From a virus, in the IMG/VR virus record IMGVR_UViG_3300028800_000062, positions 1 to 64,000 of that record: 64,000 nucleotides of DNA. One strand, 5' to 3'. The first letter of the stretch is position 1, and each line of letters starts with the position of its first letter. The position numbers and the translations under genes are program-made. Below, piece by piece: positions 1 to 64,000 of this stretch. The notes beneath the pieces were generated by a model. The model was given only the letters and a program-made list of their open reading frames with translations, had not been told where the DNA came from and ran no database searches.

Positions 1-160
1 TGATGAAGCCGTGAATACCAGTAGAACAGCTGGGCTTCGCCCCGGCCGCCAGAAGCTGCCTGGCGCGTTCCTCGCGCTGCTCGACAGGAACTGCAAACGC
101 AGCTTCCTCTTCGGCAAGCGCATATTCTAGATCATCGATCATTGCGTTCATTGCAGGCAT
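1..160 (-). CDS. Hypothetical protein, 3' end outside window
   Basis: An open frame starts at an ATG (complement of 158-160) and runs off the left edge, giving 53 visible residues. The sequence is acidic then Ala/Arg-rich (MPAMNAMIDDLEYALAEEE...), consistent with a short helical protein. The start overlaps the end of the next gene upstream (stop at 148), the same tight coupling seen through this minus-strand block. Not recognised. Confidence 0.5.
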   Translation of the reverse strand, partial: MPAMNAMIDDLEYALAEEEAAFAVPVEQREERARQLLAAGAKPSCSTGIHGFI

Positions 161-546
161 GATGACTCCATAGGCCACACTTGCTTGACCGATCCATCGA
201 ACACGTAATTCCGAAAGAATCCAGTGAACTGGTAAACACAGCCAATCTGGTAGTCGCCGGGCTCTTCAAAGCCTTCCATATGGCAGTGCTGCTGCAGGAA
301 TTCCTGCAAAGCATCATAAAACCAAGGAGATGCATCCAATTCCTCGCCAAAGCGCGTCTTCAGGTCACACTGAATCACGGTAGGATTCAGATGGTCGCTG
401 CCATACATGCCAATGGCGAACGCTATGGTTCCGCGATACTTCTTATTGCGGCTCGGCGCCAGATGTCCCCAAGTCTGTTTCATCACCTGGGAACGATAGC
501 GCGCTTCGATCGGCGCGAATACATCGGACATTGTCTGGGCGCTCAT
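148..546 (-). CDS. Hypothetical phage protein, 132 aa
   Basis: I chose the ATG at 546 because a GGGAGAG ribosome site lies just before it and it overlaps the stop of the upstream gene at 543. An earlier in-frame start at 567 would overlap more. The protein is mixed alpha/beta in composition, rich in aromatic residues (PWFYDALQEF, QFTGFFRNYVFDG), with no membrane segment and no motif I recognise. It belongs to the tightly packed accessory gene run. Confidence 0.6.
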   Translation of the reverse strand: MSAQTMSDVFAPIEARYRSQVMKQTWGHLAPSRNKKYRGTIAFAIGMYGSDHLNPTVIQCDLKTRFGEELDASPWFYDALQEFLQQHCHMEGFEEPGDYQIGCVYQFTGFFRNYVFDGSVKQVWPMESSCLQ

Positions 547-851
547 ACTCTCCCATCCACTGGACAATCCCCCTTGGGGAATCCGTTGCAGGGACCAGAG
601 TGATGAGGTGCCCGCGTGCAGATCGCTCGATTCACCACGTTGCCGGCCAGCGCCGCCGCCAGCAGCAGTCCGCTGCTTTCATTGGCCTGCTTCACACTTG
701 AGTCGAGAAGATCGTCATATTTACGCTCCAGATCGTTGTAACGCTCCTGAAGTTCGCAGAACTCATCCTCGATATTGGCGGCCCTGGTGAACAGCGTCCC
801 AAGGTCGCGCATGGTAAGCCCTTTAGGCTCCGGTCCAAAATCATTGATCAT
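543..851 (-). CDS. Hypothetical coiled-coil protein, 102 aa
   Basis: Residues about 25-55 form a charged heptad-like stretch (ELQERYNDLERKYDDLLDS) that predicts a short coiled coil. A more hydrophobic segment follows (LLLAAALAGNVV), then a Cys/Pro-rich tail. No family recognised. The stop overlaps the start of the next gene, so translation is probably coupled. Confidence 0.6.
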   Translation of the reverse strand: MINDFGPEPKGLTMRDLGTLFTRAANIEDEFCELQERYNDLERKYDDLLDSSVKQANESSGLLLAAALAGNVVNRAICTRAPHHSGPCNGFPKGDCPVDGRV

Positions 852-861
852 CTATGATCAC

Positions 862-1107
862 CTAATCCTGCATACGTTCCCAACACTCGATCGCGTTCTC
901 CTTGGTAGCGACGGCCTGCGTCCGGCAGCACATCTTGCCGCCACGCTGGCACGTCACCATGAACCGGCATTCGGTCTCGCCAAGGGTTGTGCACGGCAGG
1001 ACGGTCACGACCTGGCCGAGCTCGCCGCAGCAGTCGCAAAACAGCCGCGGATCTGGAGACCGGCTACTTGTAGAAGCCGAACTTGCCGACGGAATTTCCG
1101 TTGACAT
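862..1107 (-). CDS. Lar-like Cys-rich protein (possible restriction alleviation family)
   Basis: Starting at the ATG at 1107 gives 81 aa. The second half carries paired Cys residues (FCDCCGE, later CCRTQ) and ends with ENAIECWERMQD. That is the layout of Lar-type phage proteins: a zinc-ribbon-like fold closed by an EAI..WN/ER tail. Lar of the Rac prophage is known to modulate type I restriction; whether this relative does so is inference. The start overlaps the end of the neighbouring zinc-finger gene. Confidence 0.5.
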   Translation of the reverse strand: MSTEIPSASSASTSSRSPDPRLFCDCCGELGQVVTVLPCTTLGETECRFMVTCQRGGKMCCRTQAVATKENAIECWERMQD

Positions 1108-1477
1108 CGAGAATCTTCCCTTCTGTCCTGCGCTTGCCGAGTTTGAATACCACGTCTGACAAAGCATCGCCTACCTGGCGCGCCGTCTTCATCGTGTCGT
1201 TCCCTAGCTCAATGTAGAGCTTGAAGAACAACGGTTCCTTAGACGACGGAAGCGCCTTGCCCGTACCCTCGCAAATGGGACAGGTTGGCTTGGGAACGCG
1301 ATGGCCGGTGCCATCACAAAGCTTCCCATCCAGCTCGTCTCTATCGCAACTGGAATGCTGAAATATCTTTTCATTGACGACCAGGACACGGGTGTGACAG
1401 AACCGACACCAAACCATAATCCCTTTGTTGAAAGGCACGTTGCCGGTACCTGAGCATTTCGAGCATGCTATGTTCAT
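1064..1477 (-). CDS. DnaJ-type zinc-finger (CxxCxGxG) protein, 137 aa
   Basis: The N-terminal half holds Cys-rich elements like the DnaJ central domain: CSKCSGTG near residue 5, CRFCHT near residue 22, a CDGTGH element, and CPICEGTG near residue 65. No J domain is present, so this is not a complete DnaJ. The C-terminal half is basic (KLGKRRTEGK). Free-standing fingers of this kind are common in phage accessory regions and bind zinc; the partner is unknown. The ATG at 1477 overlaps the upstream stop. Confidence 0.65.
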   Translation of the reverse strand: MNIACSKCSGTGNVPFNKGIMVWCRFCHTRVLVVNEKIFQHSSCDRDELDGKLCDGTGHRVPKPTCPICEGTGKALPSSKEPLFFKLYIELGNDTMKTARQVGDALSDVVFKLGKRRTEGKILDVNGNSVGKFGFYK

Positions 1478-1647
1478 AGGGCCTCGTCCACATCGCGGAC
1501 GTCTACCCAATCCACGCCCACACTCGAGAAGTTAGGCAACGCCACTGCGTAGGCCTTCGCGTTCGAGACCTTTTCAAAAGCCTCTCCTCGATTGTTCGCT
1601 TCGATCCTGAACTGAACACGTAACACAACTGCAGCCAGATATTGCAT
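1474..1647 (-). CDS. Small hypothetical protein, 57 aa
   Basis: A short frame starting MQYLAAVVLRVQFRIEANN, preceded by an AAGGA element and joined by a 4-base overlap to the zinc-finger gene. The pattern beta strand, EANNRGEAFEKV helix, beta strand resembles the many small phage proteins with a beta-alpha-beta sandwich. I cannot assign it to a named family. Position between two coupled genes is the main support. Confidence 0.6.
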   Translation of the reverse strand: MQYLAAVVLRVQFRIEANNRGEAFEKVSNAKAYAVALPNFSSVGVDWVDVRDVDEAL

Positions 1648-1650
1648 AAA

Positions 1651-1893
1651 TCACTGATCCTTCGTCAATCCAAAGTGCCGACGGCCTTCCTCTGTCAGGC
1701 GGCAGATCCAGACTGACGACTGTTCGTCGCTGGTATCCATCTCGCCCCTGAGCCAACCTCGGTCAACACCGTATTTGGCCGATTCAATCTGAAACCGTTC
1801 GTGCAGGCTGGTAATGACAATGCATTTCGCGTGCTTGTCGATGAACGCGCGGCGCAATGCCGCTTCGAGATCCTCTGTCACGAACTGAGTCAT
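1651..1893 (-). CDS. Hypothetical protein, possibly winged-helix-like, 80 aa
   Basis: The sequence has an Ala/Arg-rich N-terminal helix, a central VITSLHERFQIESAKYGVDRGWLRGE segment split by turns, and a C-terminal WICRLTEEGRRHFGL. The last part resembles the wing and recognition end of small winged-helix proteins, where LTEEGR is a frequent signature. DNA binding is therefore possible but unproven. The start overlaps the stop of the upstream gene. Confidence 0.55.
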   Translation of the reverse strand: MTQFVTEDLEAALRRAFIDKHAKCIVITSLHERFQIESAKYGVDRGWLRGEMDTSDEQSSVWICRLTEEGRRHFGLTKDQ

Positions 1894-2147
1894 TCAGCGC
1901 CTAGCTGACACTGAGGCGCTGTAACGTAGTCCTCAACCATGTTCATGACCGCTGCGGGATTCTCGTACGTACCTGAGAACTTTCTGTGTGGGAGATCGTC
2001 TCCGTAATACTCACCAATCCAGTGAGCTAGTGTCCTATAAGCGACGGCAACCACCTTGCCGGATCTCCAAAGATCCCAGCAGGTGTTATTCATATGCCAG
2101 CCGTCTTCCTTCCAATACGAACACTTCTGTGCCATCGTGGGGTTCAT
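1890..2147 (-). CDS. Hypothetical protein, 85 aa
   Basis: A soluble, Trp-rich protein (WKEDGWHMNNTCWDLWRSGK). Not recognised. Both ends overlap neighbouring genes by 4 bases, which supports it as a real coupled gene. A second ATG four codons in is an alternative start. Confidence 0.55.
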   Translation of the reverse strand: MNPTMAQKCSYWKEDGWHMNNTCWDLWRSGKVVAVAYRTLAHWIGEYYGDDLPHRKFSGTYENPAAVMNMVEDYVTAPQCQLGAE

Positions 2148-2476
2148 ATAACTCTACCCCTACGGATGAATCGCATGATTTCGTAGAACGGCCCGTTCAC
2201 CAACGCGATCATGATGAAATTGACCAGGCTGCCGCCGATGACGAATGGCATCAGAGTCGGGCTGGACATGGCGTGCGCATGAGTCGCCAGATTGATCGCT
2301 TCGCTTCCCAGGAACGCCTGCGTACGATGCGCGCGGATCCAAGACAGGATTCGGTCGGAATGCGCAAACTTGTTCAGAAATGGAATGGAATCAACGTGAT
2401 AGATAAAACCCCAGATAAGAGCCCATAGACCCATTCCGGAGAACAAGCCTGCTTTACTGCTCGGAGTCACAATCAT
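2144..2476 (-). CDS. Small membrane protein, 110 aa
   Basis: A good ribosome site (GGAGGAATCT) precedes the ATG. There are two hydrophobic segments, roughly residues 10-28 (GLFSGMGLWALIWGFIYHV) and 75-96 (LMPFVIGGSLVNFIMIALV), with a basic tail, so an inner-membrane hairpin is likely. It heads a run of four small membrane proteins reaching to 3898. Function unknown. Confidence 0.6.
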   Translation of the reverse strand: MIVTPSSKAGLFSGMGLWALIWGFIYHVDSIPFLNKFAHSDRILSWIRAHRTQAFLGSEAINLATHAHAMSSPTLMPFVIGGSLVNFIMIALVNGPFYEIMRFIRRGRVI

Positions 2477-2485
2477 AGATTCCTC

Positions 2486-2818
2486 CTACCGCACAAACCT
2501 CTGCCACATGCCTGCCGCCCGTCCCGGCCGTGCTCGCTTCTTACTTGCAATTGTAGCCAGGACCAGGTCCTCGAAGAACTTGCGGTGCGAACACCAGCGC
2601 GCGACCTCCATCATTCTCTGCGCCTGCCATCGCTCCGCCTTACTCACCATTCTGGGTGATATGTGCCGGTGGATCCAACGATCCAGAAATGGAGTCGGCA
2701 CGGATTTGTATTGCCCCGCTAGCAGGGCACGATCGTGGGTGCGCCTGGATTCCCGCTTGGCAACCCAGGTCATCACTGCAATACCTGCAGACTGAACGCC
2801 GAGCCATAAGATCAACAT
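2486..2818 (-). CDS. Small membrane-anchored basic protein, 110 aa
   Basis: One N-terminal hydrophobic segment (LILWLGVQSAGIAVMTWVA) is followed by a strongly basic region (KRESRRTHDR, KKRARPGRAAG). This suggests a single-pass anchor with a cytoplasmic basic domain. A GGGAGATGAG ribosome site precedes the ATG. No family recognised. Confidence 0.6.
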   Translation of the reverse strand: MLILWLGVQSAGIAVMTWVAKRESRRTHDRALLAGQYKSVPTPFLDRWIHRHISPRMVSKAERWQAQRMMEVARWCSHRKFFEDLVLATIASKKRARPGRAAGMWQRFVR

Positions 2819-2819
2819 C

Positions 2820-3164
2820 TCATCTCCCGGCCATCATCCACAACATGACGAAAGGCAGTGCCAAAATGGCAAGGCCTACCATCAAGGTGGCGAAGATACC
2901 GGCAATCCCAGCCAGCATCAGTATGAACGCCTCGCCGATCCCTACCGAACGGGAGGGTTCGACAACAGGTCCTTCGGCTTTTCCCAGCAATTCCGGAAAG
3001 CCATAGAATTCAGCACGCGTTCGACGTGCCGACAGGTCGATATCAGCTTCCGACATGTGCGGATTCTTCTGACGAAGTGCCTCTGCCGCGTCGCGCTTGC
3101 GATTGACAAAGTGCCAATACATACGTGCGCCGATGGCCAGAGTTCCTAAGAGTGCGATGTCCAT
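2820..3164 (-). CDS. Small membrane protein, 114 aa
   Basis: A GGAGG site lies upstream of the ATG. There is a short hydrophobic start, a charged middle (KRDAAEALRQKNPHMSEADIDL trimmed here to its character), and a long C-terminal hydrophobic region of about 35 residues (ILMLAGIAGIFATLM then VGLAILALPFVMLW). It is only 1-2 bases from the next gene. Function unknown. Confidence 0.6.
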   Translation of the reverse strand: MDIALLGTLAIGARMYWHFVNRKRDAAEALRQKNPHMSEADIDLSARRTRAEFYGFPELLGKAEGPVVEPSRSVGIGEAFILMLAGIAGIFATLMVGLAILALPFVMLWMMAGR

Positions 3165-3168
3165 ACCG

Positions 3169-3555
3169 TTATCCTCCGAGCCAATGGCTCACATGTACAT
3201 AGATCGAGTGCGCCGCGGCTACAAGCACGGGCGACAGGAGCACAGCAACCACCATGACGGAAGTCTTCCCTGACGACTGAACCGAAGCCTTTGACTGAAT
3301 CAAAGTCAATGCCGGATTCTCGCGGAAGATCTTCTCGACCGGCACGTTCCAGGTCTTGGAATACGCCTGGATTGTGCTGTCCAGGTCCGCCCAGATCTGC
3401 TGCATATACGGGTGGCCTGCCAACAAGCCGTTGGCTTCATGTTGCCCAACCAGTTCCATGGAATGCACGATCTGTTTACGAAGCTCGCTGCTATCCCGGC
3501 TCCGCTGATAGCGGTCCTGCAACTTCCGAACGGATTCAAGCACCTTGCTCGGCAT
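3169..3555 (-). CDS. C-terminally anchored helical protein, 128 aa
   Basis: I chose the ATG at 3555 (MPSKVLESV) because AAAGGA lies just before it; an upstream in-frame ATG at 3594 lacks a site. The first 90 residues are helical and charged. A hydrophobic segment near the C-terminus (VMVVAVLLSPVLVAAAHSI) would anchor it in the membrane. Not recognised. Confidence 0.55.
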   Translation of the reverse strand: MPSKVLESVRKLQDRYQRSRDSSELRKQIVHSMELVGQHEANGLLAGHPYMQQIWADLDSTIQAYSKTWNVPVEKIFRENPALTLIQSKASVQSSGKTSVMVVAVLLSPVLVAAAHSIYVHVSHWLGG

Positions 3556-3627
3556 TGGATTCCTTTCTTCCTCTGTCAGTCTGAAACGACGCATTGGATT
3601 ACCCCCTCCGTCAAGTCTGAAACGCCT

Positions 3628-3646
3628 GGGGCGCAGGTCGCGCCCC
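3628..3646. other. GC-rich hairpin between two genes
   Basis: GGGGCGC at 3628-3634 pairs perfectly with GCGCCCC at 3640-3646 around a 5-base loop. It lies between two minus-strand genes. No clear T-run follows on either strand, so it may be an attenuating or RNA-stabilising hairpin rather than a classical terminator. Confidence 0.4.
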
Positions 3647-3673
3647 TGAATGTTTAGGGCCGCGATGTCGACC

Positions 3674-3898
3674 TTAGGCGGCCTCTTTCTTCTTCAGAAT
3701 GTAACGAACGTTATTCTTGACATCGGCGGCGAATTGACTCAGCAACGCTGGCGGCCGCAACTTGGTCAGTTTGGCCTTGTTCATCAACCAGGCAATTCCT
3801 GTGACCGTTCCCATAGCCGTCGCGATCACGACGCCGATGGAAACGCCCTGAAAGATAAACGTCGCTACCAGAAGAGCTCCTGCTTTGAATTTCAACAT
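3674..3898 (-). CDS. Small membrane protein, 74 aa
   Basis: AAAGGAGAAATCCC precedes the ATG. Residues about 5-40 are hydrophobic (GALLVATFIFQGVSIGVV then IATAMGTVTGIAWLM), with a basic C-terminal tail ending KKKEAA. One long or two short membrane segments are possible. Function unknown. Confidence 0.6.
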   Translation of the reverse strand: MLKFKAGALLVATFIFQGVSIGVVIATAMGTVTGIAWLMNKAKLTKLRPPALLSQFAADVKNNVRYILKKKEAA

Positions 3899-3910
3899 GG
3901 GATTTCTCCT

Positions 3911-4348
3911 TTACACTCCACGACCGAGGGGCTCGCCAACCTCGCTCTCGGCGGCGTCCTCAAACTGCGGTATATCGCCCTCGCTGATGCCCGAGGCGCC
4001 GGTCATGACGGCCAGCTCCTTGGGATCGATCAGCTTGTGAACATTGAAGCGCTCGCCACGGAAGAACCTGACCTTGCCGATCGCGCTTACCGTCTCACCG
4101 GGCTTCAGCCGTGAGATGTTGCGCGCCATGGCATCGAAACCCTGCAGGAAGATCTGCTCGCCGGTCGCAGGATCGTACACCAACGCCCCGCAGCTCAGCT
4201 GTTTCAGCTCTTCGGACTTCTTCACTGGATAGACGGCGCGTACTCGAGCGCTGACCAGCACATCCATGGACTTGTAAGACGCAGTGCCCAGCACGGCCCC
4301 TCCCAGGGTCACGGTCTGCGGCACATGCACGTTGCGAATGATCTCCAC
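3911..4348 (-). CDS. Candidate OB-fold (single-strand-binding-like) protein, 145 aa
   Basis: I chose the GTG at 4348, which has AAAGGAGAATACC before it, over an upstream ATG. The core alternates beta strands with a central VSARVRAVYPVKK, then GETVSAIGKVRFFRGERFNV. The GxxV..G.VR....F pattern is typical of OB-fold strands 1-5 in SSB-like proteins. The tail is acidic (EDAAESEVGE), as in SSB, but lacks the usual final aromatic. Single-strand DNA binding is inference. A terminator lies just upstream of this gene. Confidence 0.4.
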   Translation of the reverse strand: MEIIRNVHVPQTVTLGGAVLGTASYKSMDVLVSARVRAVYPVKKSEELKQLSCGALVYDPATGEQIFLQGFDAMARNISRLKPGETVSAIGKVRFFRGERFNVHKLIDPKELAVMTGASGISEGDIPQFEDAAESEVGEPLGRGV

Positions 4349-4361
4349 GGTATTCTCCTTT

Positions 4362-4416
4362 GCTTTACAATACAAAAGGCCTCCGTAACACTACCGCTGC
4401 CTTCAGCACGGAGGCC
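4362..4416 (-). terminator. Rho-independent terminator on the minus strand
   Basis: GGCCTCCGT (4378-4386) and ACGGAGGCC (4408-4416) form a 9-bp stem with a 21-base loop. On the minus strand the stem is followed by TTTTGTATTGT. It lies after the gene at 4442-4852 and before the start at 4348, so it would end the upstream transcript. Confidence 0.65.
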
Positions 4417-4441
4417 CAAATCAAATGGCAGGCCAATCGAA

Positions 4442-4852
4442 CTACGCTGCTTTACGCATGGCCGCCGCCGGCGACAGCAGCGGACCGAACACCAGCGCTT
4501 CGAACTGATCGAAGGCGCGTTCCTGCCGGCTCGATTTCACATAGAGATCCATGGTGTCAACGCCGACCTGATAGATGGCGTCACGCATGCTCAATGGAAC
4601 GTCGCCGCGGAAAGCCCGGCGCCGGGCGCGATGCAGAATCGTAGCAGCCAGGTCACCCTCGGCCACCAGCTCGCGCTTCAGCCAGTGATTCTGACTCAGC
4701 CGGCTCAAGAAGGCCGTGATCTTGGCCTTCAGATAATACCGGTCTCGCAGCTCGTCAAAAGCCCGCAGCTGCGCATACAGGGCTTCTTCGCCCAAAGCAA
4801 GTGTTACCGGTGAATCGGCGGTGTGAGTGTGAATGATGATATTCGTCGTCAT
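4442..4852 (-). CDS. Hypothetical helical protein, 136 aa
   Basis: GAAAGGGAGACCCATC precedes the ATG. After a short beta start (TTNIIIHTHTADSP) the rest is helical and charged (LRAFDELRDRYYLKAKITAF). No motif recognised. It is followed by a good terminator, so it probably ends a transcription unit. Confidence 0.6.
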   Translation of the reverse strand: MTTNIIIHTHTADSPVTLALGEEALYAQLRAFDELRDRYYLKAKITAFLSRLSQNHWLKRELVAEGDLAATILHRARRRAFRGDVPLSMRDAIYQVGVDTMDLYVKSSRQERAFDQFEALVFGPLLSPAAAMRKAA

Positions 4853-4894
4853 GATGGGTCTCCCTTTCGTTTCAATAACTTAAACTCTGTGCAT

Positions 4895-5245
4895 CTAGGC
4901 TCGGGCCCGGTTCGATTTATGCTGCATCTCATGCGACTCCCCGCGGGCAATCCACGCGGGAATAGCAGCGTCGCAATTCAGCAGCGGGCAGCCAGAGCAG
5001 TCCGCACACCGGAAAGCGTCACGCTGCGCGGCGCTCGTTCCGGAGTTGCAAATCGTATGGTGATACGTAGGATCGGCCGGATCCCGCCAGGGAGCGAAGT
5101 CCTTGCAGACATCGCTGCGTACGATGCGGTAAAACCGCCGCACTTCCGGTTTCCAGCGGGATATGTCACCGCCTGCATCCTGCACTTCCGAAATCCGAAT
5201 GGTCATGCCTTTAAGCTCTTCCAGCTTGCTTGCAGATATCTTCAC
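4895..5245 (-). CDS. Cys-rich hypothetical protein, 116 aa
   Basis: The start is GTG with AAAGGAG seven bases upstream. The C-terminal part has a dense Cys cluster (CADCSGCPLLNC, with an earlier single C in TICNSG), suggesting a zinc or metal site. The N-terminal half is soluble alpha/beta. No family recognised. Confidence 0.55.
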   Translation of the reverse strand: MKISASKLEELKGMTIRISEVQDAGGDISRWKPEVRRFYRIVRSDVCKDFAPWRDPADPTYHHTICNSGTSAAQRDAFRCADCSGCPLLNCDAAIPAWIARGESHEMQHKSNRARA

Positions 5246-5266
5246 AAAGACTCCTTTCCGAGGGGC

Positions 5267-5446
5267 CTACAGCTCCTCCGTTGCACCACAGGTTAAACAC
5301 TTGCGGATACTGGCGACCCAATGCTCCGCAACACCATCCGGCGCGCACACGCCGGTGTAATACTCGCCGAGATACGTTACCGTATCGTGAGAACCACAGC
5401 AATCACATGCCACATCGCGTCCAGTGTCTGACACACTGTTAGTCAT
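5267..5446 (-). CDS. Zinc-ribbon-like protein, 59 aa
   Basis: Starting at the ATG at 5446, two Cys pairs (CDCCGS near residue 15 and CLTCGATEEL at the end) frame a short beta region. This is the layout of small zinc ribbons such as the N-terminal part of YgiT-type proteins. The start overlaps the end of the neighbouring gene. Confidence 0.5.
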   Translation of the reverse strand: MTNSVSDTGRDVACDCCGSHDTVTYLGEYYTGVCAPDGVAEHWVASIRKCLTCGATEEL

Positions 5447-5675
5447 GCTCGTAGGCATGGGTCGGCACGGGACCACGTTGACGGAATATGTTTCCAATAT
5501 CCGTCGACAACTGCCGCGCACACTTCTTGGCGGAAGCTACGCGCCACATGCTATCCGCATGCCGCTGCTGCATGACCATGCCGCAGGCATCGCACAAGTG
5601 CAAGTCATGGCGGCCGGGCTCATAGCGCACCGGGCTTCCGCACAGCTCGCAGTCTGCATCAATGAGGATGGCCAT
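5439..5675 (-). CDS. Zinc-ribbon-like protein, 78 aa
   Basis: Two CxxC pairs, CELCGSPV near residue 9 and CDACGMVM near residue 28, make a compact treble-clef or ribbon at the N-terminus. The C-terminal half is basic and polar. It is one of at least five short zinc-binding candidates in this minus-strand block. Confidence 0.55.
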   Translation of the reverse strand: MAILIDADCELCGSPVRYEPGRHDLHLCDACGMVMQQRHADSMWRVASAKKCARQLSTDIGNIFRQRGPVPTHAYEHD

Positions 5676-5681
5676 AGAGAC

Positions 5682-5942
5682 CTACGCGGCCTTCTGTAAG
5701 GCTTCTTCCTCGCGGCCGTCAAGCAGGCGGCCTTCCTTGTAGATGGCAACCAGCTGCTCATCGCGGTTATACAACCGGTAAACACCGATCGGGAGATTAG
5801 CGGACAACTCCTTGCCCTTCTCATCTCCAAACGCACGGGAGTAAATCTTCAGCGGCTCGATCACGAGCTCCGCGTGCTCGTCTTCAGCCTGGAACGTCAA
5901 GTATCCGGGCTCCTTAAAAGACTGCGTTGATGTTTTGCTCAT
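5682..5942 (-). CDS. Hypothetical protein, 86 aa
   Basis: An acidic, beta-rich protein with no membrane segment. The patterns IEPLKIYSRAFGDEKGKEL and VYRLYNRDEQLVAIYKEGRL suggest a small beta-barrel or meander. The ribosome site is weak (AAAAGGAATAAGTT). Not recognised. A terminator-like hairpin lies just upstream. Confidence 0.55.
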   Translation of the reverse strand: MSKTSTQSFKEPGYLTFQAEDEHAELVIEPLKIYSRAFGDEKGKELSANLPIGVYRLYNRDEQLVAIYKEGRLLDGREEEALQKAA

Positions 5943-6345
5943 AACTTATTCCTTTTGATAAAGATAGGGCCTCCGGGAGACCAGAGGCCCCTGTTCGTTT
6001 GTTCAAGTGTTATCGCGAGCAGATTTCTGTTACTACCGCCCTACTGCAGGGGGCAGAGAGGAGTCAACATGTCTTGAAGTGCGCTCAAACTCAGAGATTT
6101 CAAGTGGGAAGGCCTCACGGCGCACAGCCTCTCCATAAGGAGAGTCAGAATCCCAATCTCAATCGGAACGCTTTGCTTCCCCGGTGACAGAAGTCCCGGT
6201 GTAAAGAACAGATGTTTGGCTAGACGTGCAATCTGAAGCACCAACGTTTAAACGGGCAATGCTATTAATACGGCATGATATCCGCTCCTTCAATCCAGCC
6301 CGCGACGGTCAGGCTAGCCGTTAGTCGCGAGAATAATCTGGATTC
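5943..6345 (-). other. 400-bp gap with terminator-like hairpin(s)
   Basis: This stretch separates the exported protein at 6346 from the gene at 5942. GGGCCTC (5967-5973) and GAGGCCC (5984-5990) form a 7-bp stem followed on the minus strand by TATCTTTATC, a plausible terminator. A second hairpin (CGCGAC/GTCGCG) lies near 6310-6340. A 67-codon frame at 6041-6244 starts at TTG without a ribosome site and I do not accept it. Confidence 0.45.
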
Positions 6346-6792
6346 CTAGTACGTTTGTCCTTGAACTGGACTTTCGACCGTCTTCGACGAAGTGATCAAT
6401 CCGCGGCGCACGGTCACCGTAATCGACTGAACTGTAGCCATAAAGGCATTTGTGTCAAAGTCGAATTCGGCGCCGGCCACTGTGCCGCTGGGATCGTATA
6501 CATCAGACGGAACTTCCAGCTTGTCCGGCAGTCCCACTGTTTTGGTCATGACACCTTGTTGTCCGTGCATCGAGAACTCCAAGGTGATCACAACCACATT
6601 TGCTCCGACTGTATCCGGAGACAACACCTGCACACCATGCAAGACGTTGGGTCGCCGGTTCGGTAGATTCAAAGGGCGACTGGATACCGCAGTCGGAACC
6701 GGCTGCCAGAAGAACCGCACGTCATCTGCCAGAGACATGCCAGCAAATGCCACCAAACCCAAGGCGGCTTTTGAAATAGAACGTATGAACAT
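6346..6792 (-). CDS. Exported hypothetical protein with Sec-type signal peptide, 148 aa
   Basis: AAGGAGCTGATTATC precedes the ATG at 6792. The N-terminus (MFIRSISKAALGLVAFAGMS then LADD) is a textbook Sec leader: basic start, hydrophobic core, small residues at the cut. The mature part is beta-rich and looks like an extracytoplasmic sandwich protein. Phage-encoded exported proteins can alter the host envelope, but nothing here shows a specific role. Confidence 0.6.
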   Translation of the reverse strand: MFIRSISKAALGLVAFAGMSLADDVRFFWQPVPTAVSSRPLNLPNRRPNVLHGVQVLSPDTVGANVVVITLEFSMHGQQGVMTKTVGLPDKLEVPSDVYDPSGTVAGAEFDFDTNAFMATVQSITVTVRRGLITSSKTVESPVQGQTY

Positions 6793-6880
6793 GATAATCA
6801 GCTCCTTAACTACGAAATCAGTCGCCGCAGAGCGGCCCATCTGAACCTAACTCACAGTCAGGTGGAAACGCAAGCCCACC

Positions 6881-7300
6881 TTAAGCGAGGTACAAAAGCA
6901 CGTTGTCGCGCAGGCCGTTCTCAAAGACCTCCAGGGCCCATTGCGCTACATCGTGGATCTGATCCGCACTGGGATGCCAGTGAAAGGACTCAGTCCGGCT
7001 CAATTCCGCGGACGGGTTCTTCACGGCTTCCGCCAGGCGATCGCGGATCGCGCACATCTGCTCAACAGTGAACTGATAGCTCGACTCTTCTGGACAGACG
7101 CCGGTGATAAATCGCAACGAGCTAGTCCACTGGCAGTAGTACCCCCGTTCCACTTGGGTTTCCAGCTTGATCCAGCGATTATAATGTTCCAACCAGTCCG
7201 GATCGTTCTGTTTGTCCACCAGGGCGCGCAACGGCGCCAGCTTGGATTCGTACTGCTTCACCCGGTCGAAATAACCCGGGTGATACAGATAAATGCCCAT
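6881..7300 (-). CDS. Hypothetical protein, 139 aa
   Basis: AGGAGG sits 9 bases before the ATG at 7300; an ATG directly touching the site (7309) is less likely. The protein is soluble, Trp/Tyr-rich and helical (YHPGYFDRVKQYESKLAPL, then WLEHYNRWIKLETQ). No family recognised. Confidence 0.6.
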   Translation of the reverse strand: MGIYLYHPGYFDRVKQYESKLAPLRALVDKQNDPDWLEHYNRWIKLETQVERGYYCQWTSSLRFITGVCPEESSYQFTVEQMCAIRDRLAEAVKNPSAELSRTESFHWHPSADQIHDVAQWALEVFENGLRDNVLLYLA

Positions 7301-7324
7301 TGGGATCATCCTCCTAAGGACGAC

Positions 7325-7435
7325 TCAGACTACATTCCGCGGTCCGAAGATTCTCACCAGCACCATGAAGGCTGCGATGAGTGCCAGCCCGATCAGGATC
7401 TGACCGGGCAGAGATTGCCAAAATGCGATTGACAT
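7325..7435 (-). CDS. Tiny single-pass membrane protein, 36 aa
   Basis: The frame starts MSIAFWQSLPGQ and continues ILIGLALIAAFMVLV with a RIFGPRN tail, one clear membrane helix followed by a basic end. It starts four bases after the stop of the upstream gene (7439). Its size is below normal gene-calling limits, but the clean membrane helix and the spacing support it. Confidence 0.55.
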   Translation of the reverse strand: MSIAFWQSLPGQILIGLALIAAFMVLVRIFGPRNVV

Positions 7436-7438
7436 GGG

Positions 7439-7690
7439 CTACATCCTGGACAGGAAGTCATTGAAGACAATCGGTTCGGGATTACGAAGCCGGGCTTCCC
7501 GCCGGCGTTCCTCGGCCAGGTTGCGCACCTTCCAGTGCACCCAGCGATCGTCGCCCACATGATGCGCCTCGGAAACCTCGAGCACGCTATCGGTGGGGTG
7601 AAACGCGTAAACGCGCGTCGCCAGGTCGAACAACCAACAGGACAAACGGCGCCGCGGCCGCCTAATTGCCAGCAACAGTATTTCTTTCAC
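7439..7690 (-). CDS. Hypothetical protein, paralogue of the gene at 8813-9010, 83 aa
   Basis: I chose GTG at 7690 (VKEILLLAIRR) with GGAGG five bases upstream. The body shares the pattern L.IRR.R..L...LFDLA...Y.F.P, then V.E.H.VG...W..W, with the protein at 8813-9010, so the two are diverged copies. The C-terminal 20 residues are unique and basic. Function unknown. The start overlaps the NADAR gene. Confidence 0.6.
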   Translation of the reverse strand: MKEILLLAIRRPRRRLSCWLFDLATRVYAFHPTDSVLEVSEAHHVGDDRWVHWKVRNLAEERRREARLRNPEPIVFNDFLSRM

Positions 7691-8168
7691 TGCTTCCTCC
7701 AATACGGTCCAACGCCAGGCGCGTGCGAGTCTTCATCAAAAGCTTGCCCATCCAGTTCTCACCGACTGGTGGATCCATCTTGAGGTCGACACCCCAGAAG
7801 CGGTCATTCCACCAGTTACCCTCAGCCAGCTCACGCAGGCCGGTGGCCAGCAGCAGATCCTGAAGCTCCGGATTCTGACCGAATTTCTCTTCGATAATCC
7901 GGCTCATCACATCCAGCTTGATGTCCTCCCAATCAGGACGCAGGCTGATAACAAAGCCTTTATATCCTTTAGGGGAGCCCATCTTCTTCGCCATGCCGGC
8001 CCAAAAAGCGCCGCGAATGACTTCCCTCTGCTGGAGATCCAGGGTCTTAGCGGCCTGGTACAGATGTTCCGCGGTCGGCCAGACCTGGCCACGCCAGAGA
8101 ATCGGCGCCGGATAGAAATTGCTGAGGAAATCGTACGGTCCTCCAAATACATTGATGGGTGTATTCAT
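7662..8168 (-). CDS. NADAR-domain protein (YbiA-like N-glycosidase/ADP-ribose hydrolase family)
   Basis: The N-terminus has the family signature: FLSNFYPAPILWRGQVWPTA then EHLYQAAK, with E34-H35 at the expected active-site position, and GNWWNDRFWG later. YbiA/RibX members cleave riboflavin-pathway intermediates. NADAR domains paired with DarT toxins remove ADP-ribose from guanine in DNA. In a phage, protecting DNA from an ADP-ribosylating defence is plausible but is inference. Length (168 aa) fits the family. The C-terminus (TRTRLALDRIGGSSE) extends beyond the core. Confidence 0.85.
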   Translation of the reverse strand: MNTPINVFGGPYDFLSNFYPAPILWRGQVWPTAEHLYQAAKTLDLQQREVIRGAFWAGMAKKMGSPKGYKGFVISLRPDWEDIKLDVMSRIIEEKFGQNPELQDLLLATGLRELAEGNWWNDRFWGVDLKMDPPVGENWMGKLLMKTRTRLALDRIGGSSERNTVAGN

Positions 8169-8365
8169 AGGTCACACTCGCTGAGGGGCGCGAAGCACCA
8201 CGGCCGTGACTTGAGTTCCAGCAGCAGGTCTGACAGCCAGGAATTGAGCTCTTCACACTCCTGCCGTGTGATTAGGCCATCGGTCAAGGCACAGCGCACC
8301 AGGTTGAACGGGTTGCACATGCCATAAATTGACGCTAATGCCGTAAGCTCGCTTTCAGCGTTCAT
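8165..8365 (-). CDS. Hypothetical protein, 66 aa
   Basis: A short helical protein (LASIYGMCNPFNLVRCALTD) coupled by 4-base overlaps to genes on both sides. No recognised motif. The coupling upstream of the NADAR gene suggests co-translation with it. Confidence 0.55.
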   Translation of the reverse strand: MNAESELTALASIYGMCNPFNLVRCALTDGLITRQECEELNSWLSDLLLELKSRPWCFAPLSECDL

Positions 8366-8553
8366 AATGCCTCCACGCGTACGCTCGCCATAACGCAGCC
8401 CTCACAAACTACCTCGTTCATACTCAACACCTTAGCCAGAAGACTCTGGCCAAAGAATGAGACCAATATCAGAGATCCGCATTCCACGCCATCGGTCACC
8501 GCAGTGGTGAACACGTCGCCCTTGCGTTTCCATCGAATCCGCTTCTCAGTCAT
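8362..8553 (-). CDS. Hypothetical protein, 63 aa
   Basis: Starting at ATG 8553 (MTEKRIRWKRKGDVF) the protein is basic then beta-rich, with two Cys near the end (CEGC). The start overlaps the stop of the upstream gene. A longer frame reaching 8670 would lie almost wholly inside that gene, so I reject it. Confidence 0.5.
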   Translation of the reverse strand: MTEKRIRWKRKGDVFTTAVTDGVECGSLILVSFFGQSLLAKVLSMNEVVCEGCVMASVRVEAL

Positions 8554-8767
8554 GGGACCGGTACCATTCCTTTCCGCCGCGAGCCTGAAACTCGTAACGT
8601 ACCTCGGCCGAAATCTCCTTGAGATTGGCCAGGGTTGTTTGATAGAACTCTGTACCGCTGATCTCAGCATGGAGCTTGACGAACTGCTCGATATCCACCC
8701 GCAGTACCCGGGCCAACAAGCCGAGCTGCTCCATGCTCAACCGCAACGTCACGTCGAGTTTCTCCAT
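8546..8767 (-). CDS. Hypothetical helical protein, 73 aa
   Basis: A strong GGAGGAGCTT site precedes the ATG. The sequence is amphipathic and helical (LSMEQLGLLARVLRVDIEQF), with a basic C-terminus. Not recognised. Confidence 0.6.
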   Translation of the reverse strand: MEKLDVTLRLSMEQLGLLARVLRVDIEQFVKLHAEISGTEFYQTTLANLKEISAEVRYEFQARGGKEWYRSHD

Positions 8768-8812
8768 AAGCTCCTCCGATCCAGGCGAAAGCCGCCGGCT
8801 GGTTTGATTGAA

Positions 8813-9010
8813 TTACTTCCCTGATCTCTTATCCAACATCCAACACAACCAGATACCCTCCCCAACATAATGACCTTCCCGAACTGTCATACTTCTCCCA
8901 TTGGGATAGAACTGGTACGTCTTGGCAGCCAGATCGAACAACCTGTTAGCCAGATGGTTCCGCAGACGGCGGATCCTCAAGCGTAGAAACATTCCAACTT
9001 GTAAGTTCAC
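8813..9010 (-). CDS. Hypothetical protein, paralogue of the gene at 7439-7690, 65 aa
   Basis: The start is GTG with GGGAGG upstream. It shares L.IRR.R..L.NRLFDLA.K.Y.F.P and the V.EGH.VG...W..W end with the 7439 gene. It lacks that gene's C-terminal extension. The pair points to a local duplication. Confidence 0.6.
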   Translation of the reverse strand: MNLQVGMFLRLRIRRLRNHLANRLFDLAAKTYQFYPNGRSMTVREGHYVGEGIWLCWMLDKRSGK

Positions 9011-9068
9011 GTTGACCTCCCGGTGCTCTTTTGAGCCAAATCATCGCTCTGGCATTCAGAGACCTATA

Positions 9069-9305
9069 CTAGGAATGCTCGTGAAAGCGGCAGATGAAGG
9101 GTGCATGCTGAGCGAGAGACTGTACCCTATTTCCCTGGTCTGTAGAGATTCTCGACACATCCTCATCCGTGTGGAGAACACCCAGCTGAGACCCGTACGC
9201 CGCCGTCGGATAGCCACAATCGACCAGTGGCCCGTGGCGCTCCGGCGAATACTGCCAGAACGTCAGGTGAAATGGGGGCACCAGGCAGCGGCCTATATGT
9301 TGCAT
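9069..9305 (-). CDS. Possible hypothetical protein, 78 aa
   Basis: The frame begins at an ATG that overlaps the end of the gene at 9293. Composition (PPFHLTFWQYSPERHGPLVD) looks protein-like, but the ribosome site is poor. It would fill an otherwise empty 280-bp gap. No family recognised. Confidence 0.35.
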   Translation of the reverse strand: MQHIGRCLVPPFHLTFWQYSPERHGPLVDCGYPTAAYGSQLGVLHTDEDVSRISTDQGNRVQSLAQHAPFICRFHEHS

Positions 9306-9493
9306 AAGCCCTGGCGGACGGTGCCGGCCTCTATGCTATTCACTTTCTGCTTGGAATCGCAGAGAATACAGTGAACAGTAATGCCTATCCAATCATCACG
9401 TTGCAGCTCGCGAGCCTGATCGTAAGAGTTCACGCGCGTCTCGTGCGTATGGCCGCAAACCATGTGCAACAACAAAGGACCAAATCCTGGCAT
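9293..9493 (-). CDS. Zinc-finger-like small protein, 66 aa
   Basis: A strong AAAAGGAGG site precedes the ATG. Cys and His residues (CGHTHETRV near residue 13, CILCDSKQKV near residue 42) suggest a single treble-clef-like zinc site. Upstream lies a region with two inverted repeats that may control it. Confidence 0.55.
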   Translation of the reverse strand: MPGFGPLLLHMVCGHTHETRVNSYDQARELQRDDWIGITVHCILCDSKQKVNSIEAGTVRQGLCNI

Positions 9494-9756
9494 AAATGCC
9501 TCCTTTTAGCTTCATTTCGTCGCAAACGCTACCACTACATATAGTGGTGCGGTAGAATAGATCCAAGCACCACGGTCGAAATCGGCCGCCGCTAACGATT
9601 TGCTGATAACACAGCACTTACTGCCAAGCGAGAGAGGCGATCTATAGTGGGTCCGGGACCTCCCGGGAGCTTCCGATGAACTGGGCATCGGACAGCTCAT
9701 AACCACTACATCTTGTGGTAGTCCACAGTCCTGTTGCCTTCCACAAGTACGTCGCC
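9494..9756. promoter_or_regulatory. Intergenic region with two copies of an 18-bp inverted repeat
   Basis: ACCACTACATATAGTGGT at 9531-9548 has perfect 7-bp arms around a 4-base centre. A second copy, ACCACTACATCTTGTGGT, lies at 9702-9719. They are 171 bp apart, both upstream of the minus-strand gene at 9493. Two matching palindromes in an intergenic stretch suggest operators of a dimeric regulator. Minus-strand frames crossing this region look like chance. Confidence 0.45.
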
Positions 9757-9936
9757 TCATGAATTCACTTCTCGCTGCGCCTGGCGCCAGGCATGATCCC
9801 GGATCCAATCCACATCCGTCGGCTTCATCCCCAGGGGATTGTCGATCGGATCCCATGGTCCGAGAACCGCCTCGCAGGCAAGCTTGTTTGCACGAAAGAT
9901 CTGGCCAAAGCGGGTCATCAAAGGATCACTGTCCAT
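9757..9936 (-). CDS. Hypothetical protein, 59 aa
   Basis: Read from the ATG at 9936 (MDSDPLMTRFGQIF), which has GGAGG 12 bases upstream; ATGs at 9948 and 9960 are alternatives. The protein is soluble with a Trp/Pro-rich middle (GPWDPIDNPLGMKPTDVDW). Its start lies within the end of the neighbouring gene. Not recognised. Confidence 0.5.
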   Translation of the reverse strand: MDSDPLMTRFGQIFRANKLACEAVLGPWDPIDNPLGMKPTDVDWIRDHAWRQAQREVNS

Positions 9937-10141
9937 GACTATTGGCATCCTCCGGTTCATAGAACGGATTGGCTGCCGGGCCTTGTTCAGCCAGGTGCAT
10001 GCGCTCGCACAGCCGGTCTAATGCGGCCGACCGCTCCGCGCTCAACCGCGGCCGCGTGCGTTCATAGCAGTCGATGCACAGCCGATTGGCATTGTCGAGC
10101 ATCAACTTCCGACAACTTGCGCACTTATGCGTACTCGTCAT
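9926..10141 (-). CDS. Small zinc-finger-like protein, 71 aa
   Basis: GAGGAGGTGTGCAG precedes the ATG at 10141. The N-terminal 25 residues hold CASC (7-10) and CIDC (22-25), a compact zinc-knuckle layout, followed by a charged helix (RLSAERSAALDRLCERMHL). It lies just past the terminator that ends the large gene's transcript, so it may have its own promoter. Confidence 0.6.
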   Translation of the reverse strand: MTSTHKCASCRKLMLDNANRLCIDCYERTRPRLSAERSAALDRLCERMHLAEQGPAANPFYEPEDANSHGQ

Positions 10142-10155
10142 CTGCACACCTCCTC

Positions 10156-10191
10156 TAAACAAAACAAGCGCGGGAGCAAACTTCCCCGCGC
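10156..10191 (-). terminator. Rho-independent terminator after the 990-codon gene
   Basis: GCGCGGG (10168-10174) pairs with CCCGCGC (10185-10191). On the minus strand the stem is followed by TTGTTTTGTTTA. This is the cleanest minus-strand terminator in the window and would end the transcript that carries the large gene at 10431-13403. Confidence 0.75.
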
Positions 10192-10211
10192 CATGAGTTA
10201 AGATTCCGGCC

Positions 10212-10421
10212 CTATTGCCCCCCACTCCTTCCCATCCCTCCAACCAGTTCCAACTGGCCGAGGTAGAGACAGGAGCGGCACGGACTACCAGTGCCCACGT
10301 CGGCTCCCGACGTAGCCACAACCGCCGCACATTCCAGAGCGGCCCAGCTCTCCGTGAGCACTGGAGAGGCTGGGCTGCTGTGCACTGCATCCGGTATATA
10401 ACATACCGTTAGTTCGTCCAC
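10212..10421 (-). CDS. Possible small protein, 69 aa
   Basis: A GTG-started frame sits between the stop of the large gene and the terminator. It contains a CRSC pair and low-complexity Gly/Ala stretches. The position is suggestive, the coding evidence weak. Confidence 0.3.
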   Translation of the reverse strand: MDELTVCYIPDAVHSSPASPVLTESWAALECAAVVATSGADVGTGSPCRSCLYLGQLELVGGMGRSGGQ

Positions 10422-10430
10422 CCCGTCAAC

Positions 10431-13403
10431 CTAACTTGCGATAAGCGCCTCCTCTTCCGCGGCCAACTGCTCAGCCGGCACAACCATACCCTGGTCGGCC
10501 AGCATGCTGAAGCCCGGGATCGCCGGCTCTTGCAGGACAGCCTCGACCGTGACATTCCGGCCGAAATAATCGACGAATGCCGCAATCTGCGTCTTCTTCA
10601 GCCAGCCATAGAGCTGCTGATCGTCCACGCCTTCCGGGTTGTAGACCAATAGGTCCACCCGGACTGCGTCTTCGGTCACACCGGTCTTCTGGTTAAACCA
10701 TTCAACCAGGGAAAGGCGAACAACATCACCGGCCATTTGCCGCCAGGACACGACCATGTCATCATCCGGACTGGCATACTTCTTCGAAAGCCCGTTGACA
10801 ATGATGAAAGGATTTGCTTCACTTCCAATACTTTCCACTTCCAGATCATCCATCTTCATCATTTCTACGTCAGCTTCCTTGCCCGCCGGGGCGGGGAGTT
10901 CCCCGCCCTGTGGGTCGTCAGGGGTCGGTGCGTTCAGGAAACGCAGACCCGTAGCGGATACATCCAAGCCGGCTTCTGCATCAAGCAGCGCCTGCCAGGT
11001 GCGGTCAAACAGTTTGACCATATCGTTGCCGCCGAGAATGCTATCGCTGATGCGAGAGGCATTCATCTTGTCGCCGAACACATAGCGGCGCCGCATAATC
11101 TCTGCGATCGCCGGCACGGCCAGGTCATGATCCACCAGCTCGCCATAAGCTGCGCGCTGTGCATCCGCAAACGCCTGGGCCATGATCTTGCCCTCGAGCT
11201 TGGCTTCGAGAGCCGCGCGCATCTTGGGATTCCCCTCGGTGCGCTCCATGGAGCCGTCGTCAACAGCCGCAGCATTGAACGCCGCCGTCTGCTTTTCGAT
11301 ACCGGACTTCATCTTGTCGCGGAACACCTGAACTGTGGCACTGGCCAGCACGCGCACATCCTGAGAGGAGTGCACATAGGTCAGCCACGCAGGATAAGCC
11401 AAAGCGTCCATAGCCTCTTCAGCCAGGAGCTGTTTATAGGTCTCGATCGACTTCTCGATCTGAACCAGCGCGCGGTCGAGATCCGTCTCTACCGGCGTCA
11501 CATGCGAGCGTACTTCTTCCACTTTGCCATTGATCATCGTGCGGCGAGGCACGCGATCGAGCAACGCGGCGGAGCACTGGGTCAGATTGGCCCAGAAGTC
11601 CGTAATCGCAGCTTCGAACTCCGTGCGGGAGAAGCCCGACACACCAGCCACATGCTTCAGGCTGTCGATAAAGTGCGACTGATTCGCGGTCTGATCGGCA
11701 ATTTGCAGCTTCTCATCGATACCATTGAGATAGTTGTGATTGGCGATCATCATGGCGTTGGACACAGGGCCCAAGCCCATGCCGCTGCTGCCTAGCTGGC
11801 TGACCATCATGCGATGGCCCTGCCGTTTCCAGTTGGTCTGCAAGACCCGTGCAGCGCGGCGCTTCTCGAGCAGACTGGGCCCGCGCGGCGCCTCCACTAC
11901 AGCGTCTTCCTCATCATCATGCAACAGCTTCCCTGGAAAGCCTTGCGCAATCAACGCGGTAACCGATTCCACCACACGAGGATCGTGATGGATCTGAGCG
12001 GGATCGTCCCAATCGGCAGTTCCCATAGTCTCCATACGAGCAGGTAGATTAACAACAGAGAGAAATACAAAGGGACACTGTGTATGGGACATGGGAGCAT
12101 AAGCCTCATGCAGGACACTCACCGCATCAATTGCTTCAGCCCAATGGGCACTGGGCTGGCGGTTCATTACCACCGGGCCCAGATTGCGAACGTTGCTCTC
12201 ACGCATCCCAGGAATGGTGATCTCATTACCGACCAGCACGGCGTTTTCCGGATGGAAGTCACCGTTGCAGTCGAAGGCCGTAAAGTCCGGCATCAAATAG
12301 CGGTTCTGGGTATATGGCAGCGGCACGCGCAGATTGCGCATGTTCACCACGCGATTCCAGAAGAAGCGCTCGAGGCGCCGGCGCATGCAGGGCACAGTCG
12401 TCACGGGACGGCCGTTGCGAACCCAGCGGATCAGAGACCACATATCCTCAACTTCATTGAGGTCATTGGTTGAGTCCAGAGTGTCTTCCACATAGGGAAG
12501 CATCGCCGTAATCCAGCTGAGCATCTTGGATTCGTCGCACATGGCTCCTAAGAACTCATTGAGCGCGATCTCAGCATACTCCGGTAACAGCGCGGCCTGA
12601 TTGAAGTTCGCGACCCATTGCGGATCGCTGAACACCACCTGCGGTGCATGCAGCACTTGCATAATCGCAAAGCGAAAGCGCGAGCCCACGGTGCGGAGCT
12701 GCTTCTTGCCGGCGAACAGTACAAGGTCCCAGGCCAAACCCAGATAAACCAGGTCATTGCCTTTGAACAGCTTCATCATGTCGCAAGTAATGCGAACGCC
12801 GGCACCTGCGGGCAACTCTTCGCCCAACACAATTCCGGTCAAGCGTTGCGAAACAAAACCCATCCCGTCAACGTAAGGGAACACAGCCTTGCTGATCTTG
12901 GGAACGCGCACCCGGATCTCCTGACCACTGTCCAGAGCCACCAGGAAGCCATCCTCACCGATCAACTGAATGATGCGGCCTTCAACAGCCGCCTGATGCG
13001 GCGCAAACTCACGCTTGACGTACTTCTGGCGTTTGTAAACGTCGTTCTCCGACTTCACTACCCATTCGCGGTCGAGCTGGGCGGCCAACTCGTCCGGAGT
13101 CTTCGGAGCCAGCGGATCACCTTCACGGAAGCACACAAAAGTGGCTCCCTCGCCATCCCGCACGGTCACATCAGCAGCCTGCCACCGCACACCTTCACTG
13201 AACTCGCCCTTATAACCTTGATACAGGATATTGAGCGCTACGTCCAACGAACCGGGGACGTTGACTAACATGTAAGGGCTATCGAGCCCGTCGAGCAAGC
13301 GCAACCAGCGGCTGCGTTGCCTGTTGTCAGCGTATGCTTTCCTCACCACGTCATAGACAAGGTGATGCATGCAATTACTAGTCGTAGTCATAGTTATTAC
13401 CAT
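10431..13403 (-). CDS. Large protein, candidate divergent two-barrel RNA polymerase, 990 aa
   Basis: By far the largest minus-strand gene. Four elements occur in the order seen in cellular RdRP/QDE-1-like and related phage polymerases. (1) YLMPDFTAFDCNGDFHPENA near 369-388 resembles the L.G..DE.G.L.PG.VFV strand. (2) GPVVMNRQPSAHW near 409-421 resembles VLLNRAPTLHR of beta-prime and RNPCLHPGD of RdRPs. (3) GTADWDDPAQIHH near 461-473 resembles the catalytic NADFDGDQMAVH but with DWDDP instead of DxDGD. (4) GMGLGPVSNAMMIANHN near 541-557 resembles NLGLIANAH. The DxDGD core is imperfect, so activity is uncertain. It could instead be an unrelated large phage protein. An alternative ATG at 13391 would remove four residues. 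A good terminator follows at 10156. Confidence 0.4.
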   Translation of the reverse strand: MVITMTTTSNCMHHLVYDVVRKAYADNRQRSRWLRLLDGLDSPYMLVNVPGSLDVALNILYQGYKGEFSEGVRWQAADVTVRDGEGATFVCFREGDPLAPKTPDELAAQLDREWVVKSENDVYKRQKYVKREFAPHQAAVEGRIIQLIGEDGFLVALDSGQEIRVRVPKISKAVFPYVDGMGFVSQRLTGIVLGEELPAGAGVRITCDMMKLFKGNDLVYLGLAWDLVLFAGKKQLRTVGSRFRFAIMQVLHAPQVVFSDPQWVANFNQAALLPEYAEIALNEFLGAMCDESKMLSWITAMLPYVEDTLDSTNDLNEVEDMWSLIRWVRNGRPVTTVPCMRRRLERFFWNRVVNMRNLRVPLPYTQNRYLMPDFTAFDCNGDFHPENAVLVGNEITIPGMRESNVRNLGPVVMNRQPSAHWAEAIDAVSVLHEAYAPMSHTQCPFVFLSVVNLPARMETMGTADWDDPAQIHHDPRVVESVTALIAQGFPGKLLHDDEEDAVVEAPRGPSLLEKRRAARVLQTNWKRQGHRMMVSQLGSSGMGLGPVSNAMMIANHNYLNGIDEKLQIADQTANQSHFIDSLKHVAGVSGFSRTEFEAAITDFWANLTQCSAALLDRVPRRTMINGKVEEVRSHVTPVETDLDRALVQIEKSIETYKQLLAEEAMDALAYPAWLTYVHSSQDVRVLASATVQVFRDKMKSGIEKQTAAFNAAAVDDGSMERTEGNPKMRAALEAKLEGKIMAQAFADAQRAAYGELVDHDLAVPAIAEIMRRRYVFGDKMNASRISDSILGGNDMVKLFDRTWQALLDAEAGLDVSATGLRFLNAPTPDDPQGGELPAPAGKEADVEMMKMDDLEVESIGSEANPFIIVNGLSKKYASPDDDMVVSWRQMAGDVVRLSLVEWFNQKTGVTEDAVRVDLLVYNPEGVDDQQLYGWLKKTQIAAFVDYFGRNVTVEAVLQEPAIPGFSMLADQGMVVPAEQLAAEEEALIAS

Positions 13404-13550
13404 TCCTTATAGGGAGTGTTCGTGAGCACTCCGGTTAACCAACCAAAGGACCGAAGACAGAACAGACTCGTTCCTGTCCTCAAATAGAAAGAACTACACA
13501 GTTCCCTCCGGAGCATGGCGCTGGTTCACCCAGTGCCACACCCGCAAGGA
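13404..13550. other. Short gap with a hairpin before the large gene
   Basis: GGAGTG (13413-13418) pairs with CACTCC (13427-13432) in the leader just upstream of the large minus-strand gene. No T-run follows, so control of the leader is more likely than termination. A weak ribosome site (AAGGA) follows. No gene seen. Confidence 0.35.
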
Positions 13551-13733
13551 CTACTGCTCTTTGACAAACACATTCTTGCGATGAGCACCGGTCCGGTACT
13601 CTCGCAAAGCCGCCCGCTTCCGGGGCTCCGTATAACCACGCCGGTAATCCACAAATGACTCACCAGCTTTATAGGTGTCAGGGCTGAACGCACTGGACTT
13701 CACACGTACCGGATTCGAGTGATAGATAATCAT
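13551..13733 (-). CDS. Small basic hypothetical protein, 60 aa
   Basis: Starts at ATG 13733 (MIIYHSNPVRVKSSAF) with GGAGA upstream. It is strongly basic (RRGYTEPRKRAALREYRTGA), which suggests nucleic-acid contact. No family recognised. A 7-bp hairpin (GGGGAGC/GCTCCCC, 13786-13807) lies upstream. Confidence 0.5.
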   Translation of the reverse strand: MIIYHSNPVRVKSSAFSPDTYKAGESFVDYRRGYTEPRKRAALREYRTGAHRKNVFVKEQ

Positions 13734-13816
13734 TGAGCTTTCTCCAAGGCGCAAGATCTAAGGCACGGGGCGCCATTCCGTACTGGGGGAGCAATAACAC
13801 GCTCCCCTATCACTAC

Positions 13817-14056
13817 TTAGGAGTGAGACTTCGCCATCAAGGGCAGCATTGGATAATGCGCCACGGCGACCGCCTGGTGGTATGACGGAAGACCACTGTC
13901 TTCCAACTCGTCGTAACCGAAGTGATCAGCCTGCCGACGCAGGCCTACCACCGGATTCTCGGATAACCGCAACGCCGACCGCGACGCCGCAGAGGACACC
14001 GCGCAACGAATCGCTACGGTGGAACGTGCCGTTACTACTCGTGCTACTCTAGCCAT
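13817..14056 (-). CDS. Hypothetical protein, 79 aa
   Basis: GAGGTG precedes the ATG. The N-terminus is Ala/Val/Arg-rich (MARVARVVTARSTVAIRC), the rest polar. Not recognised. It overlaps the small frame at 14049. Confidence 0.45.
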   Translation of the reverse strand: MARVARVVTARSTVAIRCAVSSAASRSALRLSENPVVGLRRQADHFGYDELEDSGLPSYHQAVAVAHYPMLPLMAKSHS

Positions 14057-14183
14057 GCAAACACCTCACTGGTGAAGCCCTGTAGTCCAGGGCTGTTGCA
14101 GCCTGGTGCAGCGCACACTGCATCAGGCCTTTGTCATCTATACAATTGGGGCGTAACAAGATGTTTCGTACACGCCCCGCCAT
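14049..14183 (-). CDS. Possible small protein, 44 aa
   Basis: Starts MAGRVRNILLRPNCIDDKG after a weak ribosome site. It fits between two better-supported genes and overlaps the next start by a few bases. Supported mainly by position. Confidence 0.35.
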   Translation of the reverse strand: MAGRVRNILLRPNCIDDKGLMQCALHQAATALDYRASPVRCLHG

Positions 14184-14191
14184 GACGTCCA

Positions 14192-14350
14192 CTACCGCAA
14201 GTGCTGCCACTCTGCCATCTGCTGCTCCCGCGCAGCATGGCGACTCTGTCTGCGATACCGCGCCCGCAAGCGCAGGTAGTTCACTAAATACAGGGCGAAC
14301 GCACATCCGGCGGCCGTCCAAAGACACACGTCTGCTGTGATATGAATCAT
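14192..14350 (-). CDS. Tiny membrane-anchored basic protein, 52 aa
   Basis: GGAGTG precedes the ATG at 14350. The protein is a single membrane helix (VCLWTAAGCAFALYLVNYL) followed by a strongly basic tail (RLRARYRRQSRH). Too short for usual gene-calling, but topology and ribosome site support it. Confidence 0.55.
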   Translation of the reverse strand: MIHITADVCLWTAAGCAFALYLVNYLRLRARYRRQSRHAAREQQMAEWQHLR

Positions 14351-14383
14351 GGAAGTTCACTCCGACAGGACTGTACTGCTCAC

Positions 14384-14680
14384 CTAGTTGCCGCTGGCAA
14401 CGGCAGCTTCTTTAGCAGCGATCTTTGCACGCAACCAGCTGGAAGCTACCTTCATGGAAGGGATCGCAGCATAGGCGGACTGCACCGCGGGCGCTGCATA
14501 CGCATAGCCCAGCTTTCCAGTCAACGCCACCAGTACAGATACATCCTTGGCCAGCCGGCCACTCGCCACTGCAACATCCTTGCAACCAACGGCAATCGCA
14601 TGCGCATCCGTGTGTACCGCACCAGCGCGCTGCGTCGTCGAATCGATTACAGACTGCTGTGCATTCGTTCTCGTTGTCAT
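14384..14680 (-). CDS. Hypothetical Ala-rich protein, 98 aa
   Basis: I start it at ATG 14680 (MTTRTNAQQSVIDST) because AGGAGCTAATCATC lies directly upstream. The open frame continues to 14995 but that extension covers the repeat region and looks non-coding. The protein is Ala/Val-rich and helical, ending KIAAKEAAVASGN. It is the first gene on the minus side of the divergent control region. Confidence 0.55.
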   Translation of the reverse strand: MTTRTNAQQSVIDSTTQRAGAVHTDAHAIAVGCKDVAVASGRLAKDVSVLVALTGKLGYAYAAPAVQSAYAAIPSMKVASSWLRAKIAAKEAAVASGN

Positions 14681-15050
14681 GATGATTAGCTCCTGTGCCA
14701 GACGTGCTCCCAAGACTGCGCTTGGTGCTTCCTCGTCCGGCAGATGGGGTGGGCTCGAATCGTTCCGATAGGAGTACCCTGTACTAAATACCAGGGGTCT
14801 ATCCGCAGACCTCATTTCCGTCTCGTGTCCGAGCCCGAAAACTGCGTCCGGAACCGCCAGGCTACTAGGAACCGGTCGCCAGGAAGCCAGGATTCCGGCC
14901 TCGTGTCCGAGCCAGTACTGATGGGACTCACCTTCCCGAAAGAGTAGGAAAGCTTCTGCCGGCCAACAAAACTTCTGTCTCGTGTCCGAACGCAACTATT
15001 GCTTGGGAGGGGATTTCAAGGTAGGATGAGTAGATAAGGAGGCATACTGC
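14681..15050. promoter_or_regulatory. Divergent control region with three spaced palindromes
   Basis: This region separates the minus-strand block from the plus-strand block. The sequence CTCGTGTCCGAG occurs at 14822-14833 and 14900-14911, and as CTCGTGTCCGAA at 14979-14990. Each is CTCG-4 bases-CGAG. Spacing is 78 and 79 bp. Such regular iterated palindromes suggest binding sites for a regulator or replication initiator. No gene is convincing here. Confidence 0.5.
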
Positions 15051-15530
15051 ATGCCCACACAGAGTACGTCCACCGCAGCGGATGTTCTGATCCGGCAGTC
15101 GGAGCTGGATCACTTACAGGAGATGGAGACGGCCATCCAGGATCGCATTGCCACCCTGAGATCGGAACTGAGCTCCATTGTCGAGCAGAACAGCACCAGG
15201 GAAATAGTTCGGAACGAAAGCAAACTGGTCAGCGCGCTCCCGGCCGTCAGCGCAGTCCCCAGCGGGCGCCGGACCATGAGCGCCGCCGCGCGTGCCCGGA
15301 TTGCCAATGCCCAGCGGTTGCGCTGGCAGCTGAAGCGTCGCCAGGACGCCCAACAGCAGCATGTCGCGGCGTCGACCGCCGAAGCTCCCGGCCGTAAAGC
15401 CAAAGCTAAATCCAAAGCCACCAAGACCAAGGCCGCTTCCAAGAAAACTCGCAGCCGGGTTGCCCCGCTTTCCGCCTCCGGGATCTCCGCGGCGGACATG
15501 GCCGCGCTCACCGCTCCTGCCTCTGAATAA
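15051..15530 (+). CDS. Lysine-rich basic protein, probable DNA-binding, 159 aa
   Basis: AAGGAGG lies 9 bases before the ATG. Residues about 15-60 form a charged helix/coiled coil (SELDHLQEMETAIQDRIATL). The middle has GRRTMSAAARARIANAQRLR, a motif I associate with small basic proteins in Acidobacteriota and related soil bacteria. The tail is Lys/Ala-rich (KAKAKSKATKTKAASKKTR), like histone H1 or HU-type tails. A nucleoid- or genome-binding role is likely but inferred. It is the first plus-strand gene beside the divergent region. Confidence 0.6.
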   Translation: MPTQSTSTAADVLIRQSELDHLQEMETAIQDRIATLRSELSSIVEQNSTREIVRNESKLVSALPAVSAVPSGRRTMSAAARARIANAQRLRWQLKRRQDAQQQHVAASTAEAPGRKAKAKSKATKTKAASKKTRSRVAPLSASGISAADMAALTAPASE

Positions 15531-15589
15531 ATCTTCGACTTTATTTCCTTTGTTTTCAAGAATCTGGCGTCCGACCAGGTTCTTGCCTA

Positions 15590-15618
15590 TTGACACCTAA
15601 CTAACAGTCTGTTAGATT
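15590..15618 (+). promoter_or_regulatory. Sigma70-type promoter with palindrome in the spacer
   Basis: TTGACA (15590-15595), exactly 17 bases, then TAGATT (15613-15618). The spacer and -10 overlap the palindrome CTAACAGTCTGTTAG (15601-15615). A closely related arrangement occurs at 54468, so a repressor site is likely. It would drive the short RNA ending at 15722. Confidence 0.6.
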
Positions 15619-15624
15619 TCTAAG

Positions 15625-15722
15625 TAGCTTCTCCTTGCGGTGGAAGCGTTCGATTCTCCAGGTGCGGAAATTCTCCTTATTAACCTCCTTTGGGAACGTC
15701 TCGCGGCGTTCCCTTCTTTTTT
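15625..15722 (+). ncRNA. Candidate small RNA with three CUCCUU motifs
   Basis: A promoter at 15590 and a terminator at 15692-15722 bracket about 100 bases with no convincing gene. A 30-codon GTG frame is possible but lacks a ribosome site. The RNA would contain CUCCUU at 15631, 15673 and 15685, each complementary to Shine-Dalgarno AAGGAG. This suggests a translation regulator that pairs with ribosome sites. The start is estimated from the -10 position. Confidence 0.5.
15692..15722 (+). terminator. Rho-independent terminator of the small RNA
   Basis: GGGAACG (15692-15698) pairs with CGTTCCC (15707-15713) around an 8-base loop, followed by TTCTTTTTT. A strong plus-strand terminator. Confidence 0.8.
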
Positions 15723-16240
15723 GGTTAACTGATCTCCCGGTAGCAGCATTCGCCGGCGAGCCAGGCCCGCACATTGGATTCGATTCCCTGGATTCCAGGC
15801 CCGTAGGCGATCCGCGGCGGGCAAGGCAGCTGGTAGCACGCGTAGACGGTATGAATCTGCCGATTTAGTTGGGAGTGAAGCGCGCCCGGTGATCAACGCC
15901 GGCCCTGCGAATGGAGCCCTCGGGAAATCATACACTTCCCGGGTCAGCTTTTTCCCCGGCTCAGATGGGATGAGCGGGGAACTAATCAGGCGCTCAGTAT
16001 GCTCTCTTTTGGTAGCAGTCTCAGGTTCCTAACCCAGTCCAGGGGGAGTTGCCCATAGACGGAGGTGCGTCCGCTGGCGCCTTCACACCCCGCTTTCCGC
16101 CTGCCAATTTACTGCTCGGCTTTCATTGTAATTAGGTGTGACTTTCTTAATAAATCTCTCGGATAAAAAGCTCTTAAATTGGTCCTGGTTATGCTATACT
16201 TCCTCTTGGGTGAAGATCATTACACACCTAGTGGGGAGAA
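15723..16240 (+). promoter_or_regulatory. Intergenic stretch with second terminator and promoter for the PAS gene
   Basis: A hairpin at 15919-15943 (core GGGAA/TTCCC) followed by CAGCTTTTTCC is a second plus-strand terminator. Near the right end, TGCTATACT (16192-16200) is an extended -10 box with only a weak -35. The ribosome site GGGGAG follows before the ATG at 16241. Nothing coding is convincing, and a tRNA-like patch near 15770-15880 does not fold as a tRNA. Confidence 0.5.
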
Positions 16241-17281
16241 ATGACCGCATTCCAAGATAGCATTTCAGATCTCAACATTCCTGTATTTTCTGCATTCCAA
16301 AACAATCAGAACTATTACGTCAGCCCGAGATTGAAGCATCTGCTGGTGGACGACTTCGATAACGGATTCACTCTGACACCACACGTACATCCGGACGACC
16401 AAGAGTGTCTGGACAACGCACGCCTGGAAACGCTGTTGACAGGCAAGGATTCCCGCATCGATCACCGCTTCCGCGTAGCCGGCGGCGGCTATCACCGGAT
16501 GGTGGGCTGGCACAATGCCTATACCGACCCATGCGGGGATATTACCGGGGTTCAAATGTCCTTCGTAGACGTCGGGACGGTACCGGAGAACTCCATTAGA
16601 ATCAATCGTCCTCAGCACCATAAGAATGCCGTACCGAGGCTCGCCTTTGACCTTGAGCGGGTCCTGGTCAACACCGTCCAGTCCGTGCTCGACTGCGCCG
16701 CCGAAGAGGGTATCCCTGGATACGGAGACATCATGAGTTGGGAGGAATTCCACGGCCCCATTCCCTGCATGTGCGACCGATGTAGCTACTATCTGAACAA
16801 CGGACCCACCATAACCGACGACCACGACCGCAATCTGTTCCGCGCGCTCCGGCGCCGGCCGGACGTCTATCTGAATGCGCAGCCTTTTCCCGATATCGAT
16901 TTTGAGTCCCTGAACGCAGGCGCCAACGAAGACCAATATCTGCTGTATTTTCTAGGCAGTTGGCACCAGCGGCGATGCGGGGCCATGTCCCACGACTGGC
17001 TAAAGGCCCATGGGATTACCGACCATCAAGGAATCCTTCCGGATTTCTGCCAGGAAGATAAAGTCATGTTTCTGCGCGCCGCTAACATCGACTTCTTCCT
17101 CACCTCCCATCCTGAACTGGTGCTGCAGACGCGCGCCGCCGGCATCAAGTCTTTTCTTATCGACCGTCCCTGGAATCGTAAATTATATAATCCCTTCAGA
17201 GTCCACAGTATTGACGAGTTTTTGATGCAGGCCGGCTACGTTTCTTCTACCCCCGAGCCCTGCGCTGCCATTACTTTCTAG
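16241..17281 (+). CDS. PAS-like domain fused to a degenerate HAD/5'-nucleotidase-like domain, 346 aa
   Basis: Residues about 20-112 look like a PAS_3 fold: VHPDD near 49, then DHRFRVAGGGYHRMVGWHNA and DITGVQMSFVDVG at its end. Residues about 132-332 follow the plan of NT5C-type HAD enzymes: LAFDLERVLVNT (D137, E139 where DxD is expected), WLKAHGI near 253, FFLTSHPELVLQTRAAGIK near 285, and DRPWNR near 308. The second catalytic Asp and the acidic motif IV are absent, so the HAD part is probably inactive and may bind a ligand. A Cys cluster (CMCDRC, 176-181) sits in the cap. It has its own promoter-like TGCTATACT upstream. The fusion is unusual. Confidence 0.55.
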   Translation: MTAFQDSISDLNIPVFSAFQNNQNYYVSPRLKHLLVDDFDNGFTLTPHVHPDDQECLDNARLETLLTGKDSRIDHRFRVAGGGYHRMVGWHNAYTDPCGDITGVQMSFVDVGTVPENSIRINRPQHHKNAVPRLAFDLERVLVNTVQSVLDCAAEEGIPGYGDIMSWEEFHGPIPCMCDRCSYYLNNGPTITDDHDRNLFRALRRRPDVYLNAQPFPDIDFESLNAGANEDQYLLYFLGSWHQRRCGAMSHDWLKAHGITDHQGILPDFCQEDKVMFLRAANIDFFLTSHPELVLQTRAAGIKSFLIDRPWNRKLYNPFRVHSIDEFLMQAGYVSSTPEPCAAITF

Positions 17282-17289
17282 CCTCCCCG

Positions 17290-17301
17290 CTATACTAACA
17301 A
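17290..17301 (+). promoter_or_regulatory. CTATACTAACAA element
   Basis: One of five exact matches to CTATACTARCAA in the window, followed here by GGGG and, 8 bases on, the start codon of the gene at 17309. No -35 box is present. Probably a phage-specific promoter or leader element. Confidence 0.5.
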
Positions 17302-17308
17302 GGGGCAG

Positions 17309-18085
17309 ATGCCTGAATCTGCCCCGGATTTCACACCCTCCCTTTTCCACGGGGTCAAGATCACGCCCGGGGGCGGCCTGGTGGCCGACAAAGAGATCCT
17401 TAAGTTTGAGGCGGATCTCGACGAAGATTCCCAGATTCTTTCCCAGCTTCTCCCCCTCCCCACCATCCAGCTGACCGAAGAGCAAGCGCTCGAGGTGAAC
17501 CGCGACCAGGCGGCCACCCTGCTGCTGGACTCCGCGGCTAAAGCCCCCATGCGCTGCTCCGCCGGCTGTTATTTCATACCGCAGTGCCCGCTGGCCCAGA
17601 TCAAGAAACATCCGATCGGTAAGGCCTGCCCTCGTGAATCGCAATATGTCGTCGAGAGATTTATCGCCTGGATGCGGGAGTTTGGCCGCACCCAGAGCAC
17701 ACTTTTAGAAAGCGAACGTGTAGCCATCAGCCAATTGGTAGGACTACAGGTCGAGTTGCTGCGGATCCGCGCCATCCTGGCGCAACCCGAGCATTCGAAC
17801 CTGCAGCAACGGTCCGTGCGGGATGTCAACGCACAGGACGGGACACCCATTGCGTGGGAAGACCAGATTCACATTGCCGCTCAGCGCGAAGACCTGATCA
17901 TCGTGCAGATGCGCATGATCATGCAGAGTTTCGAGTTGACGCCGGAGATGAAGACCCGGCGCAAGAAGGCTCTGCAGATCCGCAATGACCAGGACCTGGC
18001 CACGCATCAATCCAGCATCTACGACAAGCTGCGGTGGAACAAGAAATCCGCGCTGCCTGTCATCGATGTCGACCCCCAGCAGTAA
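17309..18085 (+). CDS. Cys-motif phage protein, possible small terminase-associated protein, 258 aa
   Basis: Residues about 82-108 hold a four-Cys motif (CSAGCYFIPQCPLAQIKKHP, then IGKACPRE). I associate this motif with proteins encoded near terminase genes in large phages. The rest is helical and charged. Small-terminase function would fit the context (large terminase 6 kb downstream, packaging block between), but the motif could equally be structural zinc. It has AGGGG before the ATG. Confidence 0.4.
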   Translation: MPESAPDFTPSLFHGVKITPGGGLVADKEILKFEADLDEDSQILSQLLPLPTIQLTEEQALEVNRDQAATLLLDSAAKAPMRCSAGCYFIPQCPLAQIKKHPIGKACPRESQYVVERFIAWMREFGRTQSTLLESERVAISQLVGLQVELLRIRAILAQPEHSNLQQRSVRDVNAQDGTPIAWEDQIHIAAQREDLIIVQMRMIMQSFELTPEMKTRRKKALQIRNDQDLATHQSSIYDKLRWNKKSALPVIDVDPQQ

Positions 18086-18103
18086 AGAACTCGGAGGCTC
18101 AAT

Positions 18104-19723
18104 TTGAACCCGATTACCGCTTATCATCAGAACACACTGTTAGTTAGTTCCCAAATGCTGGAGTCCCTGGTTGACAGGTGGAAATCCATCGGAATCCTCG
18201 AGCGCGGCCGGATTATTGGCCTGCTGATGAACGATGAAAACCAGCTGAGCTCCGAAATGATTGCGGACGCAGTCGAGATCACCCCGCAAACGGTGCGCAA
18301 CTACCGGCGCGCCAATCTCCTGCCGGCCGACATCAAGTCCTTGATCGACCTGGGAACCATTGGCCTGGTGGAAGGCCTGCGCATGGGCCGCGAGCGGGCG
18401 CAAAGTACGACATCCAAGGATACCCCGCAAACTGCGGGAGCCCTGAATGATCTGCAGGACGGCCCTTATGTGCATAGCGCAAATCCTGCGGAACCTGAGC
18501 CGGAACCGGAACCGGTCTTTGAGGCGCCACCGGAAAAGGCGCAGGAACGCAAGGATGAGGTATTCGAGAAGGACACCTGGTCGATCAACCTGCAATCGTC
18601 CAGGGTAAGGACCTACGAACAGCTGGTGGCAGCCTGTAACGTGGACCTGGAGCTCTGGGAGTGCTTGCGCTTCGAGCCCAGCAGCTACGAAGTCACCTAC
18701 GTGCCGCGCGCTACCCGCGATTCCGGCAAGAAGAAGTGGATCCGGCCAGACGCCAAGGCCATTACCGTACCGATGTTTACCTGCAAGGCCAAGTTTGTGC
18801 GCAGGCAGGATGTGGCACTCAACCGGGCGGTAATTGACCACTTCAAGGCTGAGTTCGAAGAGTTGCTGGACCGGATCAAAGTCAAGCGGGTCACCAAACA
18901 CAACTTGCAAGGGCAGGAAACCGGCTACGTGCTGGAGATCAACATCGCCGATCAGCATTTCGGCAAGTTGGGTTGGTCAAAAGAAACGCTGGAGCCTGAC
19001 AGCGACCTGGAAACCACTTCAAAGCAGTGGCGCAAAGCCGTCGAATATATCCTGGCGGATACGTCCCACAAGCGCTTCGACGAAATCATCTTCGTAGTAG
19101 GCAACGACATTTCCCAGGTCGATAATCACAGGCGCGAGACCACCCATGGCACCGCGGTAGATAGCGACAGCCGCTATGCCAAGATCTATACGCGCGTGTT
19201 CGCGGAAGTGTTGTGGGCCATCCGGCTGTGCCAGCAGTACTGCCCTAAGGTGCACGTCGTGATCGTGCCCGGCAACCACGATATGAACACCTGCTTTACC
19301 TTAGGCTTCGCTCTCCATCTGGTTTTTGAGAATGATCCCAATGTCACCGTGGATAGCGACCCCTGCCCTAAGAAAGTCTACAAGTTCGGCAAATGCCTGG
19401 TGGGCTGGGAGCACGGGCACGAAAGAGCTCGCCGCCGGGAGATCGCATTGAATCTAGCCGTGGACTTCCCCAACCTGTGGGGTCAGACAGAGTTCCGTGA
19501 GATCCACACCGGGCACGAGCATCACCTGGAAGTTGAGGATGTGCAGAGTGTGATCGTGCGCCGCGTGTCGTCGCTGACCAGCAACGATTACTGGCATCAC
19601 ACCAGCGGCTACATCGCACAGCGCGCTACTGAGGCTTTTCTCTACCACAAGGACCGCGGCCTAGTGAGCACCCACCTGTACGTGGAATCCAGACATCGGC
19701 CCCTACTGCAAGATGCAGCCTGA
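18104..19723 (+). CDS. Calcineurin-like metallophosphoesterase with N-terminal HTH, 539 aa
   Basis: The start is TTG with CGGAGG upstream. Residues about 45-70 look like a helix-turn-helix (ADAVEITPQTVRNYRRANL). A Pro/Glu linker (EPEPEPEPVFEAPP) follows near 130. The C-terminal half has all metallophosphoesterase motifs: DQH 283-285, GND 333-335, GNHD 390-393 and GHEH 470-473. These coordinate two metals and cleave phosphoesters, so a nuclease or phosphatase is expected. The HTH suggests DNA targeting. Position beside packaging genes is common for this family. Confidence 0.85.
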   Translation: MNPITAYHQNTLLVSSQMLESLVDRWKSIGILERGRIIGLLMNDENQLSSEMIADAVEITPQTVRNYRRANLLPADIKSLIDLGTIGLVEGLRMGRERAQSTTSKDTPQTAGALNDLQDGPYVHSANPAEPEPEPEPVFEAPPEKAQERKDEVFEKDTWSINLQSSRVRTYEQLVAACNVDLELWECLRFEPSSYEVTYVPRATRDSGKKKWIRPDAKAITVPMFTCKAKFVRRQDVALNRAVIDHFKAEFEELLDRIKVKRVTKHNLQGQETGYVLEINIADQHFGKLGWSKETLEPDSDLETTSKQWRKAVEYILADTSHKRFDEIIFVVGNDISQVDNHRRETTHGTAVDSDSRYAKIYTRVFAEVLWAIRLCQQYCPKVHVVIVPGNHDMNTCFTLGFALHLVFENDPNVTVDSDPCPKKVYKFGKCLVGWEHGHERARRREIALNLAVDFPNLWGQTEFREIHTGHEHHLEVEDVQSVIVRRVSSLTSNDYWHHTSGYIAQRATEAFLYHKDRGLVSTHLYVESRHRPLLQDAA

Positions 19724-19742
19724 CGAAGAAAGGACAACAACT

Positions 19743-20201
19743 ATGGACCGCTACAAGAATCTCGAAGAAGCTCTCATCCTGATCGGCGACGCACGCGATT
19801 ACCAGATGAAGAACTGGCCCAGCGTGGTCATTAACGGCGGAGGCCGGACGCTGGAAGAGTGGATCATCCTGATGGACGTTTATTTGACCAAGCTCAAGGA
19901 GATCTACGCAAAGACGCCGGCCTTTATTGGCGACGGCGACGTTCCCAATGAAGATGGGCTGAACCGGATTGAGAAATACGCCGCGATCCTGGCCAATCTG
20001 GCGATCTGGGCGGTGCAGTCGGCCAAGGCGGTGGAATGCAAGACTCCGGTCGAGCTCGCCGCGGAAGATCTGCTCAATTTCGTGATCGCCAAGTACAACA
20101 TCAATTCCCTGGATGAGTTTACCTGTCCGATGCATCGCCAGTTGGCGGAAGCGCTGGGGAGATTCCAGAACCAGGAACCGGAGAAGGAGCCAAGTGTCTA
20201 A
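19743..20201 (+). CDS. Hypothetical phage protein, 152 aa
   Basis: I use the ATG at 19743 (MDRYKNLEEALILIG) with AAAGGA upstream. The protein is helical and acidic, with no recognised motif. The stop overlaps the GTG start of the next gene. Confidence 0.65.
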   Translation: MDRYKNLEEALILIGDARDYQMKNWPSVVINGGGRTLEEWIILMDVYLTKLKEIYAKTPAFIGDGDVPNEDGLNRIEKYAAILANLAIWAVQSAKAVECKTPVELAAEDLLNFVIAKYNINSLDEFTCPMHRQLAEALGRFQNQEPEKEPSV

Positions 20202-20490
20202 TTATGTGGAACTTGACGACGCCAGGTTACAGGCATCGTCTGGCCATCTGGACGATATCGATGTCCTGGGCCTGTTGGAGTTTGCGGATCTCTGCGCTTT
20301 CGATCCGGAAGCGCGTGCGGAAGCCATCGCCCTTGCCGATTTAGCCATAAAGGACTCTGTGCCGGCTACGCCCGCCGAACCTAAAGGAATCCTGTTCGGT
20401 GCGCCGCCGATTGTCGACGGCTCGAATAACCCGTCCTTATTTGGCAGTTATCTGGATTCCGACGACCGGTTATTCGGAGAAAGCGATTAA
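20194..20490 (+). CDS. Hypothetical acidic protein, 98 aa
   Basis: The GTG at 20194 has GAAGGAG just upstream and overlaps the previous stop. The sequence is acidic and loop-rich (LDDIDVLGLLEFADLCAFD). Not recognised. Confidence 0.55.
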   Translation: MSNYVELDDARLQASSGHLDDIDVLGLLEFADLCAFDPEARAEAIALADLAIKDSVPATPAEPKGILFGAPPIVDGSNNPSLFGSYLDSDDRLFGESD

Positions 20491-20492
20491 GA

Positions 20493-20894
20493 ATGAACAG
20501 CATTTGGATCATCTGGGCCGTCAACCTCCTTTTTCAGAACTTCGCCTTCACCTTTGTGAGCCGGGCGCGTTCCTCCGGTTCCCTGAGGCGCCACGTTGTG
20601 GCGGCAGTGATGTCCAACTTTGCTTACATCTTTCAGCTTTCTATCATGCTGGGTCCGATGATGGCCTACATGACAGGCAAGCACGGCGTGCTTGCTCAAG
20701 TGGGAGTGGGTCTTTACTACACGGCATTTACCGTGACCGGATCCGTCGTGGCACATTCCTGGGCCCTGAAGACTGAGAAGGGCAAAGGTGCAGTAGGCGC
20801 CAATGACAAGTACGTGCAGATCTCCAGGGAAGAGTGGGCCGAACTCCAACAATCGATTAGTGAATTACGCCTGCGCGCAACCCGCGCAGCCTGA
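20493..20894 (+). CDS. Membrane protein with about three transmembrane segments, 133 aa
   Basis: Hydrophobic stretches near residues 3-20 (SIWIIWAVNLLFQNFAF), 37-60 and 68-90, then a charged cytoplasmic tail with a helix (REEWAELQQSISELRLR). This looks like a small phage inner-membrane protein. A holin role is possible but nothing specific shows it. Confidence 0.6.
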   Translation: MNSIWIIWAVNLLFQNFAFTFVSRARSSGSLRRHVVAAVMSNFAYIFQLSIMLGPMMAYMTGKHGVLAQVGVGLYYTAFTVTGSVVAHSWALKTEKGKGAVGANDKYVQISREEWAELQQSISELRLRATRAA

Positions 20895-20934
20895 CATCCA
20901 TTTACAGGCCTCCGAGCCAAGGAGGACAAGCAAC

Positions 20935-21081
20935 ATGCAGACCAGACACGTAGGTGTTTTCGATGAATCGAGCGATGATGATTGCCCTGTTTACGACTTG
21001 CTGTCCTGGGACTTGCCCGGACACAGCAGCCAGCGTACACCTATCCGGAAGAAAACCACATGTCCAAAACATCCTCGTTAG
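20935..21081 (+). CDS. Tiny hypothetical protein, 48 aa
   Basis: CAAGGAGG lies just upstream of the ATG. The product is acidic then basic (DESSDDDCPVYDLLSWDLP). It overlaps the start of the next gene. It is the first of five tiny coupled genes. Confidence 0.5.
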   Translation: MQTRHVGVFDESSDDDCPVYDLLSWDLPGHSSQRTPIRKKTTCPKHPR

Positions 21082-21299
21082 GCCACTCTCGCAACTTCAA
21101 CAACCCGCCTAAGCTTCAGAACCAGAGCATGCAGAAGATCGGCGGCCTGCCGGTGATTCCCAACCTTACCAAGCCGGTGTTGCACCAGTTCACTCCCAAG
21201 CCGGCCATGAAGAACATGCCCTTGTTGCGGCCGGCCAAGACCGGGGTGAACGGCCGCCCGGCTAAATCCAGACTGGCGATTCCGCCGGGGAGGCCCTGA
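21060..21299 (+). CDS. Small basic Pro/Asn-rich protein, 79 aa
   Basis: Starts MSKTSSLGHSRNFNNPPKLQ. Low-complexity, rich in Pro, Asn and Lys, with no predicted core. Overlaps genes at both ends. It may be a flexible virion or DNA-contact peptide. Confidence 0.5.
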   Translation: MSKTSSLGHSRNFNNPPKLQNQSMQKIGGLPVIPNLTKPVLHQFTPKPAMKNMPLLRPAKTGVNGRPAKSRLAIPPGRP

Positions 21300-21493
21300 T
21301 GGCCCGCGGCAATCCGGTAGGTCCCATCTTCGGCATGAACAACCAGAGCTTGTACGCGGTGCCGATCAGCCTCGCTAACCAGAAGGCCATGCACAAGCGG
21401 GGAGTCATAGCCTCCCACAACGGATTCAAAGCCGGCCAGGCGCCCGTTATCCGTAATACTTCCCTGCCCAGGATGCCGAGGAAACTGAAATGA
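21299..21493 (+). CDS. Small basic protein, 64 aa
   Basis: The ATG overlaps the previous TGA. The sequence is basic and Pro/Asn-rich (HKRGVIASHNGFKAGQAPVI). Not recognised. Confidence 0.5.
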   Translation: MARGNPVGPIFGMNNQSLYAVPISLANQKAMHKRGVIASHNGFKAGQAPVIRNTSLPRMPRKLK

Positions 21494-21657
21494 GTACTTT
21501 CTTCTCTGTGCCGCCGGCGCGCCAGTCGATCGGCGCCGGCAACGGCCTCAAAACCACCCGCAAGCCCATCCGGAAGGGCAACCTCTACCACCGCGGAGTG
21601 CCGCTGCCTCCGCCGGAGCGCCAGCCCGGCTTCAATCCGCGGCAGCGCAAACCATGA
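21490..21657 (+). CDS. Tiny basic Pro-rich protein, 55 aa
   Basis: ATGA overlap with the previous gene. The product is basic and Pro/Arg-rich (KTTRKPIRKGNLYHRGVPL). It is too short for usual gene-calling, but chain coupling supports it. Confidence 0.5.
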   Translation: MSTFFSVPPARQSIGAGNGLKTTRKPIRKGNLYHRGVPLPPPERQPGFNPRQRKP

Positions 21658-21815
21658 CACGTCTGCTCGATCATATCTTTCCTCGGAAGGCCCCAATACC
21701 CCGGCCGGCGGTGACCGTGCGCCGCCTGTTTAAAGCATCTGAGGGGAAAGGCACGGCAGGTATGCGCCAGACGATACACGTACGGGATTCCCGGCGGAGC
21801 AGCCGGGCCATTTAA
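21654..21815 (+). CDS. Tiny basic protein, 53 aa
   Basis: ATGA overlap with the previous gene; starts MTRLLDHIFPRKAPIPRP. Basic, with no membrane segment. Last of the chain; a CTATACTAGCAA element follows at 21826. Confidence 0.45.
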   Translation: MTRLLDHIFPRKAPIPRPAVTVRRLFKASEGKGTAGMRQTIHVRDSRRSSRAI

Positions 21816-21825
21816 GGCTCTGCGT

Positions 21826-21837
21826 CTATACTAGCAA
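21826..21837 (+). promoter_or_regulatory. CTATACTAGCAA element
   Basis: Second copy of the CTATACTARCAA element. The following gene starts 50 bases downstream at 21887, leaving room for a leader. Confidence 0.5.
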
Positions 21838-21886
21838 CCAGTAGTGACGGACTCCGCATCGCGCGAAGCCTGGCACAAGGTGTGAA

Positions 21887-22180
21887 ATGAGTCTATTCAG
21901 CAATGAACCATTCAACAAGATTCTAGGTATGGCTAAGAACTCCGCAGGCCCGGGCGGGTGGTTGGGAAAGTCTATGTCGACACTAGGTGGCCCAAGGCGG
22001 ACCGCCCTAATCGCCGCAGGCGGAGCCGCGGCCGGCGCCGTGGCTGGCGGGACTTTAGACGGAGATCATCGTACCCAGGGGGCTGTTGCTGGAGGAATAT
22101 TGGGCGCCGGAACCACAGTTGGTGGAGGTTTGTTGGGAAAGAAGGCCCTAAGTCTCCTCGCAGGCAGGGTGGGGATGTAA
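21887..22180 (+). CDS. Glycine-zipper membrane-type protein, 97 aa
   Basis: Residues about 38-90 are Gly/Ala-rich hydrophobic repeats (AAGGAAAGAVAGGTLDG, then AVAGGILGAGTTVGGGLLG), the glycine-zipper pattern of proteins that insert into or oligomerise in membranes. It is the first of four such proteins before the large terminase. A role in genome ejection is possible but inferred. Confidence 0.6.
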   Translation: MSLFSNEPFNKILGMAKNSAGPGGWLGKSMSTLGGPRRTALIAAGGAAAGAVAGGTLDGDHRTQGAVAGGILGAGTTVGGGLLGKKALSLLAGRVGM

Positions 22181-22183
22181 ATC

Positions 22184-22882
22184 ATGGCTACTCTTAGCGC
22201 CAACAACTTGGGAAACATCTTCAAGGGCATCAAACGCGGTATCTCGAGCGGCGTTGGCAAAGATCTACGCACCTTGAACGGTGTCAAAGCTCTGGCCTCG
22301 AAGTCCATGCTATACGGAGCTGGAGGCGCGGTGCTGGGGGCTGGTACGGGTTATGCCACCTCCGATAGCGATAGTAAGGTGTCCGGCGCGATTACCGGCG
22401 GGATCCTCGGCGGTATTGTGGGCATGGGCGGAAAGATGGGCTGGGAAGCCCGGGGCAACCTGACTTCCGCCGCGCGCCGCGGCTACGCAGGTGGGATGTC
22501 GGGTTTTCGGGGTGACATGAGTGCTGCGCGCAACATGCGTAGACAAGCAGTCAGTGGCATTCGTGGAGCTGGTGATATACCAATGGGCCCGCGGGCCTCC
22601 GCCGGCGAACGCATGGAAGAGGGCATTTCTTTCGGCGAAAGCCGTCCTGTCCGGGTCAATCCAGAGTATCCCAATATGCGTGCCTCACGCTCAGGTGCAT
22701 CCTGGGCCACCGCAGAACAGGGTGACATGGCCGACGCGGCGATTCATCAGGCATCTATGTTCCCGCAGTTCCACAACAGTGTCCCATCGGCAGTTCCACA
22801 GGTTGCTATGGGCGGGAGTCCTTATAACAGAATGCAACGAAGTATTTCTAACCGCTCCATGTTCCCCAATCTGAAGTTCTGA
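22184..22882 (+). CDS. Glycine-zipper protein, 232 aa
   Basis: Residues about 35-90 carry Gly-rich hydrophobic repeats (MLYGAGGAVLGAGTGYAT, then ITGGILGGIVGMGGKMGW), like the preceding gene. The C-terminal half is polar, Met/Arg-rich and probably unstructured. The partnership with neighbours is inferred from shared composition. Confidence 0.6.
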   Translation: MATLSANNLGNIFKGIKRGISSGVGKDLRTLNGVKALASKSMLYGAGGAVLGAGTGYATSDSDSKVSGAITGGILGGIVGMGGKMGWEARGNLTSAARRGYAGGMSGFRGDMSAARNMRRQAVSGIRGAGDIPMGPRASAGERMEEGISFGESRPVRVNPEYPNMRASRSGASWATAEQGDMADAAIHQASMFPQFHNSVPSAVPQVAMGGSPYNRMQRSISNRSMFPNLKF

Positions 22883-22921
22883 CGAACACCTCGGTAACCC
22901 GCCCTGTTTAGTACCCCATAC

Positions 22922-22933
22922 CTATACTAACAA
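22922..22933 (+). promoter_or_regulatory. CTATACTAACAA element
   Basis: Third copy of the CTATACTARCAA element. Its end lies 5 bases before the GTG start of the gene at 22939. Confidence 0.5.
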
Positions 22934-22938
22934 CCAGT

Positions 22939-23514
22939 GTGATCACTGACGAACACGACCCCAGTAGAATTACCGGGACAGCTGCCACCGCGGTAGCCCT
23001 GGGTTCGCTCGCCGTGACTTATCCCCTGTGGCAGCCGGTTGCCATGTCGATCGGCCGCCAGGCCGGTAGAAGTGTAGCGCAGTGGCCTTCGCAGATCTCC
23101 CAGATGTGGGAAAAGGGGTTGGATAAGACTCCCATACTCCCATTCACCGCAGCGGGTACCATGCTGGGCCTGGCCTTTTCCAGGCCGGAACACCGTACGC
23201 ACGACATGGCGGTTGGGGCAGTAGCTGGGACCGTGGCTGGCGTGGCCTTAAAGGGCGCAGGCATGTACCAGCATCACTGGGGTAAAGCCAAACTGCCTTT
23301 CTATGCAGCTTTGTACACCGGCGCTGTGATCGCCGGCGCGCACTTCAACCAGGATGCCCAGGAACAGGCCGGAGTCCGCAATTCGAATACCGGCGAGGTC
23401 GAGCATATCAGTCCGGAAGAGTCTGCGCAGATGAACCGCCGCATGAATAGTGGAATGCATGACCGGATGCGCAATATCAATGCCTCGGGCGACATGCTCT
23501 TCGGAATGAGATAA
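22939..23514 (+). CDS. Membrane protein with Gly/Ala-rich segments, 191 aa
   Basis: The start is GTG (MITDEHDPSRITGTA). Hydrophobic or Gly/Ala segments lie near 13-38, 66-80 and 92-110, with one more near 125-140. The C-terminus is polar and Met/Arg-rich. It matches its neighbours in composition. No recognised family. Confidence 0.55.
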   Translation: MITDEHDPSRITGTAATAVALGSLAVTYPLWQPVAMSIGRQAGRSVAQWPSQISQMWEKGLDKTPILPFTAAGTMLGLAFSRPEHRTHDMAVGAVAGTVAGVALKGAGMYQHHWGKAKLPFYAALYTGAVIAGAHFNQDAQEQAGVRNSNTGEVEHISPEESAQMNRRMNSGMHDRMRNINASGDMLFGMR

Positions 23515-23516
23515 CC

Positions 23517-24011
23517 ATGGACTGGAGTTGGATTCGAGATCTGCCACGCAATGCCTCCCCGGGCCGCGTCTTGCAGTACGGATCCGCCGGCGTGGGGTTG
23601 GTGGCCATGCCTGCGATGCTGTACTCGGCAGCGCGGGCTCCGCGCGGCGAGAAGGTCGGAACATTCGCCGCCGTGGGATCCAGCCTGGCGGTCTGTCCGG
23701 GCGCCGCGGGCGCCGCGGCATTGACAGCCGCATTCCTTCCTGGAATCGGTCCGGTAGCCGCAATGGCGATGCCGTTTGTGGCCGCCGCGCTGGCGTATAC
23801 TCCCGCATCCAGACTAGAACAGATCCTGCGCCAGGGTGTACGCACCTTCAACCAGTGGGAAAAGTCCACCCGCCGGTTGGAGTGCGGCGGAGATTACCGG
23901 GATACGGAACTGGCCTCCAATCAAAGGCGGGCCGCTATCTCGGAGATGAATTCCGCCCTGGTTCCGGCGCGCAGAGTATTGGGGCAAGAAGCGTTGCTGA
24001 TGCACCGCTAA
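23517..24011 (+). CDS. Membrane protein with Gly/Ala-rich core, 164 aa
   Basis: Hydrophobic segments at about 22-40 and 48-95 (AAVGSSLAVCPGAAGAAALT, then FLPGIGPVAAMAMPFVAAAL). The charged C-terminal helix region is amphipathic. It closes the four-gene membrane cluster. Function unknown. Confidence 0.55.
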   Translation: MDWSWIRDLPRNASPGRVLQYGSAGVGLVAMPAMLYSAARAPRGEKVGTFAAVGSSLAVCPGAAGAAALTAAFLPGIGPVAAMAMPFVAAALAYTPASRLEQILRQGVRTFNQWEKSTRRLECGGDYRDTELASNQRRAAISEMNSALVPARRVLGQEALLMHR

Positions 24012-24023
24012 GGAGAAACTGGG

Positions 24024-24419
24024 ATGGCTCTGAATAAGTTTCCGACCGCTCATTGCATCTGGGGTTGGTCTCCCAACATGACCATGGCGGATTTCCCGTC
24101 GACCGAAAGCACACCTGTGGTCTTGATCAGCCAGGCGGTTGCCGATGGCTACGGTCAGTATGTTGCCATGAACGCCCGTTCGGTGCAACTCGAAGTGGCA
24201 TTTCAGAACGGCAATGGCACCTGCGGCCTGGAGTTGTGGGCACAGATCAACGGGGTGGACACCAAGGTCTGGTCCGTCGCCAATCTGACGCCGACCACCG
24301 TGGACGCTCTCTTTGTAGGTAACGTCGAGCGCGTGGACCTCGCCTGCAACCTACTCAAGATCCATGTGGTTAACCCGCAGAACGGCTGGGTAACGGTTAG
24401 CGCCCGGCGTAACTCGTAA
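24024..24419 (+). CDS. Beta-rich hypothetical protein, 131 aa
   Basis: Preceded by AAGGAGAAACTGGG. Alternating strands (SVQLEVAFQNGNGTCGLELW, then VDTKVWSVANLTPTTVDALF) suggest a beta-sandwich, as in small virion or decoration proteins. It lies directly before the large terminase. Not recognised. Confidence 0.5.
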   Translation: MALNKFPTAHCIWGWSPNMTMADFPSTESTPVVLISQAVADGYGQYVAMNARSVQLEVAFQNGNGTCGLELWAQINGVDTKVWSVANLTPTTVDALFVGNVERVDLACNLLKIHVVNPQNGWVTVSARRNS

Positions 24420-24428
24420 AGCGTCTCG

Positions 24429-26396
24429 ATGGACGATTTCTTCAAGATTATCGATGCCAACAATCGGGATGCGGCCGGCAACCTAATAGATCCCGGGCTG
24501 CTCGATCGCCTGAATCATCCCTACTGCCAGACTTGCATCGCGGAGTACCGGACCAAGTTTCCCGATACGCCTTTCCAGATTGCTTGTCATGGCATTTATT
24601 CAGAGGAAGAGATCGCTCAGCGAGCCATTGACGTAGATGAGCCGGAAGAAGAGATCCGCGAATGCCTAGACCCTGTTTACTGGGCGGAAAAGCACTACAA
24701 GACCCCTGACGCGGAAGGCAATTACGTTCCATTCATAGCGCGCGAATACCAGAAACCCATCCTGCGTTGCACGGCGCAGCGCAAGATCGACCGCCTGGCC
24801 CGCGGACTCGGCAAAACCTCAATGGGAGTGATCGAGGAGTTGCACATTGCCTTCCAGCGCAAGAACTTCTCAGCGACCATCGCTACACCGCAAGAACACC
24901 AGAAGCAGATGTGGTACGACGAAATCCTGCGTACGCTCAATGACGACGTGGATCTACGCGGGTCCCTGGTCTCGAAGAAGCAGAAGCCTTACGGGGAATT
25001 CCAGCTCTCTAACGGAAGCACCATCCGCATCTTCACCGCCGGTTCCAAATCCGGCCGGGGCGGCGGCGGCATCCGCGGCCAGAATCACACCCGCCGGGTA
25101 CGCTTGGACGAGCAGGACTATTTGAGCCCGCAGGATTGGGGCGCCATCGGTCCGCTGCTCCACCGCTTTCCGGACTCCTCTTTTCACGGCAGTTCCACGC
25201 CTACAGGTGCACACGAAAAGTACTACGAGATGTGCACTTCAGACCCCACCATCAAAGAGTTCTATCTGCCGATATCCGTACATCCAAATTGGGGTCCGGA
25301 GATGGAGGCCGCCTGCCGGCGGGAAGCTCGCACCGATGCCATGTACGACCATGAGTACCTGGCTTTGTTTGGGACCAAGGAAGCCGGAGTTTACAAGAGC
25401 CAGTATGTTGACGCCGCCGTCCGCGATTACAAATACGCCGAGGAGAAGTACAACCCCTATCTGCATTACTTCCTTGGTGTTGACTGGAATGGTATGGGCA
25501 CCGGAACTCGCATCCGGGTGTTGTCTTATGACGTGGCAACTACTGTACGGCGGGTAGTCGACCACCTCAAGATCAACAGCACTATCACGGAGTCCATCAC
25601 AGCCATCCGGGATATCAACCGTAAATGGCACTGTGACAAGGTGGCAATCGACGCGGGTATGGGCGCGATGCAGGCTGAGATCCTGCGCAAGATGGGCGCC
25701 GACAGTCCTATGCACCCGGACGACCACAAGTTGAAGGATATCTTAGTGGTGGACTTTGGGGCCACCCTGACGTTCAACAGGCTGGTGCCTAAACGGGATG
25801 ACATCAATCGGGTGACCGGGGAAGATGCCATGGAAGTGGAGCGGCGCACAAAGCCCTTCATGGTCGAAGGTTCCGTCATGTGCCTGGAGGGCGGCCAGTT
25901 CGAATTTGCACGCACAGACAAGATTCTCGACGAACAGTTCCGGGCCTATGTAGTCAAGACCTGGTCGGCGCACGGTTACGCCAACACCTACGATTCCGGA
26001 GGTGTCGGCGATCACGATCTGGATGCCACTCTGCTGGCTCTGTTAGCGATCGAATTGAAGTACGGTATCTACTACAAACCGCACAAGAGCAACACTGCAG
26101 GATCCATCCGGCATCTGGCCGGCTTCGGACCGTCAGGCGCCGTGCGCGCCGGAGACCCTGAGTTTGACAGTGTGCGGGAAGTGCAGAAGTCGGAAGCCGG
26201 GATTCCTTCTCGGACCATTTCTCCGAACCGGGAGGCGTATCTGGCATCCATGCTGAATAATGGCAGCCGGGGTAAGGGTGCCCTCACCGCGCCGAATATG
26301 GCGAAGTCTTCTGTGCGGTCCAGAGTCGGTATCTTCCACAATGCCAATGCACGCACCGGACACTTCGGTGGCAACAACCCAAGGAGACCCATGTGA
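24429..26396 (+). CDS. Terminase large subunit
   Basis: The DNA-packaging motor. The ATPase domain has Walker A-like RLARGLGKTS (residues 122-131) and Walker B RLDEQD (225-230, D227-E228). The C-terminal nuclease has GVDWNGMG near 354, VAIDAGMG near 405, and GDHDLDATLLAL near 530, the acidic residues of the RNase H-like fold. An extra Cys/His patch (YCQTC near 32, ACH near 52) precedes the ATPase, an uncommon addition. Length of 655 aa fits. The stop overlaps the next start (ATGTGA). Confidence 0.92.
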   Translation: MDDFFKIIDANNRDAAGNLIDPGLLDRLNHPYCQTCIAEYRTKFPDTPFQIACHGIYSEEEIAQRAIDVDEPEEEIRECLDPVYWAEKHYKTPDAEGNYVPFIAREYQKPILRCTAQRKIDRLARGLGKTSMGVIEELHIAFQRKNFSATIATPQEHQKQMWYDEILRTLNDDVDLRGSLVSKKQKPYGEFQLSNGSTIRIFTAGSKSGRGGGGIRGQNHTRRVRLDEQDYLSPQDWGAIGPLLHRFPDSSFHGSSTPTGAHEKYYEMCTSDPTIKEFYLPISVHPNWGPEMEAACRREARTDAMYDHEYLALFGTKEAGVYKSQYVDAAVRDYKYAEEKYNPYLHYFLGVDWNGMGTGTRIRVLSYDVATTVRRVVDHLKINSTITESITAIRDINRKWHCDKVAIDAGMGAMQAEILRKMGADSPMHPDDHKLKDILVVDFGATLTFNRLVPKRDDINRVTGEDAMEVERRTKPFMVEGSVMCLEGGQFEFARTDKILDEQFRAYVVKTWSAHGYANTYDSGGVGDHDLDATLLALLAIELKYGIYYKPHKSNTAGSIRHLAGFGPSGAVRAGDPEFDSVREVQKSEAGIPSRTISPNREAYLASMLNNGSRGKGALTAPNMAKSSVRSRVGIFHNANARTGHFGGNNPRRPM

Positions 26397-26800
26397 GCGA
26401 GGTCAATAACAATATCGCAACTCTGTCACTCGACCAGTTTGATGTCCCGCTGAACCTGGCAATCATTTCGGCAGGGCAGACCTGGGCCAACCGGCAGAAA
26501 CTGCAGTATGCTGCGCTAAAAGGCCTTATGAAGGATGATTTCCTGGGCCTGCAGGACGCCTACGAGCAGCGCAGTCTGTATTCGGCGACCAACACCATGA
26601 TATTAACACCGGCCTGGAAGTCGGTGGAAATGCTGGCGATGCGCAACCGCAATCTGCTCCTGCAATTGACCATGGATCCTCAATTGGGAATGATGGTCGG
26701 GCAGGAACTGGAAGAAGTGGCTGGATTGGGCGATACCTTTTCCGTGCCGGCTTCCATATTGGAAGACAACTCTGCTTTGGAATCGAGCATCGGGTCATGA
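26393..26800 (+). CDS. Hypothetical head-region protein, 135 aa
   Basis: The GTG start overlaps the terminase stop, with AAGGAG upstream, so it is translationally coupled. The sequence is helical (WANRQKLQYAALKGLMKDDF). No family recognised. It lies between terminase and portal. Confidence 0.6.
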   Translation: MSEVNNNIATLSLDQFDVPLNLAIISAGQTWANRQKLQYAALKGLMKDDFLGLQDAYEQRSLYSATNTMILTPAWKSVEMLAMRNRNLLLQLTMDPQLGMMVGQELEEVAGLGDTFSVPASILEDNSALESSIGS

Positions 26801-28374
26801 GCTTCCAGCCATATCAATGGACTTACACGCCACCGCCAACCGTAACCCCGGTACCGGCTGCGCAGGTGCCTACACCTGCGTCTATTCTGACCACGGTGTC
26901 CTCGCCGGCCTCCAGTCGGGCCGCGCAGCTCATCTCCCGGCTGAGCGATCTGAATGCCACGGCTAAGTATCTCGAACAGGCCATCCTTGCCAGGGCCTCC
27001 TCAATCGGAGTGACCTTTGACATGGATAACGAGCCGGAACTGGTGCTGGCCCTGAAACGCCTATACGGCACGCTGCCGACGGGCATCTCGATTGCGATGT
27101 ACAACCACCTGCTCGATGCGCTGGTCGGAACTCAGCGAGCGGCCGTGGTAATTGACAAGTTGCAATCGAGCAAGGTAGTGGATCCGATACAAGTGGCGGA
27201 CCTGCTGACCACGACCGGATCGGTGGAACAGACCTTGCATCAGGACGGCAGTTATGAGAGTCAGTTGCCGACCCTGCTAAAGACCCTGAAGGGCGACCGG
27301 TTGATCTTCGATAACGTGACCTCCAGTCTGAGTCAGTATCCGGTCATGCAGCCTGGGACACCGGTTACTTCCGGACAGTCTACCGGCGCCGGAACGACTT
27401 ATTCCCCAGCACTGAACAACACCAGTACCGTGAGTGCTGCCCAGGCCGCCGCGGCCAGCTCCACGCCCGTCGACGTGGATCCGGATACCGTCACCAACCT
27501 CAATGAGCGGCTGGATGCGTTTGAGAACAACTACAACGCCACCAACACCATGGTTACCGCGACTGAACCCGTGTTGACCGATATCAACAGCATTGCGCAG
27601 TCCTACCTGGCGCGCCCGCTGCAGGAACTGGCCATGGTTCTGAGTCTGCTCAGCTCGCTCAAGGCATTCTTCAGCAAGCCCAGTCTCTCCAAAATCACCG
27701 GCATCATGGAAACACTGATCCTGCCGCGGTTAATCGCTCAGGTCAGCGCTTTCAACTTCCTCCTGGATCAGGCCGTGCAGAAGGCCATGTCTCCGGCGCA
27801 GAATCTCATCAATTCCCTGGGAAGCCTGTTTGCTCAAGTCTCCCAGTCCACCAGCCAGATCGCCGCCCTGGTTTCAAGCAATACCCAGTTGACCGGCAAA
27901 CTGGCAGGTCAGATTACAGGAACATCCAAGCCCAGTCTGACTGCCAGCCAAACCCAGGCGTTGAGCGCCCTACCTGTAGGCCTAGCCAAACTGAGTGGCA
28001 ATCTCAGTTTTGCCATGAATGAAGCCACGGCCAAGCGAAACTACACCGAGACCAGCATGATGCGCATCCTCGATCGCAAGCTCGATCAGGACGGCGACCG
28101 CCTGGAAATCATGCAGAATCTCAGTTCGATCGACGCCCTGGTGGCCATCACCCAGTCGTTCCTGAACACTAAGTCTCAAAACGGAGTGCCGTACGGCAGT
28201 CCGCCGGCCGCGATTCAACAGGCCGTCAGCCAGTCTCTGAACTCCGCCGGAGCGGTGCAGCCTCAGATACCCACTCCGGTAGCCCAATATCACATCCCCG
28301 AGCCTCCCGCGCAGGCCACCGCCGTTTTCCAACGAGCCCAAGCCAGGAGTGCCAATGTCCCCGTCTCTGTTTGA
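26797..28374 (+). CDS. Hypothetical structural protein, 525 aa
   Basis: ATGA overlap with the previous gene. After a Pro/Thr-rich start the body is long, helical and Ser/Thr/Ala-rich (SSRAAQLISRLSDLNATAKY), with repeated coil-like stretches and a low-complexity Pro/Gln-rich end. Its place between terminase and portal suggests a head-associated or internal virion protein. Confidence 0.55.
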   Translation: MSFQPYQWTYTPPPTVTPVPAAQVPTPASILTTVSSPASSRAAQLISRLSDLNATAKYLEQAILARASSIGVTFDMDNEPELVLALKRLYGTLPTGISIAMYNHLLDALVGTQRAAVVIDKLQSSKVVDPIQVADLLTTTGSVEQTLHQDGSYESQLPTLLKTLKGDRLIFDNVTSSLSQYPVMQPGTPVTSGQSTGAGTTYSPALNNTSTVSAAQAAAASSTPVDVDPDTVTNLNERLDAFENNYNATNTMVTATEPVLTDINSIAQSYLARPLQELAMVLSLLSSLKAFFSKPSLSKITGIMETLILPRLIAQVSAFNFLLDQAVQKAMSPAQNLINSLGSLFAQVSQSTSQIAALVSSNTQLTGKLAGQITGTSKPSLTASQTQALSALPVGLAKLSGNLSFAMNEATAKRNYTETSMMRILDRKLDQDGDRLEIMQNLSSIDALVAITQSFLNTKSQNGVPYGSPPAAIQQAVSQSLNSAGAVQPQIPTPVAQYHIPEPPAQATAVFQRAQARSANVPVSV

Positions 28375-30424
28375 TCAACAACAGTACTATCTTGAACAAC
28401 AACATCAAATGCGCCAGAAGGCCCTGCAGCAGGCCGTCAAGTTGTCCGGTCGGGAGTCCAAGGGAATGCTTGCCTGGAAGGCCATCCTGGTGGATGGTAA
28501 CGGAAAGCCGATCATGCCCAAACCTCCGGTCAGCCGGAGTGGTTGGGATATTCCCAAGGAGGCCACCTTCCTTAAGACACTGCTATCTGGTGTGATCGGA
28601 GACGAGCGCCCGTTTCATGGACGGGACAAGCAGCAGAACAAACTCATGGCGGATGCTGTCAGCAGCCGCGGCTCGAACAAACGGTTCCAGGCCAAGGTAG
28701 CGGCCGAGACCGATATCGCCAACAATTACTGGGGATACCGCGGCGTGCTGCAGCCGGAATACGACCTGCTCGAGCCCTACACTCTCCTCGACGTTGAGGC
28801 CATCTACTTCAACGCCCTGAAACGCATGCGGTCTCTGTGTTTCCGCAACGGTGTGGAGTGGGTGGGAGAAAGCGACCCATTTGTCCGGTATATCCGCAAG
28901 CGTACCGATCAGATCGGCTACGTCATGGGGACCACGTTTGAGCAGCATTTGAAGGAGGTTTTATGGCATCTACTGGTTTGCAGCAACTGCATCGTAGTGA
29001 AGATCCGGGACAAGGAGAAGTCCGGGGGATACAGCAACGAGAAGAACAGCAACAAGACGCCGGTGGCCGGGTATACAATCGTGCCGCCGCACACGATCTT
29101 TCCCTACATGGACGGCTTCGGTCAAATCGCGTGGTGGCGCCGGTTCTACAAAGACGGCCGGCCTTACCGGGACTATCTACCGGAGGACCTAATACACCTA
29201 CGATGGGACGTGAAACCCGGACACATCTACGGTACCCCAAGGGTGTATTCCGTCCGTGACGACATCTACGCGCTGCGTCGCCTGGAAGAGAACAACGAAC
29301 TGCTGTTAATCCGCCACCTGTTCCCGCTATTCCACATTAAGGTGGGGAATGAAAAGGAACCTGTTGAGTACCTGCCTGATGGAGGCAGTGAAGTCGATGT
29401 GGTGCGGGCCAATATTGAAAACATGCCCAAGGAAGGCATCTTTGTCACCGACCACCGCGTGGAAGTGGACGTCAAAGGCGCAGAGGGTAAAGGCATCGAC
29501 CCACAACCCTTAATCGAGCACTATAAGAAGCGCGTCTATGTAGGCCTGGGCACCTCGCCGATTGACTTGGGTGAAGGCGATACGACCAATCACGCGACCG
29601 CAGATAACATCTCTCAGAACATGAAGGACCGGATCAAAGACGATCTGACCACTTTTGGCAGCATGGTCAAGATGAATTACGTGAAGGAGATGTTCGAGGA
29701 GAGCAGCCAGGAGCATCTCTCCGTGCAGAACGCCGTGTCGGATGTCAGCCTGGCCTTCCATGAGATCGACGTGGACGGACAGATCAAGCTCGAGACGCAT
29801 GCCACCAATCAATACACCAACGGAGTCATCGATCTGCCGGAAGCCCGGCGCGTGGCGCGGCGCAACAAGTTGACCAAGGAACAGGAAACTGAGATGCACT
29901 TCAGCCGCCAAACGATGGTGCTGGAGAAGTTCAGAGCCAAGACCCAGAAAGACCTGCTGCAGATGAAGCTCGATGGTACCGCCAAGGTGGCCATGCATAC
30001 TGCGGCCATGGAACACGGCGGCACCAAAACCACGCACGTCAAGAAGTCCAACGCCAAGACCGGCGCCTCGGTCAGCCGCATGGTGAAGGAGCCCACCTCC
30101 CACGGCCGCAAGATGCTGTCCAACCTGGTACAGCCGGAAAACCAGCACGGCAAGAACCTCGATCCGCATAAGGCCAAAAGCTCCGAAGATCCGGATTTGG
30201 TGAAGGCATTGCTCGATGAACTGCAGGAAGCGCTGCAGGACCTCACAGAGTCCGGTTCTCTGACCGCGGCTCGCTGGCAGGAGGAATCCGGGAAGGTAAT
30301 TGATGAGTTGTTACCGGAAAACCCGCAGCTGGGCACCAGTCTGAAATCCGCCGCCAAGTTCGGAATGGATGGAGATTTGTTGCCTTCCTTGATTCTTGCT
30401 GCACTTTCCCTCGAAGCTAACTAA
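28355..30424 (+). CDS. Portal protein
   Basis: I use the ATG at 28355, five bases after AGGAG; a GTG at 28349 is also in frame. Portal proteins form the dodecameric ring at the DNA-entry vertex. Signs are size (689 aa), position between terminase and protease, and portal-like wing and crown patterns (CSNCIVVKIRDKEKSGG, VYVGLGTSPIDLGEGDTTN). The C-terminal 120 residues are charged and helical. Confidence 0.8.
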   Translation: MSPSLFDQQQYYLEQQHQMRQKALQQAVKLSGRESKGMLAWKAILVDGNGKPIMPKPPVSRSGWDIPKEATFLKTLLSGVIGDERPFHGRDKQQNKLMADAVSSRGSNKRFQAKVAAETDIANNYWGYRGVLQPEYDLLEPYTLLDVEAIYFNALKRMRSLCFRNGVEWVGESDPFVRYIRKRTDQIGYVMGTTFEQHLKEVLWHLLVCSNCIVVKIRDKEKSGGYSNEKNSNKTPVAGYTIVPPHTIFPYMDGFGQIAWWRRFYKDGRPYRDYLPEDLIHLRWDVKPGHIYGTPRVYSVRDDIYALRRLEENNELLLIRHLFPLFHIKVGNEKEPVEYLPDGGSEVDVVRANIENMPKEGIFVTDHRVEVDVKGAEGKGIDPQPLIEHYKKRVYVGLGTSPIDLGEGDTTNHATADNISQNMKDRIKDDLTTFGSMVKMNYVKEMFEESSQEHLSVQNAVSDVSLAFHEIDVDGQIKLETHATNQYTNGVIDLPEARRVARRNKLTKEQETEMHFSRQTMVLEKFRAKTQKDLLQMKLDGTAKVAMHTAAMEHGGTKTTHVKKSNAKTGASVSRMVKEPTSHGRKMLSNLVQPENQHGKNLDPHKAKSSEDPDLVKALLDELQEALQDLTESGSLTAARWQEESGKVIDELLPENPQLGTSLKSAAKFGMDGDLLPSLILAALSLEAN

Positions 30425-30432
30425 CGGTGTGT

Positions 30433-30444
30433 CTATACTAACAA
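30433..30444 (+). promoter_or_regulatory. CTATACTAACAA element
   Basis: Fourth copy of the CTATACTARCAA element, in the gap after the portal gene. GGG and then an ATG follow directly (30448). A nearby CTAACTAAC just upstream resembles half of the palindrome at 15601. Confidence 0.5.
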
Positions 30445-30453
30445 GGGATGAAT

Positions 30454-30633
30454 ATGAGCAAGATCCCAGTCAACAACAATTCAGCACCGACACCCCGGGT
30501 GCATCCAAGCCTTCCGTCCGGCAAAATACCGCTGGGACAGTTCCAGCAACAGCTGACTATTCCCGGTATGTCGCCGGCTGAAGCCCACGGCCAGGCCATC
30601 CTCACCCAAATGGGTTTGCCGGGCTCGAAATAA
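30454..30633 (+). CDS. Small Pro-rich protein, 59 aa
   Basis: I prefer the ATG at 30454 since AAGGG then has a normal six-base spacing; the ATG at 30448 touches it. The protein is Pro/Gln-rich (NNNSAPTPRVHPSLPSGK) with a short helix at the end. Function unknown. Confidence 0.5.
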   Translation: MSKIPVNNNSAPTPRVHPSLPSGKIPLGQFQQQLTIPGMSPAEAHGQAILTQMGLPGSK

Positions 30634-30635
30634 TC

Positions 30636-32948
30636 ATGAACTGGCTGTCGATGCGCGACTTCCTGACCTTAGAGGTCAAGGGGACCGAAAAGGACAAACG
30701 GTACTTGTTCGAGTGCCGGGACGCGGAGTCTCCGACCGGTCATAGTCTGAGCATCAAGGCCGAAGCAACTCACGCCGCCATCGTGAACGGCAACGTCCGG
30801 TTCTACCGGCCGGACCGCATGCAGGCAGGAACCCATACCTGGGTGCCGGCGCCCGGACTGGCCCGTTGCCCGGTACTGTTGCACCATGACGACGATCGCG
30901 ACCCAGTAGGCCGGATTCACGGCGCGCGCTATCAGGACCTGTCGTATCTGTATCCGGATCCGGCGGTGCGCCGGCTGATCTTTTACGACGGAGTGAAAGG
31001 CGCCAAGAAGCTCAACCTGTATGAGTCGGTCGATTGGGTGACCGACAATCTGCTGGCGCTGCCTAAATACAAGGGTCTGGGGTACATCGAGCTCGACCTG
31101 AACATTCAGGATCCAGACGCTATCCAGAAGATCCAGGACGGCCGTTACATTACCGTCTCGGTGGGCTTCCGGACCAACGCCGCTATCTGTTCCATCTGTC
31201 ACTCGGACTGGTCTACGGATGAGCCCTGCGACCACGGGCTAGGAAAGATGGTCGACGGCCGGCGCATGTTCTTAATCTGTGGCGATCTGAGCTACAGGGA
31301 ATGTTCTTTCGTGAACTTCCCGGCGGACCCCATGGGCCAGGTTAAGACCGGATCGGACGCCTTGAAGATGCTGTCCGACAGCGTCCAAACTCGGGTGTTC
31401 TTCATCGGACTGGATTCGAGCGAACGGGAATCGCGGCGCGCGGCGCTGCAGATCTCCGACACAGCCTTCACAGATTCTCTTAAGCTCCGGGCGGACATCA
31501 GCCTGGACGAGGACGATGTCATGGATTTGGAAAGTATTCTCCAGGAAATTGCATCCGACACGTTGGTCAAGGAGCGGGCGCTGGAATTGCGCGCGCAGCT
31601 CCAGGCCGTAGAAGATCAGACCTCGGTGAAGGCCGCCCTGGCCACACTGAACGCCAAGATCCGGGTGCTCGGATGGGCGGAGGAAGCCCCCAGCAAAGAC
31701 TTGGTACAGACCAAGATCGACAGCCTGTCGGCCGTGCTTCCCACGCTCTCGCCGGAAGCCCGCGTCGTTTACATCCGCCAGCTGGCGGAGCGCGCCAAGG
31801 CCGCCGGTGTGGACTTTGTGCCGCCGGAGCTGAAAACCGTAGCCGACGCCGAAGATCCCTGGAAGGATTTCGTTGCAGAGGGTGAGGACGCTGTATATTT
31901 CGGCCGCACCGAGGATGAGTTCTACGATGAACTGAGCGCGGAACTCGAGTCGGCCGACGCCAAATTGAGCGGGGAAGCGCGCAAGAATCTGAAGAAGTCT
32001 ACCTTCTGTGGACCGGGCAAGTCATTCCCGGTTCCCGACTGCGCGCACGTCACCGCGGCCCGCCGGTTGATTGGCAAAGCCAAGGTCAGCGAAGACGTCA
32101 AGAAGCGCATTCTTTCCTGCGTGGCGGGCAAGGCCAAATCCATGTCCTGCTCCGCAGAAGAGAAGAAGGACCGGATCACCGACAACCCGGCATTCAAAAC
32201 GCTCACCGACCACTGGGTGGATGGGCCGGACGACGGCAAGAAGCCGTTTACGCACTCCGCACAGATGTTGCAGCATATCGATGACACCCACATGGTGCAT
32301 GAGGGTCTCGAAGAGCATGAACGGCCGCACTTCCGGGAGGCTCTCTACTGCCTGCAGAACCTGTGGTCCGCCAGCGGCTCGATCGATCATATCAAGCAGC
32401 ACATCGCCAATCGGGGCGAAACCATTATTCCGGCCAAGGATCTCGAACAGCTGCATGAGGCCATCGGCCGCTATGAGCTGGACCTGAAAGAGCAGAAGGC
32501 AGAGATTGACCTGCTCACTCAGGCGCAGAAGGCCATCATCACCGACTCCAAGCAGAACATCGCGCGGATCGTGGTATTGAGCAGCATGCTGCTGAAGGAA
32601 CAAGGTTTTGAGGGACTGGACACCGCCCAAATCCAAACTGAGATTGATGCCCGGTCCAAGCGTAGTCTGGACAGCCTGAAAGATTCCCTGGACGATCTGC
32701 AGAAGAAGCTCCAGGGTGATCCGGCGCCCTCCGGTAAGAAACAGGATGATGTTCCGGTCCGGCAGGTCAGTGACAAGGCCCAAGTAGCGGATCCGCCCGT
32801 CACCACCGAAGCCCCCTCTCAGGACAGCGAGACTGAGGAACCCCAGGTGAACGCGAATATGCTGCGAGCCCTTTCCCCGCGTGAACGCACCCGCGTAATG
32901 CTCCGGGAAAGATCCCGCCGGCTGAAACAGTCGCTGGGAACGAACTAA
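30636..32948 (+). CDS. Prohead protease fused to scaffold-like region, 770 aa
   Basis: The N-terminal part is an S78-type serine protease: LLHHDDDRDPVGRI (81-94, H83/H84) and YITVSVGF (171-178, S175). A Cys/His insert (CSICHSDWSTDEPC near 185-198) is a likely zinc site. The middle has KKSTFCGPGKSFPVPDCAHV near 451-470, a short module I associate with phage prohead proteins. The C-terminal 250 residues are helical and charged, like scaffold that the protease cuts on maturation. A separate scaffold gene is not visible. Confidence 0.8.
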   Translation: MNWLSMRDFLTLEVKGTEKDKRYLFECRDAESPTGHSLSIKAEATHAAIVNGNVRFYRPDRMQAGTHTWVPAPGLARCPVLLHHDDDRDPVGRIHGARYQDLSYLYPDPAVRRLIFYDGVKGAKKLNLYESVDWVTDNLLALPKYKGLGYIELDLNIQDPDAIQKIQDGRYITVSVGFRTNAAICSICHSDWSTDEPCDHGLGKMVDGRRMFLICGDLSYRECSFVNFPADPMGQVKTGSDALKMLSDSVQTRVFFIGLDSSERESRRAALQISDTAFTDSLKLRADISLDEDDVMDLESILQEIASDTLVKERALELRAQLQAVEDQTSVKAALATLNAKIRVLGWAEEAPSKDLVQTKIDSLSAVLPTLSPEARVVYIRQLAERAKAAGVDFVPPELKTVADAEDPWKDFVAEGEDAVYFGRTEDEFYDELSAELESADAKLSGEARKNLKKSTFCGPGKSFPVPDCAHVTAARRLIGKAKVSEDVKKRILSCVAGKAKSMSCSAEEKKDRITDNPAFKTLTDHWVDGPDDGKKPFTHSAQMLQHIDDTHMVHEGLEEHERPHFREALYCLQNLWSASGSIDHIKQHIANRGETIIPAKDLEQLHEAIGRYELDLKEQKAEIDLLTQAQKAIITDSKQNIARIVVLSSMLLKEQGFEGLDTAQIQTEIDARSKRSLDSLKDSLDDLQKKLQGDPAPSGKKQDDVPVRQVSDKAQVADPPVTTEAPSQDSETEEPQVNANMLRALSPRERTRVMLRERSRRLKQSLGTN

Positions 32949-32960
32949 CAGTTAGTTAGG
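32946..32960 (+). promoter_or_regulatory. CTAACAGTTAGTTAG palindrome-like site
   Basis: An imperfect palindrome (CTAAC/GTTAG arms) begins at the stop of the protease gene and precedes the gene at 32972. It resembles the operator-like sites at 15601 and 54475 but has no promoter boxes around it. Confidence 0.3.
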
Positions 32961-32971
32961 AGATAAGAGTT

Positions 32972-34141
32972 ATGTTTGACGTCAACAATCAATATACCGG
33001 GACATTCTTCGGTAAGGACCGTATCGGCTTTACCACCCCGGATGCCGAGGGTAGCGAAATCCTGCGCCCGTTTCTTCCGGTTCCCTACCCGGCCCCCTGG
33101 CTGCCCATCCGTCGGCGTGACGAAGGTCATCCGGTAGGCGCCGGCGTGGTTCTGAGTTCGAACTATGTGGTGGGTCTCGATTCTTCGGGAGCTCTGATTC
33201 CGGCCGGACTGCGTAGCGGTCCTACCGGCAACGGCGGCCCTGCCCAGTATCTGCAATACGGCCCCGACGATGTAGGGTTCACCTATAACCCCATCACCGG
33301 TGTGCCGGTGGCTTCCGCCACGGAAACGGCTTTGATCGCCTGCGCTTCGGACGCTAGCACTTCCGCTGGCATCACGGTCAACGGGATCGTTTTTACAGGC
33401 GCCCAGGTGACTGCGGCGCTGGCCTGCACGCTGGTCGCTGGCGGCATCTCCCGCCCGATCGGCTATGTCATCCGGAACGTCTTCCAATTCCTGGGCGGCG
33501 TTAATGTCACCAGCACCACCGGTGGCATGCAGTACACCATCGACAGCATGAACCCGGCCAAGGCCCGCGTGACCAACTACATGCACGAGCCCGGCACCGC
33601 CGTACAGACCTCCGCAGTGTTGCGCATGCCCTGGATTGGGGCTACGCCCAGCACCCTGCAGACTCTGGCCACTGCGGCCGGCTTGAGCACCTCGCAATAC
33701 CAACAGGACGCCTGGTCGCAGAGCTTCCTGCATATGTGCGGTACCAAGGGTGCCAGCGTCGGACAGTTCTTCCCCGGCTGCTCGGTAGTTCCTGGGGACC
33801 AGAACGGCGCCGCGGATTCCGGTCACTTCATTCCGTACGATTCGACCAAGCACAGCTTCGATCAGATCTGCGGCCGCGTGATCGGCGTGGAAAGCATGTA
33901 CCCCATTCACGGATATGCGGACCGCGTACGCACCCAGTTTGACCGCGCGCAGAACTTCGTCGGGCCTTTCACCGAATCGCATCCGACGCAGATGATGATG
34001 GGCGGCAGCGCCACCAAGGGTCTGGACTATCAGATCAACATTTCGACCAAGGGTCTGTTGCGCTCCTTGCTGCTCGCCGGTGTTACCAACATTCCGGCGG
34101 AAGCGGCCACGTATGCCTGGATCGCATTCCGTTCGGTGTAA
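32972..34141 (+). CDS. Putative head decoration or capsid-associated protein, 389 aa
   Basis: Lies between protease and capsid, the usual place for a decoration protein. Composition is Gly/Ser/Thr-rich and beta-like (GITVNGIVFTGAQVTAALAC). No Sec leader. The family is not recognised, so the role is by position. Confidence 0.55.
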   Translation: MFDVNNQYTGTFFGKDRIGFTTPDAEGSEILRPFLPVPYPAPWLPIRRRDEGHPVGAGVVLSSNYVVGLDSSGALIPAGLRSGPTGNGGPAQYLQYGPDDVGFTYNPITGVPVASATETALIACASDASTSAGITVNGIVFTGAQVTAALACTLVAGGISRPIGYVIRNVFQFLGGVNVTSTTGGMQYTIDSMNPAKARVTNYMHEPGTAVQTSAVLRMPWIGATPSTLQTLATAAGLSTSQYQQDAWSQSFLHMCGTKGASVGQFFPGCSVVPGDQNGAADSGHFIPYDSTKHSFDQICGRVIGVESMYPIHGYADRVRTQFDRAQNFVGPFTESHPTQMMMGGSATKGLDYQINISTKGLLRSLLLAGVTNIPAEAATYAWIAFRSV

Positions 34142-34149
34142 CTAACCAT

Positions 34150-34365
34150 ATGATGACTCTCCGATCTGCGGTGATTAAAGGCCGTGCCCGCTTTACTCCG
34201 GATGGACTGCGCTGCGCGAATCCCCGGGAAGCGGACGAAGAGCGGTTGTGCAACAAGTTGATCTGCAAGCCAAATGATGCAGGTCAGACGGCCGGCAAGT
34301 TTCGTTGCGATCGCTGCAAGCAGGACATTGAAGTTGCTTTGGTCCTGCCGCGGCGCGTAGCTTAG
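34150..34365 (+). CDS. Com-like zinc-ribbon protein, 71 aa
   Basis: Two Cys pairs (CNKLIC near residue 35 and CDRC near 53) bracket a short turn. This resembles phage Mu Com and small phage zinc ribbons. Com binds RNA to control translation in Mu; that role here is only analogy. It sits directly upstream of the capsid leader hairpin. Confidence 0.5.
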   Translation: MMTLRSAVIKGRARFTPDGLRCANPREADEERLCNKLICKPNDAGQTAGKFRCDRCKQDIEVALVLPRRVA

Positions 34366-34390
34366 AGCAGTATTCAAACTAGAGGCTCAG

Positions 34391-34431
34391 TGGAAGCCCT
34401 AAGTCCTTTTCAAAGGAGTTAGGTACTTCCA
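34391..34431 (+). promoter_or_regulatory. Hairpin enclosing the major capsid ribosome site
   Basis: TGGAAG (34391-34396) pairs with CTTCCA (34426-34431), CTAA (34399-34402) with TTAG (34419-34422), and TCCTT (34404-34408) with AAGGA (34413-34417). Together this is about 15 bp of stem. It buries the AAGGAG ribosome site and the A of the start codon. It may control or protect capsid mRNA. Confidence 0.6.
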
Positions 34432-35792
34432 TGGGTAAAAAAGCAGTCAAGAAAACGCAAGATTGGGCCGTCCAGCTGGACAAAGATGACCTGATTAACT
34501 TAAACCTGCTCGATACGGTCTTCCGTACCAACGGATTCGATCCGGACGGCGAGCACATGATCATGAAGGACGCGATGGATGTTCCCAACGCCGCGTTCCT
34601 GATTCCGCGTGTGCTAACCCAATTCGTGCAGGAAGGTGTGGAACCCCTGCTAGTCGGTGCCAACCTGTTGCAGCGGATTGAGTACATCCCCGGTATGCAG
34701 ACGGTCTTCCCGGCCATCGATGTGTTGAACGCGCGAGAAGTGGGCGACGGCATGGGCCTCCCCATCTTCAACATCAACATCGGCGGCGGCCAGACTTACG
34801 GCGTGTCCGTCAAACGGCACGGCCTGATGCTGCGCATCGCGGAGCGCTTTGTTGACCAGAGTTCCTACCCGTGGCTCAACTGGTGGGTCAAGCTCGCTGG
34901 TCAAGCCCTGGCGCGCCACAAGGAAGAGTACATCTTCAACTGGATCACCTCTTTGGGCACGTTGGTCTTCGATAACTCCACCGCCGCCCGCACCACCAAC
35001 GGCGCCGGTCTGACCACCAGTGGCCAGGCGCAACCTATCAAGGGCGTCACCACCGGCCGCAACATCATGGGTGTTTTCAACGGCTCCATGACCATGGACG
35101 ACGTCTATGATCTGTACGCCACCACGCTGACTCAGGGCTTCATTCCCGACACCCTGTTAGTGCACCCAATGACCTATCTCATGTGGGTCAAGGACCCGGT
35201 TATGAGAGAATTTGCAATCCAAGCCGGCGGTGGAAACTTCTTCCAGGCCTTTACAGGCAACGCTGCGGCTAAGGCATTCGAAGGGCAGTACAACTTCTTC
35301 GGCCTCGGCCAGGGTCTTGGACAAACCGGTAAGTTCGAAAACGGTACGCAGCTCGGCACCGGGCAGACCGGGACCGCACAGGGACTGCCGCAAAACCAGA
35401 CCTCCGCTCCCACGCTGCTCAACTATTTGGGCCTCAACTTCACCATCCTGGTGTCGCCGTTTGTGCGCTTCGACCCGCTCGGCCGCAATACGGACATCAT
35501 GCTGTTTGACCGCCGCAACCTGGGCGCCCTGATCGTCGACGAAGATCCGCACGTCAACTCATTCAACGATCCGCACTACAACCTCCGCAACATCGGTGTG
35601 GAGGAGACGTACGGCTTCGGCATTTTGAATGAAGGACAGGCCATCACCGTAGCCAAGAACGTGGCCATCCGCCCGAACGAGTTTGTCCTGCCGGCCCGCG
35701 CCGTGATGAATATCAGCGAAGCAGGCAGCACGTTCCAACAGCTCAGCACCATCAACCAGTTCGGTACCAATCCGACCTCGGTATTGTCGTAA
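34431..35792 (+). CDS. Major capsid protein (HK97 fold)
   Basis: 453 aa, downstream of the protease fusion. The body has the HK97-type order of an N-terminal helical arm, E-loop region (TVFPAIDVLNAREVGDGMGL), a long helix (WWVKLAGQALARHKEEYIFN) and a C-terminal beta domain (VSPFVRFDPLGRNTDIMLFD). A strong terminator follows. Copy number would be high, matching the special leader hairpin. Confidence 0.85.
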   Translation: MGKKAVKKTQDWAVQLDKDDLINLNLLDTVFRTNGFDPDGEHMIMKDAMDVPNAAFLIPRVLTQFVQEGVEPLLVGANLLQRIEYIPGMQTVFPAIDVLNAREVGDGMGLPIFNINIGGGQTYGVSVKRHGLMLRIAERFVDQSSYPWLNWWVKLAGQALARHKEEYIFNWITSLGTLVFDNSTAARTTNGAGLTTSGQAQPIKGVTTGRNIMGVFNGSMTMDDVYDLYATTLTQGFIPDTLLVHPMTYLMWVKDPVMREFAIQAGGGNFFQAFTGNAAAKAFEGQYNFFGLGQGLGQTGKFENGTQLGTGQTGTAQGLPQNQTSAPTLLNYLGLNFTILVSPFVRFDPLGRNTDIMLFDRRNLGALIVDEDPHVNSFNDPHYNLRNIGVEETYGFGILNEGQAITVAKNVAIRPNEFVLPARAVMNISEAGSTFQQLSTINQFGTNPTSVLS

Positions 35793-35801
35793 TCCTACCA
35801 C

Positions 35802-35842
35802 GGAGGCGGCGGTTTAGCGACTGCCGCCTCCGGTTCACTTTT
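35802..35842 (+). terminator. Rho-independent terminator after the capsid gene
   Basis: GGAGGCGGC (35802-35810) pairs with GCCGCCTCC (35823-35831), 9 bp, followed by GGTTCACTTTT. The T-run is short, so some read-through is likely. Confidence 0.65.
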
Positions 35843-35853
35843 CGAATATCCAT

Positions 35854-36363
35854 ATGGCGAAGATCATTGAGTTTCCCCATCCCGCGGCGCCTGATTATAA
35901 CGGCCGCGTGGTCATGCTCGACCGTGCCAAGGCTAATCGCTTTCAGTGCCGTGGCTTGAATTTAGGCATGCGCAACCAGATGGCCGTCGTGCCGTCCGAC
36001 GCCTCTATGCCCATGATCCGGAAAGCCATCGAGGATGGCATCCTGATCGATCTCACGGAACACCCGGAGATCTGGGAACAGGCTAAAGCCAAAGAGTTGG
36101 CCGTCGACGAAAGCGATGTAGGCAAGAAGTCTTTCACTGCTACCCGCCAGTTCTTCCGGGATCTAGGTATTGATCCAGATCCTGAAGCCTCCGGCGATGA
36201 GATGGTCTGCTACTGCACGGCGGACGCCGATGAACAAAAGCGGATCGAACAAGCCATACCTAAGGCGCTGCAACCGGCGGTAGCCGGCCAGCCCGTCCAA
36301 CTACCCTCAGGTCTGTTTGTGCCACCGGGAATGGACAATCCGGATAAATACCTGCTGCGATGA
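35854..36363 (+). CDS. Hypothetical head-region protein, 169 aa
   Basis: First gene after the capsid terminator. Soluble, alpha/beta (MAKIIEFPHPAAPDYNGRVV), with a C-terminal Pro/Gly patch. Not recognised. Its end overlaps the next start (ATGA). Confidence 0.55.
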   Translation: MAKIIEFPHPAAPDYNGRVVMLDRAKANRFQCRGLNLGMRNQMAVVPSDASMPMIRKAIEDGILIDLTEHPEIWEQAKAKELAVDESDVGKKSFTATRQFFRDLGIDPDPEASGDEMVCYCTADADEQKRIEQAIPKALQPAVAGQPVQLPSGLFVPPGMDNPDKYLLR

Positions 36364-37274
36364 GTGCCCCTCTCATTCAATCCACAGCGCCGGCGCCCGG
36401 CGAAACGGATGTGGTGCTCGGCCGCGCCATCATCATCCTGTTTGACCAACCCGTCAATCCTCAGTCCCTGAGCAGCGCTACGTTTTCTCTGCAGGGCCCT
36501 GGACAAACCGCTATTGTGGCCTCCGACGGCAGCATCATCTCGGACGTCACTGCGCCTACCGGGCGCGAATACATCACCGGAACCTTCACCTTCCCCGCCC
36601 CCGGACCTACGGATACTTTCCTCCAGAACCAGCAACTGATCTTCACTCCAGCGGCCACCCTGCGAGCCGGAGTCATTTACACGGTCCTGCTGGTGGGTGC
36701 GACCTCCGTCCTGGCGACCACTTACATCAAGAACCCGGCCGGCGAGGCCATGGCGGAAAGTTACAAGTTCACTTTCACTACCGGCACCATTAATGAGAGC
36801 GTCACTCCGCCTACGTCGCCGGTTGCTCAACTCAATCCCTGGGAACTTCCGGTTCTCGATCCATCCCAGATTCAAGTGTCTCCTAAGGCTGCGATCGGCA
36901 ACAACCTGAGTACGGTCACACTGACCTTCCCCGCCCCCATCGATCCGAATTCCTTCAGCCCCAGCGATCTACTGGTCGCACTCGAGCCGCTGCTGGGCGA
37001 TCCATCCATTATTGTCGATCCTGCAAGCGCTTCTATCAACATTGCCGGGAACACCATGACAATTACGATCAGTACGCCTGTGAATCCCCCAGTGAACACA
37101 TCCACTGGTCGGACTCCGGTATCGATCTACGGTATTCAGCCACCCACCACCGGCGACTGGCTGCAGGGAGATTCGGTTGTCAACACCATTCCTGTATCCG
37201 GCGGCAATATCGGCTGGATCTGCGTAGCCGGAGGTAACCCGGGCACTTGGGAACCTTACGGCATCATAGGGTGA
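36360..37274 (+). CDS. Ig-like domain structural protein, 304 aa
   Basis: Two Big_5/SbsA-type domains: IQSTAPAPGETDVVLGRAII near 5-25, and a second pattern starting IQVSPKAAIGNNLSTV near 170. The C-terminal 50 residues (QPPTTGDWLQGDSVVNTIPV, then GWICVAGGNPGTWEPYG) match the end of the protein at 42866. Such domains decorate heads or fibres. Cell-binding is inferred. Confidence 0.65.
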   Translation: MSAPLIQSTAPAPGETDVVLGRAIIILFDQPVNPQSLSSATFSLQGPGQTAIVASDGSIISDVTAPTGREYITGTFTFPAPGPTDTFLQNQQLIFTPAATLRAGVIYTVLLVGATSVLATTYIKNPAGEAMAESYKFTFTTGTINESVTPPTSPVAQLNPWELPVLDPSQIQVSPKAAIGNNLSTVTLTFPAPIDPNSFSPSDLLVALEPLLGDPSIIVDPASASINIAGNTMTITISTPVNPPVNTSTGRTPVSIYGIQPPTTGDWLQGDSVVNTIPVSGGNIGWICVAGGNPGTWEPYGIIG

Positions 37275-37279
37275 CTTTC

Positions 37280-40200
37280 ATGCGAATCTCCTTGGCCGCT
37301 TTAGTACTGATGCTCGCGAGTCTTCCCGGTCAAGCCCAGGTTCCCGCGGGCGGAGCTCTTACAGGCAACTTCCCTCGGCCGCACCTGGCCCCAGTGCAGA
37401 CGGATGTGCTTACTTTCCAGGGCAACCTGACATTTACCGGAAGCCTGGATGCCTCCGCGAGTCTGAATACCAAGCCAATCCAGATCGGCTCGGTGTTGCC
37501 GCCTACACCTTGCAGTCCCTGGTCCTGGTTTATTCTGACCACCGGCGTGCCAGGCCAGAACTTGTACGAATGCACTCTTAGCGGCACATGGCTCGAAGTA
37601 CTAGGTATCGGGGGTGGCAATGGTAATGTTCCGTTCGGCGGAACTGCTGCGCAGGTGCTGCGCGGCGACCTTACCTGGTTAACTCTAAACAGCGATGCCG
37701 TTCCGGAAGGAACGACAAACCTGTATTTCAGCCAGGCGCGCGCCATTGCCGCGTTATCCGGTTTGTATCAGGCTCCCATCTTAGGAGCTCCATCTACCTG
37801 GCCTACTTTGGCGACCGTCAGTTCCACGGGAAGTTACAACGACCTCTTGAACAAGCCGACGATCCCCGCCGGCCAGGTCAACGCCGACTGGAATGCAGTA
37901 TCAGGCCTGGCGGCAATTGCAAACAAGCCTACGGTTCCCGGTAACACTTCGCAGCTTCCGGAGAGCGGCAATCTTTACTTCACCAATGCCCGCGCGGTCG
38001 CAGCCATGAGTGGGCTCTATCAGACGCCTATCTCCAATGCGCCAGGTGTCTGGCCAAGTTTCGCCGCCGTGGCCATAAGCGGCGCATATTCCAGTCTGTC
38101 CGGACTGCCCACCATCCCGGCCGCACAGATCAATGCCGATTGGAATGCCAGTTCCGGCCTGTCTCAGATCCTCAACAAACCGACGATTCCCACTACCACC
38201 AGCCAGATCAGTGAAGGGACGAACCAATACTTCACTCCAGCCCGTGTTGTTTCGGCGATGGCCGGCTTGTATCAATCGCCTATCTCCGGTGCTCCAGGGA
38301 CCTGGCCTGGTTTCGCGGCCGTCGCCACAAGCGGAAGCTACGTGGACTTAAGCAATAAGCCCACAATCCCCGCAGCTCAGGTAAACAGCGATTGGAGCGC
38401 AGTCAGCGGGCTCGCGCAGATCCTGAATAAGCCGACGATCCCGACGAACACTTCACAGATCACCGAGAATGGCAACCTTTACTTCACCCCAGCGCGCGTA
38501 CTGTCTGCGATGTCTGGACTGTACCAGGCGCCCATTACCGGCGCTCCCGGGACGTGGCCAGGCTTCGCCGCGGTGGCAACGTCTGGCAGTTACGCCGACT
38601 TGTCGAACAAACCAACGCTGGTAACTCTCGGCGGATTCGCCAACCCAATGTCCGCGGCCGGCGACTTCATCGTAGGAGGCGCCGGAGGCGTACCGCAAAG
38701 ACTGGCCGCTCCGGCCAACGGTACCTACTGTCCGAACTGGTCTACCGGGGTAGTCACTTGGATCGCCTGCCCGGGAAGCGGCGGCGGAATATCTTCGATC
38801 ACAATGACCGTTCCCTCCGGATTTGGTATCGCCGGCTCGCCGCTGACTGCAAATGGCACGCTGGCCATTTCCTTGGCCTCTCAGTCCGGCAGCTATGCAC
38901 TCATAGCGCCGACCGCAGGTGGTGTTCCTACCTGGCGCGCACTCGTACCCGCAGATATACCGATGCTGAACCAGTCTACTTCTGGAAACGCGGCCACCGT
39001 CACCAACGGCCTATATTCCAACGGAACTTACAACGACCCGTTGTGGCTGACGCTGACCTGGGCCGGCGGAAGGATCACGGGCATCCCGTCCTTCGCAGCT
39101 GTGGCCACGACTGGCGCATATTCGAGCCTATCCGGTTTGCCTACGATCCCAGCCGCCCAGGTCAACTCTGACTGGAACGCAATTTCCGGACTGGCTCAGA
39201 TCCTGAATAAGCCGACGATCCCATCCAATACGTCACAGATCACCGAAAGCGGCAATCTATACTTCACCAATGCCCGCGTACTGACGGCCATGTCCGGCTT
39301 GTACCAAGCCCCGATCTCTGGAGCTCCCGGCACCTGGCCTAGCTTTGCGGCCGTGGCCACATCCGGTAGTTATGCGGATCTCAGCAGCAAACCTACCTTG
39401 ATATCGCTGGGCGGCTTCGCAGATCCGATGACCACAATCGGTGACTTCATCGTGGCCGGCGCGTCCGGCGTACCGCAACGCTTGGCGGCTCCTACAAATG
39501 GAACGTATTGTCCGAACTGGGCGACCGGCGTGGTGACCTGGACTTCCTGTCCAGCAGGCATTTCTTCAATTACGTTTACCGTTCCTTCAGGATTCAGCGC
39601 GTCCGGGTCTCCCCTGACCGCGAATGGCACACTGGGCTTTTCCCTTGCCAGCCAGGGCAACAGCTATGTGCTGATAGCTCCTACGGCGGGGGGTGTCCCT
39701 ACCTGGCGTGCTCTGGCACTCACCGACATTCCCACCACGCTGACGGGCATCACCTTGGATTCGGTAACGCCTACGACATTCGGTTACTTGGATGCCACCT
39801 CCAGCATTCAGACCCAACTGAACGGCAAACAGAACACCATCAGCGGCGCCCCGGGAACGTGGCCTACTCTCGGAACCGCCGCCGCACAGAACACGGGAAC
39901 ATCCGGAGCAACCCTTGGGTTACTGAACGGAACGTTGACCTTCTCGGGCGCGAATAATTACGGTACGCCGGCCAGTATCAACTTAGCGAATGCGACCTTC
40001 CCCACGCTCAACCAATCGACCAGCGGCAACGCCGCCACGGCTACCAGCATTGCCGCCGGGGCAGTGGGGGCTATCCCATATCAGTCCGCAGCAAGCACCA
40101 CGGTATTCCTGCCCGGCAATGTCGCCGCAACCGATCAGGTAATGGTGAGCCACGGCACCGGCGCCGCCGCGCAAGCCCCTACGCTCAGTAACGCTCCCGC

Positions 40201-40828
40201 CCTTTCTATTACCAGTATGACTGGCACGCTCCCCGCAGCACTCGAACCGGCCCATACAGGCGATATGCATAATACCGCGGGCAGCCTGGTGACTGTAGTA
40301 GCAGCCATTAACGGCGTCACGGTGTCGGGTAGCGCGACGGCCGGCAAGATTCTCAACGCCACAAGCGGCATCGCCGCGGCCTGGACGGCAACGCAGACGC
40401 TCGGGGCATCCGGCACTCTCGGTTCGCTGACGATGGGGAACGCCACCAGCGGTTTACTTACCTTGCAGCCTGTGACGGGGGCTCTCGGCACGGTCACGAT
40501 GTCGATCCCAGTGCCTGTTGGCGGATCTACCCTGACGCAGACCATTGCTAACGTCCAATTGGCGCTGCCTACCGTGGCGGTGGCCGGCAACGCGTGCAGC
40601 GCGAGTGCTACGACCGCTACGGCAACAGGTGCCGCCACTACTGATACCACAGCAATCACTTATGCCTCTGATCCAACCGCCGTGACTGGATACGGCGCAG
40701 GAACGAACGGTGGCATCACGATCCGGCCTTGGATCACAGCAAACACCATCAACGTGAAGTTGTGCAATGAGACGGGGACGAGTATTACACCAGGGCCTCT
40801 GACCATCAACCTGAGGGTCACACGATGA
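37280..40828 (+). CDS. Repeat-rich tail fibre protein with Sec-type leader, 1182 aa
   Basis: I start it at ATG 37280 because this gives a secretion leader (MRISLAALVLMLASLPGQAQ). Residues 158 onward hold repeats of about 84 aa (252 bp) with GLYQ.PI..APGTWP, DLSNKPTIPA.Q, LNKPTIP.NTSQI and NLYFT.ARV cores. Three complete units run from about 37751 to 38508; partial and interrupted ones follow. Later Gly/Ala/Thr-rich beta stretches resemble trimeric fibre shafts. The presence of a leader is odd for a phage virion protein. Confidence 0.65.
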   Translation: MRISLAALVLMLASLPGQAQVPAGGALTGNFPRPHLAPVQTDVLTFQGNLTFTGSLDASASLNTKPIQIGSVLPPTPCSPWSWFILTTGVPGQNLYECTLSGTWLEVLGIGGGNGNVPFGGTAAQVLRGDLTWLTLNSDAVPEGTTNLYFSQARAIAALSGLYQAPILGAPSTWPTLATVSSTGSYNDLLNKPTIPAGQVNADWNAVSGLAAIANKPTVPGNTSQLPESGNLYFTNARAVAAMSGLYQTPISNAPGVWPSFAAVAISGAYSSLSGLPTIPAAQINADWNASSGLSQILNKPTIPTTTSQISEGTNQYFTPARVVSAMAGLYQSPISGAPGTWPGFAAVATSGSYVDLSNKPTIPAAQVNSDWSAVSGLAQILNKPTIPTNTSQITENGNLYFTPARVLSAMSGLYQAPITGAPGTWPGFAAVATSGSYADLSNKPTLVTLGGFANPMSAAGDFIVGGAGGVPQRLAAPANGTYCPNWSTGVVTWIACPGSGGGISSITMTVPSGFGIAGSPLTANGTLAISLASQSGSYALIAPTAGGVPTWRALVPADIPMLNQSTSGNAATVTNGLYSNGTYNDPLWLTLTWAGGRITGIPSFAAVATTGAYSSLSGLPTIPAAQVNSDWNAISGLAQILNKPTIPSNTSQITESGNLYFTNARVLTAMSGLYQAPISGAPGTWPSFAAVATSGSYADLSSKPTLISLGGFADPMTTIGDFIVAGASGVPQRLAAPTNGTYCPNWATGVVTWTSCPAGISSITFTVPSGFSASGSPLTANGTLGFSLASQGNSYVLIAPTAGGVPTWRALALTDIPTTLTGITLDSVTPTTFGYLDATSSIQTQLNGKQNTISGAPGTWPTLGTAAAQNTGTSGATLGLLNGTLTFSGANNYGTPASINLANATFPTLNQSTSGNAATATSIAAGAVGAIPYQSAASTTVFLPGNVAATDQVMVSHGTGAAAQAPTLSNAPALSITSMTGTLPAALEPAHTGDMHNTAGSLVTVVAAINGVTVSGSATAGKILNATSGIAAAWTATQTLGASGTLGSLTMGNATSGLLTLQPVTGALGTVTMSIPVPVGGSTLTQTIANVQLALPTVAVAGNACSASATTATATGAATTDTTAITYASDPTAVTGYGAGTNGGITIRPWITANTINVKLCNETGTSITPGPLTINLRVTR

Positions 40829-42819
40829 CGCGGATGATTCTACTGTTCGCGTTGGCTGTGGGTCTGCAGGCTCAGCAGCTTCCCTTTGGAAGCTTCACAC
40901 ATGTCAGCTTGACGGGAGGGGGCGGCGGAAATAGCGCATCCTTGCAATACGCCTACCAGACTGCACAGTCGGGAGGCACTGCCTCATCTCCCGCCATGGC
41001 GTTCCCTGTTACTACGGGGCATACCTTCGTTGGGTTCGTGTGGTTCTACAACAACGTTACACTCTCAACCATCACTACTTCTAAGGGTGACACCTGCACA
41101 ACGGTTCCATCGAGTGCCATTAACACCAGCGTTTTCACCCAGGAGGTTTTCTATTGCCTGACTGTCGCCGGCGGTTCCGGGTACACGGCCACGGCCACGT
41201 TCAGTGGCTCAAGTAGTTACAGCGCCATCTACCTGGCGGAGTACGGTGGAATCACGGGTGTAGACGTTGCGGCGCACAACAATGGGCCCAATGGGGCAAC
41301 GATGGCCCTGGCTTCGGCACTGACGCCTACTGTTGCCGGCGATCTGGTATTTGCTGCAGGCATCATATACGGGAGTGGGAACAGCTATACCCCGGCTGCC
41401 AACTTTGCGTTGCATATGCCAACTTTTGGTGGCAGCGGGGGCGCCTCGGATTTCACAGGTATTGAAGATTCAATGCAGGGCTCAGCCTCTCCGGTAACGG
41501 CGTTATTCACTACGGATGGGACCGGAGAATGGGGAGCGTCGGTAGTCGCCTTTAAGACCCAAACCTGGACCAACGCCATCCCGTATATCAGCAGTTCTGT
41601 AGGGTACCTAAACTCGAATGCGCTCACATCTCATACCACGGGTACGGTCAACAACACAGGGGCGTCGGCCATGCTGGTGTTCATCGGGACGCACAACCCC
41701 TGGAACAGTCTAGCTGTATCGATCTCTGGGGTAACTGACACAGCCGGTAATACGTGGACGCCTCTTGCAGGTCCAACACTTTTCACCGGGGCAAGTTGGC
41801 CTCTCTTAGGTGCTATCTACTATTGCACCAGCCCGAAGACCGCGACCAACGATGCGGTGACCGTCTCTCTGACCAACCCAGCCCCTATGGTTTTGGATGT
41901 CTATGCCCTCACTGGAAGCTCCGGCCTCCCCGTGACCTCCACCATTAACAGCCCAGCAGCAGGAACCGGCTCTACATCTCCAACGGCCGGTCCTATAACC
42001 GTCCCCGCCAACACCCTACTGATAGCGTGGGAGAAGAACGAGACAGCCGTAACATCAGCGACCACCGGGGCCGGGTTCGAGAAACTGTGGGGAGATCAAA
42101 GCGGTTACTTGACGCCCGAGTTTGCTTTCACCGCGACCGGAGGGTCCTTTAGTTCGGCATTCAACTTGTCGGGTTCTACAGGGTGGCAATCAGCCATCGT
42201 TGGATTGTCAGCAAGTACTACGCTTCCCACCTTTGACAATTCGGTAGCAGCGACAGGTGTCAATGCCACCACCATATCGGCCACCTTCACGGTCGCGGCG
42301 AATGCTACTGTCTTGTGTGCAATCGGCAACAATGTCCACGAGGTGCCGTCTGGGGTGTCCGATGGGACCAACGCTTATATCCCCACGGATGACGAGAGCT
42401 TATCTGGCAGTGCCGGAACTCTAACCATCTGGATGTACAAGTACACCGGAGCTGGCGGGTCGAAGACCATAACCGCCACGTCCTCTGCCGGGACCACCGG
42501 AGCAGCAATGGCTTGTGAGTCGTGGACAAACCTCACAGGTGGATGGGATCAAACTGCGGATGGTAACTCCGGGGGCGCGGTAGGCCCAACTGGCACGACG
42601 GCACACGCTAACGAAGTCGTATTTACTGCCGCTGCGCAGACGAGTTCAAGCCCATATACCGCGTGCTCTCCTGGAGCGATCCGCGCCACCTCTACTTATG
42701 CCGCAGGGCCAATGACTGTCTCCATCTGCGACTTGGTAGTATCCACTATCGGAACTGAAAGTACCGTCTGGACGGCGGACCATTCAAACGCGGCGTACAT
42801 CCTGGAGACGTTCTTCTAA
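40825..42819 (+). CDS. Beta-sandwich repeat protein with Sec-type leader, 664 aa
   Basis: The start overlaps the previous stop. The leader is MTRMILLFALAVGLQAQ. The rest comprises about three similar beta-sandwich units of 200 aa, each with patterns like TTGHTFVGFVWFYNN, TGASAMLVFIGTHNPW and VAANATVLCAIGNN. Probable fibre or surface protein; the family is unknown. Confidence 0.55.
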   Translation: MTRMILLFALAVGLQAQQLPFGSFTHVSLTGGGGGNSASLQYAYQTAQSGGTASSPAMAFPVTTGHTFVGFVWFYNNVTLSTITTSKGDTCTTVPSSAINTSVFTQEVFYCLTVAGGSGYTATATFSGSSSYSAIYLAEYGGITGVDVAAHNNGPNGATMALASALTPTVAGDLVFAAGIIYGSGNSYTPAANFALHMPTFGGSGGASDFTGIEDSMQGSASPVTALFTTDGTGEWGASVVAFKTQTWTNAIPYISSSVGYLNSNALTSHTTGTVNNTGASAMLVFIGTHNPWNSLAVSISGVTDTAGNTWTPLAGPTLFTGASWPLLGAIYYCTSPKTATNDAVTVSLTNPAPMVLDVYALTGSSGLPVTSTINSPAAGTGSTSPTAGPITVPANTLLIAWEKNETAVTSATTGAGFEKLWGDQSGYLTPEFAFTATGGSFSSAFNLSGSTGWQSAIVGLSASTTLPTFDNSVAATGVNATTISATFTVAANATVLCAIGNNVHEVPSGVSDGTNAYIPTDDESLSGSAGTLTIWMYKYTGAGGSKTITATSSAGTTGAAMACESWTNLTGGWDQTADGNSGGAVGPTGTTAHANEVVFTAAAQTSSSPYTACSPGAIRATSTYAAGPMTVSICDLVVSTIGTESTVWTADHSNAAYILETFF

Positions 42820-42865
42820 AGCTCATGCAACATAGTTTAGTTACCGAACAGGAAGAGGACACTTA

Positions 42866-43717
42866 ATGTATTATCCGGGGGATTTGATCCCATTCTTGCT
42901 TTCATTGACGCACGTCGACGGCAGCGCAGTTAATGTTACCACGCCGCCTCAGGTTTCTGTATTGAATACCTTCGACAACACGCCACAGGTGCTCGCGCCG
43001 GTCAACCAAACCAGTTTGGCGATGTCTCTGGTGCCAGGTACGGACGGATTATACAAACTGCTGTGGAATACAGCCGGAATTGTCAACGGAACTTACCTGG
43101 TTCTGGTGAGCTATGTAGCCGACGGCAGCACCATCACCGGACGTCTGCTCAGTCAAGTCCAACTGGGTGATACCCGCATTGCCGGCATCGTCGCGCAGGA
43201 TGCCACAGTAGCCAAGGATGTCACGGTGGCCAAAGACGCCACAGTGATGCATCTGGCCGACTTTGTGCAGCCTATCAACGATCCGGCGATCCAGGATATC
43301 CGCGGTCGGATTCAAGCCCTGCCTGTTTCCGGTGTGGCAGATGCCGCGACTCTCGCAGCTGTACAACAAGCCGTCAACGATTGCCACGATGCACAGCTGG
43401 GGTCCTGGACCGTGGACAAGACCGGCAACACCATGAGCCTGTACCGGCTCGACGGAACCCTGCTTCAGCAATTCTCGCTGTCCAACACTACCACGCTGGC
43501 CGCGCGTACAGCTCTGGTCATGGGACTGATCTCTTCTTCACCAGGCGGCCGCCTACCGGCCTCTGTGTATGGCACCGCGGCTCCCACGGCCGGCACCTGG
43601 ATCCAAGGCGACACGATCGTCAATCTGAATCCAGTGGCTGGCGGCTACGTGGGCTGGATTTGCGTGGTCGGCGGGACTCCAGGCACCTGGTCAACTTACG
43701 GAATCATCGGCAGTTAA
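42866..43717 (+). CDS. Tail or fibre-associated protein, 283 aa
   Basis: AGGAAGAGG lies upstream. The N-terminal half is a beta domain (YYPGDLIPFLLSLTHVDGSA). The C-terminal 50 residues (APTAGTWIQGDTIVNLNPVA, then GWICVVGGTPGTWSTYG) match the module at the end of the 36360 protein. Central VAQDATVAKDVTVAKDATVM is a short repeat. Confidence 0.6.
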   Translation: MYYPGDLIPFLLSLTHVDGSAVNVTTPPQVSVLNTFDNTPQVLAPVNQTSLAMSLVPGTDGLYKLLWNTAGIVNGTYLVLVSYVADGSTITGRLLSQVQLGDTRIAGIVAQDATVAKDVTVAKDATVMHLADFVQPINDPAIQDIRGRIQALPVSGVADAATLAAVQQAVNDCHDAQLGSWTVDKTGNTMSLYRLDGTLLQQFSLSNTTTLAARTALVMGLISSSPGGRLPASVYGTAAPTAGTWIQGDTIVNLNPVAGGYVGWICVVGGTPGTWSTYGIIGS

Positions 43718-43734
43718 GTTTTGTGGAGTAGAGT

Positions 43735-46380
43735 ATGGCTGCGATCTTCGACGCCTCGTCGTATTTCACCAAACGCCAGTCGGACTTGCGCTACATGCAG
43801 GGTCCGCTGACGTCGCAGGAGATCACCGCGGCTTTGGGCGCCGGCAGCAACGGAAATCCATCGAACTATATTCCCGGCGGTATGATTGCTCCCGCTACGA
43901 TTCAAGCGTCCTCCATGGCTTCCGGCGCCATGGCTTTAGCCTTGTCTCTGGGAGGCCTTTCGGCCGTAACCATCATTCCGCCCTCCACCGCTAATACACT
44001 GCTGGCCTCCAGCATTTCGCTCGCAGGCAACCCCTACGTCCCGGGATCGGTAGTCTACTGGACTCCCACCGACGGCACGACGCTGGGCACCACCTCCAGT
44101 CTTTATACCGCGACCCAGAATAAGACTGGTGCGTCCATCACCATCAACTTCCCGTTCACCACTTCGACGCCTACGATCGTGCCAGTCAACGGCTTCTACT
44201 GGTCGAATACCGTTCCGGCCGCCAACATTACCGGCCTGCTGACCACGGCGCAGCTCGGCGCCAATATCGTGGGCACGGCGCAACTGGCGCAGAACATCAA
44301 ACCGAACACAGTGGTCAGTTCCCTGCCGACCATCACTGGCAATCCGGCGAACTATAACCCAGGTGACACCATCACCTTAATGGTTTCCGGCCAGGCACCG
44401 GTACTCTATCAGCTGGACAACAACAGTCAGTGGCGCATCATGATCACCCAAGGGCAGACTGCCACGCTGTCGACGACGGCCCTGACTGCCAGTTGGCTTA
44501 CCGCCGGCGCGATCTCCGCAGGTGCTATCAAAGCCAGCCAGATCGATGTCACGAGCTTACTGGTCACCGGCAATGCCGCCCTCACCAATGTTCTCAGTTT
44601 GACCATCACGGCCAATGTCATCACGGCGGCGTCCCTGGCCGTCAATTCCGTTACAGCCAACAGTATCAGCGCGAATGCTGTGGTTGCCGGCAAGATCGCC
44701 GCCAACGCCGTTACTGCGGGGACCATTGCAGCCGGCGCAGTATCCACTCAGAATCTGATCGTCGGGAACTGGTCTTGTCTGATGGAGGATCCTACCTTCG
44801 AGATCGAAGGGACTACACCCGGCAGCTATCCCAATTTAGGTTTCGTCTCGTATCCGGCGGGCACATATCCTTGGTGGGAAGACGGCCTAGGTCTGAAGGT
44901 GTGGGCAGGGTGGGGCCGTGGTGGGACTTACGGTGCACTCAAAGCGCATGGATCGAGTTTCAGCGGATGGCCCACCACCAGCTCGGCAAACATGCGGAAC
45001 CGGATGGTCTTCGCGGTCAAGGACGGTGACCAACTATATATCGAAGGCTGGGCCCTGCAAAATACCAACACCAATGCCTCGGCTGTCGCGCAAATGGACA
45101 TTTCATTCTTCACTGATCAAGCCAGCGCGCAACGTGCCACCTCCACTGACGGAGCCGTCACAAACCTGGTGTCGAACACTATAGCTCTCGAATGGGGAGT
45201 GTCTGGAACCAATACTGTCGTGCTGGTAGGAACAGGCACCTCACAAGCCGCCGGAGTCTGGTGCTTTGCTAGCAATGTGATCACGGTTCCCACCAATGCG
45301 CGCTGGGCCTTCGTGTCGCTGAGCGTGCAGGGGCAAACTTCCGGCGCCTGGGCAATGGACGACCTCTTTGTCATCTCGGCTACACCTTCGGCCTACATCA
45401 CTTCACTCAACGCCGCGGTGATTAACACGGGAACTTTGGCTGCCGACCGGATTGGTGCAGGCACATTAAACTGCACGAACCTATATGTCTCCAACATCAA
45501 CGGCCACGCCGGTCCATTTAACCTCACCGGGGGCATTCCAGGTTCAACCATTACCAGTCAGAGCATTACCAATACACAGATCGCCAACGCAACCATCACC
45601 AGCGCTCAGATCGCGAATGCAACGATCACCAACGCACAGATCGCTAACGCGACCATCACCAGTGCTCAGATCGCCAACGCAGCAATCACCTCGGCCAACA
45701 TCGCGAGCCTTAACGCGTCAGTCATCAACAGCGGAACTCTCACTGTAGGCGGGAATGTTTCTGCCAATGCGCCTGGATATATCCTAGCGTTGGACATCAG
45801 CAATAATCCGGTTGCCTGGATGGGAGTGTACGGTGGTTACTCAGGTTTGTGGGCTCAGAACGCCTATATAGGAGGAGCCAGTGCTGCGGTTGCCCCTATT
45901 GTAGGTTCCGCGGCAGGCGTGCATATTACAGGGGCAAGCATAGTCAACACCAGCTCGGATTCACACGGTACCTATACGGTGAATATTGATTCTGTTAATG
46001 GGATCAAACTAACCAACACTTCAGACGGCTCCTACAACCAGCAACAAAGCTGGGGTATGATGGGTTACACAATACATGGTCCTTCTGATCAGTATTCGCC
46101 GGCCTTTACTCCTTGCAACTATCTCTTAAGTGGAGCCACTCTGCAGCTACAAGTTTCTGATGCTTCTGCGGTTGCATCATTATCTATCTACCAAACTCAA
46201 GTTGCACGACATCCTGTGGAGTCACGCGGAACGTTATCACTAAGTTCCTCTACAACTGGTAATACCCTGCTTTTGAACCCAGATTGGATTGCGGTCAATG
46301 GGTCCAATGCGTTCACCGGGTCATTCTTGGACCAGGGCGGAACATCACACAGTGTAGTAAACGGTTTGATTATGAATTGA
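43735..46380 (+). CDS. Tail fibre / tip attachment-type protein, 881 aa
   Basis: Preceded by GGAG. The middle is rich in Ile/Ala/Asn/Thr repeats (NSVTANSISANAVVAGKIAA), typical of trimeric fibres and the tip protein of lambda-like phages. Five decapeptide copies of the type TITSAQIANA lie at about 45562-45711. A Trp-rich carbohydrate-module-like part (YPWWEDGLGLKVWAGWGRGG) lies in between. The C-terminus is beta-rich, probably receptor-facing. Confidence 0.65.
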   Translation: MAAIFDASSYFTKRQSDLRYMQGPLTSQEITAALGAGSNGNPSNYIPGGMIAPATIQASSMASGAMALALSLGGLSAVTIIPPSTANTLLASSISLAGNPYVPGSVVYWTPTDGTTLGTTSSLYTATQNKTGASITINFPFTTSTPTIVPVNGFYWSNTVPAANITGLLTTAQLGANIVGTAQLAQNIKPNTVVSSLPTITGNPANYNPGDTITLMVSGQAPVLYQLDNNSQWRIMITQGQTATLSTTALTASWLTAGAISAGAIKASQIDVTSLLVTGNAALTNVLSLTITANVITAASLAVNSVTANSISANAVVAGKIAANAVTAGTIAAGAVSTQNLIVGNWSCLMEDPTFEIEGTTPGSYPNLGFVSYPAGTYPWWEDGLGLKVWAGWGRGGTYGALKAHGSSFSGWPTTSSANMRNRMVFAVKDGDQLYIEGWALQNTNTNASAVAQMDISFFTDQASAQRATSTDGAVTNLVSNTIALEWGVSGTNTVVLVGTGTSQAAGVWCFASNVITVPTNARWAFVSLSVQGQTSGAWAMDDLFVISATPSAYITSLNAAVINTGTLAADRIGAGTLNCTNLYVSNINGHAGPFNLTGGIPGSTITSQSITNTQIANATITSAQIANATITNAQIANATITSAQIANAAITSANIASLNASVINSGTLTVGGNVSANAPGYILALDISNNPVAWMGVYGGYSGLWAQNAYIGGASAAVAPIVGSAAGVHITGASIVNTSSDSHGTYTVNIDSVNGIKLTNTSDGSYNQQQSWGMMGYTIHGPSDQYSPAFTPCNYLLSGATLQLQVSDASAVASLSIYQTQVARHPVESRGTLSLSSSTTGNTLLLNPDWIAVNGSNAFTGSFLDQGGTSHSVVNGLIMN

Positions 46381-46408
46381 CCTAGAACAGCCGAAAGGAA
46401 ATCTCATC

Positions 46409-46750
46409 ATGAACAACAACGAGAAGATCAACGAACCTACGGATCTACGATATGAATTGACGGAGGAACAGAACCAGGTCTATGCCGTCATGACCAACAA
46501 GGTCGTCAAGGCCAATTCCGAGATGGAACTGGCCCAGCGCGTATTTCTGATGCAGAAACAGGCGTTCGATAGCATCAATGAGGATTGCAACCTGTTCCTC
46601 AGCTATGTGATCCAAAGTCAGAAACTGCCCAAAGCAGATGGCGGTTACTCGCCGCAACAGTTTGCGCCCGGCCGGTTTGCGTTAACCGGCAAAGCAATTG
46701 TGGCCGCTCCCGCAGTTCCGCCGTCGGCTGACGATACTAACAAAGAATAG
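46409..46750 (+). CDS. Hypothetical tail-region protein, 113 aa
   Basis: CGAAAGGAAATC lies upstream. The protein is helical and charged (ELTEEQNQVYAVMTNKVVKA), then polar. Adjacent to the next gene without a gap. Not recognised; perhaps a fibre chaperone by position. Confidence 0.5.
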   Translation: MNNNEKINEPTDLRYELTEEQNQVYAVMTNKVVKANSEMELAQRVFLMQKQAFDSINEDCNLFLSYVIQSQKLPKADGGYSPQQFAPGRFALTGKAIVAAPAVPPSADDTNKE

Positions 46751-47344
46751 ATGCTGCCGCTTGGCACAACCCGCTCGATCGACTTCCGCCTGGCGGATGC
46801 CAGCGAGAATCCCGTTACCGGCCGTACGTTGGTACCGTGGAGCACCACGCCGCCGGCCAACGTGGTGATGATCCAGGCGTTTCTGCGCAACAACCAGGCC
46901 TGTACCGACACCCTTTCCCTACAAGATTACGGCAACGGGCTGTATACCGTTTCCTATCTGCCGACCGCCGCCGGCCACGATCTGCTGGTGCTTTACGACC
47001 AGGCTCTGGATATACGGGTCATGGACAGTGAAGACATCATGCCGACCGACTTTGCCATCGGCGGCGGTACTGCAGGCATCCTACTCAACCAGGATTACGG
47101 CGGCACAGATGCACTGCGGGCCACCGGGCTGAGCGATGATCCGACGACTTATCAATTGCTGGTGTTCCTGGCCTCCGACTGGCTGGGCAACCGGCGGGAC
47201 AATGCCAATGCGGTAGGAATTACCGGCCTCGATAGCAACGGGCGCTGGCTCAGCGGCATCTTCGTGGGCGCCGGCGTTTATATCATCGTCGTGCGCAAGC
47301 CGACGCAGACATACGTGATCGCTTACAGCTTGAGCGTGGAGTAA
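46751..47344 (+). CDS. Hypothetical structural protein, 197 aa
   Basis: Starts directly after the previous stop. Beta-rich (MLPLGTTRSIDFRLADASEN), with a second Gly-rich half. Its type fits small tail or baseplate-associated sandwich proteins. Family not recognised. Confidence 0.5.
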   Translation: MLPLGTTRSIDFRLADASENPVTGRTLVPWSTTPPANVVMIQAFLRNNQACTDTLSLQDYGNGLYTVSYLPTAAGHDLLVLYDQALDIRVMDSEDIMPTDFAIGGGTAGILLNQDYGGTDALRATGLSDDPTTYQLLVFLASDWLGNRRDNANAVGITGLDSNGRWLSGIFVGAGVYIIVVRKPTQTYVIAYSLSVE

Positions 47345-47348
47345 ATCG

Positions 47349-48098
47349 ATGCAGAACACTGTGGTCCATATCACATTGCCTAAGGGACTGGCCTTAACCA
47401 ACGGAGCTACCCTGGCGGACGATACCGACTTCATGGTCCTGGGAACCGTGAGCCCATGGTATTCCTCAGTGGACCAGGTCCGCCTCGAGGGCGGCATCTA
47501 TCTCACCAAGATCAGCGATTTGACCATTGCCTGCCAGATTTGGCAAGCGTCCCTGGATATCGATGTGATGTCGGCGGTGCCTCCGCCGGCGCCCGTCGAC
47601 GGAACTTCGACTTCCGACTACGGTTACCGGATCTACAACAATTACACGCATGCGCGCAACCAGTGGGTATCGCAACGCTCCGCGCTGGACATCATCACCA
47701 AGGCGTTCGACATTTCCGGGGTGCGAGGTTCGAAGACTCTGGGCAACTTCTCGGTAATGCGTATGGCGTTCGGCCGCGACGAAGGTCTGCCACGCGTCAT
47801 GAGCGAAATGAAGGAAGAGATCAATAAGTGGCGCATCGTGCTGCAATCCGGGGGCACGGTAGCCTACGGCGGACATGCCCGGCCCGCCATGGCGTCCAAG
47901 AGCTACTTCGACCGCGCGGACCAGATCCCCGGGCGGCTGTGGATGACTACCGGTATGGGGGCAGCACATAAGACTCCGGCAGGCCTCGGCTCCGCCGGCA
48001 AACCGGTGAAGTTCGGGTCTCCCACTTTCATTGATTTCCGGGTGGGACGCCAGTTCGGCAATTACATCAACCTATTCCCGACCGTAATCTGGTCTTAA
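47349..48098 (+). CDS. Putative neck/head-completion protein, 249 aa
   Basis: Soluble, alpha/beta. It opens the neck block that precedes the sheath. Patterns such as FSVMRMAFGRDEGLPRVMSE and YGGHARPAMASKSYF are not ones I can place. Call by position only. Confidence 0.45.
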   Translation: MQNTVVHITLPKGLALTNGATLADDTDFMVLGTVSPWYSSVDQVRLEGGIYLTKISDLTIACQIWQASLDIDVMSAVPPPAPVDGTSTSDYGYRIYNNYTHARNQWVSQRSALDIITKAFDISGVRGSKTLGNFSVMRMAFGRDEGLPRVMSEMKEEINKWRIVLQSGGTVAYGGHARPAMASKSYFDRADQIPGRLWMTTGMGAAHKTPAGLGSAGKPVKFGSPTFIDFRVGRQFGNYINLFPTVIWS

Positions 48099-48101
48099 CT
48101 T

Positions 48102-48647
48102 ATGAACTTCTACCCAGAACCTCAAACCTTCGATTTGCGAGATGAGTTTCACGATTCTCTATTTGGAACTCTAATCGAGCCGGGCATCGGGCAGGCCGTG
48201 CTGCTGCGCCGGTTGCGGGATCAGGTGTGCGTCTGCTGGGACGGCATTACCGGGTCGGCCGATGCCGCCTGCCGGTACTGTGGCGGGGAGGGTTATTTGT
48301 GGGAGGAAGATCTCAAGATCTGCTACATGGCGCGCAACTTCGGAGGCGTGCAGAATCCCTCTAACGTCATCTCCAATCAACAGAATACGGCGAAATGGGG
48401 GATCAGCGACGAGAACCGCGCCATTGCCTATTTCGAGTACTCTGTCTTTCCCAACTACGAACGTTATCTCATTCCACAGCATCCGTCTTACGACAAGCTC
48501 TACGAGTTGAAGGTGGACGATAACGGAAACCTGGTACAGCCTTGGGTGCGTACGGCGAAGTGGAGTATGAAGTCGGTCACCCCACACCGCGGCGACCGGG
48601 GCGCGATCGCCATGTTTGAGTGCGGCCTGGAGAAAGTCACCCTGTAG
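48102..48647 (+). CDS. Putative head-tail connector with Cys motif, 181 aa
   Basis: Residues about 45-65 carry CVCWDG then CRYCGGEGYLW, a likely zinc site. The rest is beta-rich. Short connector or tail terminator proteins in this position often look so. Family not named. Confidence 0.5.
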   Translation: MNFYPEPQTFDLRDEFHDSLFGTLIEPGIGQAVLLRRLRDQVCVCWDGITGSADAACRYCGGEGYLWEEDLKICYMARNFGGVQNPSNVISNQQNTAKWGISDENRAIAYFEYSVFPNYERYLIPQHPSYDKLYELKVDDNGNLVQPWVRTAKWSMKSVTPHRGDRGAIAMFECGLEKVTL

Positions 48648-48659
48648 CGGAAAGCCTTC

Positions 48660-48671
48660 CTATACTAGCAA
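48660..48671 (+). promoter_or_regulatory. CTATACTAGCAA element
   Basis: Fifth copy of the CTATACTARCAA element, followed by AGGG and a GTG start at 48677. Confidence 0.5.
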
Positions 48672-48676
48672 AGGGT

Positions 48677-49342
48677 GTGACAGGTGAAATATTGATTGGG
48701 GGTACGGCTGCTTTTGCGGTGCCGCCCAAGATGTCCAGTCGAGCGCCCCTGGACCACTTATCACTGTATCAGGCATTTGTCGACTGTTTCAGCCTGGCAG
48801 CCCAGACCTTGGAGTGGCCTTCCCAGAACCAGCCCAAGTTGGTGGAGGAGTATCCGGCGCAGCGCGAGGGTGAGTTTGACACGAGTTTCGACATTATCCT
48901 GATGAGCCTGGCGGGCAGCCATGTATCGTCCACCAGCAACAGACGAGACCAGCGGCCCAAGGGAATTGAGGAAGTTTCCCGCATCCCCTACCCGGGGTTA
49001 ACGGGATACCTGCAGGTGCGCAGCAAGTGGGAGGAGGACGTTCAGGTACGTTTCGACGTGCTGTCCAAGTCCAACCGCAAAGCCAATGAGTTGGCTATGT
49101 GGTGGCATCGCACCCTGGTGGTGTACGCGCAAAGCCTGAAGTTCTTTATGGCGCGCGGCGTGAACGATTTCCGGTTCGCTGAACGGCTGGCGGACCAGAC
49201 AACAAAGGAATATGGCCAGACATTGTACTGCAGGCCGCTGCTTTATACGTTGCGGCTGGAACTGGACATCCTGACCAAGTGCAAGACCTTGGACCAGATT
49301 AATATGCGTCTGGGATCCTCCAAGATTGAAATCGACGGTTAG
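48677..49342 (+). CDS. Putative tail completion/terminator protein, 221 aa
   Basis: I choose GTG 48677, just after the AAAGGG of the upstream element; a longer frame from 48620 would overlap the previous gene and the element. Soluble alpha/beta (HLSLYQAFVDCFSLAAQ). Location directly before the sheath suggests tail completion. Confidence 0.55.
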   Translation: MTGEILIGGTAAFAVPPKMSSRAPLDHLSLYQAFVDCFSLAAQTLEWPSQNQPKLVEEYPAQREGEFDTSFDIILMSLAGSHVSSTSNRRDQRPKGIEEVSRIPYPGLTGYLQVRSKWEEDVQVRFDVLSKSNRKANELAMWWHRTLVVYAQSLKFFMARGVNDFRFAERLADQTTKEYGQTLYCRPLLYTLRLELDILTKCKTLDQINMRLGSSKIEIDG

Positions 49343-49372
49343 AAGCCGCACTCGAATGGGAGATCGGTGGAA

Positions 49373-51268
49373 ATGAGTTACAACTACCTACCTGGAATGC
49401 AGGTTATCACCAACGACGGCGGCTTGTACAAGAGAACAAACCCCGTTACAAAGAGTGTTCTGGTGTTCGGTACTTCCGGCCAGGGCATCGCCGACCAGGC
49501 TTATCAGGTTCTCGACCAGAACCAGGCAGCCTTGGAATACGGATTTGCCGGCACTTTGATCCGAGGCATGTCGGAGTCTGCGGCCGGCGGCAGCGACAAT
49601 CTGTACCTGTACCGTATCGGTACCGCGCCCGCCGTTCTTAAAGGTGTCGGAACCTCCACGGCCACAACCGCCAATCTGGGCCTGTCCCTGTCCTTCGGCG
49701 ACCGGGACGTGGACACCGCTACCAAGTACACCATGTATTATGCGGCCGGCATCCTCTATGTGTGGAACAACGGCCAGTTGGTGTATGCCAATGACACCGG
49801 CGTGCAGGTAGTCGATACCGGCGACGTCACGGTGACCATGTTGGACGTCACCATGCCTACCGGCGGCGCCGCCATCGGTACGGCTAAGACTTTGGCCGGT
49901 TCAGTGGCCATCGGTCAGGCGCCTACGGCGGCTGTAACGGATACGCATGACACGGCTCCCGTCTACACTGACGCCATCACAGGGCTGAACCTGACTACCC
50001 GTCAGTTGTATATCGCCCTCGAGAAAGCCATGGACATCATGGCTGGCTTCGTGGTGCAACAGGTCTATATTCCCAATACCGTGTTGGACGCGCCGAACGT
50101 GGCGTTCTACGTGTCTTCGGATCCTACCACCACGCAGCACAATCCGGCGACCAATCCCAATGCGCTCGACTGGCTCAAGACCACTACCGACGCGGTGGGT
50201 AACGAGACCTACCGGTGGGCCAGTGAACTGGTGGATTCCAACGGGCAGATTGTCACTGCGCACACCGCTTGGACTTCCGGCAGCGCCCGCCAGGCGGACG
50301 GCTTCTATGAGGTCAACTTCGGCTATCAGCTGGCCCGGTATTGTTCTCAGGCCAGCGAGACGCAGCAAGGTAACGGCGTATGCGTCGGCTTCATCGGCAT
50401 GAACGGACCGGCCGCGAGTTCCTCTGGTCTGCTGAACTTTTCCACAGTCAACGTGCGCTCCTGGCTGGGCGCCCTGCCGACTTACGATCCTAATAGCGGC
50501 ACAGTGCTCGCTTCTGGCAAAGGCGTACTGGGCAACCCGTATATGGCAGGCTGCGGTTCGGCGCAATTGAACCTGCTGTGCATCGACAAGGCCACCGGCC
50601 GCAGCAAGGGTTTCTTTGAGAATTTGGCTGAAGAGTATGACGGCGGCGCTTCGCTCGATGAGAACCAAATGCCCATCGATATCGGGGCCTACCTGGTGGT
50701 TTGCGGAGACTGGGCCAGCTTGACCAATTCTTACGGCTCAGGCTACGTGGGCAACATCGCCGGCCTGGTGTGCGGATTTGTAGCGCAGCTCGATGAGAAG
50801 GAAAGCACCACCAACAAGCCGGTGAAGGCGGTAGCTCAGCTGTACCATCCGACTCTGCCGCAACTAGACGCTGCTGCCGAAGTGGGCATCCATCTTCTGC
50901 GGTATCGCAGCACCGTGGACCTGCCCCGACTGGATCACGGGCAAACGGCGGCCACTTTGAATTCGGACTTCTGCGAAATCGTGCGGGTGCGGATCAAAGG
51001 TAAGGTCATCGTTGAGGTTTTCGACGCTGCAGATCCTTTCATTGGCAGCTCTTCGACCGATGGTATGCAACTGTTGAGTCTCCAAACGGCGCTCAACAGC
51101 CGCCTCAGCGTGTTACGCAAAGCGGGTTATATCGGCGCCAACTTCAGCATCTCCATCCAAGCCACGCAGGCACAGATGACTGCTGGACAATGCGACCTGT
51201 ATCTCACGTATTACAGCCCCGACGAAGTCAAGAAGATTACGGTTCACGTCGGCCTGTCACGGCAGTAA
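49373..51268 (+). CDS. Contractile tail sheath protein
   Basis: Start ATG 49373 (or GTG 49367). The N-terminus SYNYLPGMQVITNDGGLYKR and RTNPVTKSVLVFGTSGQG open like sheath proteins, and the C-terminus (IRVRIKGKVIVEVFDA) matches the sheath core. At about 632 aa it fits the size range. A sheath makes this a contractile-tail phage. A long hairpin follows its stop. Confidence 0.8.
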   Translation: MSYNYLPGMQVITNDGGLYKRTNPVTKSVLVFGTSGQGIADQAYQVLDQNQAALEYGFAGTLIRGMSESAAGGSDNLYLYRIGTAPAVLKGVGTSTATTANLGLSLSFGDRDVDTATKYTMYYAAGILYVWNNGQLVYANDTGVQVVDTGDVTVTMLDVTMPTGGAAIGTAKTLAGSVAIGQAPTAAVTDTHDTAPVYTDAITGLNLTTRQLYIALEKAMDIMAGFVVQQVYIPNTVLDAPNVAFYVSSDPTTTQHNPATNPNALDWLKTTTDAVGNETYRWASELVDSNGQIVTAHTAWTSGSARQADGFYEVNFGYQLARYCSQASETQQGNGVCVGFIGMNGPAASSSGLLNFSTVNVRSWLGALPTYDPNSGTVLASGKGVLGNPYMAGCGSAQLNLLCIDKATGRSKGFFENLAEEYDGGASLDENQMPIDIGAYLVVCGDWASLTNSYGSGYVGNIAGLVCGFVAQLDEKESTTNKPVKAVAQLYHPTLPQLDAAAEVGIHLLRYRSTVDLPRLDHGQTAATLNSDFCEIVRVRIKGKVIVEVFDAADPFIGSSSTDGMQLLSLQTALNSRLSVLRKAGYIGANFSISIQATQAQMTAGQCDLYLTYYSPDEVKKITVHVGLSRQ

Positions 51269-51282
51269 GTACGGTCTTTCCG

Positions 51283-51325
51283 GTCCGGGTGGAGGCAGCA
51301 ATCGTGCCCGCCCGGACTGGTCCTG
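51283..51325 (+). other. Hairpin between sheath and tube-like gene
   Basis: Just after the sheath stop, GTCCGGGTGG and CCGCCCGGAC, about 15 bases apart, form a 10-bp stem with one G-T pair. No T-run follows, so it may stabilise mRNA or be processed. It separates two highly expressed genes. Confidence 0.45.
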
Positions 51326-51387
51326 CCTAGCGTAATCTTGGCACAACTTTCATTCGCGAGGCCCTTAGGTCCGTTAAGGAGACTCAA

Positions 51388-52089
51388 ATGTCAACGACTC
51401 CAGGTCTAACGGATGCCATCGCGAACAGCACCAACAACACATTTTCCGGCAGCGACATCCGTGCATACATAGGCCCTGTCCCGTTCGGACAGATGCAGGC
51501 GATTTCTTATTCCATCAGCCGGGAAAAAGCTCCCGTCTATACCATGGGCAGCCCGGATCCTCGCAGCTTCTCGCGCAACAAGCGCGGTATCGCAGGCTCG
51601 CTGGTATGGATCCTGTTTGACCGGCACGCTCTGCTGGCTCTGGCCGCACAGCTTAGCGGTACCTTCCTCGCTAACCGCGATGACGTGAATCCGACATTCC
51701 TGTCGCCGATCGCGCCGAGCGGAGGTTATGTTTCGCCGCAGGTGTTCAATACCACGCTGGTGCGCAACGACGGTACTTTGCCGGCCGCAGTAGGCAGCGC
51801 CGCCGCCGCGCAACCCCTTCAGGATATGTCCCTGGCCGCTAACTTCAAAGTGGTGTCTGCACCCTGGTATTCGGATCAGATCCTGCCGTTTGATGTCACC
51901 ATGTCCGGCGTGAATGAGTATGGCGCCGCGATGGGGATGAAGATCTTCGGTGTCGAAATCCTGAATGAAGGCTACGGGGTGTCCGTGGATGACACGGTGA
52001 GTGAGATGCAGGCTACCTTCGTGGCCCGTTCCATCGAGCCGTGGCAGGCAGTGGCTACCAACCTGAACAGCTCATCCTGTCTGGTCTAA
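51388..52089 (+). CDS. Tail tube-like protein 1, 233 aa
   Basis: GGAGACTCAA precedes the ATG. Directly after the sheath, so the tail tube is expected here. The core FSGSDIRAYIGPVPFGQMQA, then REKAPVYTMG and NKRGIAGSLVWILF recurs in the next two genes. A virion tube monomer is the best call. Confidence 0.6.
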   Translation: MSTTPGLTDAIANSTNNTFSGSDIRAYIGPVPFGQMQAISYSISREKAPVYTMGSPDPRSFSRNKRGIAGSLVWILFDRHALLALAAQLSGTFLANRDDVNPTFLSPIAPSGGYVSPQVFNTTLVRNDGTLPAAVGSAAAAQPLQDMSLAANFKVVSAPWYSDQILPFDVTMSGVNEYGAAMGMKIFGVEILNEGYGVSVDDTVSEMQATFVARSIEPWQAVATNLNSSSCLV

Positions 52090-52116
52090 TCCTACCGGCT
52101 GGACTGAAAGGCGCGC

Positions 52117-53001
52117 ATGTCCTACACTAATCCGCCGGATCTGTTGACCGGGGGTTTGGGCGCCAGCGGCAATCCGTTAGACCCCGGCGGATCGCTGCCG
52201 GCTCCGTCTCAAATCCTCACCAACGGCCTGACGCCTCCATCTCCGACCCTCGAGGTCGGTCCCATGGAGAGCACCGGCCGGGACTTGAGTTCCAGCAGCA
52301 GCAGCCAGAGCCAATCTTCCGCACCGGCATCCGCCCCGTATTCCTCCTCTCCCTCGTCCGCCGACGCCGGTGTGCTGGGAGCCGCCCAGGCTCCCGCCTC
52401 CGGCACCAAACTCACCGACACCGCCATTGCCCAGATCGAGTCCGGCCAATATGTGTTCAGCGGCGCGGATATGAGGGCGTACCTGGAGCTGCCCGGCAAT
52501 AAGCTCCGGCAGCTGATCGAACTCACCACCGTTACGGTCTCCGTGCATCGCGAGAAGGCTCCCGTCAGGGCCTGTGGGTATATCGGAGCCAAAGGCTATG
52601 CCCGCGGCCGGCGGACGCTGGCCGGCACCATCATTCTCACGCAGTTCCAGGCCGACTTTATGCTGCGCTTTCTGGGGCAGACCAATGATAAGGATGAGAG
52701 CAAGGACACCCAGATCCTGAAAGTGGACCAGCTGCCGCCCTTCAATCTTTATCTCTATTTTGGCGACGAGTATGGCTGCCAGAGTTACCGGCACATCCTG
52801 GGCGTGGATATCGTCACGGATGGAACGGTGCATAGCGCACAGGATCTCTACAGCGAGCGGACTCTTTCTTATGTGGCCTCCGACTTTACGCCACTGCTCC
52901 CCATCAGCGCCGCCAGCACCGCGACGCCGACGGATCAGCGCCTGGCCGGAGCCGAGAAGACTCCCAAAGAAGCGGTGAATTCCACCATCACGTTCATTTG
53001 A
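52117..53001 (+). CDS. Tail tube-like protein 2, 294 aa
   Basis: After a Ser/Pro-rich linker (about residues 1-110) it repeats the core: FSGADMRAYLELPGNKLRQL, HREKAPVRACGYIG and GRRTLAGTIILTQF. The linker distinguishes it from tube protein 1. It may cap or end the tube. Confidence 0.55.
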   Translation: MSYTNPPDLLTGGLGASGNPLDPGGSLPAPSQILTNGLTPPSPTLEVGPMESTGRDLSSSSSSQSQSSAPASAPYSSSPSSADAGVLGAAQAPASGTKLTDTAIAQIESGQYVFSGADMRAYLELPGNKLRQLIELTTVTVSVHREKAPVRACGYIGAKGYARGRRTLAGTIILTQFQADFMLRFLGQTNDKDESKDTQILKVDQLPPFNLYLYFGDEYGCQSYRHILGVDIVTDGTVHSAQDLYSERTLSYVASDFTPLLPISAASTATPTDQRLAGAEKTPKEAVNSTITFI

Positions 53002-53007
53002 TTCCTA

Positions 53008-54297
53008 ATGCCCAACGCCTCGGTTAATGTCAACGTCATCTCCGCCAGCACAGGTCAACCGGTGCAATCCGCGATCTATGTCAACGGGAGCTACACCTCC
53101 AATCTTGGTGCAGCGTCGCTGGCGGTGCAGGTCCCACAAGGGCAGACGACCGAAGTCAAGGCAGTCCCGATTAACAGCGACGGCAGCAAGGATAACTCCC
53201 GCGCAGCTACGCGGATACTGTCGGACCAGGATTCTAATGCTACGATCACGGTTCCCGACAGCCTTCCCAGCCCGGCAACCCTGACGCTCGAGGCGCCGGC
53301 CAACAGTAGCGGCGTATCCGTTTCCCTGGCCGGGCCTCCGGATTCAAACGGTAATCCTATCTCCCAGCAAGGTACCACGGACGACAACGGGCAGTTGACC
53401 TTCGCGAATCTACCGGCGGGAGACTATACCTACTCCGCATCCCATCCTGCTTACCAGGACCTGTCCCAGCAACCGATCTCCCTGGCCGCCGGCCAAACTG
53501 CCACCGCGGGCATGCCGATGGTGGCCAAGACCAGCCCGCAGGCGATCGGCGGCAGTTTACCGGTCTCCGATAACGGCGCCAATGCTTCTTCGAACACCGC
53601 ACTGGCCGGCCTGGCCGACGCGCAGTCGCAGGACGCGGCCTTCGACCAGGTCTATTCGAACACTTCCTGGGACACCTACTTTACCTCCGCCCAGTGCCGG
53701 GTCTATATAGGCGACTTGTTCATCGACGAGCTGCAGGCCATCCAGTATTCAGCGCCCAACAACATCATTCCCGTGCATGGATACGCCAGCCGCTTCGCCG
53801 ACGCCTGGGCCGACGGCAAGAGTTTGATTCAGGGCCAGCTGATTCTTAACTACGTCTCTGAGACGTACATGTACACGGTACTGGCCAACTACCGCAGGTT
53901 TCTGGTCTCGCAGTCGGTCCCGAGCGCGGCCGCGGATGCCACCAGTCAGAGTGCCCAGCAGCTCGGCAACGCCTTGAAAGCCCGTAAGTATCTGTTGGCC
54001 TCCAGTGAGGATGCCGATACTACCGCCATCGACAGCACCATTCAGACCCTGGTGCAGGACCCGGCCACGGTGCAGCAGCATAAACAGAATCAGCAGGGTC
54101 GTGGCCCGGGCTCCATTTATATCAACGCCATCTACCAACCCATCGCTTTTGACATCCGGGTGGAGATCGGGTCAGGGTCTTCGCGCACCTATAGGCAACT
54201 AGAAAAGTGCAGGCTGACCGGCAACGACCAGATCATCGACCAGTCCGGCAACGTGATCGCGGACGTCTACAGTTTCCTCGCCCGCCGGCTGCGTTAA
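53008..54297 (+). CDS. Tail tube-like protein 3 with N-terminal Ig-like domains, 429 aa
   Basis: The N-terminal 175 residues look like two carboxypeptidase-regulatory/CNA-B-type domains (VNVISASTGQPVQSAIYVNG, DNGQLTFANLPAGDYTYSA). The C-terminal half repeats the core: AQCRVYIGDLFIDELQAIQY, PVHGYASRFADAWADGKSL and GQLILNYVS. It may be a decorated tube or tail-tip variant. Confidence 0.55.
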   Translation: MPNASVNVNVISASTGQPVQSAIYVNGSYTSNLGAASLAVQVPQGQTTEVKAVPINSDGSKDNSRAATRILSDQDSNATITVPDSLPSPATLTLEAPANSSGVSVSLAGPPDSNGNPISQQGTTDDNGQLTFANLPAGDYTYSASHPAYQDLSQQPISLAAGQTATAGMPMVAKTSPQAIGGSLPVSDNGANASSNTALAGLADAQSQDAAFDQVYSNTSWDTYFTSAQCRVYIGDLFIDELQAIQYSAPNNIIPVHGYASRFADAWADGKSLIQGQLILNYVSETYMYTVLANYRRFLVSQSVPSAAADATSQSAQQLGNALKARKYLLASSEDADTTAIDSTIQTLVQDPATVQQHKQNQQGRGPGSIYINAIYQPIAFDIRVEIGSGSSRTYRQLEKCRLTGNDQIIDQSGNVIADVYSFLARRLR

Positions 54298-54315
54298 CGA
54301 ATAGGAGTAACGCTT

Positions 54316-54471
54316 ATGGATCCTAGAATTGCAGTAGCTTGCGTAGTAGCGGCCCTGTTTCTGACCGGCGTAGGCTATACCGTGGAAGGCGTCAAGCGCG
54401 CCGCGCACCACGTCTCCAAAGCCGGCCATGCCGTGGTCCACGTTTTGCACCATCCTAAACCCCGTTCTTGA
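54316..54471 (+). CDS. Tiny membrane protein with His-rich tail, 51 aa
   Basis: GGAGTAACGCTT precedes the ATG. One membrane helix (VACVVAALFLTGVGYTVEGV) followed by a tail with many His (RAAHHVSKAGHAVVHVLHHP). Its stop overlaps the -35 box of the next promoter. Function unknown. Confidence 0.55.
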   Translation: MDPRIAVACVVAALFLTGVGYTVEGVKRAAHHVSKAGHAVVHVLHHPKPRS

Positions 54472-54496
54472 CATCTAACACACTGTTAGTTATACT
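54468..54496 (+). promoter_or_regulatory. Consensus sigma70 promoter with palindromic spacer
   Basis: TTGACA (54468-54473), exactly 17 bases, TATACT (54491-54496). The spacer contains CTAACACACTGTTAG (54475-54489), a palindrome with CTAACA/TGTTAG arms. The same design occurs at 15590. It drives the peptidase-like gene at 54507, with GAGGAGAGAT as ribosome site. Confidence 0.7.
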
Positions 54497-54506
54497 GAGG
54501 AGAGAT

Positions 54507-55274
54507 ATGGTATTCCATCTTGGCAAACTACCCAAGAAGCACGATCGGCTGCGGCGCACCCTGTGCCTGGCCAAATATACCCAGCAGTTGGCCCCGCCGC
54601 CGGCCGCGGTGGATTATTCCGCCATTTCCGACCTCGGCGTGATGCTGAACGCCACGCTGGGATGTTGTGTGTGCGCCGGTTACGGGCACAGCGTCCAGCA
54701 GTGGAACCAACTGGCCGGACATGCTTTCATTCCAAGCGATCCCATGGTGGAGGCCAGCTACGAGGCCATCGGCGGATACAATCCCGCGCAGACGGCGTCC
54801 GACGGTTCGAACCCCACCGACCAGGGCTGCAATATGCTGGACGCCTGCAAATACTGGCGCAGCACAGGCATGGGAGGCCACAAGATCGATGCCTTTGTTT
54901 CGCTCGGCGAAAGCACTCCTATCAGCCAGCTTCTGCTCAAGCAGTCGATCGCCCTGTTCGGTAATAGCTACCTGGGCTTCAGTATGCCCCAGAGCTGCCA
55001 GGAACAGGCCATCTGGGATGTGATTCCGGATCCCGGCGACGGGTCGACCGAACCTGGTTCCTGGGGCGGCCACTGCGTTTTAGCGGTAGCCTACGACGAC
55101 ACGCATCTCACGGTAGTCACCTGGGGCCAGCTGCTGAAGGTCACCTGGGCGTTTGTGGATAAATACCTCGAAGAGGCGTACGGGCTGTACAGCGAAGACT
55201 GGATGGTTGCCAGCGGCCTCTCCGTATCAGGATTCGACAAGGATACTTTGTTGGCGGATGTGCAGGCTCTCTGA
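54507..55274 (+). CDS. Papain-like/C39-like protein, 255 aa
   Basis: The ATG at 54507 lies 10 bases after the -10 box, behind AGGAGAGAT, so the mRNA leader is very short. Residues 50-61 (TLGCCVCAGYGH) resemble the LGDC.CAA..H start of a papain-like fold. GGHCVLAVAYDD near 187 and TWGQ near 205 supply a His and a Trp-Gly element. Cys53/54/56 and H189 are candidate catalytic residues. Peptidase, amidase or unrelated activity are all possible. It sits alone in the tail cluster under its own strong, operator-bearing promoter. Confidence 0.5.
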   Translation: MVFHLGKLPKKHDRLRRTLCLAKYTQQLAPPPAAVDYSAISDLGVMLNATLGCCVCAGYGHSVQQWNQLAGHAFIPSDPMVEASYEAIGGYNPAQTASDGSNPTDQGCNMLDACKYWRSTGMGGHKIDAFVSLGESTPISQLLLKQSIALFGNSYLGFSMPQSCQEQAIWDVIPDPGDGSTEPGSWGGHCVLAVAYDDTHLTVVTWGQLLKVTWAFVDKYLEEAYGLYSEDWMVASGLSVSGFDKDTLLADVQAL

Positions 55275-55311
55275 TCGCCGACCGTTACAACGAAACACAA
55301 AGGAGTAAGTC

Positions 55312-55725
55312 ATGTCCACTGAAGGTCAAGAACCGTTCGATCCCATGAAAATACTGGCCGATATTCCCAACGCGCCTACCAAAGCGCATATCGACTCCTG
55401 GAAGGCACAGGTACCAAACGGCATCATCCGGGTATTCCCCGCCTCGGGAAAACGGGTGTTCTTCTTACGCGGCATCACCGGACTGGAGATGCGCAAGATG
55501 CAGGAGAAGATCCTACCCGGCGCCCCTAATCCGGAACAGGAGTTCCAACTGCTGGCGCTCGAGGCCGCCTGTGTGTGGACCAACCTCACCGCGGACCATA
55601 AGCTCACCGCGGAGTATCTGCGCACCGCGACCGCCGGCCTGCCTTTCACGCTGTGGGCCATTGTGGAGTCGCTGTCGGACTTCATTCCGCCGCAACAGCT
55701 GTATGAGATGACCTTCGATCTGTAA
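55312..55725 (+). CDS. Putative tail assembly chaperone, 137 aa
   Basis: AAAGGAG precedes the ATG. Helical protein (ITGLEMRKMQEKILPGAPNP) in the position of a tail assembly chaperone, between tube genes and the giant protein. A second frame follows at 55743. No slippery site is seen, so a frameshift fusion is not supported. Confidence 0.55.
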   Translation: MSTEGQEPFDPMKILADIPNAPTKAHIDSWKAQVPNGIIRVFPASGKRVFFLRGITGLEMRKMQEKILPGAPNPEQEFQLLALEAACVWTNLTADHKLTAEYLRTATAGLPFTLWAIVESLSDFIPPQQLYEMTFDL

Positions 55726-55742
55726 GTTCGCCGCGGCGCATC

Positions 55743-56324
55743 ATGCGTACTCCAGTTCAAGTCGGCACCTGGCCTGTATTGGGTCTGGATGGGAATGGCA
55801 AGCCCGTTCCCGGTCCTTCCATGGTCGTGGCCTGGCGCCGGCTGAGCTGGAAAGAGTACGACTACTTCCGCGTCCTGCAGGAAGATCCCAAGATACTCTA
55901 CGCGGAGGTTTACGAGAAGTGCCTGGTACGGGGACCTTCCTTGGAAAAGGCGCCCGCCGGCATCGTATTCCATATTGGCAAGCAGGAGTTAGAGACTTGC
56001 CCTTTCTCAGGCCGGTTTGACAGTATTTCCAAAGAGCTTGAAAAGGCCCGCACGCAGGTTCAGGGAAGCTGGCTGCTGACGGCGCAGGCTCTGATTGCCT
56101 GCACGCTGCACTATTCCCTGGACGAAGTAGCCACTTGGCCGGCCGACCTGTTTTTCCAGCGCGTAGCCCTGGCCGAACAATTAGCTGGGAAGCCTCTTGA
56201 TCCGGCTGACCCCAAGAACCCTCCGCAGGCGCCTAGCCGGCGGAAACGAGGACCTTCGAATCCCGCCACTACTCCCCGGGCTCCCCAGTCTGGGGATAAC
56301 CAACAATTTACCTTCACACGGTAA
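55743..56324 (+). CDS. Putative second tail assembly chaperone, 193 aa
   Basis: Alpha/beta then helical (SMVVAWRRLSWKEYDYFRVL), with a basic Pro-rich C-terminus (PPQAPSRRKRGPSNPA). It follows the first chaperone by 17 bases in the -1 frame, as in paired G/GT-type genes, but has its own ATG. Confidence 0.5.
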   Translation: MRTPVQVGTWPVLGLDGNGKPVPGPSMVVAWRRLSWKEYDYFRVLQEDPKILYAEVYEKCLVRGPSLEKAPAGIVFHIGKQELETCPFSGRFDSISKELEKARTQVQGSWLLTAQALIACTLHYSLDEVATWPADLFFQRVALAEQLAGKPLDPADPKNPPQAPSRRKRGPSNPATTPRAPQSGDNQQFTFTR

Positions 56325-56339
56325 TAGGAGAAACAACGA

Positions 56340-56894
56340 ATGAAGACATGCAAAGTACTTTTGAGCGGGATGATCGGTCTGTTATTGTTTGTTTGCGCGC
56401 TAAGTGCGCAGGTACGCCCGGGAGCTAGTATGCCCTACGGCTTCATCGGCAACTGGGCGCCGCCCGCCAGCTATGGAGTGTTACTCTCGCCGCGCATCAC
56501 GGTAGTGCAGGCAAATTGGCCGGCCGGCATCCTTACTGGGGTGTCCGCCTATCCGCAGTTTGCGTCCACCGTAGGCCAGCAGATTGGTGCCTCGTTCTTC
56601 CCGTGGGGCACATATATGTGTCCGGCCGGACTCACCAGCGGGGCGAACGGATGCGGTTATTTGGGCAATCCGTATGATCCCACAGGTCAAAGCAGTGGCA
56701 AGTACGGCAAGCCTGTAATTGTGGCCGCGCAAGTAACAGCCGCGGACAACTGGCAGCAAACGATTTCGAATCCTTTGGTGGCCGTCGCGCCTCCGTCGAA
56801 TGCCGTACCTTCTACCGCTGCGTTGTTAAGCCAAGCGGTAGCCGCCCTGCAGCAAGCGATTACGCTGCTGAATAAGGTGGCCGCCCAACAGTAG
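56340..56894 (+). CDS. Exported hypothetical protein with Sec-type leader, 184 aa
   Basis: AATAGGAGAAACAACGA lies upstream. The leader is MKTCKVLLSGMIGLLLF then VCALSAQ. The mature part is Gly/Pro/Trp-rich, probably extracytoplasmic. It lies beside lysis-like genes. Function unknown. Confidence 0.55.
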   Translation: MKTCKVLLSGMIGLLLFVCALSAQVRPGASMPYGFIGNWAPPASYGVLLSPRITVVQANWPAGILTGVSAYPQFASTVGQQIGASFFPWGTYMCPAGLTSGANGCGYLGNPYDPTGQSSGKYGKPVIVAAQVTAADNWQQTISNPLVAVAPPSNAVPSTAALLSQAVAALQQAITLLNKVAAQQ

Positions 56895-56900
56895 GTCTGT

Positions 56901-57128
56901 ATGAACGGACTACTCCGTTTTCTGTCGAACAACTGGCCAGTGCTGAGTTTGTTTGCGCTGGCCTTTGTAGTTACCCTGCCGAAAGATCCACCTGCCTCGC
57001 TGCGACAGACGCCGCGGTGGTTCTACAGCTGGATACGAGAGGGCCTTATGACTTTCGTATCCTTCCGCACTCCGTCCAGTGCGGCGAAAGAAACTTCCCC
57101 AAAAGTAACAGGAGAACCTCAAATATGA
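56901..57128 (+). CDS. Single-pass membrane protein, possible holin, 75 aa
   Basis: One hydrophobic segment (WPVLSLFALAFVVTLPKDP) near residue 12-30, then a Trp-rich and polar tail. Small size, one helix and the coupled coiled-coil gene fit a holin/spanin-like set, but this is by layout only. Confidence 0.45.
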   Translation: MNGLLRFLSNNWPVLSLFALAFVVTLPKDPPASLRQTPRWFYSWIREGLMTFVSFRTPSSAAKETSPKVTGEPQI

Positions 57129-57364
57129 CGCCAGCCCCCAGTTTAGCCGATGCTCTTGCGCAGGTCGAAACCATGCAAGCTGCACTGTCCAACGCAGATG
57201 GTGCTTTGGATCAGGCCAACCAGAAACTAGCGGCAGCCCAATCTGCCCAACAAACCGCAGCGTCGGCCGACACGGATGCTATCAATTCCGCCAACAGCGC
57301 TATCGACGTGGCCATTGACGTTTTGACTGCCACCAAGCGACCGGTCCCGACGCCCGCTCAGTAA
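57125..57364 (+). CDS. Small coiled-coil protein, 79 aa
   Basis: ATGA overlap with the previous gene. Residues about 8-65 are Ala/Gln/Asp-rich heptads (QVETMQAALSNADGALDQAN), a strong coiled-coil prediction. No leader or lipobox, so a spanin call is not supported. Confidence 0.55.
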   Translation: MTPAPSLADALAQVETMQAALSNADGALDQANQKLAAAQSAQQTAASADTDAINSANSAIDVAIDVLTATKRPVPTPAQ

Positions 57365-57374
57365 CTGAACCCAG

Positions 57375-60300
57375 GTGCATCAATTCCCCAGTCCCGACAA
57401 GATCCATTTCTTCGATGTCGAGACTGGGGGTTTGCCCGAACATCGTGCGTTCAATTTCTCCCTTCCAGAGTTTCAGAAGTGGTCCGCCCTCAAAGGCGAC
57501 GCGTATTACAAACACCCCTACGCCACCTTCCATGCCAACAGTCCGCTCCTGCAGTTATACGCTACAGGCTTGCCGCACTTTGATCCCGCCAAAGAAGACA
57601 GACTCCAGCATTTAACCCAAGGCACCGCTCCACATTCCAGTCTGATCCGCTTGCCGGATAAACCCTGGACTGTTGAGAACGGCGATAAGGTTCCGCTGCT
57701 GATCAGCGACTGGGCCCGCGACAACGGCCTGGTGAAGGCTTCGCAAAGCGCCCAGCGCAGCGAAGAGGAAACCCTGCGTCTCTTCTTCGAGGATCTGGAA
57801 GCCAAGTTGGCTCTTGGAGAGCCGGTCAACTTAGGTGGCTGGAACGTTGGTTACGATCTAAGTGCGATCGAGCGCGCCACGCGCCGGTACGCTTCGCTAG
57901 AACCCTACCAGGGTTGGCTGGGTCGCCAGATCTCCGCCGGCCAGGTCCGTGTGGTAGAGGGTTTTGATGTATTCGGCGACACCATTCTCAAATATGCTGA
58001 GCACAACGCCGAGTTCGCCAAAAGCAACTTGCGCATGTTCCCTTCCGGAAAGGTCGCCAGCAATCTGGAAGAGTTGCGTAAGGTCCCAGGATGGAAACTG
58101 GGAAACATCATTGATGCAATTGGCGGCTCGGAAGCTTTTCATATCAGTGCGGAAGCTGCCAAGTTCCATGGCGCCTTCTTCGATACTCAGATTACAGCGT
58201 CGGCCTACACCCGCTTGTGGGAGGCGCAGGCATCCGTTCGCGAGATTCAGCCTGGTGAGGATTTCGCCGCGGCGTTCCGCCAGGCCTTTACCGAGGCCGG
58301 CCTACACCCGGCTTCCGTCTCTTCGGAAGACTGGATGTCGCGCATCTTCCAGCGTTCCGGTTGGCAGCGAGAGTTCCAGCGGGCATCTAAGGAGGGAGCG
58401 CGCGATGCCGGCTTAGCTTTTGAAGCGGTCCGGTCTCCCAGTAAGGTTCTGATTGGTGCGGCGGTCTTGGGCGGTATGGCGATCGCCACCAACCTGGCGT
58501 TTGGCAAACGCAAGGACCGCCAGACTCAGATCACAGGCCTTGACGACCTGGGTTTGGCTGCTGAACAACGGCATGCGTTGACCCCCTTCGGTTCCGGCTG
58601 GCAGGGACTGGACGATCCTTCTCCGGTCAATCTGAGCACCCTGGCAATAGCCGGAGGCACCTACGGTGCCTTCCGCTACTACACCCGCAACTATCCGCGG
58701 TCCGCCGTCAAGGTCTTTAGCGCGGCGGAGCGCCGCTTCCCGCGGCAGACTCTGAATTACTTCGGCTTCTCCCAGTTTGCGTCTAGTTTTCTGCCCACAA
58801 AACTGGACGTAGAGGCCGCACAGCTAGTCAATAACGGCAGTCTCACCGCATTAGGAGAACACTTCCAGAGACTGCTCGGCGCCGATCTGAATCTCGCGCA
58901 ATTGGCCACGGAAGGTCTGCATTTCGAACGCACCGGAAAGTCTGCGTACATGCACCTGGCCGGCACTGATCGCAGTGTCCGGTTCCTGGGCTACGATCCG
59001 GCGACTCAGAAAAGCGGTAGCCGTTGGGCAGGTGCTTCGGCCCGCTGGAAAGCTCCGATAAACGAACCGGATCGCTATCTTCCCAACGTAGTAGCAGGCG
59101 ACACCTGGGCAGCCCGTTGGAAGTCTTCCTGGAAACAACACGTCCTCAGCCAGACCCCTATCAATCCCAAGTACGGCGTCGAAGCCGAGGGACTCCGTTT
59201 CCAACCCGTCTTTGCGGAACAAGAAGGCCATCTTCTGGCGAACCTGCACCAGAAGGTAGGCATCACGGCGCTCGAACTGGCCGAACAACCGCAGAAGCTG
59301 TTTGCGCGCATCGGACTGGGTCTCAAGAATAACTCATGGAATTCCGCCGGAGGTCTGGTAGGGAAGTTGCTGCTCAAGCGCGCCCTACCGATCGCCGCCG
59401 GCCTGGGTGCTTTGGATTATGCCGACTACCTGACCGGCCACCGGCTTTCCGCCGGCGTCCTGGGAATCGGACCCAAGGCTAATGTAGCCCGGGCTGAACT
59501 CACCGATCGTGTCCCTGGAGCCCGGCGCACAACAGACTGGTATCAGCGTCATATCCCCGGATCCCAGTGGGGTCCGCTGGCACTCCCGCTGACAGGCATG
59601 GTCACCGGCGAGCTGGTCGAGATGGGCTACGAGGCCCTGACCGGCATCAAGCTGGCGGGCAAGGCCAGTAAGTTCGGACGAAAAGCCGGCCTGCTGGCCA
59701 TGCTGCCTTTCATCCCTGGCATGCTGGGCAGCCGCAAGAGCGCGCGGGAGCTGCGCGACATCTACTCAGGCGAGCAACCGGTTCCGGTCCGCAGCGGCAG
59801 GTGGTGGTGGCTCAACCAGACTCCCTGGGGAGGCGGCCGCATTACAGGCTATCGGCCGCACTGGTATGCCCGGATGAAGAGTCGCCCGGAGCGCGTGGCA
59901 CTGTACGGCTCGGAGAAGGAATACTGGAGGCATCATCCTGTCCTGCACCCTCTGAACTGGCTGAAGAACCCTTATCAGCTAGAGGAAGCCACCTATCAAG
60001 ACCGGCCGTACCCGATTACCTCGCCGGCCTTCTCCAATATTCCGCTCATCGGTCCGGTACTAGCTGCGACTCTGGGGCGCCTGGTCAAACCGCCCAAACG
60101 CATGCATGAGTCGGAATGGAACGGGGACGACTACACTCTATTCAGTCCGCGTGTGGAACCCAGAGGGCCCGCCGGCCTTGCGCCCGCACATCCGCGGGAA
60201 GAGTTCGGTTTGAGCGATGTGGTCAACCGGCAGACCGAACAAGCTGCTGAGTTCACCGGCCTATCCGGCTTCCTGGCCAAGACCGTCCTCAACAAGGCCC

Positions 60301-62336
60301 GAAACAACACCGGCTTTGGCCAGACGGTCTACTTCGAAGGCAGTCGGCAGTTGACCAGCTGGTCACGCAAGTACTATGACGAGCAGGTAGGCGCCGGCAT
60401 GGGCCCGGACGTAGGCCTGGACAGCACTGCAGAATACTCGGAGCCCTTCCGCAGGTTTATCCAACGGGACCTGAAAACCCTGCAGGCAAACGAGATTCGC
60501 AACCAGATGCCGCACTGGCTGCCGGGCGACGATTACATGACGGACTTCCGCACCGGGGATCCGTATACGAAGGTGGATAGCGGCGCTTCCCGCCTGCCAG
60601 GCCCAGGTTACGAGGCTCTGCATCCGGAACTGAAGGGTGTTCCCTTCGAACAGTATCCGGATCTCGAACGCTACAAGATTCTCTCCGATGTAGCACCCTG
60701 GAGCAAGGAGTGGTTCATCTACAACACCAAGTTGAATGCAGCCACCATGCAGGATCCGGAGAGGCGCATCGCCTATGAACAGGTCCGCGACCGCGCCCAG
60801 GCAATCAAGGATTCATCCGAAGAGTTCCAGCATCGGCGCTTCTCAGCTCCCGTCGAACGCCTGACAGGGGTGGTCAAGCGCGCCACGCCGGCGGGTATCG
60901 AGATGGAGGACGGCCGCCACGTCCAACTAAGCGCCTTGGGCATGCGCATGTCAGACCTCTCTTCCCTGGCCCTTGGCGAGAAGAATAACCTGACCCGGCA
61001 GCAGGCGGCCGCGGAAGCCGAGCAGAGACAACAGCGTCTCCTCGAACGACTGTCTGCACTGAATGGACAGAGCATTGAGATGGTGGTTCCTCAAGGCACC
61101 GGGGAACACACCCTGCGCAGCCGCGCGGTGGTCCTGGTAGACGGGCATAACCTGAACCGGGAACTGATCAAAGCCGGACTGGCTCGCGAGGATCCCAACC
61201 TGGCCGGCGCGGAATATCAGGAGATGAGCGGCCCGCTGGGAAAAACCCTGGGGCGACTGGGAGAGGCGGCCTCTTTTATGGGAGACCAGGCGGCCATCAA
61301 CCCGATGCGCTGGACCTGGGGTCATGAGCAGAACAAGTTCTGGGGTAGTCGCGAACCCCTTGAAAAGTATACTTACAACGAACTGTACGGCGCCCGCATG
61401 CAGCATTGGGAGACGCCTTTGAAGAGTTTCGCCAAGCCCTGGCTGAGGTCCCTGTCGCACAAGTTGACCAATAAGGTCGTGGCTCCCCAGCAAGTGCAGG
61501 AACGACGGGACTTTGATATGCTTACCGACGTCCTAGAATACCTGCGCGCCACTACCCGCGGATATACTAACAAGAAGAGCAGGACAGCTATCGGAGCTGA
61601 TGTACTGGCGGACCCCGCCTATCTCCGATCCACACTTTCCGGGCGGGATAAGTACTACTTTCCAGAGTTCCTGCGGGAGACCCGGGACGAGGAACGCAGT
61701 AAGATCCTCGAGGCCGTGCCGGAAGATTTCGCACGCATCCTGCAAGGACAGTGGGTCAAGCAGGATATCGAAGTAGCCCGCGCCGCACATCAGCCGGTGC
61801 CTGAGAAAGTGACCGAAGGCGGTCGCCTACTAACCATGGATGATCTGCAGGCCTATCAAAAGGCCGAGAAGAGTCACGAAACCAAGTTGGACTACGGAAA
61901 CTGGCTGCGTTCGCGCGAAATCGCCGGCTTCTTCTCCCGGAAGAACGTCCGGTTGCCGGAGGATCCGGATTCCCCCGTGTACGCCGAGAACATTGATTAC
62001 GAGGATGTCAAAGCCAAGATCATTCAGGAAGAAGGCCTAGACTACCACGATTTCAATATCTTCGACGACCGCGCGGCGACACTGTGGCGCAAACCTTACC
62101 TGGACGGCGCCGTACGGGAACTGACTGAGGGGAACAACAAATCCGTGGAAGACCTACGCCAGGCTGTGGAGAATATGATGCTGGCCGGCGGATCTAAGGA
62201 GTCGGAAGTGCGGATCACGTCCCTCAGTTCCCGCAAGCAGCGCCAGAACCTGAAAATACGAGTGGAAGAACAACCGGATGAAGACATCCTGCGGGATGTG
62301 CGTCGGAATCCGGAGGCTTACCTGAATCAGAACTAG
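57375..62336 (+). CDS. Giant protein with DEDDh exonuclease domain and SNase-like domain, 1653 aa
   Basis: The N-terminal 285 residues hold a complete DnaQ-type exonuclease site: FFDVETGG (D14, E16), NVGYDLSAI (D161), and HGAFFD (H265, D270). Hydrophobic stretches follow near 357-376, 420-435, 668-684 and 771-785. Residues about 1155-1275 resemble a staphylococcal nuclease-type fold: TGVVKRATPAGIEMEDG, AVVLVDGHNLNRELIKAGLA. The C-terminal 350 residues are charged and helical. The gene lies after the chaperones, where the tape measure protein is expected. Length fits, but it lacks long coiled coils. An ejected nuclease-bearing tail or internal virion protein is my inference. The start codon could be GTG or ATG nearby; the visible first Met precedes the catalytic motif by 13 residues. 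Confidence 0.6.
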   Translation: MHQFPSPDKIHFFDVETGGLPEHRAFNFSLPEFQKWSALKGDAYYKHPYATFHANSPLLQLYATGLPHFDPAKEDRLQHLTQGTAPHSSLIRLPDKPWTVENGDKVPLLISDWARDNGLVKASQSAQRSEEETLRLFFEDLEAKLALGEPVNLGGWNVGYDLSAIERATRRYASLEPYQGWLGRQISAGQVRVVEGFDVFGDTILKYAEHNAEFAKSNLRMFPSGKVASNLEELRKVPGWKLGNIIDAIGGSEAFHISAEAAKFHGAFFDTQITASAYTRLWEAQASVREIQPGEDFAAAFRQAFTEAGLHPASVSSEDWMSRIFQRSGWQREFQRASKEGARDAGLAFEAVRSPSKVLIGAAVLGGMAIATNLAFGKRKDRQTQITGLDDLGLAAEQRHALTPFGSGWQGLDDPSPVNLSTLAIAGGTYGAFRYYTRNYPRSAVKVFSAAERRFPRQTLNYFGFSQFASSFLPTKLDVEAAQLVNNGSLTALGEHFQRLLGADLNLAQLATEGLHFERTGKSAYMHLAGTDRSVRFLGYDPATQKSGSRWAGASARWKAPINEPDRYLPNVVAGDTWAARWKSSWKQHVLSQTPINPKYGVEAEGLRFQPVFAEQEGHLLANLHQKVGITALELAEQPQKLFARIGLGLKNNSWNSAGGLVGKLLLKRALPIAAGLGALDYADYLTGHRLSAGVLGIGPKANVARAELTDRVPGARRTTDWYQRHIPGSQWGPLALPLTGMVTGELVEMGYEALTGIKLAGKASKFGRKAGLLAMLPFIPGMLGSRKSARELRDIYSGEQPVPVRSGRWWWLNQTPWGGGRITGYRPHWYARMKSRPERVALYGSEKEYWRHHPVLHPLNWLKNPYQLEEATYQDRPYPITSPAFSNIPLIGPVLAATLGRLVKPPKRMHESEWNGDDYTLFSPRVEPRGPAGLAPAHPREEFGLSDVVNRQTEQAAEFTGLSGFLAKTVLNKARNNTGFGQTVYFEGSRQLTSWSRKYYDEQVGAGMGPDVGLDSTAEYSEPFRRFIQRDLKTLQANEIRNQMPHWLPGDDYMTDFRTGDPYTKVDSGASRLPGPGYEALHPELKGVPFEQYPDLERYKILSDVAPWSKEWFIYNTKLNAATMQDPERRIAYEQVRDRAQAIKDSSEEFQHRRFSAPVERLTGVVKRATPAGIEMEDGRHVQLSALGMRMSDLSSLALGEKNNLTRQQAAAEAEQRQQRLLERLSALNGQSIEMVVPQGTGEHTLRSRAVVLVDGHNLNRELIKAGLAREDPNLAGAEYQEMSGPLGKTLGRLGEAASFMGDQAAINPMRWTWGHEQNKFWGSREPLEKYTYNELYGARMQHWETPLKSFAKPWLRSLSHKLTNKVVAPQQVQERRDFDMLTDVLEYLRATTRGYTNKKSRTAIGADVLADPAYLRSTLSGRDKYYFPEFLRETRDEERSKILEAVPEDFARILQGQWVKQDIEVARAAHQPVPEKVTEGGRLLTMDDLQAYQKAEKSHETKLDYGNWLRSREIAGFFSRKNVRLPEDPDSPVYAENIDYEDVKAKIIQEEGLDYHDFNIFDDRAATLWRKPYLDGAVRELTEGNNKSVEDLRQAVENMMLAGGSKESEVRITSLSSRKQRQNLKIRVEEQPDEDILRDVRRNPEAYLNQN

Positions 62337-62353
62337 TCTTGGAGATTATTCCT

Positions 62354-64000
62354 ATGTATAAGACGTTTCTTTTGATGATCTTCACCACTATTTCGGTCTT
62401 TGCCCAGTGCCCGGCAGGCACGGTGAATGTAAAACTGCTGCCAGGCTTCTGGGCTTGCGTGCCTTCCGGATCTGTAGGGTCAAAGTCGACACCTCCTCCA
62501 GTAATACCTCCCGCGTCCATGACTTCCGCGGCTGATGCCGCCTACTTGTCCAAAGGCAACAACGCTGTCGTACGAACGGTGCAGTCTAAACTGTCGGATA
62601 TCTATAATCTTGCGGATTACGGTGGGGTCTGTGACGGAACGACGGACAACACTGCGGCTTTCTCCAATGCGATCGCGGCCGTGGTGGCAACCGGCGGTGG
62701 TCAACTGCAGCTTCCGTCCGGAACTTGTATGAGCGGAACGATCAACCTGCCGGAAGGTGTGGCATTTGCAATGGTAGGCCAGGGCGTGGACGCAACGACG
62801 ATCAAGTTGAAGAACGGCGTGAACGCAGACCTGATTACGCAGGCGGACTTCGGTGCTTTGACAGGGTCGGACACCGCGGTTGGATTATTCCGCGTGAAGT
62901 TGTCGGCAATGACGCTGGACGGTAACAAAACACACCAAGCCGGCACGTCCTGGGTACTGCGGACCTACGGGCACGGCAACTATTGGTCGGACCTGGTGAT
63001 CCAGAACGGATTGACCGGAGGTAGATATAGCGAGTGGGCTTTGGACGCGTCGTTCTCAGCGCCGGCTAACGATCTGGAAGACTCATACACCAACGTGAAG
63101 ACGATCTTCAATGGAGTCACGCAGGCACTCTCGACCGTAACACTCACGTTTAACGCCACTTATGGGAGTGGTTACACGCACTTCATCACGATCGGTGCGA
63201 ACACGTACTCATACATTCAGCAATTGAACGACACCTCGGCGACAATCGCCCAGGCGTTATTGAGCTTGATCACTGATCGGAACGCAACGGCTACGGCGAG
63301 TGGACAGACTGCGATTGTGCTGACGGCCGCGGCAAACAGTGGCGCAACGGTGAGCGTATCGGCTTCAGACGGTAATGCAGGTGGTAGTCTGATCGAGAGT
63401 CAGTCCGGGGACGGGTTTCTGTTTCGCGGACCGCATGACTCGGTGTTTCAGGACTTCATCAGTTACGGCAACACAGGATGGGGCCTGCACAACCAGACCA
63501 GCTCGACTTATAACGGCGGAGGTCTGCACTTCTCCCATCTCAATGTTTACATGAATACGCTGGGCGGCGCTTACAACGAAGACGGAATGGTGTGCAATGA
63601 TTGTGCGCTGACCACGGCGACAGGACTGGGGCACTTGATCGCGCAGTATTCCGGATCTACTACGATCACGGCGGGAACCTGGGCCGGGCCTGTCGGGTTT
63701 GAGTGCCGGAACGCGTCGGACAGTTTGCAGGGGATTGTGGTGAACACTACAGTGGATGGAATGTTCCTCAACGGCTGCGAATACTCGCGTATCGACGTGA
63801 CTACTTTTCAGACCAATAGCCCAATGTTCCGAGTGAAGTCGTCGGCAACTAATAACACCATCATAGTGAACGGAGAGAGCACCGCAAGCACTGTGTTGTT
63901 CGATCCGTCAGGGTTAAGTGCCTTTCCCGCTACCAACTGCGTGCAGGTCAACGTCCATGGTCCGGCCGGATCCATGGCGCACAAGTATTATCAGCCCTGC
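62354..64000 (+). CDS. Beta-helix tailspike-like protein with Sec-type leader, 3' end outside window
   Basis: The frame stays open to the edge, 549 codons. GGAG lies upstream of the ATG. The leader is MYKTFLLMIFTTISVFAQ. Near residue 95, DYGGVCDGTTDNTAAFSNAI, followed by GGGQLQLPSGTC, is the pectate-lyase-type beta-helix entry seen in tailspikes. A polysaccharide-binding or depolymerising role is likely but unproven. No stop is reached. Confidence 0.7.
   Translation, partial: MYKTFLLMIFTTISVFAQCPAGTVNVKLLPGFWACVPSGSVGSKSTPPPVIPPASMTSAADAAYLSKGNNAVVRTVQSKLSDIYNLADYGGVCDGTTDNTAAFSNAIAAVVATGGGQLQLPSGTCMSGTINLPEGVAFAMVGQGVDATTIKLKNGVNADLITQADFGALTGSDTAVGLFRVKLSAMTLDGNKTHQAGTSWVLRTYGHGNYWSDLVIQNGLTGGRYSEWALDASFSAPANDLEDSYTNVKTIFNGVTQALSTVTLTFNATYGSGYTHFITIGANTYSYIQQLNDTSATIAQALLSLITDRNATATASGQTAIVLTAAANSGATVSVSASDGNAGGSLIESQSGDGFLFRGPHDSVFQDFISYGNTGWGLHNQTSSTYNGGGLHFSHLNVYMNTLGGAYNEDGMVCNDCALTTATGLGHLIAQYSGSTTITAGTWAGPVGFECRNASDSLQGIVVNTTVDGMFLNGCEYSRIDVTTFQTNSPMFRVKSSATNNTIIVNGESTASTVLFDPSGLSAFPATNCVQVNVHGPAGSMAHKYYQPC

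Follow-up and report, generated by a model that had tools for sequence, protein, structure and literature searches.

A DEDDh exonuclease motif set at the N-terminus of a gp145-type tail virion protein in a phage of the 0305phi8-36 lineage

To our knowledge, no proofreading-type exonuclease is known as part of a phage tail. A sequence-only reading of a 146,742-base virus record, of which bases 1-64000 were analysed (the window), placed such an enzyme at the N-terminus of a giant protein encoded in the tail region, and thereby raised the questions of whether the domain is real, what kind of protein carries it and where it might act. The 1653-aa open reading frame is present with its GTG start; its parts and neighbours are listed in Table 1.

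Table 1. Coordinates of the giant gene, its parts and the surrounding tail module, in positions of the virus record
Feature	Position	Strand	Remark
Tail sheath	49367..51268	+	phrog_16991 match, 7.6e-39; marks a myovirus tail module
Structural genes of the tail module	51388-54297		
Two chaperone-position genes	55312-55725 and 55743-56324 (span 55312..56324)	+	Similar to KLEB27-3 gp029 and ME3 gp034
Two small genes between the chaperone-like genes and the giant gene	56340-56894, 57017-57364		
Fusion protein, 1653 aa: predicted DEDDh domain, TM helix, TDFGSGW-type repeat, gp145-type core	57375..62336	+	GTG start
Predicted DEDDh exonuclease domain, residues 1-290	57375..58244	+	
Motif I, D14-V-E16	57414..57422	+	Invariant in the four-member and nine-sequence alignments
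Motif II aspartate, D161 (GWNVGYD)	57855..57857	+	Invariant in the fused-clade alignment
Motif III, H265xAxxD270	58167..58184	+	The H, A and D are unchanged across nine divergent sequences
Predicted transmembrane helix, residues 358-376 (VLIGAAVLGGMAIATNLAF)	58446..58502	+	Hydropathy
Single TDFGSGW-type repeat copy (here TPFGSGW)	58494..58613	+	E 1.8e-20
gp145-type virion core, residues ~416-1653	58620..62333	+	Homology
Degenerate SNase-like region in the core, residues 1150-1275	60822..61199	+	PF00565, 14.4 bits, E 0.005
Likely tape measure, 1725-aa gene	66729-71906		Immediately precedes the hub gene
Likely hub, SLT-containing, 1795 aa	71920-77307		

The five catalytic positions proposed for the N-terminus, D14, E16, D161, H265 and D270, are all found there, in the strings FFDVETGG (D14 and E16), GGWNVGYDL (D161) and KFHGAFFD (H265 and D270), and motif III has the canonical HxAxxD form with H265, A267 and D270. 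All five are invariant in the alignment of the four members of what is termed here the fused clade, i.e. the proteins of the window, L002, L013 (with its near-copy L014) and L015, in which domain identity is 27-32%, the closest pair excepted. A DEDDh motif expression applied to shuffled ORFs gave 2 matches in 746 ORFs with 20 shuffles each (~1/7,000); the rarity in shuffles, the invariant residues and the profile match lead us to reject a chance motif. Residues 1-290 are judged to be under purifying selection (dN ~0.18 and a dS of ~1.8, close to saturation, between the window and L002). As yardstick we used a DnaQ/RNase T profile of 70 sequences from E. coli and viruses. The profile-profile score against it is 36.7, and none of 200 column shuffles exceeds 18.3; motifs I-III align in order, and hhalign probabilities range from 59 to 86%.

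Searches of Pfam, PHROGs and PDB sequences yielded no significant match for the window protein, nor did a PADLOC scan. The profile search of the PDB brought up a single DEDDh enzyme, RNase T, with its motifs in the right register and at a non-significant E of 0.75. AlphaFold models from alignments of two and four sequences (pLDDT 46 and 48) have an unusable fold, and their Foldseek search, without a meaningful match, is uninformative because the models are poor. The module aligned by hhalign with ME3 gp011 or the MTATph1 domain alone gives no significant result with so few sequences; a genome-contig scan found no relatives of the N-terminal domain, and a PF00929 search of Acidobacteria MAGs supplied no comparison sequences. 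Motif set and profile together confirm a complete DEDDh site and make the N-terminus a probable member of the DEDDh exonuclease superfamily, with predicted fold and activity.

The remainder of the protein differs in several respects from its first description. Only residues 358-376, among several hydrophobic segments noted earlier, qualify as a transmembrane helix by hydropathy. The second, SNase-like region is real though weak (PF00565 at 61104-61187), and its catalytic residues are gone: for the catalytic Arg, Asp and Glu of staphylococcal nuclease (RLaGIDAPE, YGR), the window sequence reads HVQLSALGMRMSD. An active SNase in the window protein was rejected on this inspection and on the score of only 14.4 bits. 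The stretch belongs to the conserved gp145-type core. A 1548-aa gp145-like protein of another genome, G009 (L200), has an intact SNase in mid-protein (DAPE, YGR) and no N-terminal DEDDh domain.

By homology, the residues from ~416 onward are a gp145-type virion protein of the 0305phi8-36 lineage. ME3 gp035 is annotated as homologous to a 0305phi8-36 virion structural protein, which, counting accessions back from the hub, would be gp145; the core homologues KLEB27-3 gp031 and gp033 are annotated as structural proteins. Presence of gp145-type proteins in virions is documented for relatives, by annotation and in PMC2147016. In KLEB27-3 the gp145-type gene is in two parts with a small ORF between them (gp031-gp033, L005:9136-16289), possibly an intron or an inserted gene. 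The gene had been placed right after the tail chaperones: it does lie in the tail region downstream of them, with two small genes intervening. Chaperones, gp145-type gene, tape measure and hub follow one another in the window genome, small extra genes aside, and the order in 0305phi8-36 is 145-146-147 (PMC2147016). The suggested tape-measure role is not supported: the core is gp145-like, the 1725-aa gene directly preceding the SLT hub is the better candidate, and these two genes fill the positions of 146 and 147, so that the 1653-aa protein was rejected as tape measure.

The tail-module comparisons show a myovirus related to 0305phi8-36 (Bacillus), ME3 (Acinetobacter), KLEB27-3 (Bacillus) and MTATph1 (Moorella). 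Its host is probably an acidobacterium, the sole ground being core fragments in Acidobacteria MAGs. Such MAG contigs from different acidobacterial genomes (L049-L055) contain an isolated piece of the gp145 core, corresponding to window residues ~982-1130, with the rest of the gene absent; several of them share another conserved 1 kb upstream, and one has two copies. Starts resembling Sec signal peptides occur on tail-region proteins of the window (56340-56894 and 62339 onward) and of G000 (65313-66722), and a 469-aa tail-region protein with a Sec-like start has a GDSL-like motif. In L002 a dockerin-like protein immediately precedes the giant gene.

The fused clade has an additional, partial member in L218. 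L016 is without the N-terminal module and has probably lost it, since it is nested within the fused clade in the tree. In L061 the core is more distant, and the module fused to it has diverged (DIES, HNAPFE, HIAVQD). The module consists of the DEDDh domain, one membrane helix and a repeat of the form FSGKDDxYNTIEGLxHGGxAxxxRxxxTDFGSGWxGL, and in relatives, too, the domain is followed by a hydrophobic segment and then by the repeat. The lineage search recovered stand-alone DEDDh proteins in ME3 (gp011), G012, G006 and G008, then in G005, G010 and G016, and the PADLOC DEDDh model matches the G006 protein (3.7e-5). In an alignment of nine modules invariance is limited to the initial Met, the D and E of motif I and the H, A and D of motif III; motif II was misplaced in this alignment, and statements on it are a reading of each sequence. 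So read, it is N..FE, not N..FD, in most stand-alone relatives, which makes their catalytic activity uncertain, while the G008 protein has all five residues intact. The stand-alone DEDDh domain is often paired with an intact SNase in the same polypeptide. One stand-alone protein (L207:5101-7782) has DEDDh-like motifs at its N-terminus, a Cas4/RecE-like exonuclease at its C-terminus and two copies of the repeat.

With the window clade left out of its construction, a repeat profile still recovers the window protein, at E 1.1e-7 among 1828 ORFs. The repeat is present in 20 of 38 lineage records, and its copies are confined to one frame per genome with the sole exception of G002, which encodes a fused protein and an 802-aa stand-alone protein with three copies. 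The latter (L199 / L216) has no DEDDh domain; HEEIH (metallopeptidase-like) and GRHRA (ParB-like) motifs were recognised by eye. A DNA-pattern scan of IMG/VR returned 24 contigs, nearly all true members (L215 looks like a chance match). DEDDh motifs are present at the N-terminus in many of them and an SNase in some; one has a weak match to DnaJ, and another has weak matches of kinase type. The gp145 core is also encoded in 10 of 17 repeat-bearing records checked, the other 7 being fragments of 22-29 kb. Where both can be placed, stand-alone genes precede the gp145 core by ~23-42 kb and share its strand; in ME3 and L207 they are found between endolysin and terminase genes. Many lineage members have no visible module, so that it appears dispensable; these absences are weak, because most of the records are metagenomic and possibly fragments. 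The repeat consensus had no match among isolate phage records; for the nuclease part, ME3 gp011 and MTATph1 CDS27 are relatives from cultured phages. The string TDFGSG is absent from the literature searched, which leaves out most subscription journals and preprints, and within that literature the repeat is previously undescribed.

Sequence comparison establishes the DEDDh motif set, its conservation, its fusion to a virion core and its separate existence elsewhere in the lineage. Our preferred reading, to which we give about an even chance, is that a nuclease module, kept by most module-bearing relatives as a stand-alone gene, was acquired at the N-terminus of a gp145-type tail virion protein, and that the product is a virion-delivered, polyvalent-like protein with nucleolytic activity. 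The fusion protein would ride in the virion and enter the envelope together with the DNA; its helix would anchor it at the inner membrane, where the exonuclease, 3'-5' by precedent of the DEDDh family, would break down nucleic acid of the host or of rivals at the point of entry. Overall it would act like an injected polyvalent phage protein whose activity is nucleolytic. That the nuclease travels in the particle and enters with the DNA is suggested by its being fused to a virion protein in one clade and, as a stand-alone gene, lying among late head genes in other genomes; the membrane helix and the frequent SNase partner suggest that it acts on nucleic acid where the DNA enters. The initial proposal, that the protein is ejected along with the DNA and attacks DNA of the host or of competitors, is plausible, and gains support from the stand-alone DEDDh+SNase relatives and the virion-protein fusion.

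Stand-alone copies adjoin terminase and head-completion genes, as might be expected if the exonuclease acted on the phage's own DNA, trimming or resecting the genome ends once it has entered or at about the time of packaging, for instance so that terminal repeats are exposed and the genome can circularise. SNase is a non-specific endonuclease, however, and its frequent presence in the same polypeptide would endanger the phage genome; furthermore, the module is missing from many relatives that must process ends as well. We regard action on the phage's own DNA as unlikely. An equally small probability is assigned to RNA or short signalling oligonucleotides as the target, the domain being an anti-defence effector delivered at entry. 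DEDDh enzymes of the RNase T and Orn types act on such substrates, and RNase T did surface in the PDB profile search, if not significantly, while the Cas4/RecE-like domain of L207 hints at varied nucleic acid targets; the SNase partner, on the other hand, belongs to a family that prefers DNA or RNA polymers. Slightly less probable again is a mainly structural or assembly-related domain that keeps the DEDDh fold for binding, with little or no catalysis. The change of D to E in motif II of many stand-alone relatives and the degenerate state of the neighbouring SNase-like region fit this explanation, but the five residues are intact in the window clade and G008 although the remainder has diverged to ~30% identity or less. 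A large protein located after the chaperones could be the tape measure, but this identity is very improbable for the 1653-aa protein given its gp145-type core and a gene order that matches 145-146-147 of 0305phi8-36.

The fusion in the window clade, together with the separate genes for the same domain in relatives, marked by the repeat and often paired with a second nuclease, suggests that particles of these phages contain nucleases. More tentatively, and in our view rather doubtful, phages of the 0305phi8-36 lineage may share a class of virion-delivered, membrane-anchored nucleases in which the new repeat is a general cargo signal. It would mark or process cargo and bring effectors into the particle or the cell, normally from one gene per genome near the terminase; joining of the module to a tail protein would have taken place in the window clade. 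If delivered, such proteins would form a new class of entry-time effectors, a possible reason why resident plasmids, rival phages or host DNA are lost. More cargo proteins could be sought through the shared repeat, the virion-protein fusion opens delivery to direct test, and the lineage has a cultured representative, Moorella phage MTATph1, in which a tail gene encodes a DEDDh domain. This gene, CDS27 (L003:15681-19610), occupies the tape-measure position and, annotated as hypothetical, encodes a full canonical DEDDh domain above the Pfam cut-off.

Compared with DnaQ/RNase T-type DEDDh exonucleases, the window domain agrees in the succession of motifs I-III and in their canonical residues, but is very divergent, with a long insert between motifs I and II, lies below detection by Pfam RNase_T and stands outside a polymerase or RNA-processing context. 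With the gp145-type proteins ME3 gp035, KLEB27-3 gp031/gp033 and MTATph1 CDS26 the window protein shares a homologous core (~570-1650) and the place in the gene order ahead of tape measure and hub; the ME3, KLEB27-3 and MTATph1 proteins lack a DEDDh domain, whereas the window protein has an extra N-terminal module of 415 residues. Polyvalent proteins are large multidomain phage proteins of late genes, fused to virion domains and proposed to be injected (PMC5512222), a text in which DEDD, SNase, tape measure and the TDFG motif are nowhere mentioned. The general concept of an injected multi-effector protein would be the same; several effector domains per polypeptide are found in the stand-alone relatives (DEDDh+SNase or DEDDh+Cas4-like), and the window protein has one intact predicted enzymatic domain plus the virion core. 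SNase domains occur also in hub-position frames of ME3, MTATph1 and G012. A parallel within this phage lineage is the BtI1 hub, with its N-terminal staphylococcal nuclease (PMC2147016): there, too, a nuclease domain is fused to a tail structural protein, but the nuclease fold and the tail protein are different ones.
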